Below are positions 1 to 64,000 of a DNA stretch of 64,000 nucleotides, in pieces; positions within the stretch are counted from its first letter, which is position 1, and each line of letters starts with the position of its first letter. A program made the position numbers and the translations under genes. This DNA is from Lachnospiraceae bacterium (lineage in GTDB: Bacteria; Bacillota; Clostridia; Lachnospirales; Lachnospiraceae). Location: positions 186,001 to 250,000 of the forward strand of contig JAFSRP010000018.1 of NCBI GenBank assembly GCA_017446045.1, written 5' to 3'. Below the pieces are notes generated by a model. The model saw only the letters and a list, made by a program, of their open reading frames with translations. It was not told the origin of the DNA and did not search any database.

Positions 1-2
1 AA

Positions 3-218
3 GATCTGGACAGGATCAATGAACTCTATCATAAATCCAAGTCTGCTGCAGGCCTGACCGTTGCGGAGAAAGCAGAGCAGACGACGCTTCGCCAGAAATA
101 TATCGCAGCTGTACGTGCTTCCCTGAGAAGCAATCTGGACATTATCGACATCCAGGAAGAGGACGGTTCCGTTACCAATCTCGGCGAGAGATACAATCCC
201 ACCGGCCTTGACCGCTGA
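3..218 (+). CDS. DUF896 (YnzC-like) small protein, 3' end only
   Basis: The reading frame is open from the window edge to a TGA at 216-218 and gives 71 residues with no start in view, so the gene is truncated by the window. The sequence, beginning LDRINELYHKSK and continuing with LRQKYIAAVR, SLRSNLD and a C-terminal GERYNPTGLDR, matches the DUF896 family: short helical cytosolic proteins of Firmicutes whose best known members are YnzC and YozC of Bacillus subtilis. Their molecular function is not established. The HAD gene starts 20 nt downstream, so the two may be cotranscribed. Confidence 0.8.
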   Translation, partial: DLDRINELYHKSKSAAGLTVAEKAEQTTLRQKYIAAVRASLRSNLDIIDIQEEDGSVTNLGERYNPTGLDR

Positions 219-237
219 TGCCTTTTGGGAGCGGACA

Positions 238-978
238 ATGAAGAAGCTTTATGATTCGATCATTTTCGATGTTGACGGGACGCTTTGGGATGCCACAGAA
301 ACCATGGCAAGAGCCTATTCCGCCGCATCAGAAGAAATGAGCCGCAAATACAGGGAAAAGGGCATTATGCTGGAACCGAAGACCTTTACGGGTGAGGCGA
401 TCCGGCGTGAACTGGGACAACCCACTATCGAGATCTTTCATCATCTGTATCCGGAGCTGGAAGATCTGTTTGCTTCCGTATACGGCACGAACGGACCATC
501 CCGACCATGCAGGACAGCAGAGAGCGACGAGAAGGCGGAAACCGCGAGGAAGGACATCATGGATGTCTCCATCGTATATGAATATGATTACCTTCGCCGG
601 TATGGTTGCCATCTGTATGACAGGCTCAGAGAGACCTTGGAAGTGCTTGGCAGAGAATATCCTTTGTTTATCGTTTCCAACTGCGAAAAGGGGTATATTG
701 AGCTGTTTACAGGATTTTCCGGGACGGGAGAATTGTTTACGGACTGGCTCTGCTATGGCGACACCCTGGAGGAAAAGGACCGTACGATCCGCATCATGAT
801 GGACCGGCATCGTCTGGAAAAGCCGGTTTATGTGGGTGACATTCTGAAGGACGCTTTGAGTTCCCGCCGGGCCGGCGTAGGATTCATATGGGCTTCCTAC
901 GGCTTCGGGGAAGTTCCGCCGGAGCTATATGACCACAGGATCGAAACCTTTGCGGATCTATGCGCATTACTGTGCTGA
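238..978 (+). CDS. HAD-superfamily hydrolase (PGP/beta-phosphoglucomutase-like)
   Basis: This encodes 246 residues. HAD motif I is seen as FDVDGTLWDA near residue 10, a Ser-containing motif II as IVSNCEKGY near 150, and motif III/IV as KPVYVGDILKDAL with the GDxxxD acidic pair near 200. A helical cap of the phosphoglycolate phosphatase or beta-phosphoglucomutase type lies between. It should be a soluble Mg-dependent phosphatase or phosphomutase, but the substrate cannot be read from the sequence. The open frame extends upstream to a TTG at 208 that overlaps the DUF896 gene. The ATG at 238 is preferred because it has GGGAGCGG just upstream and begins directly at the HAD beta-strand. miaB follows after 17 nt. 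Confidence 0.82.
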   Translation: MKKLYDSIIFDVDGTLWDATETMARAYSAASEEMSRKYREKGIMLEPKTFTGEAIRRELGQPTIEIFHHLYPELEDLFASVYGTNGPSRPCRTAESDEKAETARKDIMDVSIVYEYDYLRRYGCHLYDRLRETLEVLGREYPLFIVSNCEKGYIELFTGFSGTGELFTDWLCYGDTLEEKDRTIRIMMDRHRLEKPVYVGDILKDALSSRRAGVGFIWASYGFGEVPPELYDHRIETFADLCALLC

Positions 979-995
979 ACAGCGTTTGAAACTAT

Positions 996-2633
996 ATGGC
1001 TATTTCTGATCACATCAACTTCATAGACGATTCCGTCCTTTCATCTGCTCCGGCAGAAGAACCCGCCCGCCAGTTGTATTTTATCCGCTGTCTGCAGGCG
1101 TTGTTTTCGTCCGGCACTGCAGTATCCCGAACGCCTACAGCCGCGATCATTACATTCGGCTGTCAGATGAATGCCCGGGATTCTGAAAAACTGGATGGTA
1201 TACTCCGGGAACTGGGGTTTGATATTACGGGGAACGAACTGGATGCAGATCTGGTACTTTTCAATACCTGCACTGTCCGGGAAAACGCAAATGAACATCT
1301 GTACGGACGCCTGGGGCGGCTCAAAAACGCGAAGAAAGAGCAGCCTGAGCGCATCATCGGTGTGTGCGGCTGCATGATGCAGGAAGCCGACGAAGTGGAA
1401 AAACTTCGTGTCAGATACCCATATGTCGACCTTATTTTCGGCACACATAATCTCTACAAATTCCCCGAGCTCTTATTCCTGCTGCAAAGAAAACGTGCCG
1501 GTTTTATAGACCGTCTGGAAGAGGCCAGCGCCGGAAATGTCATACTGACGGATTCCACTGCAGACGCAGACCGTTATGAAAAGCTTCTCCGATATGGAAG
1601 CGGGACAGCCGTGTGCAAAGAGAAGACCATATCGTCAAAGAATGCCAAGGATCTGGTCAAACTAAGCAGAAGACCCCTGATCTCTGTATGGAAAGACAGC
1701 AGTGATATTGTGGAAGATCTGCCGCAGCATCGGAAATACCCGTTCAAACAGGGGATCAACATCATGTTCGGGTGCAACAATTTCTGTTCCTACTGCATCG
1801 TTCCCTATGTACGCGGCAGGGAAAAAAGCCGCACACCCGAAGAGATATTACGCGAGATCCGCAGCGCCGCTTCAGACGGTGTAAAGGAGATCATGCTGCT
1901 GGGACAGAATGTCAATTCCTATCACGGCAGCATCCGTTTTCCTGAACTTCTTAAGAGGGTGGATGCGCTTGCGGATGAGACCGGCATCGAAAGGATCCGT
2001 TTCATGACTTCCCATCCCAAGGACCTTTCCGATGAACTGATCGATGTTATGGCAGAGTCCGGACATGTATGTCATCAGTTCCATCTTCCGCTGCAATCAG
2101 GCTCGTCATACATTCTGGAACGCATGAACCGGCATTATGATAAGGCGCGTTTTCTGGACCGTGCCGCTCGTCTTAAAGAAGCTATTCCGGATATTTCTAT
2201 CAGCACAGACATCATTGTCGGCTTTCCGGGTGAAACGGAAGAGGATTTTCTGGAGACTCTGGACGTGGTACGTCAGATACGGTTTGATGCTGCATTTACC
2301 TTTATCTACAGCAAAAGGGAAGGCACGCCCGCGGCATCTTATGAGGACCAGGTCGATCCGGACGTGATCAAAGAGCGTTTTGACAGGCTTCTCGCCCTTC
2401 AGAATCGGATCACTGCCGAAAACCTGGAAAAGCTGAAAGGAGAAGTTCTGCCGGTCCTGTTTGAAGAAGTCAGCGATTACGATCCGCTGATGATCTCAGG
2501 CAAACTGGAAAACTCGACCACCGTCCATGTGCCTGCGGATATCGTCGATCAGCCGTCACTGATCGGGACGATCCGTCAGGTGCGCCTTGAAGAAACACAT
2601 GGTTTCTATTACAGCGGACACATCGCAGATTGA
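996..2633 (+). CDS. miaB: tRNA-2-methylthio-N6-dimethylallyladenosine synthase
   Basis: This is a radical SAM methylthiotransferase that converts i6A37 of tRNAs to ms2i6A37, acting after MiaA, which is encoded further down this cluster. It has 545 residues. The N-terminal UPF0004 domain carries cysteines 56 (FGCQMN), 92 (NTCTVREN) and 126 (CGCMMQ) for one 4Fe-4S cluster. The radical SAM motif CxxxCxxC is at 260, 264 and 267 (GCNNFCSYC). A TRAM domain closes the C-terminus. The protein is longer than usual because about 60 extra residues (roughly 168-226) lie between the UPF0004 and radical SAM domains. The 45-residue N-terminal lead is normal for clostridial MiaB. Confidence 0.95.
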   Translation: MAISDHINFIDDSVLSSAPAEEPARQLYFIRCLQALFSSGTAVSRTPTAAIITFGCQMNARDSEKLDGILRELGFDITGNELDADLVLFNTCTVRENANEHLYGRLGRLKNAKKEQPERIIGVCGCMMQEADEVEKLRVRYPYVDLIFGTHNLYKFPELLFLLQRKRAGFIDRLEEASAGNVILTDSTADADRYEKLLRYGSGTAVCKEKTISSKNAKDLVKLSRRPLISVWKDSSDIVEDLPQHRKYPFKQGINIMFGCNNFCSYCIVPYVRGREKSRTPEEILREIRSAASDGVKEIMLLGQNVNSYHGSIRFPELLKRVDALADETGIERIRFMTSHPKDLSDELIDVMAESGHVCHQFHLPLQSGSSYILERMNRHYDKARFLDRAARLKEAIPDISISTDIIVGFPGETEEDFLETLDVVRQIRFDAAFTFIYSKREGTPAASYEDQVDPDVIKERFDRLLALQNRITAENLEKLKGEVLPVLFEEVSDYDPLMISGKLENSTTVHVPADIVDQPSLIGTIRQVRLEETHGFYYSGHIAD

Positions 2634-2677
2634 TTTTTCCTATTTTCCAAATGACGGAGAAAGTCAGAGGAACCGCA

Positions 2678-5323
2678 ATGTCCACACAGAAAATGTCGCC
2701 CATGATGGCGCAGTATCTGGAAACCAAAAAAGAATACCCCGACTGTGTCCTTTTCTTCAGGATCGGTGATTTCTATGAGATGTTTTTCGACGACGCAAAG
2801 ATCGGCGCCGAGGAACTTGACCTTGTGCTTACCGGCAAGGACTGCGGTCTTGAAGAACGGGCTCCCATGTGCGGGATCCCATATCATGCAGCGGATAACT
2901 ACATTGCCCGTCTGGTCAGAAAAGGATATAAGGTAGCCATCGGCGAACAGGTAGAAGATCCGAAACTGGCCAAGGGGATCGTGAAGCGGTCAGTGATCCG
3001 TGTGGTCACTCCCGGGACACTTACCGAAAATGAAGCGCTGGACGACAGCCGCAATAATTATCTGATGTGCATTGCATATATCTGCGGTTGTTTTGGCATC
3101 TCCGCGATCGATGTCAGCACCGGGGATTATTACGTGACCCAGGTCGAGGAGCTGAAGGAGCTCTACGATGAGATCAATCGTTTTATGCCCTCCGAGATCA
3201 TCTGCAACGCCGCGTTTTTGTTAAGCGGCGCGGATATCGGTCTCCTTACGGACAGATGGAACGTGACGCCCACGGAGACACCGGCGAATTACTTTGATGA
3301 GGAACGCTGTCTGCATTTGCTGGAAGAACACTTTCATGCCGATACGGCAGGCCTTGGCCTGAAGGATCTGTTCGCCGGCACCATTGCGGCCGGTGCTGTT
3401 CTCAAATACGTCTACGATACACAGTTTTCCACCGCGGAATACATCACTGCGATACGACCGTACAGTACCTCCGAATACATGGTCATCGATACGGCGACCA
3501 TGCGCAATCTGGAACTTTTAGAATCCATGCGCGACAAGGACAGAAAGGGAACACTGCTCTGGGTCCTCGATAAGACCAAAACGGCTATGGGTTCCCGTTA
3601 TCTGAGAACGATCATTTCCCAGCCGCTGCTGAAAAAAGCCCAGATCGAAGAACGGCAGGATGCCGTCCGGGATCTGAATGAACGCTTTATTGACCGTGAG
3701 GAGCTGATGGAATATCTGCGCCCGGTGTATGACCTGGAACGCCTTTTGGCCAAGTTCAGCACCAGACGCGCGAATGCACTCGACCTTCTGGCATTCCGGC
3801 AGTCCATCAGCATGCTGCCTGCGGTTAAAAATCTTTTGTCGACTTTTGAATCAGGGCTTCTGACGAGGCTTTCCGCCGAACTGGATCCCTTGGCGGATCT
3901 TTTTGCGCTGTTGGAAATGTCGATCGATCCTGATGCATCAGCATCTGTCCGTGACGGCGGAATTATTCTGGGCGGTTATAATGACGAAGTCGATCGGCTC
4001 CGCGCTTCCAAGACAGAAGGACGCCGCTGGCTGCTCGATCTCGAGAATGAAGAGCGTGAGAAGACCGGTATCCGTACACTGAAAGTAAAATACAATAAAA
4101 ATTTCGGTTACTGCATCGAGGTGAGCAACAGTTTCCGATCGCAGGTCCCGGAATACTTTCTGCGCAAGCAGACGCTTACCACAGGGGAACGCTATACGAC
4201 TGAACGATTGGAAGAGCTTTCCTCTGATATTCTTGGCGCGGACGAAAAGCTGAAAAGCCTTGAATACGACCTGTTTCTGGAGATCGAAGACAGGGTGGCG
4301 CAGGAAGCGGTCCGCATCCAGGCTACCGCAAAAGCTGTCGCGTATCTGGATGTTCTCTGCTCGCTTTCTGCTGTTGCCATGCGCAACCGTTATGTCTGCC
4401 CGAAGATCAATGAGCAGGGGCGGATCGACATCCGGGACGGACGGCATCCCGTAGTGGAACTGATGCTGAAAGACGGTTCCTTCATTGCCAACGATACGCT
4501 TCTTACCAACGGGTCTGACCGGATCGCGATCATTACCGGCCCCAACATGGCCGGAAAATCGACATATATGCGTCAGGTCGCCCTGATCACACTTATGGCG
4601 CAGATCGGATCCTTTGTACCTGCCCGCAGTGCCGATATCGGTATCTGTGACAGGATCTTTACACGCGTCGGCGCATCGGATGACCTGGCCAGCGGACAAT
4701 CCACCTTCATGGTGGAGATGACAGAAGTAGCAAATATTCTCCGCAACGCAACGGATAAGAGCCTCCTCATCCTGGACGAGATCGGACGCGGCACTTCCAC
4801 GTACGATGGGCTTTCCATCGCATGGGCTGTCGTCGAATATATCAGCGATAAAAAGAAGCTGGGAGCGAAAGCGCTGTTTGCCACACACTATCATGAACTG
4901 ACGGAGCTGGAAGGAAAGATCAAAGGCGTGCACAATTACTGCATCGCTGTAAGGGAAAATGAAGATGATCTCATCTTTCTCAGAAAGATCGTACCCGGCG
5001 GAGCAGACAAATCCTATGGCATTGCCGTAGCAAAGCTCGCCGGTGTTCCTGCGCAGGTCACGGACCGCGCTTCAGAGATCGCGGAGGAGCTCGCACTGTC
5101 GGACATCACACAGGCAGCTTCCCGGATAAGGGCGCCGCAGCCCGAAGAAACGAAGGCAGACACGAACACGTCCGGACCGGAAAAAAGCATCCCCGCGGGA
5201 GAGCTGCAAAAACAGCAGAAAGAAGTGATCAAACAGATCCGGGACCTGGACCTGACCAGATTCACCCCTATGGAAGCCTTTTTCCTGCTGAATGAACTGC
5301 AGGGGAAACTCAGGCAGCCATAA
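2678..5323 (+). CDS. mutS: DNA mismatch repair protein MutS
   Basis: This is the mismatch-recognition ATPase of methyl-independent repair. The 881-residue protein has the N-terminal mismatch-binding domain with the Phe-X-Glu wedge (RIGDFYEMF), connector, lever and clamp domains, and a C-terminal ABC-type ATPase with Walker A GPNMAGKST near residue 621, the signature STFMVEM, and Walker B LLILDEIGRGTST. The C-terminal tail (HLTRFTPMEA-like, FLLNELQ) is the usual MutS1 end. The frame is open from a TTG at 2630 and has another ATG at 2651. I place the start at ATG 2678 because AGAGG sits 7 nt before it and the homologous N-terminus begins there. It lies 44 nt after miaB and 63 nt before mutL. 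Confidence 0.96.
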   Translation: MSTQKMSPMMAQYLETKKEYPDCVLFFRIGDFYEMFFDDAKIGAEELDLVLTGKDCGLEERAPMCGIPYHAADNYIARLVRKGYKVAIGEQVEDPKLAKGIVKRSVIRVVTPGTLTENEALDDSRNNYLMCIAYICGCFGISAIDVSTGDYYVTQVEELKELYDEINRFMPSEIICNAAFLLSGADIGLLTDRWNVTPTETPANYFDEERCLHLLEEHFHADTAGLGLKDLFAGTIAAGAVLKYVYDTQFSTAEYITAIRPYSTSEYMVIDTATMRNLELLESMRDKDRKGTLLWVLDKTKTAMGSRYLRTIISQPLLKKAQIEERQDAVRDLNERFIDREELMEYLRPVYDLERLLAKFSTRRANALDLLAFRQSISMLPAVKNLLSTFESGLLTRLSAELDPLADLFALLEMSIDPDASASVRDGGIILGGYNDEVDRLRASKTEGRRWLLDLENEEREKTGIRTLKVKYNKNFGYCIEVSNSFRSQVPEYFLRKQTLTTGERYTTERLEELSSDILGADEKLKSLEYDLFLEIEDRVAQEAVRIQATAKAVAYLDVLCSLSAVAMRNRYVCPKINEQGRIDIRDGRHPVVELMLKDGSFIANDTLLTNGSDRIAIITGPNMAGKSTYMRQVALITLMAQIGSFVPARSADIGICDRIFTRVGASDDLASGQSTFMVEMTEVANILRNATDKSLLILDEIGRGTSTYDGLSIAWAVVEYISDKKKLGAKALFATHYHELTELEGKIKGVHNYCIAVRENEDDLIFLRKIVPGGADKSYGIAVAKLAGVPAQVTDRASEIAEELALSDITQAASRIRAPQPEETKADTNTSGPEKSIPAGELQKQQKEVIKQIRDLDLTRFTPMEAFFLLNELQGKLRQP

Positions 5324-5386
5324 ATCAGGCGGGAACGAAGATAAGGGAGCATATACCGACTTTTCCGTGTTTCAGGGGTAATTGCC

Positions 5387-7204
5387 ATGATCCATATTCT
5401 CAGTAAGGAAACCATAGATAAGATCGCTGCCGGCGAGGTCGCGGAACGTCCGCAAAGCGTTGTGAAGGAACTTCTGGACAATGCCGTTGACGCGGGGGCC
5501 GATGCAGTCAGCATAGAGATACGCGGAGGCGGACTGGAACTGATCCGGGTCACCGACAACGGCTGCGGCATTCCGAAAAATGAAGTGCCGACTGCTTTTG
5601 TGCGGCATGCCACTTCCAAGCTGGAGACCGCGGAAGACATCGATCATATCAGGACGATGGGATTTCGGGGTGAAGCACTTGCTTCTATTGCAGCGGTATC
5701 TGATGTGGAACTGATCACCCGTACCGGCGATGACCTGACCGGACTGCTGTACAGGATCCGGGAGGGAAGAGAAGTGTCTTCCAGGGAAGTGGGGGCACCC
5801 GAAGGAACGACTGTAGTGGTTCGGGATTTCCTCCTGAATGTTCCCGTACGGCGTCAGTTCCTGAAATCTCCTTCTGTAGAAAGTTCATATATCATCGATA
5901 CTGTGGAAAAAGCAGCCCTTTCCCATCCGGACATCAGTTTTTCCCTGACAGTCGATGGCCGGAGCCATCTTCACAGCTCCGGCAACGGGAGACTGAAGGA
6001 TGTGATCTACATCATTTACGGGCAGGAGGTCACTGCCAACCTGATGGAGGTCTCTTTCGTCTCCGGCATGACAAAGGTTGCGGGATATGCCGGAAAACCT
6101 GTTATTTCGCGAAGCAAACGGGATTATGAAGTGTTTTTTGTAAATGGCCGTCCGATCCATTCCGATGTTCTGCAAAAGGCGGCGGAGGATGCATTCGCGC
6201 CTTTTATGATGCAGCACAGGTTCCCTATGGTCATTCTGGATATTCAGCTGCTGCCGGAAGAAGTCGATGTCAATGTGCATCCGCGCAAGACAGAAGTGCG
6301 TTTTGCAGACAGCCCGGCCATATACGAAACTGTGAAAGAGGCACTGACCGGCGCGCTTTCAAAGCGGGAGCACATCGTAGACGCCGGAGCCGCGGGAAAC
6401 GACCGTCATGAGCCTGTAAGACACGCCTATGCCTCCGTTCCTGTTCCTTCGGACTCTCTGCCCGGCAGAGATCCGCTGCCCTTTGAGACAAAACGTCAGT
6501 TTGACTATGTTTCCGATATCGTAGAAGAACTGCGTAAGGCAGGACCTTTGTCAGCCCGGATGCTGAAAGAAGGATCAGAGGAGACCTCTGAACATGAAGA
6601 GTCCCGTTTTCTTGATCCGGCTGCCGCTCCCTCTTTCAAGATGATCGGACAGGTCTTTGAGACCTACTGGATCATAGAATACCGGGACGAGATGTATCTG
6701 ATCGACCAGCATGCCGCCCACGAAAAAGTCAACTATGAGCGCTTTACAAAACTGATCCGTTCTCATGCGGTCAGTTCCCAGATGCTTTTTCCGCCGGTCG
6801 TACTGACCCTGAGTCCAAGGGAAGCGGCACTTTTGGAAAAGAATGCAGAGGCTTTTGAACATCTCGGGTATGAAATAGAAGAAGCCGGGGACAGAGATTA
6901 TATTGTACGTGCTGTTCCTTCGAATCTGCCGGAAATAGGAGATGAAGCGGTGCTGAAGGATCTGATCCAGAGCATGAGTGAAGAAACGCGCGGCATCACT
7001 TCCGGCCTTCTTGAAGACAAGATCGCTTCCATGTCATGCAAGGCGGCTGTTAAAGGCAGCCGTCCCTTATCCATGCAGGAAATGAAGGCTCTGATCAGTG
7101 AACTCCTGACCCTGGACAACCCGTATGCCTGCCCCCACGGAAGACCCACGATCGCCAGATGGTCCAGGTCCGACCTGGATAAGATCTTTAAACGCATCGT
7201 CTGA
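5387..7204 (+). CDS. mutL: DNA mismatch repair protein MutL with endonuclease motif
   Basis: This is the MutS partner that licenses strand removal. The 605 residues begin with the GHKL ATPase domain: KIAAGEV, the Mg/ATP motif ELLDNAVDAGA, DNGCGI and the lid GFRGEAL. A variable linker follows at about 330-420. The C-terminal dimerisation domain carries DQHAAHEKVNYE, the DQHAx2Ex4E metal motif of nicking MutL proteins, and C-terminal CPHGRPT. The nicking motif fits an organism without MutH, where MutL itself cuts the new strand. The stop codon at 7202-7204 is one base before the miaA start, so the two are probably translationally coupled. Confidence 0.96.
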   Translation: MIHILSKETIDKIAAGEVAERPQSVVKELLDNAVDAGADAVSIEIRGGGLELIRVTDNGCGIPKNEVPTAFVRHATSKLETAEDIDHIRTMGFRGEALASIAAVSDVELITRTGDDLTGLLYRIREGREVSSREVGAPEGTTVVVRDFLLNVPVRRQFLKSPSVESSYIIDTVEKAALSHPDISFSLTVDGRSHLHSSGNGRLKDVIYIIYGQEVTANLMEVSFVSGMTKVAGYAGKPVISRSKRDYEVFFVNGRPIHSDVLQKAAEDAFAPFMMQHRFPMVILDIQLLPEEVDVNVHPRKTEVRFADSPAIYETVKEALTGALSKREHIVDAGAAGNDRHEPVRHAYASVPVPSDSLPGRDPLPFETKRQFDYVSDIVEELRKAGPLSARMLKEGSEETSEHEESRFLDPAAAPSFKMIGQVFETYWIIEYRDEMYLIDQHAAHEKVNYERFTKLIRSHAVSSQMLFPPVVLTLSPREAALLEKNAEAFEHLGYEIEEAGDRDYIVRAVPSNLPEIGDEAVLKDLIQSMSEETRGITSGLLEDKIASMSCKAAVKGSRPLSMQEMKALISELLTLDNPYACPHGRPTIARWSRSDLDKIFKRIV

Positions 7205-7205
7205 C

Positions 7206-8213
7206 ATGAATAATATCGAATCCCTGTCAAATCAGCATACAGGTTCCGCCAGGGCCCGGGTGATCGTGATCACCGGGCCGACCGCCACGGGCAAAAGCGG
7301 AGCAGCGGTACGGCTTGCAAAGGAGATCGGCGGCGAAATCATATCTGCCGACAGTATGCAGGTCTATAAAGGGATGGATATCGGATCCGCAAAGATCACT
7401 GAGGAAGAAATGGAGGGCATCCCCCATCATCTGATCGATATTCTCGATCCCCGTGAGGAGTACAGTGCGGCGCGCTTTCGCGAAATGGCTTCAGAAGCCA
7501 TCACCGAGATCGTTTCGCGCGGTCATATTCCTGTGATCTGCGGCGGCACCGGTTTTTATATCCAGGCGCTTCTGTACGGGATCGATTTTACGGAAGAGCC
7601 TGCAGAAGAAACGGAACGATACCGACAGGAACTGGAAACGCTGGCAGCTTCCGCAGGGCCGGACGGACTGTACGCAATGCTGCGGGAAGCAGATCCGGAA
7701 TCGGCAGAGGCAATAGACCCGCATAATGTGAAACGTGTAATGCGGGCACTCATGTTTTACCGTCTGCATGGCAGGAAGATCTCTGAGCACAACCGGGCGG
7801 AATCAGAAAAACGGCTGCACGGACAGGAACACTCTCCCTACGAATATCTGTTCTTTGTGCTGTATGGCGACCGGGAAAAGCTGTACCGTAAGATCGATGC
7901 GAGAGTCGACGAAATGCTTTCCGAAGGCCTGATCGAAGAGGCGCGGCGGCTGTATCCTTTGTTCTTTCAGGAAGGAAAAACAGACAGCTTTACTGCTGCC
8001 CAGGGCATCGGTTACAAAGAACTGTTTTCCTGGCTGTCGGGAGAGATCTCCCTGGAAGAAGCCGTAAGGCTTATAAAACGAAATACAAGACGATTCGCAA
8101 AACGGCAGCTGACCTGGTTCCGCCGTGAACGTAACGTGACCTGGATCAATATAGATGAAGGAGACCCTCTGGATGAAATCAGAAAACATATACAGATCGT
8201 TTGGGGTGGATGA
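7206..8213 (+). CDS. miaA: tRNA dimethylallyltransferase
   Basis: It transfers a dimethylallyl group from DMAPP to N6 of A37 in tRNAs reading UNN codons, making the substrate for MiaB. The 335-residue protein starts with a P-loop GPTATGKS near residue 25, then SADSMQVYKGMDIG and CGGTGFYI, all diagnostic of the family. The frame is open further upstream inside mutL, but ATG 7206 directly after the mutL stop is the only start that fits family length. The 3' end overlaps the next gene by 41 nt. miaA and miaB flanking mutS and mutL is a familiar Firmicutes arrangement. Confidence 0.95.
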   Translation: MNNIESLSNQHTGSARARVIVITGPTATGKSGAAVRLAKEIGGEIISADSMQVYKGMDIGSAKITEEEMEGIPHHLIDILDPREEYSAARFREMASEAITEIVSRGHIPVICGGTGFYIQALLYGIDFTEEPAEETERYRQELETLAASAGPDGLYAMLREADPESAEAIDPHNVKRVMRALMFYRLHGRKISEHNRAESEKRLHGQEHSPYEYLFFVLYGDREKLYRKIDARVDEMLSEGLIEEARRLYPLFFQEGKTDSFTAAQGIGYKELFSWLSGEISLEEAVRLIKRNTRRFAKRQLTWFRRERNVTWINIDEGDPLDEIRKHIQIVWGG

Positions 8214-9456
8214 CCGCATCGCCGCCCTCGCCGATGAAGCGGAAGAAAAGCTTCGCGAACGATTTGCGGGGATAGACCGCATTGCGGAGTACAATCAGCT
8301 GAAGGTCATACATGCCATGCAGGACAACGGCATTTCCGGCGCATGCATGCTGGAAACGACAGGTTATGGTTATGATGACCTTGGCAGAGACAAGCTGGAA
8401 CGGGTCTATGCCGATATTTTCCACGCGGAAGACGCTCTGGTGCGCAGCCAGATCGTCTGCGGCACCCATGCGCTCAGCATAGCATTGTCCGGCAATACAC
8501 GCCCCGGGGACGAGATCCTTTCTCCTGCAGGACTGCCTTATGATACTCTCCAGACTGTTCTGGGGCTGAACGGCGCCAGGGGCTCCCTGAAGGAATATGG
8601 AGTGAGTTTTCGCTCCGTTGACCTGCTGTCTGACGGCAGTTTCGATCATGAAGGAATCCGCGCTGCCATTCATGAGAATACACGCCTTGTAGAGATCCAG
8701 AGAAGCCGCGGATATGCGGACCGCCGGACATTTTCCGTAGAAGAGATCGGAGAACTGATCCGTTTTCTAAGAAGCATAAAACCTGATATGACGATCATGG
8801 TGGATAATTGCTACGGTGAGTTTACGGAACGCATCGAACCATGTGAGGCGGGAGCGGACATGGTCGTCGGCTCCCTGATCAAAAATCCCGGCGGCGGGAT
8901 CGCCCCGGTCGGCGGATATATTGCAGGTACCGAACGTTGTGTCGGAAATGCGGCTGCCCGCCTTACAGGTCCCGGTCTTGAAAAAGAGCTGGGTCCTTCC
9001 CTGGGGAACAACCGTCTTCTGTTCCAGGGGATCTTTCTTGCCCCGACGGTAACAGCCGGGGCTGTCAAAGGAGCGATCCTTGCGGCTTACGTCTTTGAAC
9101 AGCTCGGTTTCCGAACGGCACCTGCCTCATCGGAGCCCCGGTATGATATCATTGAGGCTGTTACGCTCGGCACTCCCGAGAAGGTCGTTTCGTTCTGCAG
9201 AGGCGTACAGCGGGCTGCAGCCGTGGATGCATTCGTCGCTCCGGAGCCGAGTCCGATGCCGGGGTATGAGAGTGATATCATCATGGCCAACGGCAGTTTT
9301 GTATCGGGTTCCTCCATAGAACTGAGTGCCGACGGCCCTCTTCGGGACCCGTATACGGTGTTTTTCCAGGGAGGTCTGACCTACCAGCACAGCAAGCTTG
9401 GTGTGGTCATGGCCGCGCAGCAGCTTCTGGATGACGGTCACCTTAAGAATTTATAA
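8173..9456 (+). CDS. PLP-dependent lyase of the YnbB / aluminium-resistance family
   Basis: This 427-residue protein belongs to the methionine gamma-lyase-like family of fold-type I PLP enzymes (COG4100, B. subtilis YnbB). Seen in it are the QDNGISGACMLETTGYGYDD N-terminal signature, the cofactor region SQIVCGTHALSIAL, and SLIKNPGGGIAP, whose Lys near residue 237 is the probable Schiff-base residue. Members are annotated as cystathionine beta-lyase-like or methionine gamma-lyase-like, and their physiological substrate is unsettled. The start at 8173 has AAGGAGA 8 nt upstream, inside the end of miaA. An alternative ATG at 8155 lacks this. Placement after miaA is common in Firmicutes. Confidence 0.88.
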   Translation: MKSENIYRSFGVDDRIAALADEAEEKLRERFAGIDRIAEYNQLKVIHAMQDNGISGACMLETTGYGYDDLGRDKLERVYADIFHAEDALVRSQIVCGTHALSIALSGNTRPGDEILSPAGLPYDTLQTVLGLNGARGSLKEYGVSFRSVDLLSDGSFDHEGIRAAIHENTRLVEIQRSRGYADRRTFSVEEIGELIRFLRSIKPDMTIMVDNCYGEFTERIEPCEAGADMVVGSLIKNPGGGIAPVGGYIAGTERCVGNAAARLTGPGLEKELGPSLGNNRLLFQGIFLAPTVTAGAVKGAILAAYVFEQLGFRTAPASSEPRYDIIEAVTLGTPEKVVSFCRGVQRAAAVDAFVAPEPSPMPGYESDIIMANGSFVSGSSIELSADGPLRDPYTVFFQGGLTYQHSKLGVVMAAQQLLDDGHLKNL

Positions 9457-9488
9457 AAAAACGGTATGATTCATTCACTCCGTTTTTG
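9457..9488 (+). terminator. Possible weak terminator after the miaA cluster
   Basis: AAAACGG and CCGTTTT arms separated by about 15 nt lie right after the stop of the PLP-lyase gene, ending in a short T-run. The loop is long and the stem partly A/T, so read-through into radC is possible. Confidence 0.35.
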
Positions 9489-9491
9489 AAG

Positions 9492-9502
9492 TATGGTAGA
9501 AT
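9492..9502 (+). promoter_or_regulatory. Extended -10 promoter element for radC
   Basis: TATGGTAGAAT is an extended -10 (TG at -14/-15 plus TAGAAT at 9497-9502). It predicts a start of transcription near 9509. That rules out the ATG at 9501 as the radC start and favours ATG 9537. Confidence 0.5.
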
Positions 9503-9536
9503 GAATCCGTGTTCGTCCGGTCCGGCAGGACAACTG

Positions 9537-10265
9537 ATGTCGGATCATAATCTGATCGCTGATCTGCCGGCGGACCTTCGTCCATACGAAAAATGTGAAA
9601 AATACGGTACGGAGACGCTCACAGATGCCGAGCTCCTGGCTGTGATCCTGAAGACGGGATCCCGTGAGAAATCCGCCGTAAAACTGGCCGAGGAGATCCT
9701 TTTTTCCGATGGCACAGGAGACGGACTTCTGAACCTCATGTATTATGGTCCGGAAGATTACAGATGCGTCAAGGGTGTCGGAAGAGTCAAGGCTCTCCAG
9801 TTGTTGTGCGTTGCGGAATTGTCGAGAAGGATCTCCCGCACCAGAGCAGAGGCGCGCCTTGACCTGCATTCTCCGTCAAGCGTTGCTGAATACTATATGG
9901 AGCATCTCCGGCACCGGACCGAAGAAGAAGTGCATCTGATGCTGCTGGATTCCAGGAATAAGCTGATGCGCAGCGTCATGCTCAGCAGGGGCACGGTAAA
10001 CGCTTCCTCTGTTTCTCCCAGAGAGATCTTTTCCTTTGCGCTCCGTTACGGAGCCGCCGCTTTCATACTCGTACACAATCATCCGAGCGGCCGCCCCGAG
10101 CCCAGCAGGGAAGATATTCTGATGACCGGGAGCCTTCTGCGTCTCGGACAGCTGATGAACATTCCGCTCCGGGATTCTCTGATCATCGGAGACCGCTGTT
10201 ACGTGAGCTTTCTCGAAGACGGTCTGTTTGAGAAGCTTGAGCGCTCCAAAGATACTGAAGCCTGA
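9537..10265 (+). CDS. radC: RadC-family JAMM-domain protein
   Basis: This 242-residue protein has an N-terminal helix-hairpin-helix part (LTDAELLAVILKTGS; VKGVGRVKALQLL) and a C-terminal JAMM metalloprotease-like domain with HNHPSGRPEPSREDILMT, the HxHx7SxxD zinc motif, near residues 182-199. The family was once linked to DNA repair, but its biochemical role remains uncertain. Frame-open starts exist at TTG 9486 and ATG 9501. ATG 9537 is chosen because the -10 element covers the earlier codons and CAGGA precedes it. It sits directly before mreC, as in many Firmicutes. Confidence 0.92.
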   Translation: MSDHNLIADLPADLRPYEKCEKYGTETLTDAELLAVILKTGSREKSAVKLAEEILFSDGTGDGLLNLMYYGPEDYRCVKGVGRVKALQLLCVAELSRRISRTRAEARLDLHSPSSVAEYYMEHLRHRTEEEVHLMLLDSRNKLMRSVMLSRGTVNASSVSPREIFSFALRYGAAAFILVHNHPSGRPEPSREDILMTGSLLRLGQLMNIPLRDSLIIGDRCYVSFLEDGLFEKLERSKDTEA

Positions 10266-10293
10266 CCTTTTTACCGTTCAGAGGTAGTTACAT

Positions 10294-11148
10294 TTGCATA
10301 ACCGATTATCCAAAAACATACTGATCATCATAACGATCTTTTGCGGTTTCCTGATGGTGGTGAGCTATCTGCAGAGTTCTGTACTGGATCCGGTCCGTTA
10401 CTATGTCGGATACTTCATGACACCCGTTCAAAGCGGGATCAATCGCTTCGGCATAACTGTATCCAACGGGATCCGCGAGCAGCGGCACCTCAGGGAGGTC
10501 TATGATGAGAATCTGCGGCTGCAGCAGCGCGTGGATGCACTGACAGAGGAAAACAGCCGTCTCCGTTCCGACGAATTGGAGCTGGAGCGCCTTCGGGAGC
10601 TTTACCGGCTGGATCAGAACTATATGCAGTATCCCAAGGTGGCTGCCCGGGTGATCGCCCGTGACTCGCAGAAATGGTTCCGTGTTTTCCGTATCGATAA
10701 GGGGCTTTCAGACGGTATTACCAAAGACATGAATGTGCTGAGCGGCGGCGGACTGGTCGGGATCGTCACTGAGGTCGGCGCGAATTACGCCACTGTCCGT
10801 TCCATCATTGACGATGAATCCAATGTGTATGCCATGTCACAGTACAGTAATGACACCTGTCTCGTAAAGGGCAGCATCACAGCGTACGAAGACGGCATGC
10901 TGGATATTACCAATATCGACAAAAATGCCGTATTCAATGACGGGGATGCGGTGATAACTTCTCCCCTGAGCACGAAGTTCCTGCCCGGGATCCTGATCGG
11001 TTACGCGTCGGGCATCAGCATCAACAGCCAGCACCTGACAAAATCCGGCAGGCTGATCCCGGTGGCGGACTTTGACAATATCCAGGAGGTCCTGGTGATC
11101 ACACAGATCAAGACGGAGTCCGGTATCATCACACCGGGCGAAGAGTAA
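10294..11148 (+). CDS. mreC: Rod shape-determining protein MreC
   Basis: This is the extracytoplasmic scaffold of the elongasome, linking MreB and MreD to PBP2 and RodA. The 284 residues comprise one N-terminal membrane segment (about 8-26), a coiled coil at about 65-105 (EVYDENLRLQQRVDALTEEN), and the two beta-barrel domains (RVIARD, GLVGIV, SRLIPVADFD-like end). The start is a TTG at 10294 with AGAGG 9 nt upstream; no ATG occurs before the membrane segment is interrupted. It ends with TAA directly against the mreD ATG, so translation is coupled. MreB is not in the window. Confidence 0.93.
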   Translation: MHNRLSKNILIIITIFCGFLMVVSYLQSSVLDPVRYYVGYFMTPVQSGINRFGITVSNGIREQRHLREVYDENLRLQQRVDALTEENSRLRSDELELERLRELYRLDQNYMQYPKVAARVIARDSQKWFRVFRIDKGLSDGITKDMNVLSGGGLVGIVTEVGANYATVRSIIDDESNVYAMSQYSNDTCLVKGSITAYEDGMLDITNIDKNAVFNDGDAVITSPLSTKFLPGILIGYASGISINSQHLTKSGRLIPVADFDNIQEVLVITQIKTESGIITPGEE

Positions 11149-11685
11149 ATGAGATATAAGGTCATCGCCAAACGAATACTGATCTACTTCCTGCTGGTCG
11201 TACTGGCATTCATCGTGCAGACCTGCGTGTTTCCGTTTCTCAGCTTTCTGGCATCTACGCCGAATCTGATCCTGATCATCACTTTTACCTACGGTTTTAT
11301 CTATGGGACAGAGTGGGGGATACTGTGCGGCTTTTTTGCTGGACTGATGATGGATCTGTTCTATACCGAGCCTTTCGGATTGTTCATATTGATCTACAGC
11401 TATCTGGGCTTTTTCAGCGGTCTGTTCAGTCACACCTACCGTTCGGACTCCATCTTTCTGCCCCTGATGCTGTGTCTGGTCAGTGAAGTGTTTTATAATT
11501 TCGCCATCCTGGCTTACCGCTATATGACGATCGGTGAGCTCTATTTCAATTATTCTCTGGAACATATCATCATTCCGGAGATATTCTTCACACTGCTTGT
11601 GACATTGCTGGTCTACCGTCTGCTGCTGATCGCGAACCGGCGGATGGACCGCGTGGATGATCTGCGCGGGCAGCAGGCAGCATAG
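11149..11685 (+). CDS. mreD: Rod shape-determining protein MreD
   Basis: A 178-residue, strongly hydrophobic protein with about five or six membrane helices, typical of the MreD subunit of the elongasome. Recognisable family features are the early FLLVVLAFIVQTCVFPFL helix and the GFFAGLMMDLFYTEPFG region, where most MreD proteins carry a conserved Gly-Asp stretch. It starts at the base after the mreC stop and its last 30 nt run towards the GTG start of the PBP2 gene. Identification rests on hydropathy, size and position as much as on residues, because MreD diverges quickly. Confidence 0.9.
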   Translation: MRYKVIAKRILIYFLLVVLAFIVQTCVFPFLSFLASTPNLILIITFTYGFIYGTEWGILCGFFAGLMMDLFYTEPFGLFILIYSYLGFFSGLFSHTYRSDSIFLPLMLCLVSEVFYNFAILAYRYMTIGELYFNYSLEHIIIPEIFFTLLVTLLVYRLLLIANRRMDRVDDLRGQQAA

Positions 11686-11716
11686 AAAAGCATTTTATAA
11701 CGCTGAAGGTAACTGT

Positions 11717-14641
11717 GTGCGCGAACGACTGAGAGATATTTTCGGACTGATACATGAAAAACTGGACCATCCTCTGCAGATCCGTCTGGCAGTGGTCGGT
11801 TTCTTTTTTGTATGTCTGTTTGGCATTCTCGCGAATAAGCTCTACAACCTGCAGGTCGTAAACGGTGACAATTATTCCGACCAGTTCATCGAGAAGACGG
11901 AACGTTCCGTCAAGATCCCTGGATCCCGCGGTAATATTTACGATGCCGACGGCAACCTTCTGGCATATAACCGTCTGGCATATAATGTAGTGATCGCTGA
12001 CAACGGAGCATATAAAAGCTATAATGAGCGAAATCTCATGCTGTACCGTCTGGCTTCCATTCTCGAAAAACACGATGTCAATGTCGTGACCCGTTTTGAG
12101 GTGGCAATGGAAGAGGACGGGAGCTTCCGGTTTACGACCGGCAGTGAAGCATCACGGCGCCGTTTCGTTGCTAATGTATACGGTGTTTCCCCTTCCAGGC
12201 TGGACGAGGAAAATGAAGACGGAGAGATCCCTTATCCTTCTTCCATGACAGCGGAGGAGGCCTTCCGCAAGAAGGTCACGGATTACGCTTTCGATACGAT
12301 CAAGGATGCGGATGGTTCACCCGTCCTGCCGGATGACCCCACGCTGCTTGATATGGTCAAGATCCTTTATGCCATGCGGCAGACTGCCTTCCAGCGTTAT
12401 GAAACCAGTACCATCGCGGAGGATATCGATGAAAACTGCATGGCTGAGCTGCTTGAGAATCAGGCGGACCTGCGCGGAATGAGTGTCGAAGAGACCTATA
12501 TCCGGCGTTATAACAATGCGCGTTATTTTTCGCATATAATCGGCTATACCGGAGCTATCCAGGACGAAACACGGCTCCGTGAGCTTCAGAAATCCAATCC
12601 TGATTATATGATCACGGACCTGGTAGGCGCGACCGGTATTGAAAAGACCATGGAGCAGCATCTGCAGGGCAGCAAAGGTCAGCGCAACATGCACGTCGAC
12701 AATTACGGTCAGGTGCTGGAAGTGATCAGCGAGACCGCGCCCACAGCCGGCAATGACTTTTACCTGACGATACAGCAGAACCTGCAGATCGGTGTTTACC
12801 ATCTGCTGGAGCAGCAGCTCGCAGGTATCCTCGCAAACAAGATCGTCAATATGGCCGCTGCCGACATCGAACTCCCGGAAGAGTCTTCCGAGATCGTGAT
12901 CTCTGTGGATGAAGCGTACTGTCAGTTCATCAACAACAATATCCTTGACACTTCCCATTTTTTCAACGAAGAGGAGCGGGGACCTGCAGAAGCGCAGATC
13001 GCCGAAAGCTTTCTGCGCCATAAAAGTACAGTCATGGACCGGATCCGTTTCGAACTGACCAGCGGCCAGGATGTTCCCCTGGCGGAGCTGTCCAACGAAT
13101 ACGTCTCCTATATGGCTTATATCTTTGAGTATCTGGCCCAAAGCAGTACCGGTATCATTGACCGAAACAGCATCGATGTGTATGGTGAGAGCTACCTTTC
13201 CTGGAAAAACGATACCATCAGCCTACGCAACTATATCTATTCGGGTATTTCCGAAGGGTGGGTCAACATCGACCGGTTGAATCTGCAGGATGACGAACAA
13301 TATCAGGATGCGGATTACATCTATGAAAAGATCTCCGCCATCATCCTGGAAAACCTTGAAAATGACAGTGATTTTGATAAGCTGGTCTATCGCTATATGC
13401 TCATGGACCGCAATGGACTTTCCGGCCGTCTGCTCTGCATGGCACTGTATGAACAGGGTATCCTGAAAGAGAACCGTGAGCTTTATACGGAGCTGGAAAT
13501 GAACGGAGAAGATTATGCCTACTCTTTCCTGATCGACCGCATCAAGGACATCGATATCACACCCGCCCAGCTGGCACTGGATCCGTGCATGGGTTCTGTA
13601 GTCATCACTGATGTGAACACAGGAGATGTCAAGGCGCTGGTCGCTTATCCGGGGTATGACAACAACCGGATCAATGACCGCAGCTATTTCAATGCCTGTC
13701 TGCATGACCAGTCCCTGCCGCTGATCAACTCAGCCACACAGACCAATAAGGCGCCCGGATCGACCTTCAAACCCCTTGCAGCGGCGGCTGTTCTGGAAGA
13801 AGGCGCGGTCGGCATAGGAGAGCAGGTGTACTGTACCGGCGTATATGAAGAGGTGGAGCCCAATATAAAATGCTGGATCGGCAAGCCGGGACACACTGCC
13901 CTGACTGTGGCGGGCGCGATCGAGAATTCCTGCAACTACAGCTTTGCGGAATACGGACACCGTCTGTCCACATCCCGTGATCCGCAGACAGGAGAGGAGA
14001 CCTATTCGACGACGCTCGGTATCGAACGGCTGCAAAAGTATATTTCCATGTTCGGTCTTGACCGCGTCAGCGGCATCCAGATCGATGAGAAGGAACCTCA
14101 TATGACGGACAGCGATCCCGAGCGTTCCGCCTTCGGACAGGGAACCAATTCCTACAACAATGTCCAGCTGGCCAGATATACGACGGCACTTGCGACAGGC
14201 CGCCTTTTCAACCTGACGCTCCTGAAAAAAGAAACAGACCCTGACGGCAATCTGATCCAGTATTTCCCGGCGGAACAGATCGATACGGTGCAGCTGATGG
14301 ATTCGACCTGGCGCATCGTTCGAAGCGGTATCCGGTCTGTCATCACGACCGGTGTCGCACGTCGCGTTTTCCAGGGATATGAGACCGTGGATATCGCCGG
14401 AAAGACAGGCACTGCCGAGGAAGTAAAGACCCGCGGCAATCATGCCGAGTTCATTTCCTATGCGCCGTACAATGACCCGGAGATCGCCGTTACGGTCGTT
14501 ATCCCCTTTGGCTATTCCTCCGGTAATGCGGCAAGACTTGCACGCCGTGTATATGACTATTATTACGGCGAGATCGACCTTCCGAGCATCATCAGCGGAA
14601 ATGCGCGGGATATCGAAATTATTAACGTTGTCGGCGGCTGA
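11717..14641 (+). CDS. mrdA: Penicillin-binding protein 2 (elongasome class B PBP), extra-large
   Basis: This is the D,D-transpeptidase that works with RodA to build side-wall peptidoglycan. It is 974 residues from a GTG at 11717, which has GAAGG 7 nt upstream. One membrane anchor lies at about 20-42, the dimerisation/pedestal region has RSVKIPGSRGNIYD, and the transpeptidase domain has STFK (Ser about 682), SCN (about 738) and KTG (about 896). Typical PBP2 is 600-700 residues. Here about 240 extra residues (roughly 375-615) separate the pedestal from the transpeptidase core. Such insertions are known in PBP2 of gut Clostridia. No promoter is needed, since mreD runs straight into it. Confidence 0.93.
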   Translation: MRERLRDIFGLIHEKLDHPLQIRLAVVGFFFVCLFGILANKLYNLQVVNGDNYSDQFIEKTERSVKIPGSRGNIYDADGNLLAYNRLAYNVVIADNGAYKSYNERNLMLYRLASILEKHDVNVVTRFEVAMEEDGSFRFTTGSEASRRRFVANVYGVSPSRLDEENEDGEIPYPSSMTAEEAFRKKVTDYAFDTIKDADGSPVLPDDPTLLDMVKILYAMRQTAFQRYETSTIAEDIDENCMAELLENQADLRGMSVEETYIRRYNNARYFSHIIGYTGAIQDETRLRELQKSNPDYMITDLVGATGIEKTMEQHLQGSKGQRNMHVDNYGQVLEVISETAPTAGNDFYLTIQQNLQIGVYHLLEQQLAGILANKIVNMAAADIELPEESSEIVISVDEAYCQFINNNILDTSHFFNEEERGPAEAQIAESFLRHKSTVMDRIRFELTSGQDVPLAELSNEYVSYMAYIFEYLAQSSTGIIDRNSIDVYGESYLSWKNDTISLRNYIYSGISEGWVNIDRLNLQDDEQYQDADYIYEKISAIILENLENDSDFDKLVYRYMLMDRNGLSGRLLCMALYEQGILKENRELYTELEMNGEDYAYSFLIDRIKDIDITPAQLALDPCMGSVVITDVNTGDVKALVAYPGYDNNRINDRSYFNACLHDQSLPLINSATQTNKAPGSTFKPLAAAAVLEEGAVGIGEQVYCTGVYEEVEPNIKCWIGKPGHTALTVAGAIENSCNYSFAEYGHRLSTSRDPQTGEETYSTTLGIERLQKYISMFGLDRVSGIQIDEKEPHMTDSDPERSAFGQGTNSYNNVQLARYTTALATGRLFNLTLLKKETDPDGNLIQYFPAEQIDTVQLMDSTWRIVRSGIRSVITTGVARRVFQGYETVDIAGKTGTAEEVKTRGNHAEFISYAPYNDPEIAVTVVIPFGYSSGNAARLARRVYDYYYGEIDLPSIISGNARDIEIINVVGG

Positions 14642-14647
14642 TACGCC

Positions 14648-14676
14648 GTGACATTGATTTCACAGTATGGTATAAT
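14648..14676 (+). promoter_or_regulatory. Promoter for rodA
   Basis: GTGACA (14648-14653), a 17-nt spacer and TATAAT (14671-14676) with an upstream TG make a strong sigma-A-type promoter between the PBP2 gene and rodA. The expected transcript starts near 14683, only about 8 nt before the rodA ATG. Confidence 0.65.
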
Positions 14677-14690
14677 AAACTGGTATAGAT

Positions 14691-15815
14691 ATGAAGTCTA
14701 AGTACAGCATTAAAGCCCATAGTCTTTTCCTGCTGGCAGTCGTCACAGCCCTGAATTTTCTCGGGATCCTGATACTCAGATCCGCATCCAATATGGATGC
14801 CGCGATCGTATCCAGACAGATCATCGGATCCCTGACGGGGTTCGCGGTCTGTCTTGTGATCTCATTTATGGATTACAACCGCCTGGTCAGATACAATTTC
14901 CTGATCTATATGGGTGTCGTGATCATGCTGGCGGCAGTAGCAGTATGGGGCGCTGTGCATAAAGGTGCCGGCCGATGGATCGTCCTTCCTGTAGTGGGTC
15001 AGATCCAGCCTGCCGAGTTTGTAAAGGCAGGACTGATCCTGTATTTCGGGGGATTCTTCGGGAAAAACCGGGACCGCATCAGTGAGCCCGGGACTCTGTT
15101 CTTGGCGATCTTATTGTTTGCCATACCGGCGCTGCTGGTCTTTATTGAACCGAATCTGAGCACGACGATCATCCTTACGGTCATTTTTGCTGTGATGCTG
15201 GTTGTCTCCGGACTGAGTGTTTCCTGGATCTTACTGTTTGCCGCACTTGCTGCAGCGGCAGCCGGTCTGCTGGTCTTTCTCTTTACTACAGACAATTATC
15301 AGCTGATCCCCTTTATCCAGGGCTATCAGAAGAACCGCATACTCAGTTTCCTTTATCCGGAACAGTATTCCGATACCTTTTTCCAGCAGGCGAATTCGAT
15401 CATGGCTATCGGTTCGGGCGGATTTTTCGGAAAGGGGCTGTATAATACCGATATCGGCTCCGTAAAGGCAGGCAACTTCCTAATCGAGGAGGATACGGAT
15501 TTTATTTTTGCCATCATCGGCGAAGAGCTGGGATTCCGCGGCTGCCTTGCTATTCTGCTGCTGTATGTAGCTCTGATCCTGGTGATCCTGTGGATCGCCG
15601 TTAAATCAAAGAATCTAGCCGGAGCCGTCATCTGTGCAGGCGTTGCCGCATGGATCGGGTTTCAGACTTTTACCAATATAGCGGTCGCAACCGCTTTGTT
15701 TCCAAATACGGGAGTTACATTACCGTTCTTCAGTCGTGGTGCTTCTTCACTGCTGTCGCTGTACATCGGGATAGGAATGGTCTCCAATATAGGCCTGCAG
15801 ACGAAGGAGCTTTAG
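14691..15815 (+). CDS. rodA: Peptidoglycan glycosyltransferase RodA (SEDS family)
   Basis: This is the SEDS polymerase partner of PBP2. The 374 residues form about ten membrane helices. Family signatures seen are GRWI near residue 100, FVKAGLILYF, FIEPNLSTTI, IAIGSGGFFGKGLYN, and FIFAIIGEELGFRG with the conserved Glu-Glu region, ending in LPFFSRGASSLLS. It has its own promoter 15 bp upstream in addition to read-through from the mre/PBP2 cluster. The start has almost no leader and no clear Shine-Dalgarno, yet the N-terminus aligns with other RodA proteins. Confidence 0.94.
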   Translation: MKSKYSIKAHSLFLLAVVTALNFLGILILRSASNMDAAIVSRQIIGSLTGFAVCLVISFMDYNRLVRYNFLIYMGVVIMLAAVAVWGAVHKGAGRWIVLPVVGQIQPAEFVKAGLILYFGGFFGKNRDRISEPGTLFLAILLFAIPALLVFIEPNLSTTIILTVIFAVMLVVSGLSVSWILLFAALAAAAAGLLVFLFTTDNYQLIPFIQGYQKNRILSFLYPEQYSDTFFQQANSIMAIGSGGFFGKGLYNTDIGSVKAGNFLIEEDTDFIFAIIGEELGFRGCLAILLLYVALILVILWIAVKSKNLAGAVICAGVAAWIGFQTFTNIAVATALFPNTGVTLPFFSRGASSLLSLYIGIGMVSNIGLQTKEL

Positions 15816-15833
15816 TTGTATGGAGAGGTAAGT

Positions 15834-16223
15834 ATGAATGTAGGGTTTGTAGCACACAGTTCCAAAAAGAAGCTTATGCAGGATTTTTGTATCGCGTACA
15901 GAGGGATCCTGTCCAAACACCAGCTGTTTGCAACGGCTACGACCGGCCGTCTGGTTGAAGAGGTCACAAATCTGCATATCCACAAGTTCCTGCCCGGGCA
16001 TCTGGGAGGACAGCAGCAAATGGCTGCCCAGATCTCCAATAATGACATGGATATGGTGATCTTTTTACGGGATCCTCATCATCCGGCGCCCCACGAGCCT
16101 GATGTCAACGATATCGTAAAGCTTTGTGATATTTACAATATCCCGATCGCTACTAATCTTGCGACAGCGGAATTGTTAGTACTTGCTCTTGGAAACGGGG
16201 AGTTGGAGTGGCGTGAAGTATGA
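15834..16223 (+). CDS. mgsA: Methylglyoxal synthase
   Basis: It converts dihydroxyacetone phosphate to methylglyoxal and phosphate, a bypass of lower glycolysis when phosphate is short. The 129 residues contain the N-terminal VGFVAHSSKK, the TTGRL phosphate loop, the GGQQQMAAQI segment and FLRDPHHPAPHEPDVN, whose Asp is catalytic in the family. The start at ATG 15834 has GGAGAGG just upstream; a TTG at 15816 is in frame but less likely. The gene overlaps the carboxypeptidase start by 11 nt. mgsA next to the mre/rodA cluster is a recurring order in Clostridia. Confidence 0.94.
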   Translation: MNVGFVAHSSKKKLMQDFCIAYRGILSKHQLFATATTGRLVEEVTNLHIHKFLPGHLGGQQQMAAQISNNDMDMVIFLRDPHHPAPHEPDVNDIVKLCDIYNIPIATNLATAELLVLALGNGELEWREV

Positions 16224-17199
16224 TCTCAAAGGCCGGCTTTGTCCGGCCGTTTTACTCGTTTGCCTGACTGCGGCCATTCTCTCGGGATGCTCACAGCCGG
16301 AACTGGAAAATACGTACCGTTTTCCGGAGAGCGGACTTTTGTCCCTGATCACGGACGACCAGGGTCTAAGGCCGGAAGGATATGCAGCGGATCTATGTGT
16401 GCCGGAAGCAGACGCCGATCTCAATACGGACGGCGTCAATGCAAAGGCGTTCGGACTGTTCGACTTAAGCGGAGCGGAAGTGCTTTCGCAGCACAATATT
16501 TACGATAAAGTCTATCCGGCATCCACGACCAAGATCCTGACCTGTCTGATCGCCCTTGAACGCGGTGATCCCGATGAAATGGTCACAGTTCCCGAGGAAG
16601 CAAGGATCACGGTATCAGGCTCCTCGATGGCGGATCTTCAGCCGGGAGACCAGCTGCCTCTCCGAGACCTGCTGTACGGTCTGATGGTTCCCAGCGGCAA
16701 CGATGCCGCAGTGGCGATCGCCCACCATATCAGCGGTGATGTGGAAGGTTTTGCCTCGGTCATGAACAGCCGCGCGAAGCAGCTGGGTGCGACGCATTCT
16801 CATTTTGTCAATCCCCACGGACTTCCGGATGAGGAACATTATGTGACAGTTTATGACATGTATCTGATCTTCCAGGAAGCAATGAAAAATCCCGAATTCC
16901 GGAAGATCGCCCGCACCGCAGAATATACCTGTGCTGTTGAGCATCCTGCCGATCTTTCCAAGAACCGTGATGTCACCTGGACCAGCGGAAATGCTTTCTA
17001 CAGCGGGAAGTTTTCCTTTGCAGACAATATGGAGATCCTGTGCGGCAAGACCGGTCACACCAATGCCGCAGGCTTCTGCCTGGTCCTTGGAGAGAAGGAT
17101 GCGGCAGGAAAGCAATATGTTTCCATTATCATGAACTCGCCGATCTATGAGCAGATGTATGTGTCGATGCGTACGCTGGCGGCGAAATCTCAGCAATAA
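16213..17199 (+). CDS. D-alanyl-D-alanine carboxypeptidase (peptidase S11), lipoprotein
   Basis: It is predicted to trim the terminal D-Ala from peptidoglycan stem peptides on the outer face of the membrane. The 328-residue protein starts at GTG 16213, overlapping mgsA, and has a lipoprotein signal peptide ending LLVCLTAAILSGC. The S11 catalytic motifs are SxxK as ASTTK (about 103-107), SxN as SGND (about 160) and KTG as GKTGHT (about 277). It lacks the long C-terminal amphipathic domain of classic PBP5, so it probably stays attached through its lipid. Its place after rodA and mgsA fits a wall-growth cluster. Confidence 0.88.
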   Translation: MKYDLKGRLCPAVLLVCLTAAILSGCSQPELENTYRFPESGLLSLITDDQGLRPEGYAADLCVPEADADLNTDGVNAKAFGLFDLSGAEVLSQHNIYDKVYPASTTKILTCLIALERGDPDEMVTVPEEARITVSGSSMADLQPGDQLPLRDLLYGLMVPSGNDAAVAIAHHISGDVEGFASVMNSRAKQLGATHSHFVNPHGLPDEEHYVTVYDMYLIFQEAMKNPEFRKIARTAEYTCAVEHPADLSKNRDVTWTSGNAFYSGKFSFADNMEILCGKTGHTNAAGFCLVLGEKDAAGKQYVSIIMNSPIYEQMYVSMRTLAAKSQQ

Positions 17200-17211
17200 G
17201 GAGGATCTTTT

Positions 17212-17889
17212 ATGTTTAAGGTTGCTGTGATCGCAGGAACGCCGGTCGATACACAGATGGGCGTTGACTACATTGAGAAAAAAAACAGTGAATACGAGCT
17301 GCCGGTAGCGTATCCGGTATATATGCCGGTCTCCGGAAGCTGTGATGAGCAGCTGGTCTTCCAGTATTCTTCCGATGAAGAAAAGCGCCGCCGCATGGAT
17401 GAGATCTTTGACGAAGCAGAATCGCAGGGCATTCGTGACTTTTTCATTTACTGCAACTCCCTTTCAGGCGCATTTGATTTTGAGCCGTATGCCGCGGAAC
17501 GTGGTGTCAGGGTCTATACACCGCTGCAGGTCTACCGTGATCTCGGCCATTCCTATTCCCGTGTAGGTGTTGTAGCGGCCAACAACCTTTCTTCTTACAA
17601 TATCGAAAAGAACCTGATGACCACCAACGATTCGATCTATGTCATTGGCTCGGGCAATATGGCGATGGTACACGCCATCGAAGAGGGCATCGAGCCGGAG
17701 AAGATCGTTGAAGACCTGGGACTCGCTCACATGCTTTCGTATATGGAAGCCTGCGGCTGTGAATGCCTTGTGCTCGGATGTACTCATTTTCCGTATCTGA
17801 AGCAGGAACTGGCAAAGCATGCCGGCATCCCGCTGATCGACCCTGCGGATGAAATGTTCGAGCGTATGACTGCCGCAGCGGAGAACTGA
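17212..17889 (+). CDS. Aspartate/glutamate racemase-family protein
   Basis: A 225-residue protein of the Asp/Glu/hydantoin racemase superfamily. The two catalytic cysteines of the fold are in place, in IYCNSLSG near residue 83 and LGCTHFPY near residue 187, and the N-terminus (VAVIAGTPVDTQMG) replaces the usual GxxDSG of MurI. It could supply D-glutamate for peptidoglycan, which would fit the wall genes upstream, but the divergent first motif makes the substrate uncertain. A strong AAGGAGG lies 7 nt before the ATG and only 12 nt separate it from the carboxypeptidase. Confidence 0.8.
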   Translation: MFKVAVIAGTPVDTQMGVDYIEKKNSEYELPVAYPVYMPVSGSCDEQLVFQYSSDEEKRRRMDEIFDEAESQGIRDFFIYCNSLSGAFDFEPYAAERGVRVYTPLQVYRDLGHSYSRVGVVAANNLSSYNIEKNLMTTNDSIYVIGSGNMAMVHAIEEGIEPEKIVEDLGLAHMLSYMEACGCECLVLGCTHFPYLKQELAKHAGIPLIDPADEMFERMTAAAEN

Positions 17890-17915
17890 TTTGTGAACGT
17901 TTTTTTGAAAACGAC

Positions 17916-17944
17916 TTGCTAATAAATATCTCGTGTAATATAAT
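17916..17944 (+). promoter_or_regulatory. Promoter for the P-loop / HlyD-like pair
   Basis: TTGCTA (17916-17921), 17-nt spacer and TATAAT (17939-17944) form a good sigma-A-type promoter. Transcription would start near 17951, giving a leader of about 30 nt that contains GGAGG ahead of the ATG at 17982. Confidence 0.7.
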
Positions 17945-17981
17945 CAATCTACAAGAAAGACCTTAACGGAGGATACAAAAT

Positions 17982-18401
17982 ATGGTTCAGTTAATAGTTG
18001 GCAGCAAGGGCAAGGGAAAGACCAAGGAGCTTCTTGAAAGGGCTTCTCAGGCGATCAAGGATGCTACCGGCTCCGTTGTTTATGTTGATAAGAGCTCCCA
18101 GCATATGTATGAGCTTTCCAATAAGATCCGTCTCATCAACGTCAGCAAATTCCCGGTCAATTCCGAAGATGGCTACATCGGTTTCCTGAGCGGCATCATT
18201 TCCCAGGATCATGACCTTGAGTATATGTTCCTCGACGGTTTCCTTACTGTTGCCAACCTGATGGGTGCGGATATTTCCGATGCAATTGCAAAGATCGCTG
18301 CGCTCGGTGAGAATTTTGGCATCACCTTCGTAATCAGCGTATCCATGGATGAGAACGATCTTCCGGAAAGCTGCAAACAGTATGTGGCAGTAGCTCTGTA
18401 A
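17982..18401 (+). CDS. Small P-loop ATP-binding protein
   Basis: A 139-residue soluble protein with a Walker A motif GSKGKGKT at residues 7-14 and a Walker B-like YMFLDGFL near 80. It looks like a minimal ATPase fold. Short proteins of this type occur next to HlyD-like, YggS and SepF genes in Lachnospiraceae and are sometimes labelled PilT-like or twitching-motility proteins, a label without functional support here. The gene has its own promoter, and AACGGAGG gives a clear ribosome site. The function is not known. Confidence 0.75.
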   Translation: MVQLIVGSKGKGKTKELLERASQAIKDATGSVVYVDKSSQHMYELSNKIRLINVSKFPVNSEDGYIGFLSGIISQDHDLEYMFLDGFLTVANLMGADISDAIAKIAALGENFGITFVISVSMDENDLPESCKQYVAVAL

Positions 18402-18414
18402 CTTCCTATTTTCA

Positions 18415-19818
18415 ATGTCACAGAAGAAAAACCGAATCAGAAGAAATATATGGTATTTTCTTAAACCAAGTGTAGGCAAGCTGTTGGGTATCCTTATGGC
18501 TGCCTACTTTGTTTTTACTTTTTTTTCTATCCGCAACCGTGTACAGGTCAATTTTTACGAAGTGGAAGAGGGAAGCCTGGTCAAGGAACATATCTATACC
18601 GGGATCATTCTCCGCGACGAGACCATCGTGAATTCTGCCGATAACGGTTATATATATTACTATGTCGCGGATGGCCGAAAGGTAGCTAACGGCAACCGGG
18701 TATATTCCATAGATGAGACCGGCGACCTCATGAATTATCTCAATACGCACGCATCAGAGATCGAGGTCCTCAATTCCTCCAAGGTAACAGATATACGAAC
18801 CGAGCTGCTGCATGATTCCCGCAGTTTTTCAGACCGTGACTTCAAGACGCTTTACACTCTGAAAGATACGCTGGATGCCCATGTGATCGAGTATGCCAGC
18901 ATGAATATCTTCAGTTCCATGTCCGAACAGATGAGAGAAAGCGGTATTAATTTCCGTGAGTATCGGTCCGACACCACCGGTACCGTCTGTACCTATACAG
19001 ACGGATATGAGGATATAACGGAGACGGAGCTGAGCAGCAGCCTGTTTAACCAGTCGGCATACAAGCGCGATGTCATCAAATCAGGAGATACCGTGACGAC
19101 CGGCAATCCCGCGTATAAGCTGATCACCTCGGAGAACTGGATGATCGCGTTCCCAATGGATAAAGAAGACGTGGATGAGTTCCGGGGCCGTGACACACTG
19201 CGGATCAGTTTCTCCGACAAAGATTTCAGTACTCAGGCAGGATTCAAAGTCATCAGCGGGGCGGACGGCAACCAGTATGGTCTGCTGTCGCTGGACAGTT
19301 ACCAGATCCAGTTCACGTCCGACCGGTTCGTCAAATTCGAGATCGTGACCAATGATGTATCAGGCCTGAAGATCCCGGACAAATCGATCACTACCAAGGA
19401 TTTCAGCATTATTCCCGTGCGTTTCCTCACAATGGATGAAAACGGCAACCAGGGCTTCTATAAGGCGGTCGTCAGCGAAAGCGGCACGGGTACGCAGTTT
19501 GTTATTCCCGAGATCTACAACACGGATGAGGAATACTGTTATGTGGATTGTAAGGACGATACCGTGCTCCGGCCCGGCGATTATGTGATCTCATCACCTT
19601 CTGATACGGAAGACCGGTATCAGATCGGTCCGGTCAAAGGATTAAAAGGCGTCTACAATATCAACAAAGGATATGCCGTTTTCAAAAAAGTAGAGATCCT
19701 GGAAAGCGCAAATGGCTACAGCATCGTCCGCAAGAATTCTTCTTACGGCCTTTCCGTATACGATCACATCGTTCTGGATACAGAGACCGTACATGATGGA
19801 CAGCTGCTGTACAGATGA
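18415..19818 (+). CDS. HlyD-like single-pass membrane protein
   Basis: A 467-residue protein with a basic N-terminus, one membrane segment at about 25-42, and a large extracytoplasmic part. Features such as EGSLVKEHIYTGIILRDE and the later IKSGDTVTTGNPAYKLI and RPGDYVI resemble the barrel-sandwich (lipoyl-like) halves of HlyD-type adaptor proteins. No ABC transporter or TolC-like partner is nearby. In related genomes this gene precedes yggS and sepF, suggesting a division or envelope role rather than export. That is inference. The ATG lacks a good Shine-Dalgarno and follows the P-loop gene by 13 nt. Confidence 0.65.
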   Translation: MSQKKNRIRRNIWYFLKPSVGKLLGILMAAYFVFTFFSIRNRVQVNFYEVEEGSLVKEHIYTGIILRDETIVNSADNGYIYYYVADGRKVANGNRVYSIDETGDLMNYLNTHASEIEVLNSSKVTDIRTELLHDSRSFSDRDFKTLYTLKDTLDAHVIEYASMNIFSSMSEQMRESGINFREYRSDTTGTVCTYTDGYEDITETELSSSLFNQSAYKRDVIKSGDTVTTGNPAYKLITSENWMIAFPMDKEDVDEFRGRDTLRISFSDKDFSTQAGFKVISGADGNQYGLLSLDSYQIQFTSDRFVKFEIVTNDVSGLKIPDKSITTKDFSIIPVRFLTMDENGNQGFYKAVVSESGTGTQFVIPEIYNTDEEYCYVDCKDDTVLRPGDYVISSPSDTEDRYQIGPVKGLKGVYNINKGYAVFKKVEILESANGYSIVRKNSSYGLSVYDHIVLDTETVHDGQLLYR

Positions 19819-19869
19819 CCGCATTTCCCGTTATCACTCAGATACTCTTTCAGTTATAAGAAAAGGTGA

Positions 19870-19898
19870 TTGACTTCCGGACCCGCGGGTGATAACAT
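19870..19898 (+). promoter_or_regulatory. Promoter of the ilv operon
   Basis: TTGACT (19870-19875), a 17-nt spacer and TAACAT (19893-19898). Transcription would start near 19905 and first cross a leader-peptide gene and an attenuator before reaching ilvB. Confidence 0.65.
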
Positions 19899-19953
19899 AA
19901 GGGATAAGTTTTCAGCTGATAAGGCTGTCAATAGCGGAAAGGAGATCAGAACA

Positions 19954-20052
19954 GTGCTGCATCTGATCATCGTCAACAGCATTCTTATTATATCCATTAT
20001 CGGTATTGTTAGATCCAGTAACTGTACAGATAGTGCCAGATATGCTGCGTGA
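19954..20052 (+). CDS. ilv leader peptide (attenuation), 32 codons
   Basis: A short gene starting with GTG 19954 and ending TGA 20050-20052, preceded by AAAGGAGAT with 9 nt spacing, a full-strength ribosome site. The peptide begins MLHLIIVNSILIIS and continues IIGIV, so 13 of its first 18 codons are Ile, Leu or Val, the three products of the downstream pathway. The C-terminal part (RSSNCTDSARYAA) has no such bias. This is the hallmark of a ribosome-sensing leader peptide: slow translation at starved codons changes the folding of the following RNA. The peptide itself need have no other role. Confidence 0.82.
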   Translation: MLHLIIVNSILIISIIGIVRSSNCTDSARYAA

Positions 20053-20065
20053 CATTTTTCGCGAC

Positions 20066-20109
20066 ACCGGAGTGATCCGGTAAGATGAGAGATTATGCCG
20101 GGACCGGAT
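20066..20109 (+). promoter_or_regulatory. Anti-antiterminator and antiterminator of the ilv attenuator
   Basis: Segment 1 (ACCGGA, 20066-20071) pairs perfectly with segment 2 (TCCGGT, 20076-20081) over a GTGA loop. Segment 2 extended by one base (ATCCGGT, 20075-20081) also pairs perfectly with segment 3 (ACCGGAT, 20103-20109), which is part of the terminator stem. The two pairings exclude each other. This is the 1:2 versus 2:3 versus 3:4 logic of classical amino-acid attenuators. Confidence 0.72.
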
Positions 20110-20140
20110 GTTTGGCACATCGGGTTCCGGTATTATTATT
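20097..20140 (+). terminator. Attenuator terminator upstream of ilvB
   Basis: A 15-bp stem (20097-20111 with 20117-20131; two wobble pairs, one mismatch) over a 5-nt loop TTGGC, followed by ATTATTATT. It lies after the leader peptide and before ilvB, so it acts inside the operon's 5' leader and not at a gene end. Confidence 0.75.
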
Positions 20141-20147
20141 CAATGAT

Positions 20148-20215
20148 TAACCATTCGCCCTGCCTGATCATATCAGCATGCCTTACCGGCATCCGTGGCA
20201 GGCACGAAATGGTTA
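20148..20215 (+). repeat. Long hairpin in the ilvB 5' untranslated region
   Basis: TAACCATT (20148-20155) pairs with AATGGTTA (20208-20215), then CG with CG, TGCCTG (20161-20166) with CAGGCA (20199-20204), and an inner ATGCC/GGCAT hairpin (20178-20182, 20088-equivalent arm at 20188-20192). The structure ends two bases before the ilvB Shine-Dalgarno AAGGAG. It has no T-run, so it is not a terminator. It may affect translation or mRNA stability. Confidence 0.6.
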
Positions 20216-20228
20216 TAAGGAGAAAGAA

Positions 20229-21965
20229 ATGTTAATGACCGGCGCAAAGATTCTGATGGAATGCCTTTTGGAACAGGGCGTGGATACCGTTTTCGGTTAT
20301 CCCGGGGGCACCAATCTGAATGTTTATGACGAACTCTACAAGTACAGCGACAGGATCCACAATTACCTGACGTCCCACGAGCAGGGCGCGGCACACGCCG
20401 CTGACGGCTATGCCCGTTCTACAGGCAAGGTGGGCGTATGCATGGCGACTTCCGGACCCGGTGCCACCAATCTGACCACGGGTGTGGCTACAGCGCATCT
20501 GGATTCTTCCCCTGTCGTCTTCATCACCTGCAATGTCAGCGCATCGCAGCTTGGAAAAGATGCATTCCAGGAGGCGGATGTGATCGGCATTATGATGCCG
20601 ATCACCAAAGCGCAGTACCTGATCCGGGATGTGGAGTCGCTTGCCGACAGTGTTCGCGAAGCTTTCGCTCTGGCACGCAGCGGGCGTCCGGGTCCGGTCC
20701 TCATCGATATTCTGAAAGATGTGACCGTACAGAAGGCCGAGTATAACTATCTGCCGCTGGAGCAGCATTATCTGAATGGCAGCCTTTCCGGCCTGATGCG
20801 GCGGGCGACGACCAGTGCGCTTCGCATGCCGGAGCCGGACCGCGAGGATATCCGGAAACTGGTAGACATGATCGCCGAATCAGAAAAGCCCATGCTGATC
20901 TGCGGAGGAGGCGTAACAAGAAGCCGCGCGCATATGGAATTCCGGGAGTTTGCAAGGAGACTGGATGCTCCTGTCGCCATCACACTGATGGGCGGCGGCG
21001 CCATGCCCGGAGATGATCCGCTGTCTACCGGCATGATCGGCATGCACGGTTCACAGGCTTCCAACCGTGCTGTGGACGGCTGCGATCTTCTGATCGCTGT
21101 CGGCACCCGCTTCTCTGACCGAGTAGCGCTGAAGCCATCGACCTTCGCGCGTAACGCCAAGATCGTGCATATCGACATCGACCGCGCGGAGATCAATAAG
21201 AATGTCCCCACGGACCATCATATTATCGGCAATGCCCGTGTCGTCCTTGCGCAGCTGAATTCCCTGATCCCCGAGTATGATCACAGCGAGTGGAAGCGTT
21301 ATGTCTTTTCCTTCCCCCGTGAGACAGAATACGATGCTCATTCCAGTTCTTTAAGTCCGAGAGAGATCCTTTCCACCATCAGTGATATGATGCCGGAGGA
21401 GACGATCGTCGCGACGGATGTCGGCGAGCATCAGATGTGGGCGATACAGCATTTCCATTTCAGTTATCCCGGTCAGCTTCTCACCTCCGGAGGATTCGGC
21501 ACCATGGGATTCGGTCTCGGTGCTGCCATCGGTGCCAAGGTCGGCAACCCGGGTGCTACCGTGATCCACGTGACGGGCGACGGAAGCTTCCGGATGAACT
21601 GCAATGAGCTGGCAACAGAGGAGTATTACAAAACTCCGGTCATTACCTTCATTTTCAATAATGGATGTCTCGGGATGGTCCGTCAATGGCAGGAGCTGAT
21701 GTACGACGGCCGCTACAGCGCCACCATCCTGGATCGCGGTCCCGATTTCGTCAAGCTGGCAGAGGCTTATGGGCTGAAAGGCGCGCGCGTTTCCAATGTC
21801 GACGAACTGAAAACCGCCATTACGGATGCCCTGCATGAATATGAAGAAGGGCGCGGGTACGTTATCGAGTGCTCGGTTGCACAGTCGGAGCTTGTGAGGC
21901 CGATGGTCAACGGCGGCACACATATTACAGAGTTTTTACTGAACCGACCGGGGAAAGGAGAGTAA
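20229..21965 (+). CDS. ilvB: Acetolactate synthase large subunit
   Basis: This is the TPP-dependent first common enzyme of valine, leucine and isoleucine synthesis, joining pyruvate to pyruvate or 2-oxobutyrate. The 578 residues show the TPP-activating Glu in SHEQGAAHAADGYAR, SGPGATN, the FAD/regulatory middle domain, GGFGTMGFGLGAAIG and the Mg-TPP motif GDGSFRMNCNELAT ending in NN. Among in-frame starts, ATG 20229 is best spaced from AAGGAG; the frame stays open to 20178 and a second ATG lies at 20235. The leader peptide and attenuator upstream probably control it by charged Ile, Leu and Val tRNA supply. Confidence 0.96.
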   Translation: MLMTGAKILMECLLEQGVDTVFGYPGGTNLNVYDELYKYSDRIHNYLTSHEQGAAHAADGYARSTGKVGVCMATSGPGATNLTTGVATAHLDSSPVVFITCNVSASQLGKDAFQEADVIGIMMPITKAQYLIRDVESLADSVREAFALARSGRPGPVLIDILKDVTVQKAEYNYLPLEQHYLNGSLSGLMRRATTSALRMPEPDREDIRKLVDMIAESEKPMLICGGGVTRSRAHMEFREFARRLDAPVAITLMGGGAMPGDDPLSTGMIGMHGSQASNRAVDGCDLLIAVGTRFSDRVALKPSTFARNAKIVHIDIDRAEINKNVPTDHHIIGNARVVLAQLNSLIPEYDHSEWKRYVFSFPRETEYDAHSSSLSPREILSTISDMMPEETIVATDVGEHQMWAIQHFHFSYPGQLLTSGGFGTMGFGLGAAIGAKVGNPGATVIHVTGDGSFRMNCNELATEEYYKTPVITFIFNNGCLGMVRQWQELMYDGRYSATILDRGPDFVKLAEAYGLKGARVSNVDELKTAITDALHEYEEGRGYVIECSVAQSELVRPMVNGGTHITEFLLNRPGKGE

Positions 21966-21969
21966 TACT

Positions 21970-22545
21970 ATGGCATACAGCAGGACCTCAGAACCTGACA
22001 CGACCAGACGCCGCACGCTTTCCGTCCTGGTAGACAACAAACCGGGCGTGCTCAGCCAGATCTCGAGGCTGTTTACACGCAACGGCTACAACATTGAATC
22101 GTTCACGGCGGGCACGACCATAGATGAGGACATTACCCGTCTGACGATAGAAGTGATTGCAAACGACAATCACACTGACCGCATGGTCGCGCAGCTTTCC
22201 AAAATGGTGCCTGTGCACTCTGTCAAACTCCTGACGGCGGAGCATACGATCCGCCGCGAGCTGGTGCTTTTCAAGGTACATGCCGCCACGGCGGAGGTTC
22301 GCAACGAAGTCATCCAGATCGCCAACATTTTCCGCGGAGCAGTCATCGATGTATCGCGGGAAACGCTGACCCTCTCGATCATCGGAGACGAGAAAAAGAT
22401 CGACGGCGTCCGCGATATTCTTGAAGGCTTTGGTATCATCGAGCTGGCAAGAACGGGAATGATCGCTCTGGAGCGCGGAAAATACACGATTAACGATGAA
22501 ACGAAGGAGAAAGGAGAATTCAACTATGGCAAAAATGTATTATGA
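21970..22545 (+). CDS. ilvN: Acetolactate synthase regulatory (small) subunit
   Basis: The regulatory partner of IlvB, which confers activity and usually valine feedback inhibition. The 191-residue protein has an N-terminal ACT domain ([27 protein letters not shown]) and the C-terminal small-subunit domain ([29 protein letters not shown]). It starts 4 nt after the ilvB stop with GGAAAGGAG in the ilvB end. Its last 20 nt overlap the ilvC start, which indicates tight translational coupling. The tail after residue 170 ([10 protein letters not shown]) doubles as the ilvC ribosome-binding region. Confidence 0.94.
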
Positions 22546-23545
22546 GAAGGATTGTGATATCAACCAGCTGAATGGTAAAAAGATCGCGATCATCGGTTAC
22601 GGTTCCCAGGGACATGCGCATGCGATGAACCTCAGAGATTCAGGCTGTGATGTCATCGTCGGCCTCAGAAAGGGCAAGTCCTGGGATGCGGCTGAGAAAG
22701 ACGGCTTCACTGTAATGAGCGTTGCGGAAGCTACTAAGGCTGCCGATATCATTATGATCCTGATGCCCGATGAGAAGCAGGCGGAGACCTATAAGAAAGA
22801 GATCGGCCCCAACCTCAGCGAGGGCAAGGCGATCGCGTTCGCACACGGTTTCAACATTCGCTATGAGCAGATCAAGCCGCCGGCATTCGTTGACGTATTC
22901 ATGGCAGCACCGAAGGGACCGGGACATACCGTCCGCAGCCAGTTCGTGGCAGGCAAGGGCGTACCGTGCCTCGTCGCCGTAGAGCAGAACGCTTCCGGTA
23001 AAGCTTACGATATCGCGCTCGCATACATCGCAGGCATCGGCGGCGCACGTGCCGGCATCATGGAGACCACCTTCAGCGATGAGACCGAGACCGACCTGTT
23101 CGGTGAGCAGACAGTCCTTTGCGGCGGTATCGTCCAGCTGATGAAGCTTGGATTCGAGACCCTGGTCGAAGCCGGATATGAGCCCGAGAATGCATATTTC
23201 GAGTGCATCCATGAGCTGAAGCTCATCATCGACCTGATCGTTGTCAAGGGCATCGCAGGAATGAATTACTCCATCTCCGACACTGCAGAGTTTGGCGAAT
23301 ACGTCTCCGGACCGAGAGTCCTTCCGGAAGAAGTCGTCAAGACAAATATGAAGGCGATCCTCAGCGACATCCAGGACGGAAGCTTCGCAGGCCGCTGGAT
23401 CATGGAAAACCAGTGCGGCAGGACCTTCTTCAACTCCAAGAGAAAAGAGCTCGCAAAGCATCCGATGGAAGTCGTAGGAGACCAGCTGAGGAAAAACATG
23501 CTCTGGACCGGTGCGAATCAGTCCATGGACGAGATCTCCAAATAA
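22526..23545 (+). CDS. ilvC: Ketol-acid reductoisomerase (class I)
   Basis: It isomerises and reduces acetolactate or acetohydroxybutyrate to the dihydroxy acid. The 339 residues are the length of class I enzymes. The N-terminal Rossmann domain has [12 protein letters not shown] and GLRKGKSW, whose residues set NAD(P)H preference. The C-terminal knotted domain has [12 protein letters not shown], the metal-ligand region [15 protein letters not shown], and [13 protein letters not shown]. The start ATG 22526 has AAGGAG with 9 nt spacing inside the end of ilvN. It is followed by a 270-nt structured stretch rather than directly by ilvD. Confidence 0.96.
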
Positions 23546-23559
23546 GCACAGATCTACGG

Positions 23560-23767
23560 GATCGAGACCGGTACAGTCGGACCGCGCATCCGGGATGCTT
23601 GCATACCGGGATGCACGGAACGGCTGTACTGGCGGCGTGGAACACGCGCTCCGGGCAGGCTGTGCCTGGCCGGAGGTCTCGATCTGATGGACTATTTCAG
23701 TCATCGTCTGTACATGAGCAGCGTGCGGAGCACGGTGCGAATGCGCGCAGACGATGGACTATTTCAG
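23560..23767 (+). ncRNA. Candidate structured RNA element downstream of ilvC
   Basis: No credible gene lies here, but the strand folds densely. GATCGAGACC (23560-23569) pairs with GGTCTCGATC (23675-23684), enclosing GTACAGTC/GGCTGTAC (23571-23578, 23622-23629), GCATC-GATGC, GCGTG-CACGC and CCGG-CAGGC/GCCTG-CCGG hairpins. A second domain is closed by CATCGTCTG (23702-23710) with CAGACGATG (23748-23756). A 15-nt direct repeat, GATGGACTATTTCAG, occurs at 23686-23700 and 23753-23767. There is no T-run, so it is not a plain terminator. The family is not recognised. Confidence 0.45.
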
Positions 23768-23818
23768 GCATTAAAACCACGTTTCACCCCACTGTAAGAG
23801 ATCAAGGATGATAGCTTT

Positions 23819-25246
23819 ATGAATAAACTCATCTCACGTCTGCTCGTCTATGGCGATCTCGGCGAAAACAGCATACTGAAACGTCTTTCTTCCTGCTTTG
23901 CCGACTGGGAAGAAGATCCCGTCTCACAAAAGGATCGGATCATCCGCGGCATTTACGACCAGATCAAGAGGCTTCTTGACCTGGCGACAGACTACGGTTT
24001 TAACCGCAATCTCTGGCAGGATTACCTGACCTTTGTTCTGATGACCAATGAGAACTCCTTCAGCCTGGTCACCGAACGCGGAAAGAAACAGCATGGTTCC
24101 ATCGACCTCCTGGTAAAAGCTGATTTTGAGATCTTTCGTCAGCTTTTCCATTATGACTTTACCCCCATAGAACAGGATCTCGGTATTAATTGTTTTTCCG
24201 TGATCACGGATTACCACGCCATCGACAAAAAAAAGCAGCGCTATAATAAAAGCGTCAGTGACATGGTACGCAGTTTGAGCGACCGGCTGTCCGAAGCAGA
24301 AGATGCCGATGCGTTCTATGATATCATTACCACGCAGTATCTTCAGTACGGTGTCGGTATGATCGGCCTTAATGCAGCCTTCCGCGTCCGTTCGCTGCAC
24401 AGTCTGTCGATCGGCGGTGACCTGGGCAATGCTGCGGCATCCGGACCGGTCTATTCCGCCGAGAGCTCGGAAAGTACCGAACAGGGAATTTTCCGCAACG
24501 CGGAAGATGTGGCGCTGATCCCCATTTATAACCTGGACCGCCGTCTGCTTTCCGACCTGGTGGGCTATGAGCAGCAGAAAGCAGAGCTCCGCCGCAACAC
24601 AGAAAGCTTTCTCAAAGGTCTGGCATCCAACAACGTATTGCTTTACGGCGATGCGGGTACCGGCAAGTCCTCCAGTGTGAAAGCGCTGATCAGCGAGTAT
24701 TACGATCAGGGGCTCCGGATGATCGAGATCTACAAGCATCAGTTCCGGGATCTTTCCTCTGTGATCGCCAAAATCAAAAATCGAAACTTCCGCTTCATCA
24801 TCTTCATCGACGACCTGTCCTTTGAAGAGAACGAAGTAGAATATAAATTCCTGAAAGCCGTCATTGAAGGCGGCGTTGAAAACTGGCCGGAAAATGTCGT
24901 CATCTACGCGACGTCCAACCGCCGCCACCTGATCCGGGAGACCTGGAATGACAGGACTGATATGGAGCATGACCAGGATATCCACCGTTCCGATACAGTG
25001 GAAGAGAAGCTATCCCTGTCAGCCCGTTTCGGTGTGCGGATCTTTTATCCCGCACCCCGCCACGCAGAGTTCCAGAACATGGTTCTTGCCATAGCAAGAC
25101 GACGGGGTCTGGATCCCGTTGAATGGCCTGACGAAAGGCTCCTGCATGACGCGGTTGCATGGGAACGCCGCGCAGGCGGCCCGACCGGAAGAGTGGCAGA
25201 GCAGTATATCACTTACATCCTGAATGAGATCCCGGAAAGTCAATAA
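23819..25246 (+). CDS. AAA+ ATPase of the DUF815 family
   Basis: A 475-residue soluble protein. The C-terminal 250 residues are a DUF815 (COG2607) AAA+ domain: [15 protein letters not shown] is Walker A near residue 276, [16 protein letters not shown] is Walker B near 322, and [14 protein letters not shown] is the sensor/arginine region. The N-terminal 200 residues are helical and not recognised. The role of DUF815 proteins is unknown, although the fold suggests a remodelling ATPase. It sits between ilvC and ilvD on the same strand, with the ilvD ATG 53 nt downstream, although nothing in it suggests amino acid synthesis. Confidence 0.85.
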
Positions 25247-25299
25247 AAATATATATTCACAAGAAACATAACGATCCGCAGCATCAAGGAGGAACACAC

Positions 25300-26973
25300 A
25301 TGAGATCCGACAATGTCAAAAAAGGTTCACAGCAGGCACCGCACCGTTCACTGTTCCGCGCGCTTGGCCTGACCAGCGAGGAAATGGAACGCCCGCTGAT
25401 CGGCATCGTCAATTCCTATAATGAGATCGTTCCGGGCCATATGAACCTGGACAAGATCACCGCAGCCGTCAAACAGGGCGTTGCCATGGCAGGCGGCGTG
25501 CCGATCGTCTTTCCGGCGATCGCGGTCTGTGACGGTATAGCGATGGGACATGAGGGCATGAAGTATTCACTCGTGACCCGTGAACTCATCGCAGACTCCA
25601 CCGAGGCAATGGCTATCGCGCATCAGTTTGACGCCCTGGTCATGATCCCGAACTGCGACAAGGTCGTCCCGGGCATGCTGATGGCAGCGGCGCGTCTCAA
25701 CATCCCGACCGTCTTCGTAAGCGGCGGCCCGATGCTTGCCGGCCATGTCAGGGGCAGCAAGACTTCCCTTTCCAGCATGTTCGAAGCAGTCGGCGCTTAT
25801 GCGGCGGGTAAGATCAGCGGGGATGACCTTGAAGATTTCGAGTGCAAGACCTGTCCGACCTGCGGATCCTGCTCCGGTATGTACACCGCCAACTCCATGA
25901 ACTGCCTGACTGAGGCGATCGGCATGGGCTTAAGAGGCAACGGTACGATCCCGGCGGTCTACTCCGAGCGTCTGATCCTTGCGAAGCATGCCGGTATGAA
26001 AGTTATGGAGATGCTGGAAAAGAACATCCGTCCGCGCGATATCATGACGAAGGAAGCCTTTATCAATGCATTCACTGTTGATATGGCGCTTGGATGTTCC
26101 ACGAACTCCATGCTGCATCTGCCTGCTATCGCGCATGAAGCAGGTGTGGACATCACCATCGATATTGCCAATGAGATCAGTGAGCGTACACCGAACCTCT
26201 GCCACCTGGCTCCTGCAGGACACGCGTATATCGAAGAGCTCAATGAAGCCGGCGGCATCTACGCTGTCATGAACGAGCTATCCGAAAAAGGCCTCATCAA
26301 TCTTGACTGCATGACCGTCACCGGCAAGACAGTGGGAGAGAACATCAAAGGCTGTGTCAACGGCAATCCGGAGATCATCCGTCCGCTCGATAACCCCTTC
26401 AGCGAGGTCGGCGGCCTGGCAGTCTTAAAGGGCAACATTGCCCCGGATGGCTGTGTCGTCAAGCGTTCTGCCGTAGATCCTTCCATGCTGAAACATGAGG
26501 GACCGGCCCGCGTATTTGACGATGAAGAATCCGCGATCGATGCCATTAAGGGCGGCAGGATCGTACCAGGTGATGTAGTCGTCATCCGTTACGAAGGGCC
26601 GAAGGGAGGTCCCGGTATGCGTGAAATGCTGAACCCGACTTCCGCGATCGTTGGTATGGGTCTCGGCACTTCCGTGGCACTGATCACGGATGGCCGTTTC
26701 TCCGGCGCATCCCGCGGCGCATCCATCGGACATGTATCCCCGGAGGCGGCAGTCGGCGGACCGATCGCGCTGATCGAAGAAGGCGATATCATCAGCGTCG
26801 ATATCCCGAACTACCAGCTCAATGTAAAGATCTCCGATGAGGAACTCGCGGCCCGCAAGGCAAAGTGGCAGCCCAGACAGCCGAAGATCACGACAGGATA
26901 TCTGGTCCGTTATGCGGCACAGGTCACATCCGGCGCAAAGGGTGCTTATCTGACGCCGTACGGAGAGGGTTGA
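25300..26973 (+). CDS. ilvD: Dihydroxy-acid dehydratase
   Basis: It dehydrates 2,3-dihydroxy-3-methyl acids to the 2-oxo acid precursors of valine and isoleucine. The 557-residue protein has the iron-sulfur ligands in [10 protein letters not shown] and [20 protein letters not shown], the Mg site around DCMTVTGKT, and [14 protein letters not shown] near the C-terminus with the catalytic serine. AAGGAGG precedes the ATG by 8 nt. It closes the ilv gene run, and a terminator lies 36 nt downstream. No leuA-D or ilvA gene is in this window. Confidence 0.96.
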
Positions 26974-27009
26974 TCCTTGCTTTTACAACCAAAAAGCTAT
27001 GATGCTAAG

Positions 27010-27039
27010 AGAAGCTGTCCTTAAAGGATGGCTTCTTTT
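27010..27039 (+). terminator. Terminator after ilvD
   Basis: GAAGC-TG-TCC and GGA-TG-GCTTC arms (27011-27020 and 27025-27035) around TTAA, followed by TTTTC. The TG/TG internal loop interrupts an otherwise regular stem. Confidence 0.7.
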
Positions 27040-27054
27040 CATTTTCCGTGATAA

Positions 27055-27065
27055 TATGGTATAGT
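27055..27065 (+). promoter_or_regulatory. Extended -10 promoter for the small membrane protein gene
   Basis: TATGGTATAGT, an extended -10 with TATAGT at 27060-27065, follows the ilvD terminator. No convincing -35 is present. Transcription near 27072 leaves a 24-nt leader containing AGAGGTG. Confidence 0.5.
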
Positions 27066-27095
27066 ACGATATGAAATCCCACAAAGAGGTGTTAT

Positions 27096-27323
27096 ATGAA
27101 TGATCTGAGCGGATACCTGGATTATCTGAAACGAAACAAGAGCGTTCTGATCGCGATCATCCTGATGGCCGTACTGACGCTCTTTAATCTCATGGTGAAC
27201 AACAGCCTGGCTGCACTGATCTGTTTTATCACTACAGTTGTCGTCGCCTACCGGGGATATCAGACCTATCTGAACGGTCCGGACGACCAGGATAAGACAG
27301 AGGAAGGATCAGATCAATTTTAG
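27096..27323 (+). CDS. Small membrane protein, unknown function
   Basis: A 75-residue protein with two hydrophobic helices (about 17-33 and 37-53) after a short basic lead (LDYLKRNKS) and an acidic C-terminus (DDQDKTEEGSD). No family is recognised. It has its own promoter and an AGAGGTG ribosome site 6 nt before the ATG. The next gene, also a small membrane protein, follows after 15 nt, so the two are likely cotranscribed. Confidence 0.65.
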   Translation: MNDLSGYLDYLKRNKSVLIAIILMAVLTLFNLMVNNSLAALICFITTVVVAYRGYQTYLNGPDDQDKTEEGSDQF

Positions 27324-27338
27324 GAAGTCAGCTTCTCT

Positions 27339-27764
27339 ATGACTAAGAAAAAGACCCTGGAAAAACTTAAGATCATTGCTCTGCTGTTTCTGGCAGCCCT
27401 GCTTTCGCATATTTCCGGAATCGGCTGCCCGATCCGCTGGCTGACCGGTATTCCCTGCGCGGGCTGCGGTATGTCCAGGGCTCTTCTGAGCGTTTTTAAG
27501 GGGCATTTCGGGGCGGCCTGGAGCTATCACCCTCTGATCTTCCTGATGCTGCCATTGGCCATTCTGTGGCTTACAGGCAGGCTTCAGGACAGGCGGATCA
27601 TAAAGCTGCAAAAGCCCGCCGCTATACTCATCATCACTGCATTCATCGCAGTCTATATTGTCCGCCTGGTCCTAAAGGACCCGGTACTGGAAGTAGATAT
27701 TTCAAAAGGGATTTTTTGGAAATTAGCAAGGGAGGTACATTATGTTTTGTCAGTATTGCGGTAA
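27339..27764 (+). CDS. DUF2752 membrane protein
   Basis: A 141-residue protein with three hydrophobic segments. The DUF2752 signature is clear: CPIRWLTGIPCAGCGMSRA near residues 30-50 with its paired cysteines, and the AAWSYHPL motif near 66. The function of this family is not established. Its last 23 nt overlap the start of the following zinc-ribbon gene in another frame. Confidence 0.8.
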   Translation: MTKKKTLEKLKIIALLFLAALLSHISGIGCPIRWLTGIPCAGCGMSRALLSVFKGHFGAAWSYHPLIFLMLPLAILWLTGRLQDRRIIKLQKPAAILIITAFIAVYIVRLVLKDPVLEVDISKGIFWKLAREVHYVLSVLR

Positions 27765-28479
27765 AGAGATTCCGGAAGGGGCAGCTTTCTGCCCGAACTG
27801 CGGGACACCAACGGGAGAGAGCGGAAGCAGGGATCCTTTTAAGGAGCATGTGCAGCAGGCGAAGGAAAACGCGTCTGCAGCTGCGGATGACCTTAAGGAA
27901 AAAGCTTCTGCCGCAGCCGGCGACTTTAAGGAAAAAGCTTCCGCGGCAGCGGATGAGTTTCAGAAAAAAGCCACGGAAGCCGTTAATCAGGCCGGCCAGT
28001 CGATCGATTCAGCTGTGGATGAAGTTACGAACGATCTGCGGGGCATCACGCCGGTCGGCGGCCCCTTAAAGGCGGACAGGAGCCTGATCGCGTATATCCT
28101 GCTGAGCATCATTACCTGCGGTATTTACGGGTATTACTTTATCTATACCGTCGCAAGGGACGTCAACACAGCCTGTGACGATGACGATGAGGAAACTCCC
28201 GGCCTCGGGATCTTCATCCTGCTTTCCTTTGTCACCTGCGGTTTCTACGGACTGTACTGGGAGTATAAGCTGGCCAACCGCCTGCAGAAGAATGCCCCCG
28301 CCTTCGATATTACCATTGAAGAGAACGGCACCACGATCCTTTTGTGGCGTCTTCTCGGCGCCCTGGTCTGCGGCATCGGCACCTTCATCGGTTCTTATCT
28401 GCTGATCCGGAACATCAACCGGATCTGTGAAGCGTACAACCGGAAGAAGTTCGGAAACGCGATCGTTTCCGCAAACTGA
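27742..28479 (+). CDS. Zinc-ribbon DUF4234 membrane protein
   Basis: A 245-residue protein starting with a zinc ribbon (CQYCGKEIPEGAAFCPNCG, two CxxC pairs). An Ala/Lys/Glu-rich helical stretch follows at about 35-90 containing 11-residue repeats of the type A-S-A-A-A-D-x-x-K-E-K. Then comes a DUF4234 domain with about three membrane helices (ITCGIYGYYFIYTVARDVN; TCGFYGLYWEYKLANRL). The family is widespread in Clostridia and its role is unknown. GGGAGGT lies 5 nt before the ATG, inside the DUF2752 gene. Confidence 0.8.
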   Translation: MFCQYCGKEIPEGAAFCPNCGTPTGESGSRDPFKEHVQQAKENASAAADDLKEKASAAAGDFKEKASAAADEFQKKATEAVNQAGQSIDSAVDEVTNDLRGITPVGGPLKADRSLIAYILLSIITCGIYGYYFIYTVARDVNTACDDDDEETPGLGIFILLSFVTCGFYGLYWEYKLANRLQKNAPAFDITIEENGTTILLWRLLGALVCGIGTFIGSYLLIRNINRICEAYNRKKFGNAIVSAN

Positions 28480-28539
28480 CGTCATTAAGACGGTCGTCAC
28501 ATTCTATCGACCGATCGAATACGCAGCAACAAATGAAAG

Positions 28540-28563
28540 GCCCCGGTCATTTAAGACCGGGGC
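28540..28563. terminator. Bidirectional hairpin between convergent genes
   Basis: A perfect 9-bp stem GCCCCGGTC/GACCGGGGC around ATTTAA lies between the zinc-ribbon gene (+) and the ttcA-like gene (-). The flanking T-runs are poor on both strands, but position and stem strength fit a shared terminator. Confidence 0.6.
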
Positions 28564-28575
28564 TGTATACTGTGA

Positions 28576-29322
28576 TCACTGCTTATTATATCTTGGATTT
28601 GGGTTGGCAGGCGGCCAGCCCGGGATATTGCCGTCAATAACAGCCCGGAAGAGTCGCTTGTCGGCCCCGGGGACTTCTTCATAGATGCGGCGCAGCAATT
28701 CCTTGACATACTGGCGCCGGGTGTATCCGTCCATGGGACAGGGGTTCTTGCAGACAGGGAGTCCCTGGTTTTTAGCAAAGCTGATGATGTCTGCCTCATC
28801 GATAAAAATAAACGGACGGATCACGGTGAGCTTCGTACGATCCAGGTAGGTGAGCGGGGAAAAGCTGTAAAAACGGCCCTCATACAACATGGACAAAAAG
28901 GCAGTCTCGATCAGGTCATCCTTATGGTGGGCATAAGCGATCTTATTGGCGCCGATCTCCAGCGCCTTATCATCCAGTGCGCCTTTACGAAGCTTTGCGC
29001 AGAGCGCGCAGGGATTGGATTCCTTTCGGATCTCAAAGAGCACCTCACCGATCTGTGTGGGTACGATATAATAGGGTACGCCCAGATCTTCCGTAAGCTT
29101 CTTTACCGGTTCCAGATCCAGATTGCCAAGACCCAGGTCCACCGTGATGGCACTGAGTTCAAAATGTTTGGGATAGAAGCGCTGAAGCGCTTTCAGTGCC
29201 ACCAGAAGCGAGAGAGAGTCTTTGCCGGCGGAAACGCCAACCGCAATGTGGTCTCCTTCACTGATCAGACTGTAGGTATCGATGCAGCGTCTGGTAAGGC
29301 TTAAGAGTTTCTGTAGATCCAT
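28576..29322 (-). CDS. TtcA-family tRNA 2-thiolation protein
   Basis: A 248-residue PP-loop ATPase. The PP-loop is GVSAGKDSLS near residues 28-37, a CxxC pair is at CALC near 106, and a further CKNPCP near 192 carries the third cysteine position typical of TtcA enzymes that hold an iron-sulfur cluster. TtcA makes 2-thiocytidine at position 32 of tRNAs. Clostridial relatives may have a different target, so I give no gene symbol. It is transcribed away from the MATE gene, with 72 nt between the starts. Confidence 0.82.
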   Translation of the reverse strand: MDLQKLLSLTRRCIDTYSLISEGDHIAVGVSAGKDSLSLLVALKALQRFYPKHFELSAITVDLGLGNLDLEPVKKLTEDLGVPYYIVPTQIGEVLFEIRKESNPCALCAKLRKGALDDKALEIGANKIAYAHHKDDLIETAFLSMLYEGRFYSFSPLTYLDRTKLTVIRPFIFIDEADIISFAKNQGLPVCKNPCPMDGYTRRQYVKELLRRIYEEVPGADKRLFRAVIDGNIPGWPPANPNPRYNKQ

Positions 29323-29338
29323 GGTCTTTCTTTTTGCT

Positions 29339-29349
29339 TATGCTATAAT
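29339..29349 (+). promoter_or_regulatory. Extended -10 promoter for the MATE gene
   Basis: TATGCTATAAT with TATAAT at 29344-29349 and an upstream TG. No -35 stands out. AAGGAG at 29374-29379 follows, though its 15-nt distance to the ATG is long. Confidence 0.5.
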
Positions 29350-29394
29350 GTATTCTAAGATCTGTCCTCTTTCAAGGAGCTTATCCAGTATAGT

Positions 29395-30768
29395 ATGACA
29401 CAAACCTCTGAAAAAAAACAGTCCCAACATTTCGAACGCATGACCACCGCGGATGTGACACCGCTGATCGTGCGCCTTTCCATACCTTCGATCCTGACAA
29501 TGCTGGTCACCAATATCTATAACCTGGCAGACACAGCTTTCGTGGGAAGGCTCGGCACGAGCGCAAGCGGGGCGGTAGGGATCGTATTTGCGTATATGTC
29601 GATCATACAGGCCTTTGGCTTTATGTTCGGACAGGGTGCCGGCAGCATCCTCTCAAGGGCATTGGGCGCACGTGATCAGGAATATGCGGACCGAACGGCA
29701 TCCACAGGCTTTTTCTGCTCTTTTGGTTTTGGCATGCTCCTTGCGTTGGTATCCTGGTTCCTGATCGATCCGCTGATCCGCATCCTCGGCAGCACCGAAA
29801 CGATCGCGCCTTACGCAAGGATCTATATTTCCTACATCCTGCTTGCCGCACCTTTCATGACCGCCAGCTTTACCATGAACCAGATCCTGCGTTATGAGGG
29901 TAAGTCCGCCCTTGGCATGATCGGTATGATGACAGGCGGCATACTGAATATGATCGGAGACCCGATCCTCATGTTCGGTTTCCATATGGGGATCGCCGGC
30001 GCCGGCCTTTCTACCTGCCTAAGCCAGATCATAGGTTTCTGCATCCTTTTTTGGATGTTTCTTGGCGGCAGGTCCTTGAGCCGGATCTCCCCGAGATATT
30101 TTTCAGGCAGCCCTGCACATATCCTGGATATCATGGCCACAGGCCTTCCGAGTACGCTGCGGCAGGCCATGCTGAGCATTTCCGCAATGATGATGAATTC
30201 CTGCTCAGCCGTTTACGGTGATGCGGCTGTGGCCGCCATGAGCATTGTCAGCCGTATCGTCAATTTTGCCTTCTCCATTGCCGTGGGTGTCGGTCAGGGA
30301 TTCCAGCCGGTCAGCGCTTTTAATTACGGCGCAGCCAAGTACAGCCGGGTGAGGAAGGCCTACCGTGCCACTGTCAAAATGGGCTATATCATGCTGGGTA
30401 TCATGGTGGCAGGATTGCTTGTCTGGTCCGGAAGTCTCATAGGGATCTTCCGGGATGATCCCGAAGTGATCCGGATCGGCACGCCGGCTTTGAAGATCCA
30501 AGCTGTCTCACTTCTTGCGCTGCCGATGACCATGACGACGGAGATGCTGTATCAGAGTACGGGAAAGAAATGGGGCGCCTCGATCTTATCACTGCTTCGC
30601 TGCGGTATCCTGTTCATTCCGACACTCCTGATCCTGGCTAAGTTCCGTGGCCTGGCCGGCATCGGAGAATCCAAAGCAGTCTCCTTTGTCCTTTCCGTAT
30701 TCCCCGCCTGGTATTTCCGACAGCGCTTCTTCCGGGAAATGCCCGAAGAGGACGATCTGGTATCCTAA
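29395..30768 (+). CDS. MATE-family efflux transporter
   Basis: A 457-residue integral membrane protein with about twelve helices in two homologous halves. The early segment (IPSILTMLVTNIYNLADTAFVGRLGTSASGAVGI) and GVGQGFQPVSAFNYGAAKYSRV in the second half are typical of Na+- or H+-driven multidrug and toxin exporters of the DinF/NorM type. The substrate cannot be inferred. It is flanked by unrelated genes and has its own promoter, so it appears monocistronic. Confidence 0.9.
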   Translation: MTQTSEKKQSQHFERMTTADVTPLIVRLSIPSILTMLVTNIYNLADTAFVGRLGTSASGAVGIVFAYMSIIQAFGFMFGQGAGSILSRALGARDQEYADRTASTGFFCSFGFGMLLALVSWFLIDPLIRILGSTETIAPYARIYISYILLAAPFMTASFTMNQILRYEGKSALGMIGMMTGGILNMIGDPILMFGFHMGIAGAGLSTCLSQIIGFCILFWMFLGGRSLSRISPRYFSGSPAHILDIMATGLPSTLRQAMLSISAMMMNSCSAVYGDAAVAAMSIVSRIVNFAFSIAVGVGQGFQPVSAFNYGAAKYSRVRKAYRATVKMGYIMLGIMVAGLLVWSGSLIGIFRDDPEVIRIGTPALKIQAVSLLALPMTMTTEMLYQSTGKKWGASILSLLRCGILFIPTLLILAKFRGLAGIGESKAVSFVLSVFPAWYFRQRFFREMPEEDDLVS

Positions 30769-30812
30769 GTTTCTCGTAAGATAATTCTAAGAATCCCGTA
30801 TTCTGTGTCCTG

Positions 30813-30846
30813 ATGACAAATTAGTCTGAATTATGTATACTATAAT
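30813..30846 (+). promoter_or_regulatory. Promoter for the DUF5722 gene
   Basis: ATGACA (30813-30818), 17 nt and TATACT (30836-30841), with an overlapping TATAAT at 30841-30846. The leader of about 45 nt includes TTGGAG before the ATG. Confidence 0.5.
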
Positions 30847-30891
30847 CCGACAGATTTGCGAATGTCTTGAATACCGTTTTGGAGAATCCGA

Positions 30892-32028
30892 ATGAGCAAA
30901 AACACGAAGCATTTCAGATCCGGACTTCTGGCTGCATCACTTGCAGCTGTCGTTTCCATCTGTTCCGTCATGCCATCCTGTGCTTTTTACCAGCAGCCTG
31001 CGGGCAAGAAGGGCATCCTTAATTCCGGCCAGACAGAGGCACATTTTCAGGATCTGACCGATCTTGGCGTGGACCAGGTCATCTGCAATATTGCCACGGA
31101 CCAGGGTATCAATGCCTACAGCCAGCTGGCTTCCTATTGCAAGACAACCGGTAAAACACTTACTATGATCGTCATCAACAGGGCAGGGGCAGGAGAACTG
31201 GTTCCCACATCGGAAGCTGTAGCGGGTATCGGAGCGCCCGGCACCTACGGGTTCAATGTCCTGACCGACAGCGGAAAGGCCGCTGTGAGGTCCTACGCGG
31301 CCCGTCTCGCCGATTTTTATAAAGATTCGGTATCTAACTGGGTGATCGGCAATGAAGTCAATGACGCCGTTTCCTGGGATTTTAACGGCATCATGGATAT
31401 GGATGCGCATGCAGATACCTACGCCGAAGCTTTCCGGATCTTCTATGAAGAGATCAAAGCCGTAAATCCCGAAGCCCGGATATTCATTCCCTTTGATAAC
31501 CGCTGGCAGGCCGGCGGATGGGCTGCAGGACATTATCCTGCCGCGAAGTATCTGCCGATGCTGAACGAACGCCTCAATGACCTTGATTATGGGGTAGCCT
31601 GGCATGCTTATCCAGGCCAGTACCAGGTCCGTCCGGAATTTAAGGATGATGTCGGCACGACGCAGGATCTCAGCACTTCCATGCTGATCAATATGAACAA
31701 TATCCATCTGATCTCGGATTTCCTGCAGCAGCCGGAAATGCTGTCTCCCGCAGGCACCGTGCGTCATCTCATCTTAAGCGAGCAGGGATTTACTTCCTCC
31801 TGTGAGAACGGAGAGGAGAGACAGGCGCAGGCTATCGCCGATGCCTTTGCGATCGCCAATGCAGACCCGTATATTGAAGGATTTTACCTGACCAGACAGG
31901 TCGATGCCGCGAGTCAGGTCGCGATAAACTGTGCTTTTGGTCTGCGGTACAGGGATGAAAGCGCCGGGATCGATGAAATGCCGGCAGGAAAGAAAAAAGC
32001 GTGGAGCGTCTATCAGAGTCTCCATTGA
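30892..32028 (+). CDS. Secreted DUF5722 putative glycoside hydrolase
   Basis: A 378-residue exported protein with a signal peptide (about 1-31, ending SCA-FY). The rest resembles the DUF5722 family of TIM-barrel proteins: HFQDLTDLGVDQVICNI, VSNWVIGNEVND near residue 160 and RHLILSEQGFTSS near 290. The Asn-Glu after strand 4 and Glu after strand 7 occupy the places of the acid/base and nucleophile in clan GH-A glycosidases. Activity and substrate are unknown. It has its own promoter, and the thioesterase gene follows after 72 nt. Confidence 0.72.
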   Translation: MSKNTKHFRSGLLAASLAAVVSICSVMPSCAFYQQPAGKKGILNSGQTEAHFQDLTDLGVDQVICNIATDQGINAYSQLASYCKTTGKTLTMIVINRAGAGELVPTSEAVAGIGAPGTYGFNVLTDSGKAAVRSYAARLADFYKDSVSNWVIGNEVNDAVSWDFNGIMDMDAHADTYAEAFRIFYEEIKAVNPEARIFIPFDNRWQAGGWAAGHYPAAKYLPMLNERLNDLDYGVAWHAYPGQYQVRPEFKDDVGTTQDLSTSMLINMNNIHLISDFLQQPEMLSPAGTVRHLILSEQGFTSSCENGEERQAQAIADAFAIANADPYIEGFYLTRQVDAASQVAINCAFGLRYRDESAGIDEMPAGKKKAWSVYQSLH

Positions 32029-32100
32029 TGTTGTAAATAGGTGATAAATATCGGCGCACGCAGACGCCTGTGTGCGTCGTTTGCTTGTCAGGAGTTCATA

Positions 32101-32922
32101 ATGCAGGTAGAACAGAAGTTTTTTATCGGAATGCAGGATGTCGGGAATACCGGAATCGCTTCCAACAAAGCAAGTAATAAAGCTTTGATCGAGATGCTGA
32201 GCAATGTTGCGACCGTACATGCCATACAGGTCGGGCAGAGCGCCCTGCAGAGAAAAGATCTCGATATGATCTGGATGGTCATAAACTGGAAACTACAGGT
32301 GATCAAACGGCCTGCTGCCTGCACCACAGTGACTGCCCGTACCTGGGCAGGACGGTATAATAAGCTGAAGGCGATCAGGGACTTCGAGATCCTGAATGAA
32401 GCGGGAGAGATCGTGGCTCTGGCTACTTCTGACTGGGTCGCCATCGGACCGGACCGCTCATCCTTTATCCGGCTGGATGAAAGCAATATGGGGCCTTATC
32501 AGTGCGAACCGGATCATGAAAGCCTGCCGGGCACGACATTTTCCAAAGTCCGGGAAAAGGATTTTGAAAAACTTTCCGAGACCTTGCTGACCATCGGACG
32601 TTCCATGATCGACTGCAACGGACATATGCATAATACAGCCTATCTGGATCTTGTAAATGAAGTACTGCCCGATGATCTGGACGAAGCATGTTTCGATCAC
32701 GTAGAGATCAATTACCGCAAAGAGATCCTGGTGCATGATACTGTACGGATCGAACTTGCCGCGGAAAAGCCGGGACATACAAGTGATCCGGAGGCTGCAG
32801 GCGCAGAAGAAGACTCCGCACCGAAATACTGCATATTCGTACGGAGCGAGGACGGCAAAGTACTGCATGCGACGATCCTGCTCAGCAATTCCAATGGACG
32901 TCAAAAAGCATTGGGTTTATAA
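32101..32922 (+). CDS. Acyl-ACP thioesterase
   Basis: A 273-residue double hot-dog protein of the FatA/FatB-like family, which releases free fatty acids from acyl carrier protein. Seen are DMIWMVINWKLQVIKRP, the WAGRYNKLKAIRDFEI strand, and DCNGHMHNTAYLDLVNEVLP near residue 180, where the Asn-His pair of the catalytic motif (NxHxN) lies. CAGGAG 6 nt before ATG 32101 fixes the start, although the frame is open to 32041. It could adjust membrane lipid composition or make medium-chain acids. Confidence 0.85.
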   Translation: MQVEQKFFIGMQDVGNTGIASNKASNKALIEMLSNVATVHAIQVGQSALQRKDLDMIWMVINWKLQVIKRPAACTTVTARTWAGRYNKLKAIRDFEILNEAGEIVALATSDWVAIGPDRSSFIRLDESNMGPYQCEPDHESLPGTTFSKVREKDFEKLSETLLTIGRSMIDCNGHMHNTAYLDLVNEVLPDDLDEACFDHVEINYRKEILVHDTVRIELAAEKPGHTSDPEAAGAEEDSAPKYCIFVRSEDGKVLHATILLSNSNGRQKALGL

Positions 32923-32958
32923 TGAATTCAGATGATCCACGCACGGAGGGTATGAACG

Positions 32959-33177
32959 ATGTTGACGACCATCATCTGTATACTGGCATTTCTCTTCCTG
33001 ATCAAGGTTACACTCAGCATCACCTGGACGATCATTAAGTTCTTTGCGGCACTGATCGCCTACGGACTGCTGTTCGTGATCATCGTGGCGGTCTTCGGTT
33101 TCGTGATCACCGCGCCTGTGCTGTTTGTGGCCGGCGTGATCTGGCTGTTCGTACATTGTATGAAGTGTATTTTCTGA
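32959..33177 (+). CDS. Small membrane protein, unknown function
   Basis: A 72-residue, almost wholly hydrophobic protein with two or three membrane helices and a short Cys-containing tail (HCMKCIF). GGAGGG 8 nt before the ATG supports translation. No family is recognised. It lies 36 nt after the thioesterase gene and 55 nt before the DUF975 gene on the same strand. Confidence 0.6.
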   Translation: MLTTIICILAFLFLIKVTLSITWTIIKFFAALIAYGLLFVIIVAVFGFVITAPVLFVAGVIWLFVHCMKCIF

Positions 33178-33232
33178 TACGGGCACTGCATTTGTCAGGA
33201 TCATCCGGCCCGATAAACGGAGGAAACATAAT

Positions 33233-33952
33233 ATGTGGACAAGAACAGAAGTAAAAGAACAGGGCAGACAGTCCATGAAATTAAACTACTGGCCGAGCGT
33301 GGGCGCAGGCCTGCTGCTTACCATCGCTACGGGCGGAGGTGTCGCCAATTCCGGACCAAGGTTATTTAAGCAATTCCACGGATCGGGAGAACAGGTCGAA
33401 CACATACAGAATATAGAGCACGTGGATCAGGCAGGTTTCATACTGATCGTGATCGCTGTACTGATCGCGATTGCATTTGTCCTTATCACGAGTTCGGCAT
33501 TTCGTTTCCTGCTGCTTAATCCGCTTCAGGTCGGCTGCCGTCATTTCTTCCGCGAAAACCTCCCTGCGCCGGCCAACATCAACGGGGTGCTCTACGGGTT
33601 TCAGAACGGATATGGGCGAAATCTCCTTGCCATGCTGCTGGCTGATGTATTCTCATTTCTGTGGGGACTGCTTTTGATCGTTCCTGGCATCATCAAACGA
33701 TATTCTTATCGACTGGTGCCTTATATCCTGGAGGATGAGCCTGGTCTTTCCCCGACGGAAGTCATTACCCGCAGCCGTCAGATGATGGACGGGCAGAAGA
33801 TGAATGCCTTTATCCTGGATCTTTCCTTTATCGGTTGGGCACTCCTGACCTTTGTCACTCTTGGCCTTGCAGGAGTGTTTTACGTACTCCCGTACAAAGC
33901 CGGTACCGATGCGGCGCTCTACGAGGCAATTAAAGCAGAGCAGTACAGCTGA
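33233..33952 (+). CDS. DUF975 membrane protein
   Basis: A 239-residue protein of the DUF975 family with about five membrane helices. The signature parts are the N-terminal EVKEQGRQSMKLNYWPSV, then LQVGCRHFF, IVPGIIKRYSYRLVPYILED and SRQMMDGQKMNAF. Members are common in Firmicutes and have no defined role. CGGAGG precedes the ATG. The sulfatase-fold gene starts 12 nt after its stop, which suggests they work in the same envelope process. Confidence 0.85.
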   Translation: MWTRTEVKEQGRQSMKLNYWPSVGAGLLLTIATGGGVANSGPRLFKQFHGSGEQVEHIQNIEHVDQAGFILIVIAVLIAIAFVLITSSAFRFLLLNPLQVGCRHFFRENLPAPANINGVLYGFQNGYGRNLLAMLLADVFSFLWGLLLIVPGIIKRYSYRLVPYILEDEPGLSPTEVITRSRQMMDGQKMNAFILDLSFIGWALLTFVTLGLAGVFYVLPYKAGTDAALYEAIKAEQYS

Positions 33953-33964
33953 TCCCGTGTTTCT

Positions 33965-36217
33965 ATGTATCTGATACCTCTGACATGGGTATATGATGAG
34001 CTTTTACTGAAATACTTCAGCGGCGTTTTCGAAACGCCGCATATTCTGTTCAGCGTCTTTTTCGGCCTGAGTGCCGGATTGATGTGGTCATCAGTCCTTT
34101 CCATCTTTGGAAGAGGACGCAGATGCATGATCGCTGTTGCCCTGCTGAACGCTCTGTTCTTCACTGTCGAAAGTGTATTGAGAAATGTATATCCGGTCTA
34201 TTTTTCTCCGGCAGGCATTCTGGCCGGCGCTGGTAATGTTGCCGCGCAGTATCGCGAAGAGCTGATCGCCGGCATCCGGACCGGAGCGGGACGCATGGTT
34301 CTGTTTTCGTTGCCTGTGATCGTATTCGTGATCGGACATGCCATCCTGAGCAGGTCTGCTTCCCGAAGCGCGAAAACCGGGCAATTACAGAAAAATACAC
34401 CTCATATCAATACCATCTCCATTTTCCTGACACTTTCGATCCTGCTGCACTACAGCACGGCAGTGATAGCGGTTTCCGGTCCGTTTGCGCCTATTTACAC
34501 CGGACAATATAATTTTAATGATGCTGCGGAGACCTTCGGGCTCACCACTGCACTTCGTCTCGAAACATGTTACGCCATCTTCGGCAATTTTTCCGACAGT
34601 TTTCATATGGAAAATGCAGTTGACGGCAGCGATGCCTCTGTTGATCTTATAACAGAAGATACACCGGAAGAAGAGACAGCAGAAGAGTCCCTTCCGGCAG
34701 AGATTCAGGAAGAATCAATTCCTGAAGAAGAGACGGCAAAAGAGACGGCTCCAGCGGAAGAGATACCGATTCCCGTTTATAACGTCATGGATATCGACTT
34801 TACGACGGAAGCACTGCAGACCGGCAAAGCGGGTGAACTCAGTGCATTCCTTTCCACCAGGGAACCATCTCTTCAAAATGAATACACAGGGCTTTTCCGG
34901 GGCAAAAACCTGATCCTGATCTGCGCAGAAGCTTATTGTGATGCATTTATCCGCCCGGAACTCACCCCCACCCTGTGGCGTCTTTCCCGCAACGGGTTTT
35001 ATTTCTCCGATTTTTATCAGCCTTCCTGGGGAGGCAGCACCACGACCGGAGAGCTGTCCCTGGTCGAAGGTCTTGACTCCACCGCGGGAGATGAGGCGAT
35101 CACGGATATCGCCGAGCATAACCATTATTTCACCATGGGCAACCAGCTGCAGAAACTCGGGTATTTCAGCCTGGCTTTCCACAATGGGTCACACACTTTC
35201 TACCATCGCGACCGGACGCATGAGAACCTGGGCTATGATGCCTATTTTGCTTCCGGACAACACATCGAGGAGCTCTGCGGTCATTCTTATCCGACTGACT
35301 CTGAAATGATCGAAGGGACCCTTCCGGTTTACATAAATCACCAGCCCTTCAGTATCTATTATATGACGGTCAGCGGGCATGCGCCCTATGAGAAGAACAG
35401 TTATTTCGTACGGCATTATTACGATCAGGTCAATGCTGTTGTCGGCGACGAATACTACGAAAAAACAAAGTACTATATCTGCTACCAGATGGAGCTGGAA
35501 AATGCACTCGCAAAACTTGTGAAGGGACTGGAAGATGCGGGCATCGCAGATGATACCGTGATCGTATTGACAGGAGACCATTATCCGTATGGTCTTGGCA
35601 ACGGAAAGTACTGGCACAATGACAGGGACTATATCGACGACCTGATCAAGGCGGATGATGTCCTTTACTGGAATGAGGACAAGAACGGTCTGATCATCTG
35701 GTCAGGCTGCCTGGAAAACAAAGATCGCGGTATGGTCTGTGAGATCTCGGATCCGGTCTCGAGCCTCGACATTCTTCCGACTTTGTCCAATCTATTTGGC
35801 GTTGAATTTGATTCCAGGCTGCTGCCGGGCCGCGATGTTTTTGCGGAAAACACCGACCCTCTTGTTTTTTGGAACAACTTAAGCTGGATCACCCGGGAAG
35901 GAAAGTATGACTCCCGCAAAAAGGTGTTTTATCCGGCAGAGGATGATACGCCGGAAACTGTTGAAAACAGCACGGAAGATGCTGTTGACGAAGCTCTCAC
36001 CGCAAATGAGGAAGACGGACCGATCGACCTGGACCGCGTACATCACCTGGTTCAGAACATGATCACGATGTGCACCCGCATCGAAGCGCTTGATTACTAC
36101 GGTCTGGTATTCGGGCCGGATGATACAGCCGGTGATCCGCAAGCTGTCTGGGCTCTCATCGCACAGGAGCTTGCAGAGCGAGGATCAGGAGTAGAAGGAT
36201 CTGCAGCTTCCGAATAG
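33965..36217 (+). CDS. LTA synthase-family sulfatase-fold membrane enzyme
   Basis: A 750-residue protein with about five N-terminal membrane helices (1-190), an acidic Glu/Pro/Thr-rich linker (about 230-270) and an extracellular alkaline phosphatase/sulfatase-fold domain from about 315. The domain shows LILICAEAY, the nucleophile region WGGSTTTGELS with Thr near 357, SGHAPYE and the metal site TGDHYPYG near 536. LtaS-type enzymes move glycerol phosphate from phosphatidylglycerol to a cell-wall acceptor. Whether it makes lipoteichoic acid or decorates another glycan is open. The gene has no obvious Shine-Dalgarno and probably relies on coupling to DUF975. The C-terminal 90 residues are an unrecognised acidic extension. 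Confidence 0.82.
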   Translation: MYLIPLTWVYDELLLKYFSGVFETPHILFSVFFGLSAGLMWSSVLSIFGRGRRCMIAVALLNALFFTVESVLRNVYPVYFSPAGILAGAGNVAAQYREELIAGIRTGAGRMVLFSLPVIVFVIGHAILSRSASRSAKTGQLQKNTPHINTISIFLTLSILLHYSTAVIAVSGPFAPIYTGQYNFNDAAETFGLTTALRLETCYAIFGNFSDSFHMENAVDGSDASVDLITEDTPEEETAEESLPAEIQEESIPEEETAKETAPAEEIPIPVYNVMDIDFTTEALQTGKAGELSAFLSTREPSLQNEYTGLFRGKNLILICAEAYCDAFIRPELTPTLWRLSRNGFYFSDFYQPSWGGSTTTGELSLVEGLDSTAGDEAITDIAEHNHYFTMGNQLQKLGYFSLAFHNGSHTFYHRDRTHENLGYDAYFASGQHIEELCGHSYPTDSEMIEGTLPVYINHQPFSIYYMTVSGHAPYEKNSYFVRHYYDQVNAVVGDEYYEKTKYYICYQMELENALAKLVKGLEDAGIADDTVIVLTGDHYPYGLGNGKYWHNDRDYIDDLIKADDVLYWNEDKNGLIIWSGCLENKDRGMVCEISDPVSSLDILPTLSNLFGVEFDSRLLPGRDVFAENTDPLVFWNNLSWITREGKYDSRKKVFYPAEDDTPETVENSTEDAVDEALTANEEDGPIDLDRVHHLVQNMITMCTRIEALDYYGLVFGPDDTAGDPQAVWALIAQELAERGSGVEGSAASE

Positions 36218-36250
36218 GGTCTTACGTTTTGAGAAGAAAAGGGTTTTACC

Positions 36251-37561
36251 ATGGAAGTAAAAACTCCTGAGCATTTTAAAAAGCATATATATCTGCCGCA
36301 TATCGGTCAGCGCCTGATCAAAACGGCGGTGGCGGTCTTTATCTGCCTGCTGATCTATGTCCTGCGCAGTTACCATGGGCTGGTCCTGCACTCCTCGATC
36401 GCTGCGATCATCTGTATGCAGCCATATGTGGAAGATTCGAAGCGTATCGCCCGAAACCGGATCATCAGTACTGTCATGGGCGGTATCTGGGGCCTTCTGT
36501 TCCTTCTTCTCATGGAAGCGGTGCCGGGGATCTCATCCCATATGGTGCTCGTCTATTTCATCATGTCCCTGGGCGTGCTGCTGTCGCTGTATTCCTGTGT
36601 AGTACTGAAAGTGTCAGCCAGCGCGGCGCTGGCAGCTATCGTGTACCTTTGCGTCATCATCACCTATCCGGTGATAGATGATCCCCTCCGGTATGCCTTT
36701 GACCGTACGTTGGATACGATCATTGGCGTGGTCGTTGCACTGGTCGTCAATATGATCCACCTTCCGGTCAAAAAGCACCCGGAAAAGGTGTTTTTCCTGC
36801 ATTTAAAAGACATAGCTGTAGACCGCTATGCGATCCTGCCTTCCCGAGTTCTGATCGAATTGAACCGTCTATACGATGCCGGCGCGAAGATCTGCCTTGA
36901 GACCCGCTGGGCCCCGGCGTTTATGATATCCCAGATGAGCGCGGCACGCATTAATATGCCCGTCATCGTAATGGACGGCGCTGCTCTCTATGATATGCGG
37001 GAAAACATCTATTATGAACTGATGAAGATCCCGGAAGAAGACGTCAGGCTCCTTCGGACTGTGCTCAGAAAACTGGAGATCTGTGTCTGTATCTTTGCGG
37101 TGCGCTCCAATACCATGCTGATCTTCCACGACGGTCCTATGAGCGAAGGAGAGCAGCGGCACTATGAGATCATGCACAAAGCTCCCTATCGAAACTACAT
37201 GGACGGGATGTATGAGGATGATGACCAGGTGATCGCGCTTCGTTTTCTGGTCAAAAGCGAAGAGGGGGATGCCGCTTTTGAAATGGCCTGCAGCCTGCCG
37301 GAGATCAGGGGTAGATTCCGGATCGAAAAATACCGGATGGCAAAGGAAGACGGCTGGACCGGCATCTATTTCTATCGGGCTGACACTTCTGTCGAACATA
37401 TGGAGCAGAAGCTTATTGAAAGGATCAACGCGAAAAATACCGGCACACCTGTCGTACCGGTGCATCTCGTCCCGCCTTCCGGCGCTTATGATCCCGAGCA
37501 TGATGCCGCAGTATTGATTGGAAAGATATCCTCGGAGTATATGAATGTAAAGTTTTTCTGA
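36251..37561 (+). CDS. FUSC/ArAE-like membrane domain fused to a degenerate HAD domain
   Basis: A 436-residue protein. Residues 15-170 form about six membrane helices of the FUSC / aromatic acid exporter type (RLIKTAVAVFICLLIYVL; SIAAIICMQPYVEDS; GGIWGLLF; RTLDTIIGVVVALVVNMI). Residues 180-436 follow the course of a Cof-type HAD phosphatase (ILPSRVLIELNRLYDAGAKICLETRWAP; PVIVMDGAALYD), but the DxDGT nucleophile motif and the GDxxND acidic pair are missing. The tail may therefore be a binding domain and not an enzyme. It lies 33 nt after the LtaS-like gene, and a terminator follows it. Confidence 0.72.
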   Translation: MEVKTPEHFKKHIYLPHIGQRLIKTAVAVFICLLIYVLRSYHGLVLHSSIAAIICMQPYVEDSKRIARNRIISTVMGGIWGLLFLLLMEAVPGISSHMVLVYFIMSLGVLLSLYSCVVLKVSASAALAAIVYLCVIITYPVIDDPLRYAFDRTLDTIIGVVVALVVNMIHLPVKKHPEKVFFLHLKDIAVDRYAILPSRVLIELNRLYDAGAKICLETRWAPAFMISQMSAARINMPVIVMDGAALYDMRENIYYELMKIPEEDVRLLRTVLRKLEICVCIFAVRSNTMLIFHDGPMSEGEQRHYEIMHKAPYRNYMDGMYEDDDQVIALRFLVKSEEGDAAFEMACSLPEIRGRFRIEKYRMAKEDGWTGIYFYRADTSVEHMEQKLIERINAKNTGTPVVPVHLVPPSGAYDPEHDAAVLIGKISSEYMNVKFF

Positions 37562-37653
37562 TGCTGTATTTCCTATGTGGTCTTCGAATGTTTTACATTG
37601 TTTCTTATATACAAAAGGATTCTGAAATAAAACCGTAATGATATTTCTCAAAT

Positions 37654-37676
37654 CGTCCGTGGATACGGACGTTTTT
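37654..37676 (+). terminator. Terminator after the FUSC-HAD gene
   Basis: CGTCCGT/ACGGACG, a perfect 7-bp stem around GGAT, followed by TTTTT. It lies about 93 nt after the stop codon. Confidence 0.8.
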
Positions 37677-37763
37677 ATATTGTACGATAGATATCAGGAA
37701 AGTGCAGAAATGCATGTTCGTAAATAATTCTTGCAGGATAGGTCTGCAGACAAGGAGGAACCC

Positions 37764-38531
37764 ATGAAGCATCATGCATGGAAGATAACAGCCCTTACAG
37801 TCCTGATATCTGTCGGATTAGCCATCACAGCATTTGCCGCTCAAAATGTCAGCTGGACAAAAGTTAAGCTGTCCGGGAAAGGCGTGGCAAGATGGAATTT
37901 TGAACGCACGGAACAGCTCAAAAAGAAAAATGTTGCAGGCTACGAGATCGAAGTCTATGAAAACAACGGATTCAGCACGAAAGAGTGGGAATTGATCGAA
38001 TGCATGGGAAAGACCAGGCATGAAAAGCTGGAGATCACCGAACCAGGCACTTACAGTTTCCGTGTGCGCGCCCGGATGCTGGACGGCAGCGTCACAAACT
38101 GGTCCCCGGAAAGCAATGCAGTCACGATCAACGAAAAAAAGCTGAACAGGATCAAAAACAACAACGCCGGAAACAAGCCCGATCCTTCAAAAAAGGAAAA
38201 ACATAAAGAGGAAAAACATAAAAAAGGTTGGGCACTGGAAGACGGAACGTGGTCCTACTATACGGATGACGGCAGTGAGCTGACAGGATGGCTCCACATC
38301 AACGGCCGCTGGTATTATTTAGACGAGAATGGAGAAATGCTTACCGGATGGATCCGTAACGGCGAGAAGGTCTATTATCTGGATGAGGAATCAGGCGCCA
38401 TGGCAACCGGTGAAACAACGGTCGATGGTGAAAATCATACCTTTGATGCATCCGGAGCAAAGGCCGATGATAAGATCGTAGAAGAACAGGAGATCGAAGA
38501 TACTGAGGTACAGAATATCACGATCGAATAA
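37764..38531 (+). CDS. Secreted protein with cell-wall-binding repeats
   Basis: A 255-residue exported protein. The signal peptide runs to about residue 26 (ITAFAA). A beta-rich domain like fibronectin type III (about 27-128; YEIEVYENNG, GTYSFRVRARMLDG) is followed by a basic linker (NNNAGNKPDPSKKEKHK) and about three choline-binding-type repeats (about 165-235; GTWSYYTDDGSELTGWL, GRWYYLDENGEMLTGWI). The Trp/Tyr/Gly repeats usually bind wall polymers. The C-terminus is acidic. AAGGAGG 5 nt before ATG 37764 sets the start. It sits between two terminators, so it is probably monocistronic. Confidence 0.82.
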   Translation: MKHHAWKITALTVLISVGLAITAFAAQNVSWTKVKLSGKGVARWNFERTEQLKKKNVAGYEIEVYENNGFSTKEWELIECMGKTRHEKLEITEPGTYSFRVRARMLDGSVTNWSPESNAVTINEKKLNRIKNNNAGNKPDPSKKEKHKEEKHKKGWALEDGTWSYYTDDGSELTGWLHINGRWYYLDENGEMLTGWIRNGEKVYYLDEESGAMATGETTVDGENHTFDASGAKADDKIVEEQEIEDTEVQNITIE

Positions 38532-38551
38532 TCAATATACAAAAGACTGAC

Positions 38552-38585
38552 ATAAAACCGATGGATGTTTTCCATCGGTTTTTTG
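38552..38585 (+). terminator. Strong terminator after the wall-binding protein gene
   Basis: AACCGATGGA/TCCATCGGTT, a 10-bp perfect stem over a short T-rich loop, followed by TTTTG. An A-run on the left side gives some activity for the convergent recombinase gene too. Confidence 0.88.
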
Positions 38586-38611
38586 TATACCGGAATCAAT
38601 CTCTATAAAGA

Positions 38612-39724
38612 TCAGGTTTCGCGTAATTTGACAGAGCGGTAAGTACGACGTTTTGTCTCCTCTTTCTGCTGCACATAATATTTCGATGAAGTGGCAGGAG
38701 AGGAGTGCCCGAGTGCGTCCTGGATCTCCTTGAGCCCGACATTGTTGGATTCATCAGCGAGCAGATTCGTTGCAAAGGTCGATCGCAGTTTATGAACCGT
38801 AATATCATCGGTACCTGTTACAGCGGTCGTATATTTTTTAACCATGCGTTCGATGGAACGCGCGGTCATTCTCGTGTGATCACGAGAAATAAAGAGCGCA
38901 TTTTTGTTGTCATCATCAGGTTCATAACGCCCCGGATCATTGAAAAGATAATCCCGAAGAGCGTCCTCGACCTCGTTGCTCATGTATACACGGTCGGCTT
39001 TGTTGCCTTTTCGGATGATCCTGATCGATCCATCTTCAAAATCCACGTCAGAAATATTAATACCAACACATTCGGATACACGAATACCAGTGCCAAGGAT
39101 CAGAGTACAGATCGCAAGATCACGTTTTGACGTTTTTTCGTTCCATTTTTCCTGTCTGGTAGATGCTTTATTTGCTGACGCGCCGCGGGATCCTTCAATA
39201 TCATCGAGAAGCTGTGCGCTTTGATGCGGTTCGAGATATTTGATGGGTTTATCCTTTGATACTTTTAGTACCACTGCAGACACAGGGTCGTTTGTTATTA
39301 AATTCACAATGTTGTCTGTGGTCAGGTAATAGTGATAAAACTTTCTCAATACAGCAAGCTTATGGGCACGTGAATTTTTGGTGTTAGTCCTGACGGTGCC
39401 GTCAGCTGATTCATATTTTGAAAGATAGGTCCGCACATAATAACGAATGTCACTCATGGTCATGGATTCCAGACATTGAGCCGGCAGATCCCTGATCGGA
39501 ATATCAGCGTATTCCGGTTTATAATCATGCAGAAATTCAAAAAAGATCCCGAGATCCGTCGCGTAACTTAATCTGGTCGATACAGCGGATTCTACATCGT
39601 CAGCCATATACGCGAAAAAATCCGAAGCGAATCTGGGAAGTTCATCAAGTTTTTGAAAAAGCTTTTCCTCGAGCTTTTCATCGTATTGTCTGCGGTATGG
39701 GATATTTTTAATTATTTTTGCCAT
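38612..39724 (-). CDS. Tyrosine recombinase / integrase (XerC/D-like)
   Basis: A 370-residue site-specific recombinase. The N-terminal 150 residues are a SAM-like core-binding domain. The catalytic domain carries all residues: Arg215 (GTGIRVSE), Lys239 (RKGNK), His311 and Arg314 (VHKLRSTFATN), His340 (ALGHSSPATS) and a Tyr at 349 or 350 (SSKYYV). It should break and rejoin DNA at paired 11-13 bp half-sites. No phage or transposon genes are nearby, so it may be a chromosome-dimer or cassette recombinase. AAAGGAAA precedes the ATG. Its promoter and an adjoining double palindrome lie upstream at 39844-39907. Confidence 0.9.
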   Translation of the reverse strand: MAKIIKNIPYRRQYDEKLEEKLFQKLDELPRFASDFFAYMADDVESAVSTRLSYATDLGIFFEFLHDYKPEYADIPIRDLPAQCLESMTMSDIRYYVRTYLSKYESADGTVRTNTKNSRAHKLAVLRKFYHYYLTTDNIVNLITNDPVSAVVLKVSKDKPIKYLEPHQSAQLLDDIEGSRGASANKASTRQEKWNEKTSKRDLAICTLILGTGIRVSECVGINISDVDFEDGSIRIIRKGNKADRVYMSNEVEDALRDYLFNDPGRYEPDDDNKNALFISRDHTRMTARSIERMVKKYTTAVTGTDDITVHKLRSTFATNLLADESNNVGLKEIQDALGHSSPATSSKYYVQQKEETKRRTYRSVKLRET

Positions 39725-39843
39725 TCTGATGATTTCCTTTTGGATTATTTCTATTTTATTATGTTGTAATTGATCCGGCTATATAATATACACTTATGTG
39801 AACGAATCCTGAATCGTCCGTTTTTTAAGCATCGATTTACCGT

Positions 39844-39872
39844 ATTATACCACTTCTTCTGTTTATATTCAA
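39844..39872 (-). promoter_or_regulatory. Promoter of the tyrosine recombinase gene
   Basis: Reading the minus strand: TTGAAT (39872-39867), 17 nt, TATAAT (39849-39844) with TGG just before it. Transcription would start near 39837, giving a leader of about 110 nt that is A/T-rich and has no gene. Confidence 0.72.
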
Positions 39873-39875
39873 TAA

Positions 39876-39907
39876 TTGCGTCGCAAAACTATCGTTTTGC
39901 GACGCAA
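39876..39907. repeat. 32-bp double palindrome next to the recombinase promoter
   Basis: Two 14-bp perfect inverted arms flank TATC. Each arm itself contains an 11-bp palindrome, TTGCGTCGCAA and TTGCGACGCAA, with centres 21 bp apart, about two helix turns. It ends 3 bp upstream of the recombinase -35. The core can also be read as 11-bp arm, 6-bp spacer, 11-bp arm (28 bp), the layout of a Xer dif site. No T-run follows on either strand, so a simple terminator is unlikely. Confidence 0.8.
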
Positions 39908-39952
39908 AATGTATATCTCTCCCATTTCATCCATTTTTCAAAAATGGCATTT

Positions 39953-40822
39953 TTACATCGTATTTCCCGTAATAGCCTGATCTGTTTTATTCCACTTTTT
40001 ATTCCAGATCTCCATGATTTCCGGATAATATCTTTTGTTCATAAGTTTGAGCGCCCATACCGCGGCAAAAGCAGCCGCAGCGAATGTGATGATATCCCCA
40101 ATGCCGATAGAGGTCATGACACCGGCGTTGGCGCCCAGATCTCCGCGGATGAATTCCAAAAAATCCACACTGAAATGTCCCAGGATCGTTGGCCAGAGAT
40201 TGCCGGTTCTGAGGTACACTGCACCAAAGAGCATGCCAACCCCGATGGCATATACTGATTGTATCGCGACAGCAACAGGATCTCCGCCCACAAACGCGTT
40301 TAAGAGATGAACGAGCCCAAACACGATCGAAGACAGCCAGAAGATCACCGGGATACTCTTTTCATTGCGGATCGTACGCATATAATTTGCGATACCAAGG
40401 CCCCGGAAAGCGATCTCCTCTCCGAAACCCGGTGCAAGAGCTTTCAGGAAAGCGAGAGATACGCTGCCGATCCCGAAAGTGATCCAGCTGACGACACTGC
40501 CGATATAATGAAATACAAGAAAAGGTGCCAGCATCATAAGGCCGATTTTCAGCCCGCCTTTTACAAGGTAGCCTTCAAAACGCCTCCGAAATAAAAACTT
40601 ATATATCCCAGCGGCGATCAGAGCGCCAAGTGCGGCCCCTATTCCGGAAGCGACTTTCGTGGTATTCCCGGCGACATTCATTTCCGTTATGTATCCGGGG
40701 ATAAATCTTCCCAGTGTTACGTCGAGATTGCTTCCCAAAGAAATAAATATGTTGACAAAGATCGCCAGCAAAAAATACTCAATGACCGGATGTCCCGGGG
40801 TTTTGTGTTTTTTCTCTATCAT
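39953..40822 (-). CDS. CPBP-family intramembrane glutamic protease
   Basis: A 289-residue membrane protein with about eight helices. The Abi/CPBP (CAAX protease, PF02517) motifs are EExxxR as GFGEEIAFRG near residue 135, then FGLVHLLNAF near 168 and GHFSVDFLEF near 214, together giving the Glu, Arg and His residues of the active site. Bacterial members are associated with bacteriocin immunity, peptide maturation or membrane protein cleavage; the substrate here is unknown. The ATG at 40822 is 21 nt downstream of the YccF gene end, so both may form a short operon. Confidence 0.88.
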   Translation of the reverse strand: MIEKKHKTPGHPVIEYFLLAIFVNIFISLGSNLDVTLGRFIPGYITEMNVAGNTTKVASGIGAALGALIAAGIYKFLFRRRFEGYLVKGGLKIGLMMLAPFLVFHYIGSVVSWITFGIGSVSLAFLKALAPGFGEEIAFRGLGIANYMRTIRNEKSIPVIFWLSSIVFGLVHLLNAFVGGDPVAVAIQSVYAIGVGMLFGAVYLRTGNLWPTILGHFSVDFLEFIRGDLGANAGVMTSIGIGDIITFAAAAFAAVWALKLMNKRYYPEIMEIWNKKWNKTDQAITGNTM

Positions 40823-40843
40823 ATACTCTGCTATTCCGTTGAC

Positions 40844-41221
40844 TTAAAACACCTTGGTTCGCTCTACAACAGCACCGAAAGGATGAAGAGCGAGCCCCGC
40901 AATCTTGAAAAACTGCTTTCCGAAAGGGATCCCCACGATTGTGATACACAGAATGATGCCGATAATGAAATTGCCCAGCGCCAGCTCAAGACCCCCGAAT
41001 ATGAACCACAGTACATTCAGAAGGAAAGAGGCTGCTCCTGCATCTTCATATCTGACCTCTTTGCCGAAGGGATTCAGGGAAATGCTGCTGAGCTTGAAGC
41101 ACTGCATTCCCACCGGGATCCCGATGATTGTAATGCACCAGAGGCAGCCTGTAAGGACCCAGCCGATGGCGCTGATCAGTCCGCCGAAAATGATCCATAA
41201 AATGTTCAGTAATACTCTCAT
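40844..41221 (-). CDS. YccF (DUF307) membrane protein
   Basis: A 125-residue protein made of two similar halves, each LLNxLWxIFGGL followed by an IxIxGIPxGxQxFK motif and LxPFG, typical of the YccF family. It has about four membrane helices. The function is not known. ATG 41221 is chosen because GGGAGAG lies 6 nt before it; an in-frame ATG at 41254 would add MYESKIKGEKH but has no ribosome site. The CPBP protease gene follows after 21 nt. Confidence 0.85.
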   Translation of the reverse strand: MRVLLNILWIIFGGLISAIGWVLTGCLWCITIIGIPVGMQCFKLSSISLNPFGKEVRYEDAGAASFLLNVLWFIFGGLELALGNFIIGIILCITIVGIPFGKQFFKIAGLALHPFGAVVERTKVF

Positions 41222-41540
41222 ATGCTTCTCTCCCTTTATTTTAGACTCATACAATGTTCACTATCATTTGATGTAGGCACACGGTCATCGCATTATTCAT
41301 AACATCCGATATATTTTCTCTGACGAGGTGTCCGTCTTTCATGGAGTAATCCCGGTAGACTGTCTGATAGTTTCCGTTGCACATCCATATGAGACCGTTG
41401 TGTTCATAATCATATACAAAAGTGCAAGTGAGCACATTTATCAAAAACATACACATCATTGATCATATTTTACCATATATCGTATATTTAGGGTCGCTAA
41501 AGCTTAAAAATGTAAATAACATCAAGTTCTCCACAGCATA
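41222..41540. other. Gene-poor A/T-rich stretch upstream of the YccF gene
   Basis: On the minus strand TATGGTAAAAT (41477-41467) resembles the extended -10 used elsewhere in this window and could drive yccF with a leader of about 240 nt. A 70-codon frame (41459-41247) opens right at the predicted transcript start but has no ribosome site, is rich in Met and Cys, and matches nothing I recognise, so I do not call it. The rest shows no structure. Confidence 0.4.
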
Positions 41541-41586
41541 AAGAAATTCCCGATCCGGCCAGATAAGGCCGGTTCGGGAATTTTCG
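41541..41586 (-). terminator. Strong terminator of the three-small-gene unit
   Basis: A 17-bp stem with a single mismatch (AAATTCCCGA and GGCC arms, 41544-41560 with 41567-41583) around AGATAA. Reading the minus strand it is followed by CTTTATG. It lies about 50 nt beyond the last small gene. Confidence 0.8.
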
Positions 41587-41633
41587 ATTCTGCTCTGATT
41601 TCAATACCTGCAAGCCTGATCCTGATAGAGCAG

Positions 41634-41756
41634 TCATATGCCGTACTCCGCAATACGCTCCTCTCCCCGGATCTCATAAAGAAAGTCCAGGTATTCCTGG
41701 TCAGTCATGCCGACAACTCCTGTATAAAACCTGTAAATGCTCAGATCCTCCGTCAT
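41634..41756 (-). CDS. 40-residue small protein, unknown
   Basis: This short frame (MTEDLSIYRF, TDQEYLDFLYEI, ERIAEYGI) starts with ATG 41756, two bases after the stop of the preceding small gene, with GGAGG about 11 nt upstream inside that gene. The arrangement suggests translational coupling. The protein is acidic and probably helical. No family is recognised. A longer frame to 41882 overlaps the preceding gene and is unlikely. Confidence 0.5.
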   Translation of the reverse strand: MTEDLSIYRFYTGVVGMTDQEYLDFLYEIRGEERIAEYGI

Positions 41757-41757
41757 A

Positions 41758-41943
41758 TCAGTCGTCACCTCCGATAATGAACCCGTCCAGAAATCCGTCT
41801 TCATAAGCATCGTCCCTTGCATTCTTCTGCCTGCGATCAAACTCTCTGCGTTCCTGCCTGGACATGGAAGCATATAATACATTCAGCTCCCTGTCCGTAA
41901 GTACTACATAGTGCAGCTTTTCTTTTCTTCCAAATCCAAACAT
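41758..41943 (-). CDS. 61-residue small protein, unknown
   Basis: The protein begins MFGFGRKEKLHYVVLTDREL and ends in an acidic GFLDGFIIGGDD. Its centre (SRQERREFDRRQKNARDD) is strongly charged and helical. AAAGGAG with 7 nt spacing is one of the best ribosome sites in the region and supports it as a real gene. No family or function is recognised. It lies between two other small genes on the same strand. Confidence 0.6.
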   Translation of the reverse strand: MFGFGRKEKLHYVVLTDRELNVLYASMSRQERREFDRRQKNARDDAYEDGFLDGFIIGGDD

Positions 41944-41999
41944 TCAAAACTCCTTTCCGCAGCTTTGTTCTGCTTACTGTTACGGCAAACGCTCAAAAC

Positions 42000-42230
42000 T
42001 CAGGCGCTCATCTCCACCCATGCTCCTCTTGCCTGGAGAGAATCGTTGCTCCGGGTAAACACTGATCTCATGATAAGTGCGCCGTCTGCGCGCCCTGTTA
42101 CCACCATACGGTCCGACCAGCGGAAATTACGGTTGGCGATCCTGCTCGCGGTGCTCTTGATCTTCGCAAGGCTTCCCGCCTTGAAGATATGGCGGTCATT
42201 CAGTGTTGCGGTATATACGATATCCTTCAT
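42000..42230 (-). CDS. 76-residue small protein, unknown
   Basis: A basic protein beginning MKDIVYTATLNDRHIFKAGS, with AKIKSTASRIANRNFRWSDR and TGRADGALIMRS. The alternation of basic and hydrophobic residues suggests a small folded, perhaps nucleic-acid-binding, protein, but no family is recognised. AAAGGAAA lies 6 nt before the ATG. It heads a run of three small genes ending at the strong terminator at 41541-41586. The 246 nt upstream are A/T-rich, with a GAGCCG/CGGCTC hairpin close to the start and no gene. Confidence 0.6.
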   Translation of the reverse strand: MKDIVYTATLNDRHIFKAGSLAKIKSTASRIANRNFRWSDRMVVTGRADGALIMRSVFTRSNDSLQARGAWVEMSA

Positions 42231-42476
42231 GGCAGTTTCCTTTCTTATACGAGAGCCGTCAGATCCGGCTCTTCTCTTCCTGTATCTGCCATAAGTCTAC
42301 TATTTATCCTGTCCAAAATTAAGGACAGCAAAGTCCTGTTTGGCCAATTAAACCAATTAAATTGAAATTTAAAAGAAAACACCGATCCTGACAGTAAAGG
42401 TCCATATCTTACTGAACCTCGTCCTCTTAGAACCGGCATTCTTTAAAAAGCTTCAGAAACTGTTTCTTTCTTGGTA

Positions 42477-43421
42477 TTATCTTCTGTTCAGCGCACAGTA
42501 TGCTGCCGCTGTCTCTGCTGCCAGTGCCGCGTTGTTGCAGACCAACCGGATATTGGATTCCAGACTGTCACCATCAGTCAGTTCCTTGACTTTTGCCAGC
42601 AGGTAAGGTGTGGAGGCTTTGCCCCGGATCCCCTCCTCTTTAGCCTGTCGCAGGGCCTCTTCGATAGCCCTGTTGATTACCGCCGGATCCATGGAATATT
42701 CTTCAGGGATCGGATTCGCAACGAGGATCCCGCCTGCATTGGGCATGTCCTTTTGTACCTTTAACAGGCGCGCAAGCTCCTCCGGAGTATCCATTCGGTA
42801 ATCCACGCCGAATCCGCTCTTTCTGGTGTAGAACGCGGGCAGTTCTTCAGTGCCGTATCCGATTACGGGAACTCCCTTGGTCTCCAGGTATTCCAAGGTC
42901 AGGCCCAGATCCAGAATGGATTTTGCGCCTGCACATACGACCATGACCGGTGTTTTAGAAAGCTCCTCTAGATCAGCGGAAATATCCATGGTCACCTCTG
43001 CACCGCGGTGAACGCCGCCGATTCCCCCGGTAGCGAAGACAGAGATTCCCGCCATATACGCGATCATCATGGTCGTTGTGACTGTTGTAGCACCGTCCAT
43101 CCCCTTACTGACCAGCACCGGGATATCCCGCCGGGATGCTTTGGTCACTTTTGTCCCGGCCATTCCCAGGTATTCGATTTCATCCTTCGAAAGACCCGCT
43201 TTCAGCCTTCCGCCGATGACGGCAATAGTAGCCGGTACGGCGCCATGCTCACGGATGATGTTTTCTACATTCAGTGCAGTCTCAACGTTCTGAGGATAGG
43301 GCATACCATGGGAAATGATGGTTGATTCCAGCGCCACCATCGGGCGGTCCTCTTCTACTGCCGAAGCGACTTCCGGACTGACATCGAGATACTTTTTGTA
43401 ATGATCATTGATACCATTCAT
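42477..43421 (-). CDS. psuG: Pseudouridine-5'-phosphate glycosidase
   Basis: It splits pseudouridine 5'-phosphate to uracil and ribose 5-phosphate, the second step of pseudouridine breakdown. The 314 residues carry the family signatures VALESTIISHGMPYPQN near 30, VIGGRLKAGL near 67, the catalytic-Lys region TKVTKASRRD near 92, and ATGGIGGVHRGAE near 132. It lies 15 nt downstream of the kinase that makes its substrate, so the pair forms a complete salvage unit. Confidence 0.95.
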   Translation of the reverse strand: MNGINDHYKKYLDVSPEVASAVEEDRPMVALESTIISHGMPYPQNVETALNVENIIREHGAVPATIAVIGGRLKAGLSKDEIEYLGMAGTKVTKASRRDIPVLVSKGMDGATTVTTTMMIAYMAGISVFATGGIGGVHRGAEVTMDISADLEELSKTPVMVVCAGAKSILDLGLTLEYLETKGVPVIGYGTEELPAFYTRKSGFGVDYRMDTPEELARLLKVQKDMPNAGGILVANPIPEEYSMDPAVINRAIEEALRQAKEEGIRGKASTPYLLAKVKELTDGDSLESNIRLVCNNAALAAETAAAYCALNRR

Positions 43422-43436
43422 ACTGTATGACCTCTT

Positions 43437-44429
43437 TTATGATCTTTCTTTTTGATATTTATTAAGGAGTTTCGCGGCTTCTGTCCGTCTCAGAACTGTT
43501 TCCTTCTGACTTACCGCGAGGGTCCCGGCAGACAGTACGAAACCGGCTCGTTCCCCGGATGCCATGGGAAGGAAAAAACTACGGACCATGGCTGCGGTTG
43601 CGGCATCGCCGGCGCCGTTGACGCAGGCCGCATCCACGGGATCCGCTTTGAGGAAGACGGTCTCTTCACCACGTGCCGCACAGCAGATCCCTTCGTTTCC
43701 CAGGCTCAGGAACACATGTTCAACACCGAATTCTACCAGTGCTGTTGCCGCTTCTGCAGCAGAGCTTTGGTCACGTATGGCGATACCGCTCAGCACCTCG
43801 GCCTCTAGGCGGTTGGGCTTCATCGCGAAAATACGGGAAAGGACCGGCTTCAGACGAGCAGCCTTGATCACAGAGACCGGATCCGCAAAGAGGGGCACAC
43901 GGCAGTTTTCCGACAGGAAACGGATGGCTTTTTCTTCAAGGTTCGTGTCCAGGACTACGGCACCGGAGGCATTGATGATATCCATCCGCGCTTCGAGCGC
44001 CTTTTCATCCAGCGCCTTTAAGATCTCGGCATCACAGACAGCCAGGTCCATCTCTCCGTCCGGGCCGCAGATGTAGACATAAGTTGAAGTAGCGGCACCA
44101 TGGACCTTCAGGGAGGGCGAAAGATCGATCCCATACCCTGCTGCTTCTTTCTTGATAAGTCCGGCCCAGCGGTCGGATGAAAGGGCGCTCATCATCCGCA
44201 CATCCGCTCCCAGACAGGAAAGATTCCTTGCGATGTTGAATCCGACGCCGCCAAGGGAACTGCTGACCCTGCCGGGATTGGAGTCCCGCATGATCAAAGG
44301 GCCGTCTGCCCTTGCCTGAATATCCGCATTGATCCCACCGACGACCATGATCGGGAGATCCGGAGCAAAGCAGGCCGCTGGCTCAATATATGTACTCTTG
44401 CGTTGTTTCTGTGTTCCTGTATCCATCAT
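43437..44429 (-). CDS. psuK: PfkB-family kinase, probable pseudouridine kinase
   Basis: A ribokinase-fold kinase of about 330 residues. It has the N-terminal sugar-binding glycines (GGINADIQA; SSLGGVGFNIARNL), the middle MKPNRLEAEVL and the C-terminal anion hole/catalytic Asp motif NGAGDAATAAM. Position directly upstream of psuG points to pseudouridine as substrate. That is inference from context. The start is uncertain: ATG 44465, 44438, 44429 and 44426 are in frame, and GGAG lies just before 44429/44426. A TATAAT-like sequence near 44443 would exclude the first if it is the promoter. Confidence 0.85.
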   Translation of the reverse strand: MMDTGTQKQRKSTYIEPAACFAPDLPIMVVGGINADIQARADGPLIMRDSNPGRVSSSLGGVGFNIARNLSCLGADVRMMSALSSDRWAGLIKKEAAGYGIDLSPSLKVHGAATSTYVYICGPDGEMDLAVCDAEILKALDEKALEARMDIINASGAVVLDTNLEEKAIRFLSENCRVPLFADPVSVIKAARLKPVLSRIFAMKPNRLEAEVLSGIAIRDQSSAAEAATALVEFGVEHVFLSLGNEGICCAARGEETVFLKADPVDAACVNGAGDAATAAMVRSFFLPMASGERAGFVLSAGTLAVSQKETVLRRTEAAKLLNKYQKERS

Positions 44430-44504
44430 AAACTCCATTATATCAATTCCGGAGGCTTCCGTCATCAGGAGAATAACGACTGAAAAATACTGCTGTTTTC
44501 TGCA

Positions 44505-44532
44505 TCAAAAAAGCCTGACGCGAAGGTCAGGC
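44505..44532 (-). terminator. Terminator after the nitroreductase gene
   Basis: GCCTGAC/GTCAGGC, a perfect 7-bp stem around CTTCGC read on the minus strand, followed by six T. It ends the minus-strand run that begins at the PfkB gene at 50613. Confidence 0.88.
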
Positions 44533-44563
44533 CCTGTAAGATCCGAAAGGTCATTGTTCACTA

Positions 44564-45382
44564 TCAGCTTCCGAAGGTATAGGAAGCTATGTACTGCAGA
44601 CCGTTTCCTGTCGGGATACCGGGATCAGCCTGATCAAAGACAGTTTCGATCCCGCACTCTCGTGCTCCCAGCACAAAATGGCAGAGCGCTATGCCCATAT
44701 CGATCTTCTGCAGGTCCCATCCGGATTCCGTAACGTAGCCCGGCGTGGGATATTCATAAAAATGCACTTTGTTTTCACAAAGGACAGCGCGCCAGGGCTG
44801 CTTGTTAACAGCAGAAGGTGCCAGCCTTACAGCTTCGAAAGCATCTTTTAGCGCGCCGGCTTTTTCTTCCGTCAGCGGCTTGCCGAAGTCTCCGTCAAAA
44901 AAAAGCTTTCCAAAATCGATCCTGCTGTCCGCTCTGACGCCTTTTCGCATTAGTATCTCCCGCAAAGACATCTTCTTTGCAGGATACCCGAGAGGACTGA
45001 CGCAGGGCATTACCTCGCCTTCTTCAAGATCCATCGCCTTTTCAAAAGCATTCCGGTCCATGGTCCCCGCGATCCATGTCGTCCCGAGTCCCAATGATTC
45101 GGCATATAGCACGATCCTCTCAAAAGCATACCCGAAGGCTTCTTCCGCATGGGGCACGACGCGCATTTTCCCTGCGATAAAAGTATCCGTGCCGGTGATC
45201 ACAGGGCACTTAAGCCCGTCTTCTTTTGCGTCGAGCAGCTTCCAGGTCACCGGGATCCCGTATGGATTATCGGCGTTTCCCGCAAAATCCATCACTTTCT
45301 GCGCGTCCTCCGGATGAAGCGGGCTCCCGTCATAGGTACGTACGCTGCGCCTGCTGCGTATGGATTCAAGATCACTCTTCAT
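44564..45382 (-). CDS. Nitroreductase-family protein (PF14512 type)
   Basis: A 272-residue FMN-binding-fold protein with two half-domains. The N-terminal IRSRRSVRTYDGSPL holds the FMN phosphate Arg residues, AESLGLGTTWIAG sits near 95, and the second half has AVRLAPSAVNKQPWRAV near 190 with the usual Ser-Asn-Gln-Pro-Trp flavin motif. The substrate is unknown. Its start overlaps the S41 gene end by 11 nt, so the two are translationally coupled although they have no obvious shared pathway. Confidence 0.85.
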   Translation of the reverse strand: MKSDLESIRSRRSVRTYDGSPLHPEDAQKVMDFAGNADNPYGIPVTWKLLDAKEDGLKCPVITGTDTFIAGKMRVVPHAEEAFGYAFERIVLYAESLGLGTTWIAGTMDRNAFEKAMDLEEGEVMPCVSPLGYPAKKMSLREILMRKGVRADSRIDFGKLFFDGDFGKPLTEEKAGALKDAFEAVRLAPSAVNKQPWRAVLCENKVHFYEYPTPGYVTESGWDLQKIDMGIALCHFVLGARECGIETVFDQADPGIPTGNGLQYIASYTFGS

Positions 45383-47504
45383 TTTTTCCTATCCTCTCAA
45401 GAAGCCTCTTCAGCAGTTCCGAAAGCTGTTCACCCCTTTTGTCATCGTCGTATCTGATCTCCGTCACACCGTTCTGGTACTGGTGTACAGCATCCGCGAT
45501 ACCCGCCGGATCGAACCACGGGACCTGCCCTGCGTCCATGAATGAAACCATCATGTTCAGATCTGGGACAGTCAATTTTTCATTGGACGTAAAGACACCG
45601 CCTTCCTTTGTTCCGAGCTTGAGCATGCCGGAATAAAAGGCACAGCGTCCATAAGCGTCAACAAAGGAACCGAGAACGCAGTCTCCGCCTCCCGGACGGG
45701 TTCCGATGATCTTTGCCAGTCCTTCCTTCTGGGCAAAGTACGGAAGCGCGTTTCCGCAGGAATAGGCACTGCCGCTGCACATGATATAGAAATCATATAG
45801 ACCGCCGAACCCGTCCTTGTCATCCGCGATCCCGTCCAGATTGGTATCGACATGATAGCATTCTTCCCTGTAATTTTCTGCCATCATATCCATGTCCGTG
45901 ATCTTTACCTCGCCGTCTTCGGAAAGGAAACCGAGGACTGCGATCAGGGCAGCAGCGCTGCCTCCTCCATTGTCGGAAATGTTGATGACGACATTTTTCA
46001 CTTCTTCATGCTTTTTGATATCCTCAAAGCATTCATGGAAAAATGCGAAAGTGCTCTTTGCCTTGTCTTCTTCATTGATCGGATCCAGATAGTAGGAAGG
46101 ATCCCTGTGCTGGTCATAATTAAACGCATCGAAATAGATCACAGCGGTATCGTCCGCATAATCCAGCCGCTCGCTGCCGTAATCTTTCGGCTTTACTCTC
46201 TTCAGAGAAAGTCCCCAGACGATCAGCGGTGCGATCTCGGGTATTTTCAGGCCCTTTTCCAGAAGAGCGCCCACGATAGCGTTTGTCACATCCTGTTTAT
46301 CTTCTTCCGTCTGGGGCGCTTCCTGTCCGAATAGTTCTTTTCCTTCTTCAGACTGCCTGATATCATCGGCGATCTCCTTGACATCGGAAATATCGGAAGG
46401 CACCGAATCAACAAAAACGGTCGTTGCGCTGATCATCGAGTCATGCCCGGAATCGAACAGATAGTTAAAAAGCAGAAACTCTGCTGTCATGGCCGAAGAC
46501 GGAATGGTGGAGCACATCGATGGCTTCGCGTTTATTCTCGTAAAATACTCATCGAATGTCGTGATATTTTTCTCTGCTTTGTGACCGAACGTAAGGTCAA
46601 GCAGCAGACAGACCGAATAGTAACCATATTCCGCGTAAGCCTTCGTGGTCTTCTTTTTCTTGCTGAACGGTCCGGAAAAGATCGCTTTCATATAGGGGCT
46701 GTCCTTGGATGCTTCATGCCCTTCTTCCCCGGCAAAGGCCTGGGCGCTGACAGCGTTGAAGTAATCTTTTCCGTTGTATGCCAGGACTGTGTTCATGCAG
46801 ACGCTGCCAAAGGTATTCTGCAGCGCCAGGAATGGCATCAGTACCGTGTCTTCATACAGGACCACGGGCATGTGGTACTCTTTCAGGGAGACCGTAAACG
46901 GCTTGGTCTTTTCCTGCGTGGACTTATTCTTGACCGACGCGGTGATCATGTCAAATTCATTGTTATCAAGGATCGCGCCGTCGATCTCACCGCCGATCGA
47001 ACGGAACCTTGCGGGGTTTTCAATACGGATCGTATCCGCCGCCGGGTCGATCACCGCTTCCGTGCCGTTCATGGTGATCTTCATGATCCCGTCTTCCACA
47101 CTGACCCGATCTTTGCCTTCACAGAGGATGTCCAGATAATCCGACGCGGAAATAAACGGAACGTCCCGGTAGCCTTTCACACCATAAGTCCGTATCGTAT
47201 GATACCTTCCGAGTGTCAGGTCCAGATAGACATGACTGTCCTCCCAGGTGACGGAAATATCTTCCGGACGGATCTCTTCCTCTCCGGACGCAGCATTGGA
47301 AAGCGTATATACTTCCTCTGCTTCGGTGCCATTAATTCCTTCTTTCTCTTCTTCCCCTGAAGCGGAAAGCGCTGCAACCGCTTCTTCCGACATCCTCGAA
47401 AAGCTGTCGGCAGTCTCTGCGGCAAGGGCAGCATTGCCATAACCAATACAGGAAATTGCCATGACCAGAGCCAGCCCGAAGCCGGCAAATCTCTTGAACT
47501 TCAT
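45372..47504 (-). CDS. Secreted S41-like peptidase
   Basis: A 710-residue exported protein: signal peptide to about residue 29 (ALAAE), an acidic spacer, a beta-rich region with a copper-amine-oxidase-like strand pattern (GYRDVPFISASDYLDIL), and a C-terminal S41 (tail-specific protease) domain. That domain shows VVINISDNGGGSAAA near 530 and MCSGSAYSCGNALPYFA near 580, where the second Ser is the likely nucleophile. No PDZ domain is evident. The start is set at ATG 47504 because GAGAGGA lies 9 nt before it; the earlier ATG at 47513 overlaps that site. Confidence 0.75.
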   Translation of the reverse strand: MKFKRFAGFGLALVMAISCIGYGNAALAAETADSFSRMSEEAVAALSASGEEEKEGINGTEAEEVYTLSNAASGEEEIRPEDISVTWEDSHVYLDLTLGRYHTIRTYGVKGYRDVPFISASDYLDILCEGKDRVSVEDGIMKITMNGTEAVIDPAADTIRIENPARFRSIGGEIDGAILDNNEFDMITASVKNKSTQEKTKPFTVSLKEYHMPVVLYEDTVLMPFLALQNTFGSVCMNTVLAYNGKDYFNAVSAQAFAGEEGHEASKDSPYMKAIFSGPFSKKKKTTKAYAEYGYYSVCLLLDLTFGHKAEKNITTFDEYFTRINAKPSMCSTIPSSAMTAEFLLFNYLFDSGHDSMISATTVFVDSVPSDISDVKEIADDIRQSEEGKELFGQEAPQTEEDKQDVTNAIVGALLEKGLKIPEIAPLIVWGLSLKRVKPKDYGSERLDYADDTAVIYFDAFNYDQHRDPSYYLDPINEEDKAKSTFAFFHECFEDIKKHEEVKNVVINISDNGGGSAAALIAVLGFLSEDGEVKITDMDMMAENYREECYHVDTNLDGIADDKDGFGGLYDFYIMCSGSAYSCGNALPYFAQKEGLAKIIGTRPGGGDCVLGSFVDAYGRCAFYSGMLKLGTKEGGVFTSNEKLTVPDLNMMVSFMDAGQVPWFDPAGIADAVHQYQNGVTEIRYDDDKRGEQLSELLKRLLERIGKNEE

Positions 47505-47561
47505 AAGTAACATTCCTCTCTGATCACATAAAAACAGGTGTCTTTTTCGTTGATTTTGCTT

Positions 47562-48731
47562 TCAGATCCTGATGACCTCAATTTCCATTTCTTTTGAACG
47601 GAACATGTAGGCTTTGCCGATATCCTGCTGGACCACAAGTACCTTCTTTGCGTATTTCCCGCCGAAGCGATCTGCGATGGTCTGCAGCTCATAGAGTGCC
47701 CTCAGCGTCTGCGTCGCGTTCAGATTGCCGCTCTTGCAGGAAATAAAGGTTGGGATGTTGCCCTCCAGCTTCAGAACGTCGATCTCATTCTGTACATCGA
47801 TACCGACCGGGCCCTGGATCACGCCATCCCAGTCAAGATGTACGCCGACCCGGCAGTCATCGCTGTTCTTCTTCTCAAGCTCATAAATATGGAGCTCCAG
47901 GATGCTCCCGCTGTCCCAGATGCAGTCTTTCAGGATCTCGTTTTTGAAGGAAAACTCATAGATATCGTCGTCATACTGCAGTCCGGTGATAATGCCGGCA
48001 TCTGCCAGGTCCTCCAGAATGACCTGAAGCCGGTGAAGGGAATTGACTCCGGAAGTAGACGCGTACAGCGCTTCAAGAACACCGACGGCCCTTTTGTGGA
48101 CCATCAGATGATCGTCCGGCACCATATTGTTACGGAGAAACTCAGAAAACGCGTTCCAGTGGGTATGGTGCCGCTCGGCGATCTCCCACAGCTTTCCGAG
48201 GTCTTCCGTGTTTTCTTCGGCTGCCTGTCCCTTCAGATCCTTCTGGAGCGTATAGTTGATGACCCCACCCTGCAGTCGTATATATTTGTCGAGGTCCAGC
48301 CGGAAACCGCTCTCCGGCGCAAGCTCCGACATCCTCTTTCCCGCTCCTGTTTCCAGTTCCGTCAGCTTGTTTGTCTCAATGTCATAAAAATGGACCGGCA
48401 GGCGGAATTCTCTTGCCAGCATACCGAAAGCGACGAGGATCACACTCTGACCACCGGTGATATCAAAGAACAGGTTGTTCTTCTGACCGAGTTCCAGCTC
48501 AATAGCTTTGCGCATCATATCCAGCGTGGAATCCAGCTTTCCGCGGGACAGGGTATGGAACACTACGCGCTGTACGCCGCAGTAGTCTTTGAGAAATGCT
48601 TCTGTTGATGCCTTCCGTCGTTCGACGATTTCGTGAAACCCGAAAAAGACCGCCTTATCCATGCGGTAATTCATACAGGTCACAACATTTTCAAGGGGTT
48701 CTTCCGAGAGAAACTCAAACTCTACATTCAT
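47562..48731 (-). CDS. CARF-domain nuclease of the DUF1887 (Card1/Can2-like) family
   Basis: A 389-residue protein. The N-terminal 140 residues match a CARF-type ligand domain (FLSEEPLENVV; NNLFFDITGGQSVILVAFGML, with DITGG at 90-94). A winged-helix-like middle follows at about 205-265. The C-terminal part is PD-(D/E)xK nuclease-like, with Glu279 (SILELHIY), NEID at 315-318 and SCKSGN with Lys333. Card1 and Can2 are cyclic-tetra-adenylate-activated nucleases of type III CRISPR immunity. No cas gene or array is in this window, so the activator here is unknown. It lies 12 nt after the degV gene and 57 nt before the S41 gene. Confidence 0.85.
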   Translation of the reverse strand: MNVEFEFLSEEPLENVVTCMNYRMDKAVFFGFHEIVERRKASTEAFLKDYCGVQRVVFHTLSRGKLDSTLDMMRKAIELELGQKNNLFFDITGGQSVILVAFGMLAREFRLPVHFYDIETNKLTELETGAGKRMSELAPESGFRLDLDKYIRLQGGVINYTLQKDLKGQAAEENTEDLGKLWEIAERHHTHWNAFSEFLRNNMVPDDHLMVHKRAVGVLEALYASTSGVNSLHRLQVILEDLADAGIITGLQYDDDIYEFSFKNEILKDCIWDSGSILELHIYELEKKNSDDCRVGVHLDWDGVIQGPVGIDVQNEIDVLKLEGNIPTFISCKSGNLNATQTLRALYELQTIADRFGGKYAKKVLVVQQDIGKAYMFRSKEMEIEVIRI

Positions 48732-48743
48732 AGTGTTTTGATG

Positions 48744-49613
48744 TCAGACCGGTTTGCAGGATACTCCAATGCCGAGCGCACCCGGCCCGCTGTGGCAGCA
48801 GACTCCGAGGGATAGATAATCACTCAGGATAGGAACACCGGGAAAAGCCTCCTGTACCTGCCGGATCCAGTTTTGATTTCCTTCAGGATCGGCGCTGGTA
48901 GCCGTCATCAGATGATACGCGCCCTTCTCGTAATGCTCCCGGAAACGCGTCTGCAGATCGTTTTTTATCATTTCGATCATCATCAGCCGTGCCCTCTGCA
49001 TACCATGGGCGTTGCGGTGCGGGACCAGCAGCCCGGTATCGAGCTTCAGGATCGGCTTGATCTGGAGGAGGGTACCGGCCATCGCGGTGAAGGAACTGAT
49101 CCTTCCGCCGCGCTTCAGATACTCAAGCGTATCCACAGCCAGGTAGATGATCTCCCGGTCACGGTACTCTTCCAGTTTTGCCCGGATCCTTGTCGCATCC
49201 CATCCCAATTCGATCATACGGAGCGCATCGAGGATGGTGCAGTGCATCGGTGTCGATACCCTGCCGTTATCTACAACAAATACACGGTCCCTGTATGGTT
49301 CCTCTCCCGCAAGGACCGCTGCGTTTGCGCAGGAACTGCTCAGTCCGCTGCTGATCGGCATGTAAAGGATCTGGTCATACTCTTCCAGCGCCCTGTTCCA
49401 GACGGACATGACTGTCTCAGGCGAGGGCTGGGATGTCGAAAGCGTGACACCCAAAGAAAGCATTTTCAAAAATGCTTCCCTGCTAATGTCGACATTCTCA
49501 TGGTAATCCCTGCCGTCTATGCAGAACGGCATATTCAGAAGAATGACGCCGAGGCGTTTCGCTTCTTCGGGGGTGATGCTGCAGTGGCTGTCCGCCACGA
49601 TTCCTATCTTCAT
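48744..49613 (-). CDS. DegV-family fatty-acid-binding protein
   Basis: A 289-residue protein of the DegV (FakB) fold, which holds a fatty acid for FakA-type kinases. Signatures seen are KIGIVADSHCSITPEEA, STSQPSPE near 60, PISSGLSSSCANAA near 86 and LKRGGRISS near 166. FakA is not in the window. It starts 7 nt after the PfkB stop and is followed after 12 nt by the CARF nuclease gene, so the three are very probably one transcript. Confidence 0.9.
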   Translation of the reverse strand: MKIGIVADSHCSITPEEAKRLGVILLNMPFCIDGRDYHENVDISREAFLKMLSLGVTLSTSQPSPETVMSVWNRALEEYDQILYMPISSGLSSSCANAAVLAGEEPYRDRVFVVDNGRVSTPMHCTILDALRMIELGWDATRIRAKLEEYRDREIIYLAVDTLEYLKRGGRISSFTAMAGTLLQIKPILKLDTGLLVPHRNAHGMQRARLMMIEMIKNDLQTRFREHYEKGAYHLMTATSADPEGNQNWIRQVQEAFPGVPILSDYLSLGVCCHSGPGALGIGVSCKPV

Positions 49614-49620
49614 GGGTTCA

Positions 49621-50613
49621 TTATATAGTATAACTTGATATATGTGAATCTGTTATTTCAATGTCAAATTCCGCCGGCATAAAGCGAGGACAGACATTTT
49701 CGTCCGTGACAATGACAGAAGCCGCCAGCCGTGTGCCGATGGCGCAGGCCTCCCCGAGGGTCTTTCCGTAGGTGAGTCCGATCGCCACGCCCGAAAAGAA
49801 TGCGTCGCCGCAGCCGGTCGTATCATTCACATCTACTTTCATCGGCGGACAGAAGCCGCAGCTGCCGCCTTCCGTGCCGGCAGGTATCTCTTCTGTGCTT
49901 CCTCCGGTCTCTGCGTAGACAGCGCCTTTGGCGCCCATGGTCACCACCATGCGGGGGATCTGTGCCTGGCGGATGCGCCGCAGGATCTTCTCCTTCAGTT
50001 CCTCCGGTTCCATGTGTTCATAGTCTTCCGAAAACAGGATCCCTGCTTCCTGTACGTTGCATACGATGCAGTCGATCCGTTTCAGCAGATCCCTGCGTTC
50101 CACGGCGATGCTCATATTGGAGACAGGTGCGTATACCTCCTTGCCATATTTTTCGGCAAGCGTGAGGACCCTTTTCAGGATCGGGGTCTCGATATCGAAC
50201 TCCACCGCGATGCTGTCGGCCCCCGCAAAGATCTCATCTCCTTTTTCATCCAGGATATTGCCGATCTCACCGAGATCCGGCCGCTTAGAAATGGATGCGA
50301 CCACATCCCCACTGTTGTCAAAGACAGCCAGCCAGGTCCCGAGACCGTCCTCCGTACGGCGTATATAGTCGGTGTTGCACTGGTGTTTCTGGAGCTTCTC
50401 GATGACGTCGGTACTGATTCCGCTCTGATCCACAACCGTTACCAGTGTGGGACGCAGTTCCACATTCGCAATATCCTCGGCGATATTGCGGCAGACGCCG
50501 CCATGGACCTGTACGACCCGGCCCGAATTGCGTCCCGCGGGGATATACTGGCTCAGGGGATACCCCTTGATGTCAACAAAGGTTGCTCCTATTACAACGA
50601 TGCCGGTCTTCAT
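49621..50613 (-). CDS. PfkB-family carbohydrate/nucleoside kinase
   Basis: A 330-residue ribokinase-fold kinase: N-terminal VVIGATFVDIKGYP, GGVCRNIAEDIANV, and the catalytic VNDTTGCGDAFFSG near residue 270 with the Asp base. The N-terminal pattern resembles pseudouridine and adenosine-type kinases of the family, but context gives no substrate. GGAGAGGGAC lies just before the ATG. It heads the minus-strand run towards degV and the CARF nuclease gene and is divergent from the split transketolase. Confidence 0.85.
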   Translation of the reverse strand: MKTGIVVIGATFVDIKGYPLSQYIPAGRNSGRVVQVHGGVCRNIAEDIANVELRPTLVTVVDQSGISTDVIEKLQKHQCNTDYIRRTEDGLGTWLAVFDNSGDVVASISKRPDLGEIGNILDEKGDEIFAGADSIAVEFDIETPILKRVLTLAEKYGKEVYAPVSNMSIAVERRDLLKRIDCIVCNVQEAGILFSEDYEHMEPEELKEKILRRIRQAQIPRMVVTMGAKGAVYAETGGSTEEIPAGTEGGSCGFCPPMKVDVNDTTGCGDAFFSGVAIGLTYGKTLGEACAIGTRLAASVIVTDENVCPRFMPAEFDIEITDSHISSYTI

Positions 50614-50675
50614 ACGGTCCCTCTCCTGATGCTGACAAAAGCGCTGATGATACGCGCACTCCTTCTTACTTTATC

Positions 50676-50764
50676 AGTATAGCTCGAAATTTCCGAAATT
50701 GATACAAATTAATGCGGGCAAGGCAAAGGATATTGCTCCCCGCCGGTCCGCATTGTGGTATAAT
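50676..50764. promoter_or_regulatory. Divergent promoter region, PfkB gene / transketolase
   Basis: On the plus strand TGTGGTATAAT (50754-50764) is a clear extended -10 for the transketolase pair. On the minus strand TATACT (50681-50676) is a weaker -10 for the PfkB run. No good -35 accompanies either. Confidence 0.5.
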
Positions 50765-50815
50765 GAGTTCTGTAAATGTTCCGTAGTATTACACATATCC
50801 GGAGGTATGATTCGA

Positions 50816-51661
50816 ATGAATGCAGAAGAAAAAATCCGTTTGCAGCAGTTCGCCATTGACATCCGCAAGCAGATCATCCGTGAGATGGGCTCCCTGGGAG
50901 CCGGTCATCTCGGCGGCAATCTCTCGATTGCGGATATCGTGGCCGTACTGTATGGCAGCGAAATGAAATATGATCCCGCGGATCCGAAAATGAAGGATCG
51001 TGACATCCTGATCTGCTCTAAAGGCCACGCAGGCCCCTGTCTGTACGGTGCCCTGGCGCTGAAGGGATTTATTCCCATGGAGCGCCTGGATACCTTAAAC
51101 CGCGGCGGCACCGAGCTTCCGAGCCACTGTGACCGCCTGCATGTGCCGGGTATTGAGATGACCACAGGTTCCCTCGGACAGGGTTTCTCCGCTGCCTGCG
51201 GCATGGCGCTGGCCGCACACCTCGATGAGGACGGCCGTACCGTGTACTGCATCATCGGCGACGGCGAGTCCCAGGAAGGCCAGATCTGGGAAGCGGTCCT
51301 CTTTGCGGCACAGCAGAAGCTTGACAACCTGATCCTCTTTGTGGACTACAACAAAGCGCAGCTGGACGGATGGACCCGGGATATCTGCGACATGGGTGAT
51401 TACGTGGATAAATTCCACGCATTCGGATGGCATACCGCGGAGATCGACGGTCATGACGTTGAGGCGATCAAAACGGCTGTCGATGCCGCCAAGGCAGACC
51501 ACACCGGCCGTCCGCACGTGATCGTCTGCAATACCATCAAGGGTTACGGCGTGTCCTTTACAAAGCCGAATGCCTGCCATCATGTAAACTTTACGCCCGA
51601 ACTGGTCGAACAGTGCCAGAAGGAACTCGACGCTGCCAGGGCTGCTCTGACTGCGAAATAA
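50816..51661 (+). CDS. Transketolase, N-terminal (TPP-binding) subunit
   Basis: A 281-residue protein equal to the N-terminal third of a full transketolase: IRKQIIREMGSLGAGHLGGNLS, SKGHAGPCLYGAL, TGSLGQGFSAACGMAL, and the TPP/Mg motif GDGESQEGQIWEA with the partner DYNKAQLDGW. It moves two-carbon ketol units in the pentose phosphate pathway together with the subunit encoded downstream. GGAGG at 50801-50805 suits ATG 50816 (10 nt) better than the in-frame ATG 50807. The frame is open to 50699. Confidence 0.94.
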   Translation: MNAEEKIRLQQFAIDIRKQIIREMGSLGAGHLGGNLSIADIVAVLYGSEMKYDPADPKMKDRDILICSKGHAGPCLYGALALKGFIPMERLDTLNRGGTELPSHCDRLHVPGIEMTTGSLGQGFSAACGMALAAHLDEDGRTVYCIIGDGESQEGQIWEAVLFAAQQKLDNLILFVDYNKAQLDGWTRDICDMGDYVDKFHAFGWHTAEIDGHDVEAIKTAVDAAKADHTGRPHVIVCNTIKGYGVSFTKPNACHHVNFTPELVEQCQKELDAARAALTAK

Positions 51662-51676
51662 GAAGGAGGATATACC

Positions 51677-52666
51677 ATGTCATATAAAGTACTGGAGAAC
51701 AAAACGACAGCAGATGTGACCATGACCTCCGTCTACGTCGACCATATCAAAGCCCTGATGGCGAAAGATCCTGCAGTAATGGAACTGGAGTCCGATCTCG
51801 GCGGATCTCTTCTCGGTGCCCCGGCAATGAAAGAGATCTACGAGAAGTTCCCGAAGCAGCTGATCAACTGCGGCATTCAGGAAGCCAATATGATCAGCGT
51901 CGCAGCCGGGCTTTCTCTGATGGGCCGTAAACCTTTCGCGCATTCTTTTGCGGCCTTTGTCTCCCGCCGCGCCACAGATCAGGCTTTTATCAGCGGTGCG
52001 TATGCGGGTTCCAATGTCCGGATCGTGGGAACGGATCCCGGTGTCTCCGCCCAGCTGAACGGCGGCACCCACATGCCCTTTGAGGACGTGGCGATCTTCC
52101 GTGCCTTTCCGAATATGACTGTTATCGAGCCTACCGATCCCGTTATGCTCGGAAACATCATTGACCAGGTAGCGGACCGTTACGGTATGTTCTATATCAG
52201 GCTCTTCCGTAAAAACGCGCTCCGTGTCTACGAAGAAGGCTCCACTTTCGAGATCGGAAAGGCAAATCTGCTCCGGGAAGGCAGTGACCTTACGATCATC
52301 ACGGCCGGTGCCGTAATGATGCCGGAAGTCCTCAAAGCAGCCGACTTACTGTCTGCAGAAGGTATTGAAGCACGGATCCTGGATATGTTCACTATCAAAC
52401 CCATCGACGCTGACGCGATCCTGGCAGCCGCTTCGGAGACCGGCGCGATCGTCACGGCTGAGAACCATAATATCATCAACGGTCTCGGTTCTGCCGTGGC
52501 AGAAGTCATCACGACCAGGGGCACCTGCTTCACCCCCATCGAAATGGTAGGCGTACAGGACCGTTTCGGTCAGGTCGGCCCGCTGGCTTATCTGAAAGAA
52601 GCTTACCATTTGACAGCTGAAGATATTGCCGCAGCTGCAAAGCGCGCAGTCGGACGCAAAGGCTGA
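51677..52666 (+). CDS. Transketolase, C-terminal subunit
   Basis: A 329-residue protein holding the pyrimidine-binding and C-terminal domains of transketolase. It shows the catalytic-Glu region FPKQLINCGIQEANMISVAAGL, FAHSFAAFVSRRATDQ, the Leu/His-rich GVSAQLNGGTHMPFEDVAIFRA and AENHNIINGLGSAVAEVI. It must pair with the upstream gene, 15 nt away; AAGGAGG lies 10 nt before its ATG. Split transketolases are common in Clostridia and archaea. A bidirectional terminator follows. Confidence 0.94.
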   Translation: MSYKVLENKTTADVTMTSVYVDHIKALMAKDPAVMELESDLGGSLLGAPAMKEIYEKFPKQLINCGIQEANMISVAAGLSLMGRKPFAHSFAAFVSRRATDQAFISGAYAGSNVRIVGTDPGVSAQLNGGTHMPFEDVAIFRAFPNMTVIEPTDPVMLGNIIDQVADRYGMFYIRLFRKNALRVYEEGSTFEIGKANLLREGSDLTIITAGAVMMPEVLKAADLLSAEGIEARILDMFTIKPIDADAILAAASETGAIVTAENHNIINGLGSAVAEVITTRGTCFTPIEMVGVQDRFGQVGPLAYLKEAYHLTAEDIAAAAKRAVGRKG

Positions 52667-52699
52667 TCGGTATGTGATCTGTCCGACTAGATATAGTAC

Positions 52700-52748
52700 A
52701 AAAGCGGATGCCTGAAGTGACCCTTTTCACTCCGGGCATCCGCTTTTA
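52700..52748. terminator. Bidirectional terminator, transketolase / HAD gene
   Basis: AAAAGCGGATGCC/GGCATCCGCTTTT outer stem with an inner AGTGA/TCACT stem (52716-52720 and 52727-52731). T-runs result on both strands, fitting the convergent genes on either side. Confidence 0.9.
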
Positions 52749-52785
52749 CTATTATTCCGTCGATCTTTGTCCGATCTATCGTCTG

Positions 52786-53676
52786 CTAAACTATCTTCAA
52801 CAGCTCTTCTACTATTACCGCTACACCGTCCTCATCGCAGCTTGCTGTCTGCAAAACAGCAGCTTCCGTGGCTGCCGGATGCGCATTGCCCATGGCAACG
52901 CCCCAGGCCGCTGCGCGAAGCATGGGAATGTCATTCAGGCTGTCACCAAACGCCATTAGACCGGAACGGGAAATACCGAGGTGATCTGCAAGAGCTTTCA
53001 GCGCAAGGCCTTTATCTGCCGCACTGCTGTTGACCTCAATATTGTTCGGGAGCGACGACGTGACAGAAAAATCAGGAAATCTCTCTGCAAGTTCGTGCAG
53101 CAGATAGTCTCTGTACGGGACGTCATTCCTGGTGAACAGCTGCAGTTTCTGCGGTCGGTATCCTCCCTCCAGAATATACCGTTTCAGCTCAGGGACAGGC
53201 TTTCGCAGCTCTCTTACCATCTTGAGAGAGTGAATATTGGATATATACTCTCCCGCCTTTTCCTGCATGGAACCGGTCATGTATCCCCAACTGTCGATAT
53301 AGCAGTCATAGATGACCGGAAGATCATCCAGATACTCAAAAAATGCCAGTGCGTCCTGTGTGTCGATCTCGGCGGTATAGATCTTTTCACCGGTGATGCT
53401 GTCTATAACGAGAGCGCCATTGATCAGTATGCAATATCTGACGTGATCCAGTGCGCGAACATCTTCCGGCATGCCGCTGTAAAAACGTCCTGTGGCCGGC
53501 ACGATCTCAATGCCTGCGGCAGCTGCAGCTGAAAGCGCTTCGCGGTTTCTTTGTGTCAGTCTCTTATCGGAAGTCAACAGCGTACCGTCCAGATCCAAAG
53601 CGATCAGACGTATCTGTCCCGGGCTTGGAAAAATCTTTTCAGGCGAAGTATCTGCCGTCCGGAACTTCATCTGCAT
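52786..53676 (-). CDS. Cof-type HAD phosphatase
   Basis: A 296-residue HAD hydrolase of the Cof/YidA type: motif I IALDLDGTLLTSDKRL near residue 27, motif II PATGRFYSG, a C2 cap, Lys in SSAADKGLALKAL, and motif IV AFGDSLNDIPML near 243. Family members dephosphorylate sugar phosphates or flavin nucleotides. ATG 53676 is chosen because AGGAG lies 6 nt before it, overlapping the end of the lipoprotein gene. The longer frame to 53745 would overlap that gene. It is the last gene of a four-gene minus-strand run. Confidence 0.88.
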   Translation of the reverse strand: MQMKFRTADTSPEKIFPSPGQIRLIALDLDGTLLTSDKRLTQRNREALSAAAAAGIEIVPATGRFYSGMPEDVRALDHVRYCILINGALVIDSITGEKIYTAEIDTQDALAFFEYLDDLPVIYDCYIDSWGYMTGSMQEKAGEYISNIHSLKMVRELRKPVPELKRYILEGGYRPQKLQLFTRNDVPYRDYLLHELAERFPDFSVTSSLPNNIEVNSSAADKGLALKALADHLGISRSGLMAFGDSLNDIPMLRAAAWGVAMGNAHPAATEAAVLQTASCDEDGVAVIVEELLKIV

Positions 53677-53686
53677 CAGGATCTCC

Positions 53687-55822
53687 TCAGCTCCACCAGT
53701 CCGCATACTCATAATCTTCCGGGGTGATCCAGGATGTGATCTCATTGCCTGCGTAATCGATCAGACTGTGCTTTCCCGACTCATAGTTGGAAATGACCAG
53801 GAAATACTTGTCCACGATGTCAATGGTCTCATTGTCACTGGCTTTGAGTACGTACGCCAGCTTTCCATCAGCGTCGATCACATACTGCCCTTTTTCGTGG
53901 TAAAAATACTCTCCGTTCTCGTCGTTGCCCATATCGTAAAGATGAACGATGGACCAACCGGCAGGGACTTTATCCTCAAAGGTAAAGTCGGACATATACG
54001 GCACTACATAGCCGCCGGTACCGGCAGCCGCGACCCGTCCGCCGATCTCCAGAACGGTTCGTTCTTCCCCGTCAGCATAGCACTGGATCAGACGCGTGCT
54101 GCCGCCAAGGTTATATACGGTTTCACTGGTATCCTCGTAATAGCTTACATCACCGTGGTGCTGCAGAAGTGTATTCGAGGTCATCTCGTCAAGCTCTTCC
54201 CAGTTCCTGACCACACGTGTTTCCAGAAGATTTCCGTTTCCGTCATACAGGTATACGCTCGCCTCGGGATCCTCTATATACACATAGTTGCCATTTTCGT
54301 CATAGCTGTCATACGACCACCAGTTACCCATATAGAAGATCACCTGATCTCCGTCCGTGCACTCTGTGTAACAGTAATCGTAACAGGGCTCCACAGCCCA
54401 TTTTTCGGCATCCGCATCATACAGGCCGATGGGGATATTCTGCGTATAGTATTCGCTGAAATATTCCTCCATAGCCTCTTTGGACCACGGGCTCCCGTCA
54501 GTTCCCTCTCCTTCGGCGCTCCTTGGCTTTGCGTAGAGCGGAAGGCATGCCGGGAAAACACTTCCGCGGACCAGGGCATATTCATCATCATCCCGGATCC
54601 GGATGTCATCCATACGGCGCAGGAACTGTCCGTCAGTGCCAAAGAGTACGACACCGGCATTTCCGTCATAGGACCGGCCGTTCACCGCCAGCCGGTGAGT
54701 GTTGTCCTCCAGGCCCGAAGGCAGCAGGGATGTCTTGCCGATCAGTTCGTCGGGAAGCTTCTTGGAGCCTTTTTCCATGCTTACATAGTCCATCGCCTCA
54801 ACAAGTGACTGTCCGTCATCCGTCGTCAGCCAGGTAAAGAGCTCATAAGCCCGGGAGTCTTTCGGCTCGTCCTTTCGGATCGCTGCATAAAAGGGGTTGG
54901 TATAGGCGTACTCTCCGCTGCGGATCGTATCGTTGGAAGGCATAATGCCGTCTACCGCCATGAAGCGAAGATTCGGCTTCGCGTACATGTTCTTTGCATA
55001 GAAATATACAGAGTAGCCCAGAGCATTGCCGGTATTGGCATAACGGGCCACGCTCTCGATCAGATCGCCCATCTCCGAAGGACGGAACTCCACCGGTGCC
55101 GGTGCCATCGGGGTGCCCTTCATCATAAGGTTTTCCATCAGGGTCTGGGATCCGGAATTGACCTCGCGCTGGAACGCGATGATCTCGCTGTCCGCGCCGC
55201 CTACCTCCTTCCAGTTCGTGATCCTGTCGGTATAAATATCCCGTATCTCCTCTGATGTAAGCGACTCCACGCTGTTTGCGGTATTGCAGATGAAGATCAG
55301 AGCGTCAAGCCCGATCGGCTCCATCACGATATCCCCATAGCGCGGATCGGCTTTGGCATTGGGACCCGGTTCGTAGGCTATCACAAGGTCTGCGTCCCCG
55401 TCCATAAGACGAAGATAGGCATTGTTGGTCTTTGTAAAATGCATCGCCTCTTCGGCAGCCTGCTGATCTTCACCGGTGCAAAGGCGATACAGCATCCAGC
55501 TTAAGGGGAGCGTTGCCGTAGACCCGTCGGTGACCGGAAACTCTTCCGCACTGACAGAAGGCGCCTCGATCAGAGCCGGCTCTGTTTCCGCAGCTGCTGT
55601 CGATTCCGCGGATGCCTCCTCGGTACTCTCGGGGACAGAAGTTTCCGTGGTTTCCGCAATGACAGCCGCCGTGCTTTCAGCTGCGGAGCTCTCCTCCTGG
55701 TCTTCTGCTGTCGTCTCCGCCGGGGACGTTGCCGCCGGTTCCGGCTGGTTTCCTGTACAGGCCGTAAACAGCAGTGCTGCCGCCAAAGCAAAAATAAGAA
55801 GCAGTCTGAAATGTCTGGTCAT
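53687..55822 (-). CDS. Lipoprotein with PstS-like binding domain and unfamiliar C-terminal half
   Basis: A 711-residue protein. The lipobox LLFTAC ends the signal peptide near residue 22, followed by a Ser/Thr/Glu/Ala-rich tether (about 25-90). Residues 95-370 are a periplasmic-binding-protein fold of the PstS type (DGSTATLPLSWML; LTSEEIRDIYTDRITNWKEVGG; REVNSGSQTLMENL), so it may bind phosphate or another anion. Residues 375-711 are beta-rich with repeated DG/NG turns (YLYDGNGNLLETR; YVIDADGKLAYV) and no recognised family. No pst transporter genes are near. AAGGAGG lies 8 nt before the ATG. Confidence 0.75.
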   Translation of the reverse strand: MTRHFRLLLIFALAAALLFTACTGNQPEPAATSPAETTAEDQEESSAAESTAAVIAETTETSVPESTEEASAESTAAAETEPALIEAPSVSAEEFPVTDGSTATLPLSWMLYRLCTGEDQQAAEEAMHFTKTNNAYLRLMDGDADLVIAYEPGPNAKADPRYGDIVMEPIGLDALIFICNTANSVESLTSEEIRDIYTDRITNWKEVGGADSEIIAFQREVNSGSQTLMENLMMKGTPMAPAPVEFRPSEMGDLIESVARYANTGNALGYSVYFYAKNMYAKPNLRFMAVDGIMPSNDTIRSGEYAYTNPFYAAIRKDEPKDSRAYELFTWLTTDDGQSLVEAMDYVSMEKGSKKLPDELIGKTSLLPSGLEDNTHRLAVNGRSYDGNAGVVLFGTDGQFLRRMDDIRIRDDDEYALVRGSVFPACLPLYAKPRSAEGEGTDGSPWSKEAMEEYFSEYYTQNIPIGLYDADAEKWAVEPCYDYCYTECTDGDQVIFYMGNWWSYDSYDENGNYVYIEDPEASVYLYDGNGNLLETRVVRNWEELDEMTSNTLLQHHGDVSYYEDTSETVYNLGGSTRLIQCYADGEERTVLEIGGRVAAAGTGGYVVPYMSDFTFEDKVPAGWSIVHLYDMGNDENGEYFYHEKGQYVIDADGKLAYVLKASDNETIDIVDKYFLVISNYESGKHSLIDYAGNEITSWITPEDYEYADWWS

Positions 55823-55913
55823 GGCAGATTCCTCCTTGATATCAAAAGCATTCGCTGGTTTTACAGGTTTCCAATACTATTTTACAGGTCTGCGGAATAT
55901 TCACCACATCCGT

Positions 55914-57668
55914 TCAGACGTTTCCTTTATACTTTATACAAAGCATGGTGAGATCATCGAACTGTTCCGCACCCATGGTGAACTCATCCACGCTTTTCCG
56001 CACGGTCTCCAGCACCTTCTGCGGTGCATCCGGACGTGCTGTGTTGAGCGCTTTCATCATCCGGTCAGTACTGTAAAACTCCTGGGTGCTGTTGCTTGCC
56101 TCGGGGACACCGTCTGTATACACAAACAGGATATCTCCGGGCGTAAGCCTGATCTCATAATCTGTATACCGTGTGCCTTCCATACCGCCGATCACAAGGC
56201 CGTGCTTGTCTTCGAGCAGGGCATATCCGTCCGGACCTGAATAGACCGGATATTCATGTCCGGCATTGGCACAGGTCACCACACCGGTCCGGATATCAAG
56301 GATCGCGAACCACACCGTGACAAACGCCTCGACTTTACTGTTTCTTGTCAGCTGGTTGTTGACTTCCTGCAGGATCTCAGCAGGCGTGCCGCCTTTTCTG
56401 GCCACGGTACGCAGGAGGATCATGGAAGACATCATGTACAGGGCACCCGGTATGCCTTTCCCGGAAACGTCCGCGATCGTAAGCGCCAGATGATCCTCAT
56501 CCAGAAGGTAGAAATCATAAAAATCGCCGCCCACTTCCCTCGCAGGATCCATAGAGGCATAAAGCTCGAACTCATCGCGATCCGGGAACACGGGAAATGT
56601 AGTCTGCAGCATGCCGTGCTGTATCCTTGCAGCCAGCTGCAGTTCCGTGCTTACTCGGGCCTTCTCGGAGGTGAGTACGGACATTTCATCCGTATAACGC
56701 ACCATACGGGTCTGCATACTGCGGATCTCATGATAGAGATCGCTGATCTCATCATTGGAATGGATGTCGACTTCGATCACATCTTCCAGGGAATACCCCT
56801 GATCGCCCTCCGCGAAGCCGCAGGTTGCGTCAGTGAGCAGGCGCAGGGGCTTCACGGCGATGCGCCGGATGAGATAGAGATTTACAAGAATGGCGACAGC
56901 GGTCAGCAGCATGACGAGGACGATACTGTTGACGAGGAACTCGTGCCGTTCGTGCGTGATCTTGTCCATACCGATATCGACACCCGCCGTAGCACAAGGC
57001 AGACCGCTCACCGGGTCGATCACCGGCTCATAAGAGGTACAGAGCCACCCATAGCTGCAGTTGTAGACTGTCGGAGGAATGCTCATATAGTGATCCATAT
57101 AAGCCGCAAACTCAGGGTTGTCTTCGTCCGGCTTACCGACGCCCAGAGGCCCAAGATCAGGGTCTGCCAGAGTATAGAATACGCCATCCTTAATGTACTG
57201 CAGATAGGCATACGTGATCTCGCTGTCGTTCATGATCAGCGAAAGATAATCACACATGTTATCATAATCAGCATACAGGGAATACAAAATGCGCTTGGAT
57301 TCGTCATAGGACGGGTCTTCCAGCATCACCCGGAAAACGGATTCATTGACCAGATAACCGGGCTTTTGTTTCATCCAGTCAATGATCAGTGATTCATCTC
57401 CTGAACTGACCGCTTTTTCCCTGACCCGGGCAAACTCCTCGGTATCGACACATTCTTTCATATGCCGTGCCATACGGCCTTCGATAAGACCGGCTGCATT
57501 CACGGCGACTTCCTGTGAATGCTCGTAATAGTGATCGGAAACACGCTTTGCCTGAATAAAATAGCTGATGAACAAAAGGCCTGCCGATACCGCCAGGATC
57601 ATAATTATGGTCACCAGATTCAATTTGGCAGCCAATGAAAATCTGTGTTTAGCCTTTTCCTCGTTCAT
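55914..57668 (-). CDS. Membrane sensor PP2C (SpoIIE/RsbU-type) serine phosphatase
   Basis: A 584-residue protein: membrane helix at about 15-37, an extracytoplasmic sensor of about 210 residues, a second helix at about 250-272, a HAMP domain (RRIAVKPLRLLTDATCGFAEGD), a short coiled coil (SEKARVSTELQLAARIQHGM) and a PP2C phosphatase domain. The phosphatase has the metal motifs VGGDFYDFY near 385, IADVSGKGIPGAL near 408, CANAGHEYP and a final FDDLTMLCI. Such proteins usually dephosphorylate an anti-anti-sigma factor. None is in the window. AGGAG lies 8 nt before the ATG, 27 nt after the C40 gene. Confidence 0.88.
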   Translation of the reverse strand: MNEEKAKHRFSLAAKLNLVTIIMILAVSAGLLFISYFIQAKRVSDHYYEHSQEVAVNAAGLIEGRMARHMKECVDTEEFARVREKAVSSGDESLIIDWMKQKPGYLVNESVFRVMLEDPSYDESKRILYSLYADYDNMCDYLSLIMNDSEITYAYLQYIKDGVFYTLADPDLGPLGVGKPDEDNPEFAAYMDHYMSIPPTVYNCSYGWLCTSYEPVIDPVSGLPCATAGVDIGMDKITHERHEFLVNSIVLVMLLTAVAILVNLYLIRRIAVKPLRLLTDATCGFAEGDQGYSLEDVIEVDIHSNDEISDLYHEIRSMQTRMVRYTDEMSVLTSEKARVSTELQLAARIQHGMLQTTFPVFPDRDEFELYASMDPAREVGGDFYDFYLLDEDHLALTIADVSGKGIPGALYMMSSMILLRTVARKGGTPAEILQEVNNQLTRNSKVEAFVTVWFAILDIRTGVVTCANAGHEYPVYSGPDGYALLEDKHGLVIGGMEGTRYTDYEIRLTPGDILFVYTDGVPEASNSTQEFYSTDRMMKALNTARPDAPQKVLETVRKSVDEFTMGAEQFDDLTMLCIKYKGNV

Positions 57669-57695
57669 GCGGGGCTCCTGTCACTTTATGACGGA

Positions 57696-60446
57696 TCAGT
57701 CCAGCAGGGACCGGTAATACGGCCAGCTGGCTGTCATTTCACCAACAACGACATTATTTTTTACGCCGCCGGTCTCATGTATACCGATGAAATTGCCGTT
57801 TCCTACCCATCCCAGGAACATGACAACATGTGAGTCAGCTCCTGTACGGATAATGATATCGCCCGGCCGCAGTGCGGAACGGGAAATACGCCTGCCGCAT
57901 CCGATCAGGGATCCTGTGCTTTCACCCGCCAGACTGCTGCCTGTGGCGGACCAGTATACCCAGTTCACCCAGCCGGAACAGTCAAGACCGCGAAGAATGC
58001 GTCCATGATAGTCCGCACCGATCAGTGAATAGAAATTATTCCCTTCATATCCGGGACCATTGGGCTTGCCGCCCCAGTAGTACGGCACTTTGCCGACGGA
58101 ATGCAGCGCGAAATCGACAACAGCCTTTCTTGCGTCAGAAACATCCTCCGGCAAGGTATTGAGATACTCCTGGATCTCCTCTTCCGTCAGCTGGCTGGTC
58201 AGGTTGATCGAAGAAATAGACAGACCATAGGTCTCGAACCAGTCCTGATGATTCAGTGCTCTGGCTTCTGCGATCTTATCGGTAGTCCACCCCTGCCATC
58301 TGTCGTTGAAATTGGCTTTATCATTACCGATCTTATCTACCTTAAACAGACCGTTCCTGTCATCGATCCCCTTGATGGTAATGGTAATATAAAGATCGAT
58401 ATGACCCGGGCAGTAAGACTCGGCACCGGACAGAACATTGGCCTGCGCCAGGAGTTCATTGATCTGGGCGGCGATCGCAGCCTCTTCTTCTGACAGTTCT
58501 TCAGCTTCCTGCGTTTCCGCCGTCTGAGGAACGGATTCGGCAGTATCGGCTGACGGGATGCTTCCTGCCGCATTGCTGTAGGTCCTGCCGCCGGAGCCGA
58601 CGACAGCATATCCGTAGCTGTTGGCAATGGCAGAACTGCTGCCTGCATTTTCGGATATGGCGCTCTCCCCGTTCGTTTCCAAAGCAGAAGAAACACTCTC
58701 CTGCACACTGCTGTCTCCGTCCGAAGCTACCGGATCTCCGGAAATACCGGTCTCTGCGGCGGATGGGGTTTCTTCCGGAATCGCTTCCTGCGGCGCGTCA
58801 CTTACCGCCGGCGCAGCCGGCTCCGGTACAGGGTCGGCTGAAACATCTGCCGCGACGGGCGGCGCGTCACTCACGACTTCCGCTGCGGCAGGATCCGCTG
58901 AAGTACCGGGACTGACCACCATATCTTCATCCGCCAGATGATATACAGGCGATATATAACCGGCTGACGCAGTCCTCATAAACGGTCTCCGAAGCAGACC
59001 TGTGATCTTCCTGAGATTCATGATTCCTGCTGCCGGGCTTACAACGACATCCTCCCCGGCATCCGGGGCCGCAGCGGATTCCGGTACTTCAGCAGGTTCC
59101 GCGATATCCGCCGGCACTGCGGATATTTCTTCCATAACTTCCGCAGAAGCATCAGAAGCAGGCTCTTCCGCGGGAGTGTCATCATTTTCACCTGTGGATA
59201 TTACTACATCGGGATCGGGATCCTGTGACCCCATGATCTCGGAATAAGATTTCCCTCCAAGACCTTCACCGTTGTAAACGGCGTATGAAGGCTTTTCTTG
59301 ATCTTTGTGCGCTGAATCGGAAGAAACGACAGCATATCCGCTCGTCGATCCGTCTTTCGTCCCTTCCACGGCATGAGATACAACGACATCATCACCGTCA
59401 TCTTCACGTGATGCGTCGGTTATTGTGCTGCCTGTGGTTGCATTATCGTCAGCCGAAAGATCTCCTGCAGCATTTTCACCTGTCAATGTCCCATCTGCGC
59501 CTGCTGCGGGCAGCCCGTCAATGTTTCCGCCGGATGCCATCGTGGTGCCTGCGGCGATTGCCGCATCCGTGACACCGATCAGCTCCTGAAGACCGGAACT
59601 GAGCGCAGTGGCCCCCGCCAGCTGGTGTTCTGTCGCGAGCTGCTGCGCTTCCATGGCGATCGCTTCCGCGGCTTCATCCTGCTTGGTCCGGTTCAGACAT
59701 CCCGAATCGTAATACACACTGCCCATACTGACACGGGAGCTCATCGCGTTTTTGAAAAGCTCGCGGCAGTAGTTCTCCATTGCCTCCGCGTCATCCATAT
59801 CATGGTAGTACGCGTATACGCTTGCCATGGACATGATCTCCTGCACCGCATAATATCCGTTGATGCGGTTGCCGTCACCGTCATAAAAATTGACAGTCAC
59901 GTTGCGGAAACTGTTGATCTTCCATGTAGACGGGTCCTTGGGATCATGCCTGCTGTCCTGCGGATTGTACTTGCCCATGATGCGCTCGGCACCCTGTCCC
60001 TTCCGTCCCGCAAAGCTTAGCGGTGTCATGTCCGACATATCATAGTAATTCGCAAGGTAATCCGCGTTGAGAGTGTTCAGTGTCTGGAAGATCTGTCCTG
60101 CATAAGAATGAATGGAATCCGAAGTGTCGGCATCTTCCGGATAAAAATAGGCAAGATTCAAACGAAACGGCGCAGGAACATACTCATCTGTGTCTTCACC
60201 GGCGATCTCCTTGAGGCTGGATGCCGGACGTGAAAAGACGCGTCGCTCCGGCTCGGGCACTTCTATGTCAGAGTAGTCAGCTTCTGTTGCGGTCTTTTCA
60301 GTCTCTGTGGTTTCAGCCGTAGATGCCGGCTCTTCAGTGACGCTTTTGTCACGCCGCACAGTCCCCACAACAAAAGCGATGCAGACAAGGCAGACCGCAC
60401 CGATGATAGCCAGATTCTTTTTGGTTTTAAAAGTTTCAAAAGACAT
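57696..60446 (-). CDS. Membrane-anchored NlpC/P60 (C40) protein with long low-complexity linker
   Basis: A 916-residue protein. An N-terminal signal anchor lies at about 12-28. An unfamiliar structured region spans about 85-300. A very long Ala/Ser/Glu/Asp/Pro-rich linker follows (about 300-680), and the end is a C40 domain with the catalytic Cys in LRGLDCSGWVNWVYW near 818, His in GADSHVVMFLGW near 874 and a further polar site in IGIHETGG. C40 enzymes cut peptidoglycan stem peptides. The linker could span the wall. Four copies of a D/E-x-V-V-[VI]-S motif occur in it. It heads the four-gene surface run. Confidence 0.85.
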   Translation of the reverse strand: MSFETFKTKKNLAIIGAVCLVCIAFVVGTVRRDKSVTEEPASTAETTETEKTATEADYSDIEVPEPERRVFSRPASSLKEIAGEDTDEYVPAPFRLNLAYFYPEDADTSDSIHSYAGQIFQTLNTLNADYLANYYDMSDMTPLSFAGRKGQGAERIMGKYNPQDSRHDPKDPSTWKINSFRNVTVNFYDGDGNRINGYYAVQEIMSMASVYAYYHDMDDAEAMENYCRELFKNAMSSRVSMGSVYYDSGCLNRTKQDEAAEAIAMEAQQLATEHQLAGATALSSGLQELIGVTDAAIAAGTTMASGGNIDGLPAAGADGTLTGENAAGDLSADDNATTGSTITDASREDDGDDVVVSHAVEGTKDGSTSGYAVVSSDSAHKDQEKPSYAVYNGEGLGGKSYSEIMGSQDPDPDVVISTGENDDTPAEEPASDASAEVMEEISAVPADIAEPAEVPESAAAPDAGEDVVVSPAAGIMNLRKITGLLRRPFMRTASAGYISPVYHLADEDMVVSPGTSADPAAAEVVSDAPPVAADVSADPVPEPAAPAVSDAPQEAIPEETPSAAETGISGDPVASDGDSSVQESVSSALETNGESAISENAGSSSAIANSYGYAVVGSGGRTYSNAAGSIPSADTAESVPQTAETQEAEELSEEEAAIAAQINELLAQANVLSGAESYCPGHIDLYITITIKGIDDRNGLFKVDKIGNDKANFNDRWQGWTTDKIAEARALNHQDWFETYGLSISSINLTSQLTEEEIQEYLNTLPEDVSDARKAVVDFALHSVGKVPYYWGGKPNGPGYEGNNFYSLIGADYHGRILRGLDCSGWVNWVYWSATGSSLAGESTGSLIGCGRRISRSALRPGDIIIRTGADSHVVMFLGWVGNGNFIGIHETGGVKNNVVVGEMTASWPYYRSLLD

Positions 60447-60454
60447 ACAAAGTT

Positions 60455-60460
60455 ATTATA
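60455..60460 (-). promoter_or_regulatory. -10 element directly before the C40 gene
   Basis: TATAAT on the minus strand (60460-60455) lies only 8 nt before the ATG at 60446, with no convincing -35 and no Shine-Dalgarno between. If it is used, the mRNA would start at or within two bases of the start codon. Confidence 0.45.
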
Positions 60461-60525
60461 CAACCGAATCCGATGAAAAATGCTTACATTTCTATTAAAG
60501 CCGCTTTCGCAAGCCGGTATTTGTA

Positions 60526-61479
60526 TCAGCTTATACGCAGCTTATCCAGTGTCCGGACAAAATACTCCGGAAGAGGCGCTTCAAAAAGCAGCCGTTCCCC
60601 CGTCCTTGGATGAGTAAAACCGAGAACAGCGGCATGAAGATACTGACCGCACCCGCGGAGAGGATCGCGTCGTATACCATAGATCTCATCACCTGCCAGC
60701 GGATGCCCGATATAACTCATATGCACCCTGATCTGATGTGTCCGTCCTGTCTCAAGCCGGCATTCAACCAGCGTCATAGGGACACTTCCCACCGTGCCTG
60801 TATTGCCCTTTACAGCAGGAAACCGATCCAGTACCCGATAATGCGTCACTGCATTTCTGCCTTCTCCCGGACGGCAGACAGCCATCTGCTTTCTGTCGGT
60901 GCGGCTTCTGTCAATGGGAGCATCCACGGTTCCTTCATCCTCGGCAAAATTGTGATACACGAGAGCGATATAGCGGCGGGTAATGCTGTGTTCTTCCAAC
61001 TGTGCCGCGATGGAAGTGTGTGCGAAGTCATTCTTGCATGCGACAAGAAGGCCGGTGGTGTCCATATCGATCCGATGGACGATCCCTGGACGCAGTTCAC
61101 CATTGATGCCGCTCAGAGAATCACGGCAATGGAACATCAGAGCATTGACCAGAGTGCCGGAATAGTGTCCGTTCGCGGGATGAACGACCATTCCTTTGGG
61201 CTTGTTGACGACGATCACATCGTTGTCCTCATAGACTATATCCAGCGGTATATCCTCCGCGCAGATGTCCGGTGCCACAGCTTCCGTCTCCGTGACCGTG
61301 ATCCTGTCTCCATCCGCCAGGGCGTAGCCTGCTTTTACGACCTCTCCGTTTACCGTGATCTCACCGTCACGTATCATTCCCTGAATATGAGAACGACTCA
61401 TATCAGGCCGAATTCCGGCAAGATATGAGTCCAGTCTGATCTTTTTGCACTTGTCATCCCCGGAATAATAAAACTCCAT
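60526..61479 (-). CDS. rluD: RluD-family 23S rRNA pseudouridine synthase
   Basis: A 317-residue pseudouridine synthase with an N-terminal S4 RNA-binding domain (KIRLDSYLAGIRPDMSRSHIQGMIRDG) and the RluA/RluD catalytic domain. The active-site Asp lies in GIVHRIDMDTTGLLVACK near 145, followed by RYIALV and GRTHQIRVHMSYIGHPLAGD near 250. RluD modifies helix 69 of 23S rRNA; the precise target in this clade is inferred. ATG 61479 has AAGGA 6 nt upstream and starts one base after the lspA stop. The longer frame to 61581 overlaps lspA and is rejected. Confidence 0.9.
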   Translation of the reverse strand: MEFYYSGDDKCKKIRLDSYLAGIRPDMSRSHIQGMIRDGEITVNGEVVKAGYALADGDRITVTETEAVAPDICAEDIPLDIVYEDNDVIVVNKPKGMVVHPANGHYSGTLVNALMFHCRDSLSGINGELRPGIVHRIDMDTTGLLVACKNDFAHTSIAAQLEEHSITRRYIALVYHNFAEDEGTVDAPIDRSRTDRKQMAVCRPGEGRNAVTHYRVLDRFPAVKGNTGTVGSVPMTLVECRLETGRTHQIRVHMSYIGHPLAGDEIYGIRRDPLRGCGQYLHAAVLGFTHPRTGERLLFEAPLPEYFVRTLDKLRIS

Positions 61480-61480
61480 C

Positions 61481-62011
61481 TTAGTCCTTCCCGGGCTTTC
61501 TGCCGCCCAGCAGCGGGATCTGTTCAGCTTCCTCCCCTGTGTAGTAGAACAAAAGCAGCAAAATGAGCCCGAAGGCTGCACAGGTCACATATATGTCGGC
61601 AACATTAAAGACAGGGAAATCGATCGGTTTAAAGTAAATAAAATCGACCACATACCCTTGCCTCAAACGATCGATCCAATTTCCGACCGCGCCTGCGATC
61701 ACCATCAGAAAACAGATCCTGAGAGGCATGAAACGCGGCGAAGGCGGCATTCGGAGAAGAATATATACAAGAAGTACGGAAACAGCGGGTGCCAGCACAA
61801 CGAAAATAAGGCGCATGCCATTCATAATACCGAAGGCTGCACCCGAATTTTCTACATATAAAAGCTCCAGAACATTCCCGATAAGACTGACCGCATCCCT
61901 GCCTTTCAGATGTGACACAGCCAGGGCTTTGGTCCACTGGTCCAGAAAGATCAGGGCAGCAACCACTAAAATGGCGATAACCGGTCCGTACTTCCGTCCT
62001 GCCTTATCCAT
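61481..62011 (-). CDS. lspA: Lipoprotein signal peptidase (signal peptidase II)
   Basis: This aspartyl protease removes signal peptides from prolipoproteins, such as the carboxypeptidase and PstS-like lipoprotein in this window. The 176 residues form four membrane helices with DQWTKALAV near 24, VENSGAAFGI near 54 and the catalytic Asp pair in AGAVGNWIDRLRQGYVVDFI near 115 and FPVFNVADIYV near 137. Its ATG overlaps the sepF end by 8 nt and its stop is one base from rluD, giving a tight sepF-lspA-rluD unit. Confidence 0.95.
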   Translation of the reverse strand: MDKAGRKYGPVIAILVVAALIFLDQWTKALAVSHLKGRDAVSLIGNVLELLYVENSGAAFGIMNGMRLIFVVLAPAVSVLLVYILLRMPPSPRFMPLRICFLMVIAGAVGNWIDRLRQGYVVDFIYFKPIDFPVFNVADIYVTCAAFGLILLLLFYYTGEEAEQIPLLGGRKPGKD

Positions 62012-62549
62012 TAAAGGAGAATCCGCTTGCGCGGGATCTCACTTCCGGCTGGGAACTGCCGCTCATCCTGGCAAAGTCACCGGCGAAATCACCGGAAAGC
62101 TCCACTGTATGCGGAGAAGCGATGAAAATATACTTGGAGATCATCTGAAGATCACCGTCAATGCTGTACACAGCGCCAAGCGTAAAGTCAATAATACGCT
62201 GCGCGGTGTCTGTGCTGATGCCTTCCAGATTGATAACTACGGCCTTGCCTGCAAGAAGATCATCACAGATATCTCTGGAATCATCCAGACTGGCCGGCTT
62301 CTTCATGGTTACCTGCATGCCGGAACCTCCATCGATCGGAACGACCTTACGTCCGAAAAATCCGCCGGGGCGCTGCTCACTGCCATTGGACTCCCGCTTG
62401 GAAAACAGGCTCTGCTTCTTTGGCTGCTGCGGCTCCTCCTCCTCATAATACTCATTCTCGTCGTAATAATCGTCATCCAGGAAGTACTCGTCTTCATCCT
62501 CGTTCTGTCTGACCCTGAGGTTGTCAACAAACTTGTTAAGAAAGCCCAT
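62004..62549 (-). CDS. sepF: Cell division protein SepF
   Basis: SepF tethers FtsZ filaments to the membrane and shapes the division septum. The 181 residues comprise an N-terminal amphipathic membrane helix (MGFLNKFVDNLRV), a very acidic, Tyr-rich linker (about 15-45) and the C-terminal SepF domain (VTMKKPASLDDSRDICDDLLAGKAVVINLEG cut short here; DFTLGAVYSIDG; YIFIASPHTVELSGDF). ATG 62549 has AAGGAG 6 nt upstream; the frame open to 62588 has no ribosome site. Its promoter lies at 62618-62646. Confidence 0.93.
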   Translation of the reverse strand: MGFLNKFVDNLRVRQNEDEDEYFLDDDYYDENEYYEEEEPQQPKKQSLFSKRESNGSEQRPGGFFGRKVVPIDGGSGMQVTMKKPASLDDSRDICDDLLAGKAVVINLEGISTDTAQRIIDFTLGAVYSIDGDLQMISKYIFIASPHTVELSGDFAGDFARMSGSSQPEVRSRASGFSFNG

Positions 62550-62617
62550 CACACACTCCTTAAATCGTAACTGTCCAGACCAGGACACTTACCAGATCTT
62601 TCAAAAAATATAACAAT

Positions 62618-62646
62618 ATTATATGATAAAAACTACAGTATGTAAA
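62618..62646 (-). promoter_or_regulatory. Promoter of sepF-lspA-rluD
   Basis: On the minus strand TTTACA (62646-62641), 17 nt, TATAAT (62623-62618). It separates this unit from nadD upstream and gives a leader of about 60 nt. Confidence 0.72.
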
Positions 62647-62691
62647 CAGTAAAATACAAGATATAGTCCTGTCGCGCCGTCTTTCCACAAC

Positions 62692-63381
62692 TCATATCCC
62701 GTACAGATGATGTTCATCAATAAAATGAGCGACTGCCGGTGTTACATAAGGCATCAGATCCTCACCCGCAGCTGCTTTCTCGCGGATCAGCGTGGAGGAC
62801 ATGGCGATCATCGGGCAGTGCAGCTGCCGGATATCGGGAAATGCTTGCGGAAAGCGCTCTTTTAAATGCAGGACCGCATGCAGGAAACGTGTTTCTTCAT
62901 CTTCTTCCCGCCCTGTTTCTTTTGTTTCCCCGCCAGTGCCGCCATGGAAAAATGTCTCATTTCCCGACCGCTCTTTCTGTCTCATGGCACAGAGGATCAC
63001 AGCATTGTCCAGAAGGACCTCCGGTGCATGCCAGGTGTGGAGCGCTTCCAGCGAATCCAGTCCGAGAATGAAGTATAGGATGTCATCCGGGTAAAGATGC
63101 CTGAGCTTCAAGATCGTGTCCGAAGTATAGGTACGGTTTCGATCCAGGATCTCAAGATCCGAACAGCGGAACCTCGGTTCCCCTGCTTCTTCGATACATG
63201 CTTTTGTCATTTCCAGACGAAGTGACGGCGAGGTAACGCGGCTGCCCTCCTTAAAATACGGATCTCCGGCCGGCATGAACAATATCTCGTCCAGTCCGTA
63301 TTCGCTGAGAGCACATGAAGCGATCTCGAGATGAGCGCGGTGTATGGGATCAAATGTACCGCCAAGGATCCCCTTTTTCAC
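62692..63381 (-). CDS. nadD: Nicotinate-mononucleotide adenylyltransferase
   Basis: It adenylates nicotinate mononucleotide to deamido-NAD. The 229-residue nucleotidyltransferase shows GILGGTFDPIHRAHL (the GxFDPxHxxH ATP site), LFMPAGDPYFKEG near 35, ILGLDSLEALHTWH near 105 and the C-terminal SSTLIREKAAAG near 196. About 25 residues longer than usual owing to a Gly/Glu/Thr-rich insert near 140-162. Its ATG overlaps the rsfS stop by 4 nt (ATGA). The order yqeK-rsfS-nadD differs from the common nadD-yqeK-rsfS. Confidence 0.93.
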   Translation of the reverse strand: MKKGILGGTFDPIHRAHLEIASCALSEYGLDEILFMPAGDPYFKEGSRVTSPSLRLEMTKACIEEAGEPRFRCSDLEILDRNRTYTSDTILKLRHLYPDDILYFILGLDSLEALHTWHAPEVLLDNAVILCAMRQKERSGNETFFHGGTGGETKETGREEDEETRFLHAVLHLKERFPQAFPDIRQLHCPMIAMSSTLIREKAAAGEDLMPYVTPAVAHFIDEHHLYGI

Positions 63382-63740
63382 AGCTCGCTGATATCGATGA
63401 TCCTGCGGCCGTCCTTCCAGATGCGCTCGATATCATAGAACAGCCTGTTTTCCTTGTCAAATACATGGATGATCACATCATAGTAATCCAGAAGAATCCA
63501 GTTTCCGGAAGCGCGGCCTTCGATCTGTTTCGGCATAATGCCCGCCCTTCCAAGGACTTCTTCCACATTGTCAGCCAGTGCGGTCGTCTGGCGGATGTTA
63601 TCTGCGGAAGCAATAATGAAGTAATCCGCTACGACAGACAGGGAGCTGATATCAATGATCGTAATGTCCGCCGCTTTTTTCTCGTCCAGTGCCTTATATG
63701 CAAGCCGCACGATCTCCTTAATGTCTCTGCTTTCGTTCAT
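63378..63740 (-). CDS. rsfS: Ribosomal silencing factor RsfS
   Basis: It binds ribosomal protein uL14 and blocks subunit joining when nutrients run low. The 120-residue protein has the family features IVRLAYKALDEKKAADITIIDIS, VADYFIIASADNIRQTTALADNVEE, GNWILLDYYDVIIHVFD and a final FYDIERIWKDG. GGAG lies 6 nt before the ATG. The stop overlaps the nadD start, and yqeK ends 57 nt upstream. Confidence 0.95.
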   Translation of the reverse strand: MNESRDIKEIVRLAYKALDEKKAADITIIDISSLSVVADYFIIASADNIRQTTALADNVEEVLGRAGIMPKQIEGRASGNWILLDYYDVIIHVFDKENRLFYDIERIWKDGRRIIDISEL

Positions 63741-63797
63741 ACAAACTCCATTTCTGATATATCTTTTTATGCCATCTGCGGCAGCGGGTCACAATAC

Positions 63798-64000
63798 TCA
63801 GAATTTTCCGGTCCCTTCTCTCTCAGCCCTGAACCACAGAAAAGCATCCATGGTCGCAGGCACGACAGGCACTCCTCGGCCGTTCAGATAGTCGATCGTG
63901 CTCATCAGGATCCTGTACATGCATTCATCCAGATCCTGAAAAGCCAGCTTGCGCACTTCCGAAAGATTGGGGGCTTCGGACCGCAGCGGTTCGATAAAAT
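63798..64000 (-). CDS. yqeK: YqeK-family HD hydrolase, C-terminal part
   Basis: The minus-strand frame is open from the window edge to a TGA at 63800-63798 and gives 67 residues. They begin FIEPLRSEAPNLSEVRKLAF and continue DLDECMYRILMSTIDYLNGRG and PATMDAF, matching the end of YqeK, the HD-domain enzyme that hydrolyses diadenosine tetraphosphate symmetrically. The catalytic HD part lies outside the window. Adjacency to rsfS and nadD supports the call. No ribosome site or start can be judged. Confidence 0.8.
   Translation of the reverse strand, partial: FIEPLRSEAPNLSEVRKLAFQDLDECMYRILMSTIDYLNGRGVPVVPATMDAFLWFRAEREGTGKF

Follow-up and report, generated by a model that had tools for sequence, protein, structure and literature searches.

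An orphan CARF nuclease of Lachnospiraceae with an acidic predicted ligand pocket and an altered active site

The locus and its gene product

The gene under study is located on the minus strand of the 64 kb stretch of Lachnospiraceae DNA analysed here (the window), and the frame on the plus strand carries stop codons. A sequence-only reading, which gave no strand, had placed an orphan Card1/Can2-like CARF nuclease at this position, and the gene is confirmed there (Table 1). The sole Pfam match of the gene product was PF09002 (Card1_endonuc; 26.7 bits against a cut-off of 26.4, 4.5e-6), and its best match in PADLOC was CARF4--CARF_PDDEXK (E = 5e-28). When a profile of 17 homologues was compared by sequence with proteins of solved structure, matches were found to Can2 (7bdv, 3.8e-17), VC1899 from Vibrio cholerae (1xmx, 2.9e-12), the DUF1887 protein 8bao (6e-10), Card1 (6wxw, 8e-10) and Cdn1 (8z4i, 5e-6), and a 56-row profile had VC1899 as its best solved match. 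The window protein alone matched only VC1899 (E 0.06) and Can2 (E 0.26), both weakly. The profile alignments to Can2, VC1899 and Card1 extend over nearly the full length and include an N-terminal CARF domain and a C-terminal Card1-type nuclease domain, as in other DUF1887/CARF4 CARF-PD-(D/E)xK proteins. In Can2, the CARF domain comprises residues 3-151 (PMC7969007).

In the direction of transcription, the PfkB-family kinase gene is followed after 7 nt by the degV-like gene, which is separated by 12 nt from the nuclease gene, and a gene for an S41-type peptidase begins 48 nt further on, followed by a nitroreductase-like gene, a second PfkB kinase gene and an indigoidine-synthase-A-like gene. 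The coordinates therefore bear out both the 12 nt gap to degV and the place of the PfkB gene before it. A tyrosine recombinase gene (38612-39724, minus strand; PF00589, 1e-31) is found ~8 kb from the nuclease gene.

No CRISPR array was revealed when the window was scanned for direct repeats (seed 14, minimum 20 nt), as the sequence-only reading had also found for these 64 kb, and Rfam at gathering thresholds gave no match in the window. The sole repeats are three direct copies of 33 nt (27862-27960), 76-79% alike to the reference and with a length that is a multiple of three.

Table 1. Genes and predicted functional residues at the nuclease locus (coordinates are those of the window)
Feature	Coordinates	Strand	Basis
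Stand-alone CARF-PD-(D/E)xK nuclease gene	47562..48731	minus	One complete ORF, 389 aa
CARF (ligand-sensing) domain, ~residues 1-150, approximate boundary	48282..48731	minus	Profile aligned with Can2 (7bdv)
Acidic first pocket loop S9-E-E-P-L-E-N15 (Can2 S19 loop)	48687..48707	minus	Alignment
CARF motif D90-I-T-G-G94, then Q95-S96 where most type III comparison rows show T-K	48450..48464	minus	Alignments
E279, first acidic residue of predicted nuclease site	47895..47897	minus	Glu in 96/96 rows; aligns with Cdn1 E274
E316-I-D318 acid pair (Can2 E276/D278)	47778..47786	minus	Alignment
S331-C-K333, Ser replacing the Glu of ExK, predicted catalytic Lys kept	47733..47741	minus	Alignment
E348, proposed migrated carboxylate	47688..47690	minus	Glu in 94/96 rows
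degV-like gene, 12 nt upstream of the nuclease gene	48744..49613	minus	PF02645, 3e-60
PfkB-family kinase gene, 7 nt upstream of degV	49621..50613	minus	PF00294, 9e-29

Occurrence and genetic context of relatives

A homologue was present in 18 of 200 sampled genomes of the family Lachnospiraceae, and 15 of these 18 carriers have a completeness of 90% or more and a contamination of no more than 5%. In named genomes, a scan identified 241 stretches encoding relatives, and among the best 80 of the 241, which were kept, most are labelled Lachnospiraceae and many are from rumen or gut samples. Relatives were not found in the phage and plasmid collections searched, nor in viral contigs scanned by conserved patterns.

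The neighbours of the window gene were compared with those in 18 fetched stretches and in the 80 named loci. The neighbours vary, a functional link to pfkB-degV was not supported, and the idea of a conserved operon was rejected. A relative of the window degV was found in three of the 80 loci, which by our own rough estimate is near chance (L042, two genes and 0.9 kb away on the opposite strand; L086, three genes and 3.4 kb upstream on the same strand; L118, 7.5 kb away), and a relative of the window PfkB gene in none of the 80. In one sub-lineage, the nuclease gene lies near dnaB (Pfam-confirmed, in the fetched stretch of 14 of the 80 loci) and rplI (13 of the 80), together with valS and gdpP-like genes; the names rplI, valS and gdpP are presumptive and were read from the sequence.

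Direct neighbours were collected from 54 of the 80 loci, with each 75% identity cluster represented once, leaving out five fragment loci and frames that were shorter than 110 aa, longer than 1400 aa or cut by the end of the locus. Among these 88 neighbours each Pfam family occurred no more than three times, and the families listed (25 of 94) are mostly ordinary, including DnaB, GGDEF, enolase, aconitase and Clp; just one of the 88 is a PfkB-family gene. Housekeeping surroundings are therefore general to the group, and the particular pfkB-degV operon is not. PADLOC at 1e-10 matched 24 families, each in one member, of which 19 were E1-E2 models and one was CARF_ADA. A defence island is not supported by these matches, which were all single and are raw counts. 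In an empty-site test, G117, a genome of the same genus, had no degV match closer than 36% identity, and so no orthologous site was found.

Predicted nuclease active site

The residues that the sequence-only reading had taken for an intact nuclease site, E279, E316, D318 and K333, are all at the positions given, but the Glu of the ExK motif is Ser331. Cdn1, a ribonuclease of the same DUF1887 family from a type III-B system, has cA4 and cA6 as its activators; its metal site is formed by E274, D310, E323 and K325, and K345 makes a salt bridge with the phosphodiester in a docked model (PMC12825302). These five residues align with E279, D318, S331, K333 and E348 of the window protein, so that E279, D318 and K333 of the canonical E...D...ExK metal site of solved members are present and the Glu of ExK is replaced. 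The E348 position is a Lys in Can2, Card1, VC1899, 8bao and Cdn1. All five thus combine an E-C-K motif with a helix Lys (E/K), E323 with K345 in Cdn1 and ECK with YKL in VC1899, whereas the window protein has S331 and E348 (S/E). The protein therefore resembles Can2 and Card1, the type III ancillary nucleases of the DUF1887 family, in layout, in length and in the equivalents of E279, E316/D318 and K333, but differs from them at two sites, the ExK Glu being replaced by Ser and the helix Lys by Glu.

The S/E pair is the usual one among relatives, being present in 104 of 107 rows (100 distinct), with S/K in two sister rows and E/K in one. A 97-row alignment was built from the 80 named loci, 16 sequences of the family survey and the window protein, with seven rows repeating a gene already present from the other collection and five incomplete. 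In the 96 rows that reach them, E279, D300, W301, N315, E316, D318, S331, C332 and K333 are invariant, as is W192 in 97, though this invariance is partly by construction as the 80 named loci were recruited by patterns over NEIDV or PTFISCK. The 17-row set, which came from a whole-protein search and is therefore the fairer test of conservation, has the same active-site residues, with E348 in 16 of the 17. Alignment A1, from which the broken copy in G041 and the second copy in G089 (L037) were left out, covers 17 of the 18 carriers.

The paired S331/E348 replacement looks like a migrated carboxylate, as the second carboxylate is shifted to the following helix in other PD-(D/E)xK enzymes (PMC4652773, PMC1189080), and E348 may supply the metal ligand lost at S331. 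The two sister S/K rows do not fit such a migration. The CCGG-family restriction enzymes NgoMIV, Cfr10I and BsaWI, which are also PD-(D/E)xK enzymes with a second acid after the Lys, have the spacing K-X12-13-E (PMC4652773), and K-X10-18-E is found in relatives of the window protein, a likeness of layout only.

The S/E swap was considered as a mark of orphan members and rejected, as it also occurs in the type III-linked members L131, L133, L134, L137, L138, L140, L143 and L146. Since Ser is frequent at the position of the ExK Glu across the wider family, the Glu was not treated as family-defining. Many nucleases of the family, including type III-linked ones, thus differ at the active site from the solved members, and mutants and models based on Card1 may not transfer directly.

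Predicted ligand pocket

The CARF motif DITGG was confirmed at D90-G94. SthCan2 contacts cA4 via S19, T42, K99 and Y118 (PMC7969007), and the equivalents in a sequence alignment are S9, F32, S96 and F115; the Ser is kept, the Tyr is conservatively replaced by Phe, and the Thr and Lys are lost. A Lys at the place of Can2 K99 was found in none of 88 clade rows (81 distinct) compared with seven of nine type III comparison rows; two of the nine, L133 and L142, have Cas10 at 18 kb and 31 kb, beyond 10 kb. Position 96 is never Lys or Arg in the 88 clade rows, and an acid is present at 95 or 96 in 78 of them. The E11 position is Glu or Asp in 85 of the 88 and the E14 position in 87. Of the nine type III rows, by contrast, eight carry Q, R or N at position 11 and seven carry P at position 14. 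Over eight pocket positions, the mean summed charge is -3.2 in the clade and +0.2 in the type III rows. One of the nine, L143, is clade-like in having Glu at position 96. The 88 clade rows leave out the five divergent family members L036-L040, none of which has Lys or Arg at 96; L057, L078, L092 and L094, which are cut by contig ends, and L071, which has a stop, were left out of both the pocket counts and the tree described below.

On these alignments the ligand is probably not cA4. The description as Card1/Can2-like stands for the domain layout, but not for the active-site arrangement, which is unlike that of the five aligned solved relatives, nor for the pocket, which is unlike that of Can2. 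VC1899 is likewise an orphan with acidic pocket residues, though it has S-C-G where the window protein has T-G-G; its acidic and hydrophobic pocket was judged unfit for cA4, and it has weak cA4-independent RNase activity and is possibly degenerate (PMC7969007). Conservation in the CARF loops of the relatives, at N15 (93 of 95) and at G93 (all 95 rows), almost equals that of the nuclease residues, suggesting that a ligand still matters.

Search for a type III CRISPR or other signalling partner

The host assembly (2.26 Mb in 63 contigs, 79% complete) was searched at E <= 0.001, the array search covering the window, and no match to Cas10-palm, SMODS, RAMP, mCpol or Cas1 was found. The orphan status that had been proposed, with no type III partner found, is thus supported at the level of a 79% complete assembly. 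In the 200 family genomes, Cas10-palm gave some match in 81, a match over the cut-off of the family in 49 and a strong match (E <= 3e-15, a threshold set by us) in 23, and none of these 23 genomes carries the nuclease gene. Weaker matches to the Cas10 profile were present in eight carriers, and in five of these eight (G049, G050, G089, G160 and G180) the match exceeded the curated cut-off. All are on contigs other than that of the gene, with the exception of a sub-cut-off match in G067, which lies 131 kb from the gene. Taken together, these matches are tentatively read as other cyclases. RAMP matches were absent from all 18 carriers, while the same-genus non-carrier G117 has three and served as a positive control. 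mCpol was not over its cut-off in any of the 18, with one weak match in G089. SMODS, the sole CD-NTase family used as a probe, was found in one of the 18 (G040), on a contig other than that of the nuclease gene, so that no CBASS CD-NTase partner was evident in the carriers with this probe. Cas1 was found in three of the 18.

Among the 80 named loci, 50 genomes were picked by hand for a Cas10 search, passing over fragments and most near-duplicates; 26 had some match, 10 a match over the cut-off, and four have ambiguous matches between 5e-13 and 2e-9. The one strong match was in Eubacterium ruminantium FB3002, which carries the gene copy L114. As L065 is apparently genome G089 again, the carriers examined number 67. 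A strong Cas10 match is present in one of the 67 compared with 23 of 182 non-carriers (Fisher p = 0.004, a post hoc test that joins unlike samples), and the 18 family carriers alone, with none, give p = 0.10. In a like-for-like control of 19 other PF09002 genomes in the phylum, four of which have PF09002 matches below the PF09002 cut-off, 10 had a Cas10-profile match over the cut-off at a distance of 10 kb or less from the gene, whereas no such match was found in any of the 18 carriers of the family, some of which have short contigs (post hoc Fisher test, p = 0.0003). The genomic association with Cas10 that marks Can2 and Card1 as ancillary effectors was thus not found, the exceptions among relatives being L143, in an operon, and L114, in the same genome. 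Orphanhood is common to the kin of this gene and is not peculiar to the window copy.

Selection and relationships

Whole-gene dN/dS values were 0.025-0.078 in nine of 10 estimable close pairs and 0.197 in the tenth; the 15 pairs were picked by hand, five were saturated, and five of the 10 estimable pairs have dS >1, near saturation. The CARF and nuclease parts gave values of similar size where both could be computed. Two broken copies were identified, one in G041, which is in two pieces with ~residues 212-305 missing, and L071, which has an in-frame stop. Although a few copies are broken, the low values indicate that the gene is not a general relic.

In a quick tree of 100 rows, from which the phylum-survey rows L136, L141, L144, L145 and L147 were left out, L143 was placed inside the Lachnospiraceae-centred clade beside L027 (SH-aLRT 92, on a long branch). 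However, a tree in which the other 81 clade rows were held together was not rejected (p-AU 0.33), and L143 may equally lie beside the clade; its status as a proven later recruit was therefore not upheld. L143 is in a type III-B operon (L149:3083-13386, genome G566) with genes for Cmr1, Cas10, a weak Cmr3, RAMPs and Cas6, and a CorA-like gene (PADLOC 2e-79) begins 15 nt after the CARF nuclease gene, indicating that a CARF of this type may be able to serve Cas10. The clade member L064:9836-11860 shares its reading frame with a methyltransferase domain (PF13649, 8e-14), either a true fusion or an assembly error.

Proposed role

On balance, and with moderate confidence, we regard the gene product as a chromosomal, CRISPR-independent, ligand-gated nuclease, and it probably answers to a signal other than the CRISPR alarm. 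Going by homology with Can2 and Cdn1, two subunits would form a dimer via their CARF domains, and binding of a small nucleotide-like ligand across this CARF dimer would juxtapose the two PD-(D/E)xK domains, which would then cleave nucleic acid. The ligand would not be a cyclic oligoadenylate, and the output would be a response to stress or infection. The sequence-only reading had allowed for cyclic oligoadenylates made elsewhere in the genome or for another nucleotide signal; the second part can stand, but the first is weakened, as strong Cas10, RAMP and over-cut-off mCpol matches are absent from the host assembly and the 17 other carriers and the cA4-contact Lys is lost. The patchy presence of the gene (18 of 200), as with defence genes, counts against the CRISPR-independent chromosomal reading.

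A more specific proposal, which we put forward tentatively and as less likely than not, is that gut Lachnospiraceae run a CRISPR-independent second-messenger pathway in which the receptor would be the acidic-pocket CARF nuclease. Its signal would be no cyclic oligoadenylate; it would be a nucleotide that includes a positively charged moiety, perhaps one derived from SAM such as SAM-AMP, and the enzyme making it would be neither Cas10 nor mCpol nor a cyclase of the SMODS type. In Bacteroides fragilis, SAM-AMP is the signal to which CorA responds (PMC10600005), and the hints for SAM-AMP here are the CorA-like gene by L143, the methyltransferase domain of L064 and the acidic pocket positions.

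The alternative that survives best, though we consider it rather improbable, is a housekeeping nuclease for repair or RNA turnover that is free of ligand or controlled by a metabolite, its CARF fold no longer signalling infection. The mostly housekeeping neighbours, the presence of dnaB in the fetched stretches of one sub-lineage, the low dN/dS and the absence of relatives from the mobile-element collections searched are all consistent with such a role, but the patchy distribution in the family, the strong conservation of N15 and G93, and the fact that the characterised kin are defence effectors argue against it. It is quite unlikely that the protein is an effector acting in trans for a type III CRISPR system missed in the incomplete assembly and using cyclic oligoadenylates. 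L143, near or inside the clade, and E. ruminantium FB3002 do combine such a nuclease with Cas10, but RAMP matches are lacking even though 15 of the 18 carriers are nearly complete, strong Cas10 matches are rarer among carriers, within the limits of the comparison given above, and the cA4-contact Lys is lost. Least probable, and very much so, is that the gene is a decayed remnant severed from CRISPR, a fate proposed for VC1899, given that catalytic residues are kept, that dN/dS is low in nine of the 10 estimable pairs and that one collection has 241 stretches encoding relatives, despite the broken copies and the VC1899 precedent of an orphan with an unsuitable pocket and weak RNase activity.

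CARF domains have been treated mainly as readers of CRISPR signals, and orphan DUF1887 proteins as such are already known, VC1899 being one. A large clade under purifying selection, with no CRISPR partner detected and an altered pocket, points towards an as yet unnamed signal, and the existence of cultured carriers makes this question testable. Among the carriers are Oribacterium sinus DSM 17245 (L046), Eubacterium ruminantium ATCC 17233 (L116) and Butyrivibrio sp. CB08 (L061). Neither the clade nor the S/E active site was the subject of any paper found in a literature search, which is weak evidence of novelty as subscription papers were mostly beyond the reach of the search.

Other members of the family

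A second, smaller group of relatives is found in other families (L129, L130, L132, L135 and L139), in genomes without a strong Cas10 match. Its members have the S/E active site and all five lack the Lys at the K99 place (one has Arg), and the pocket motif is different and non-acidic. In genome G089, a related CARF nuclease (L037:12591-14258, minus strand) shares a reading frame with a C-terminal domain of the cytidine-deaminase type (PF00383, 4e-25).
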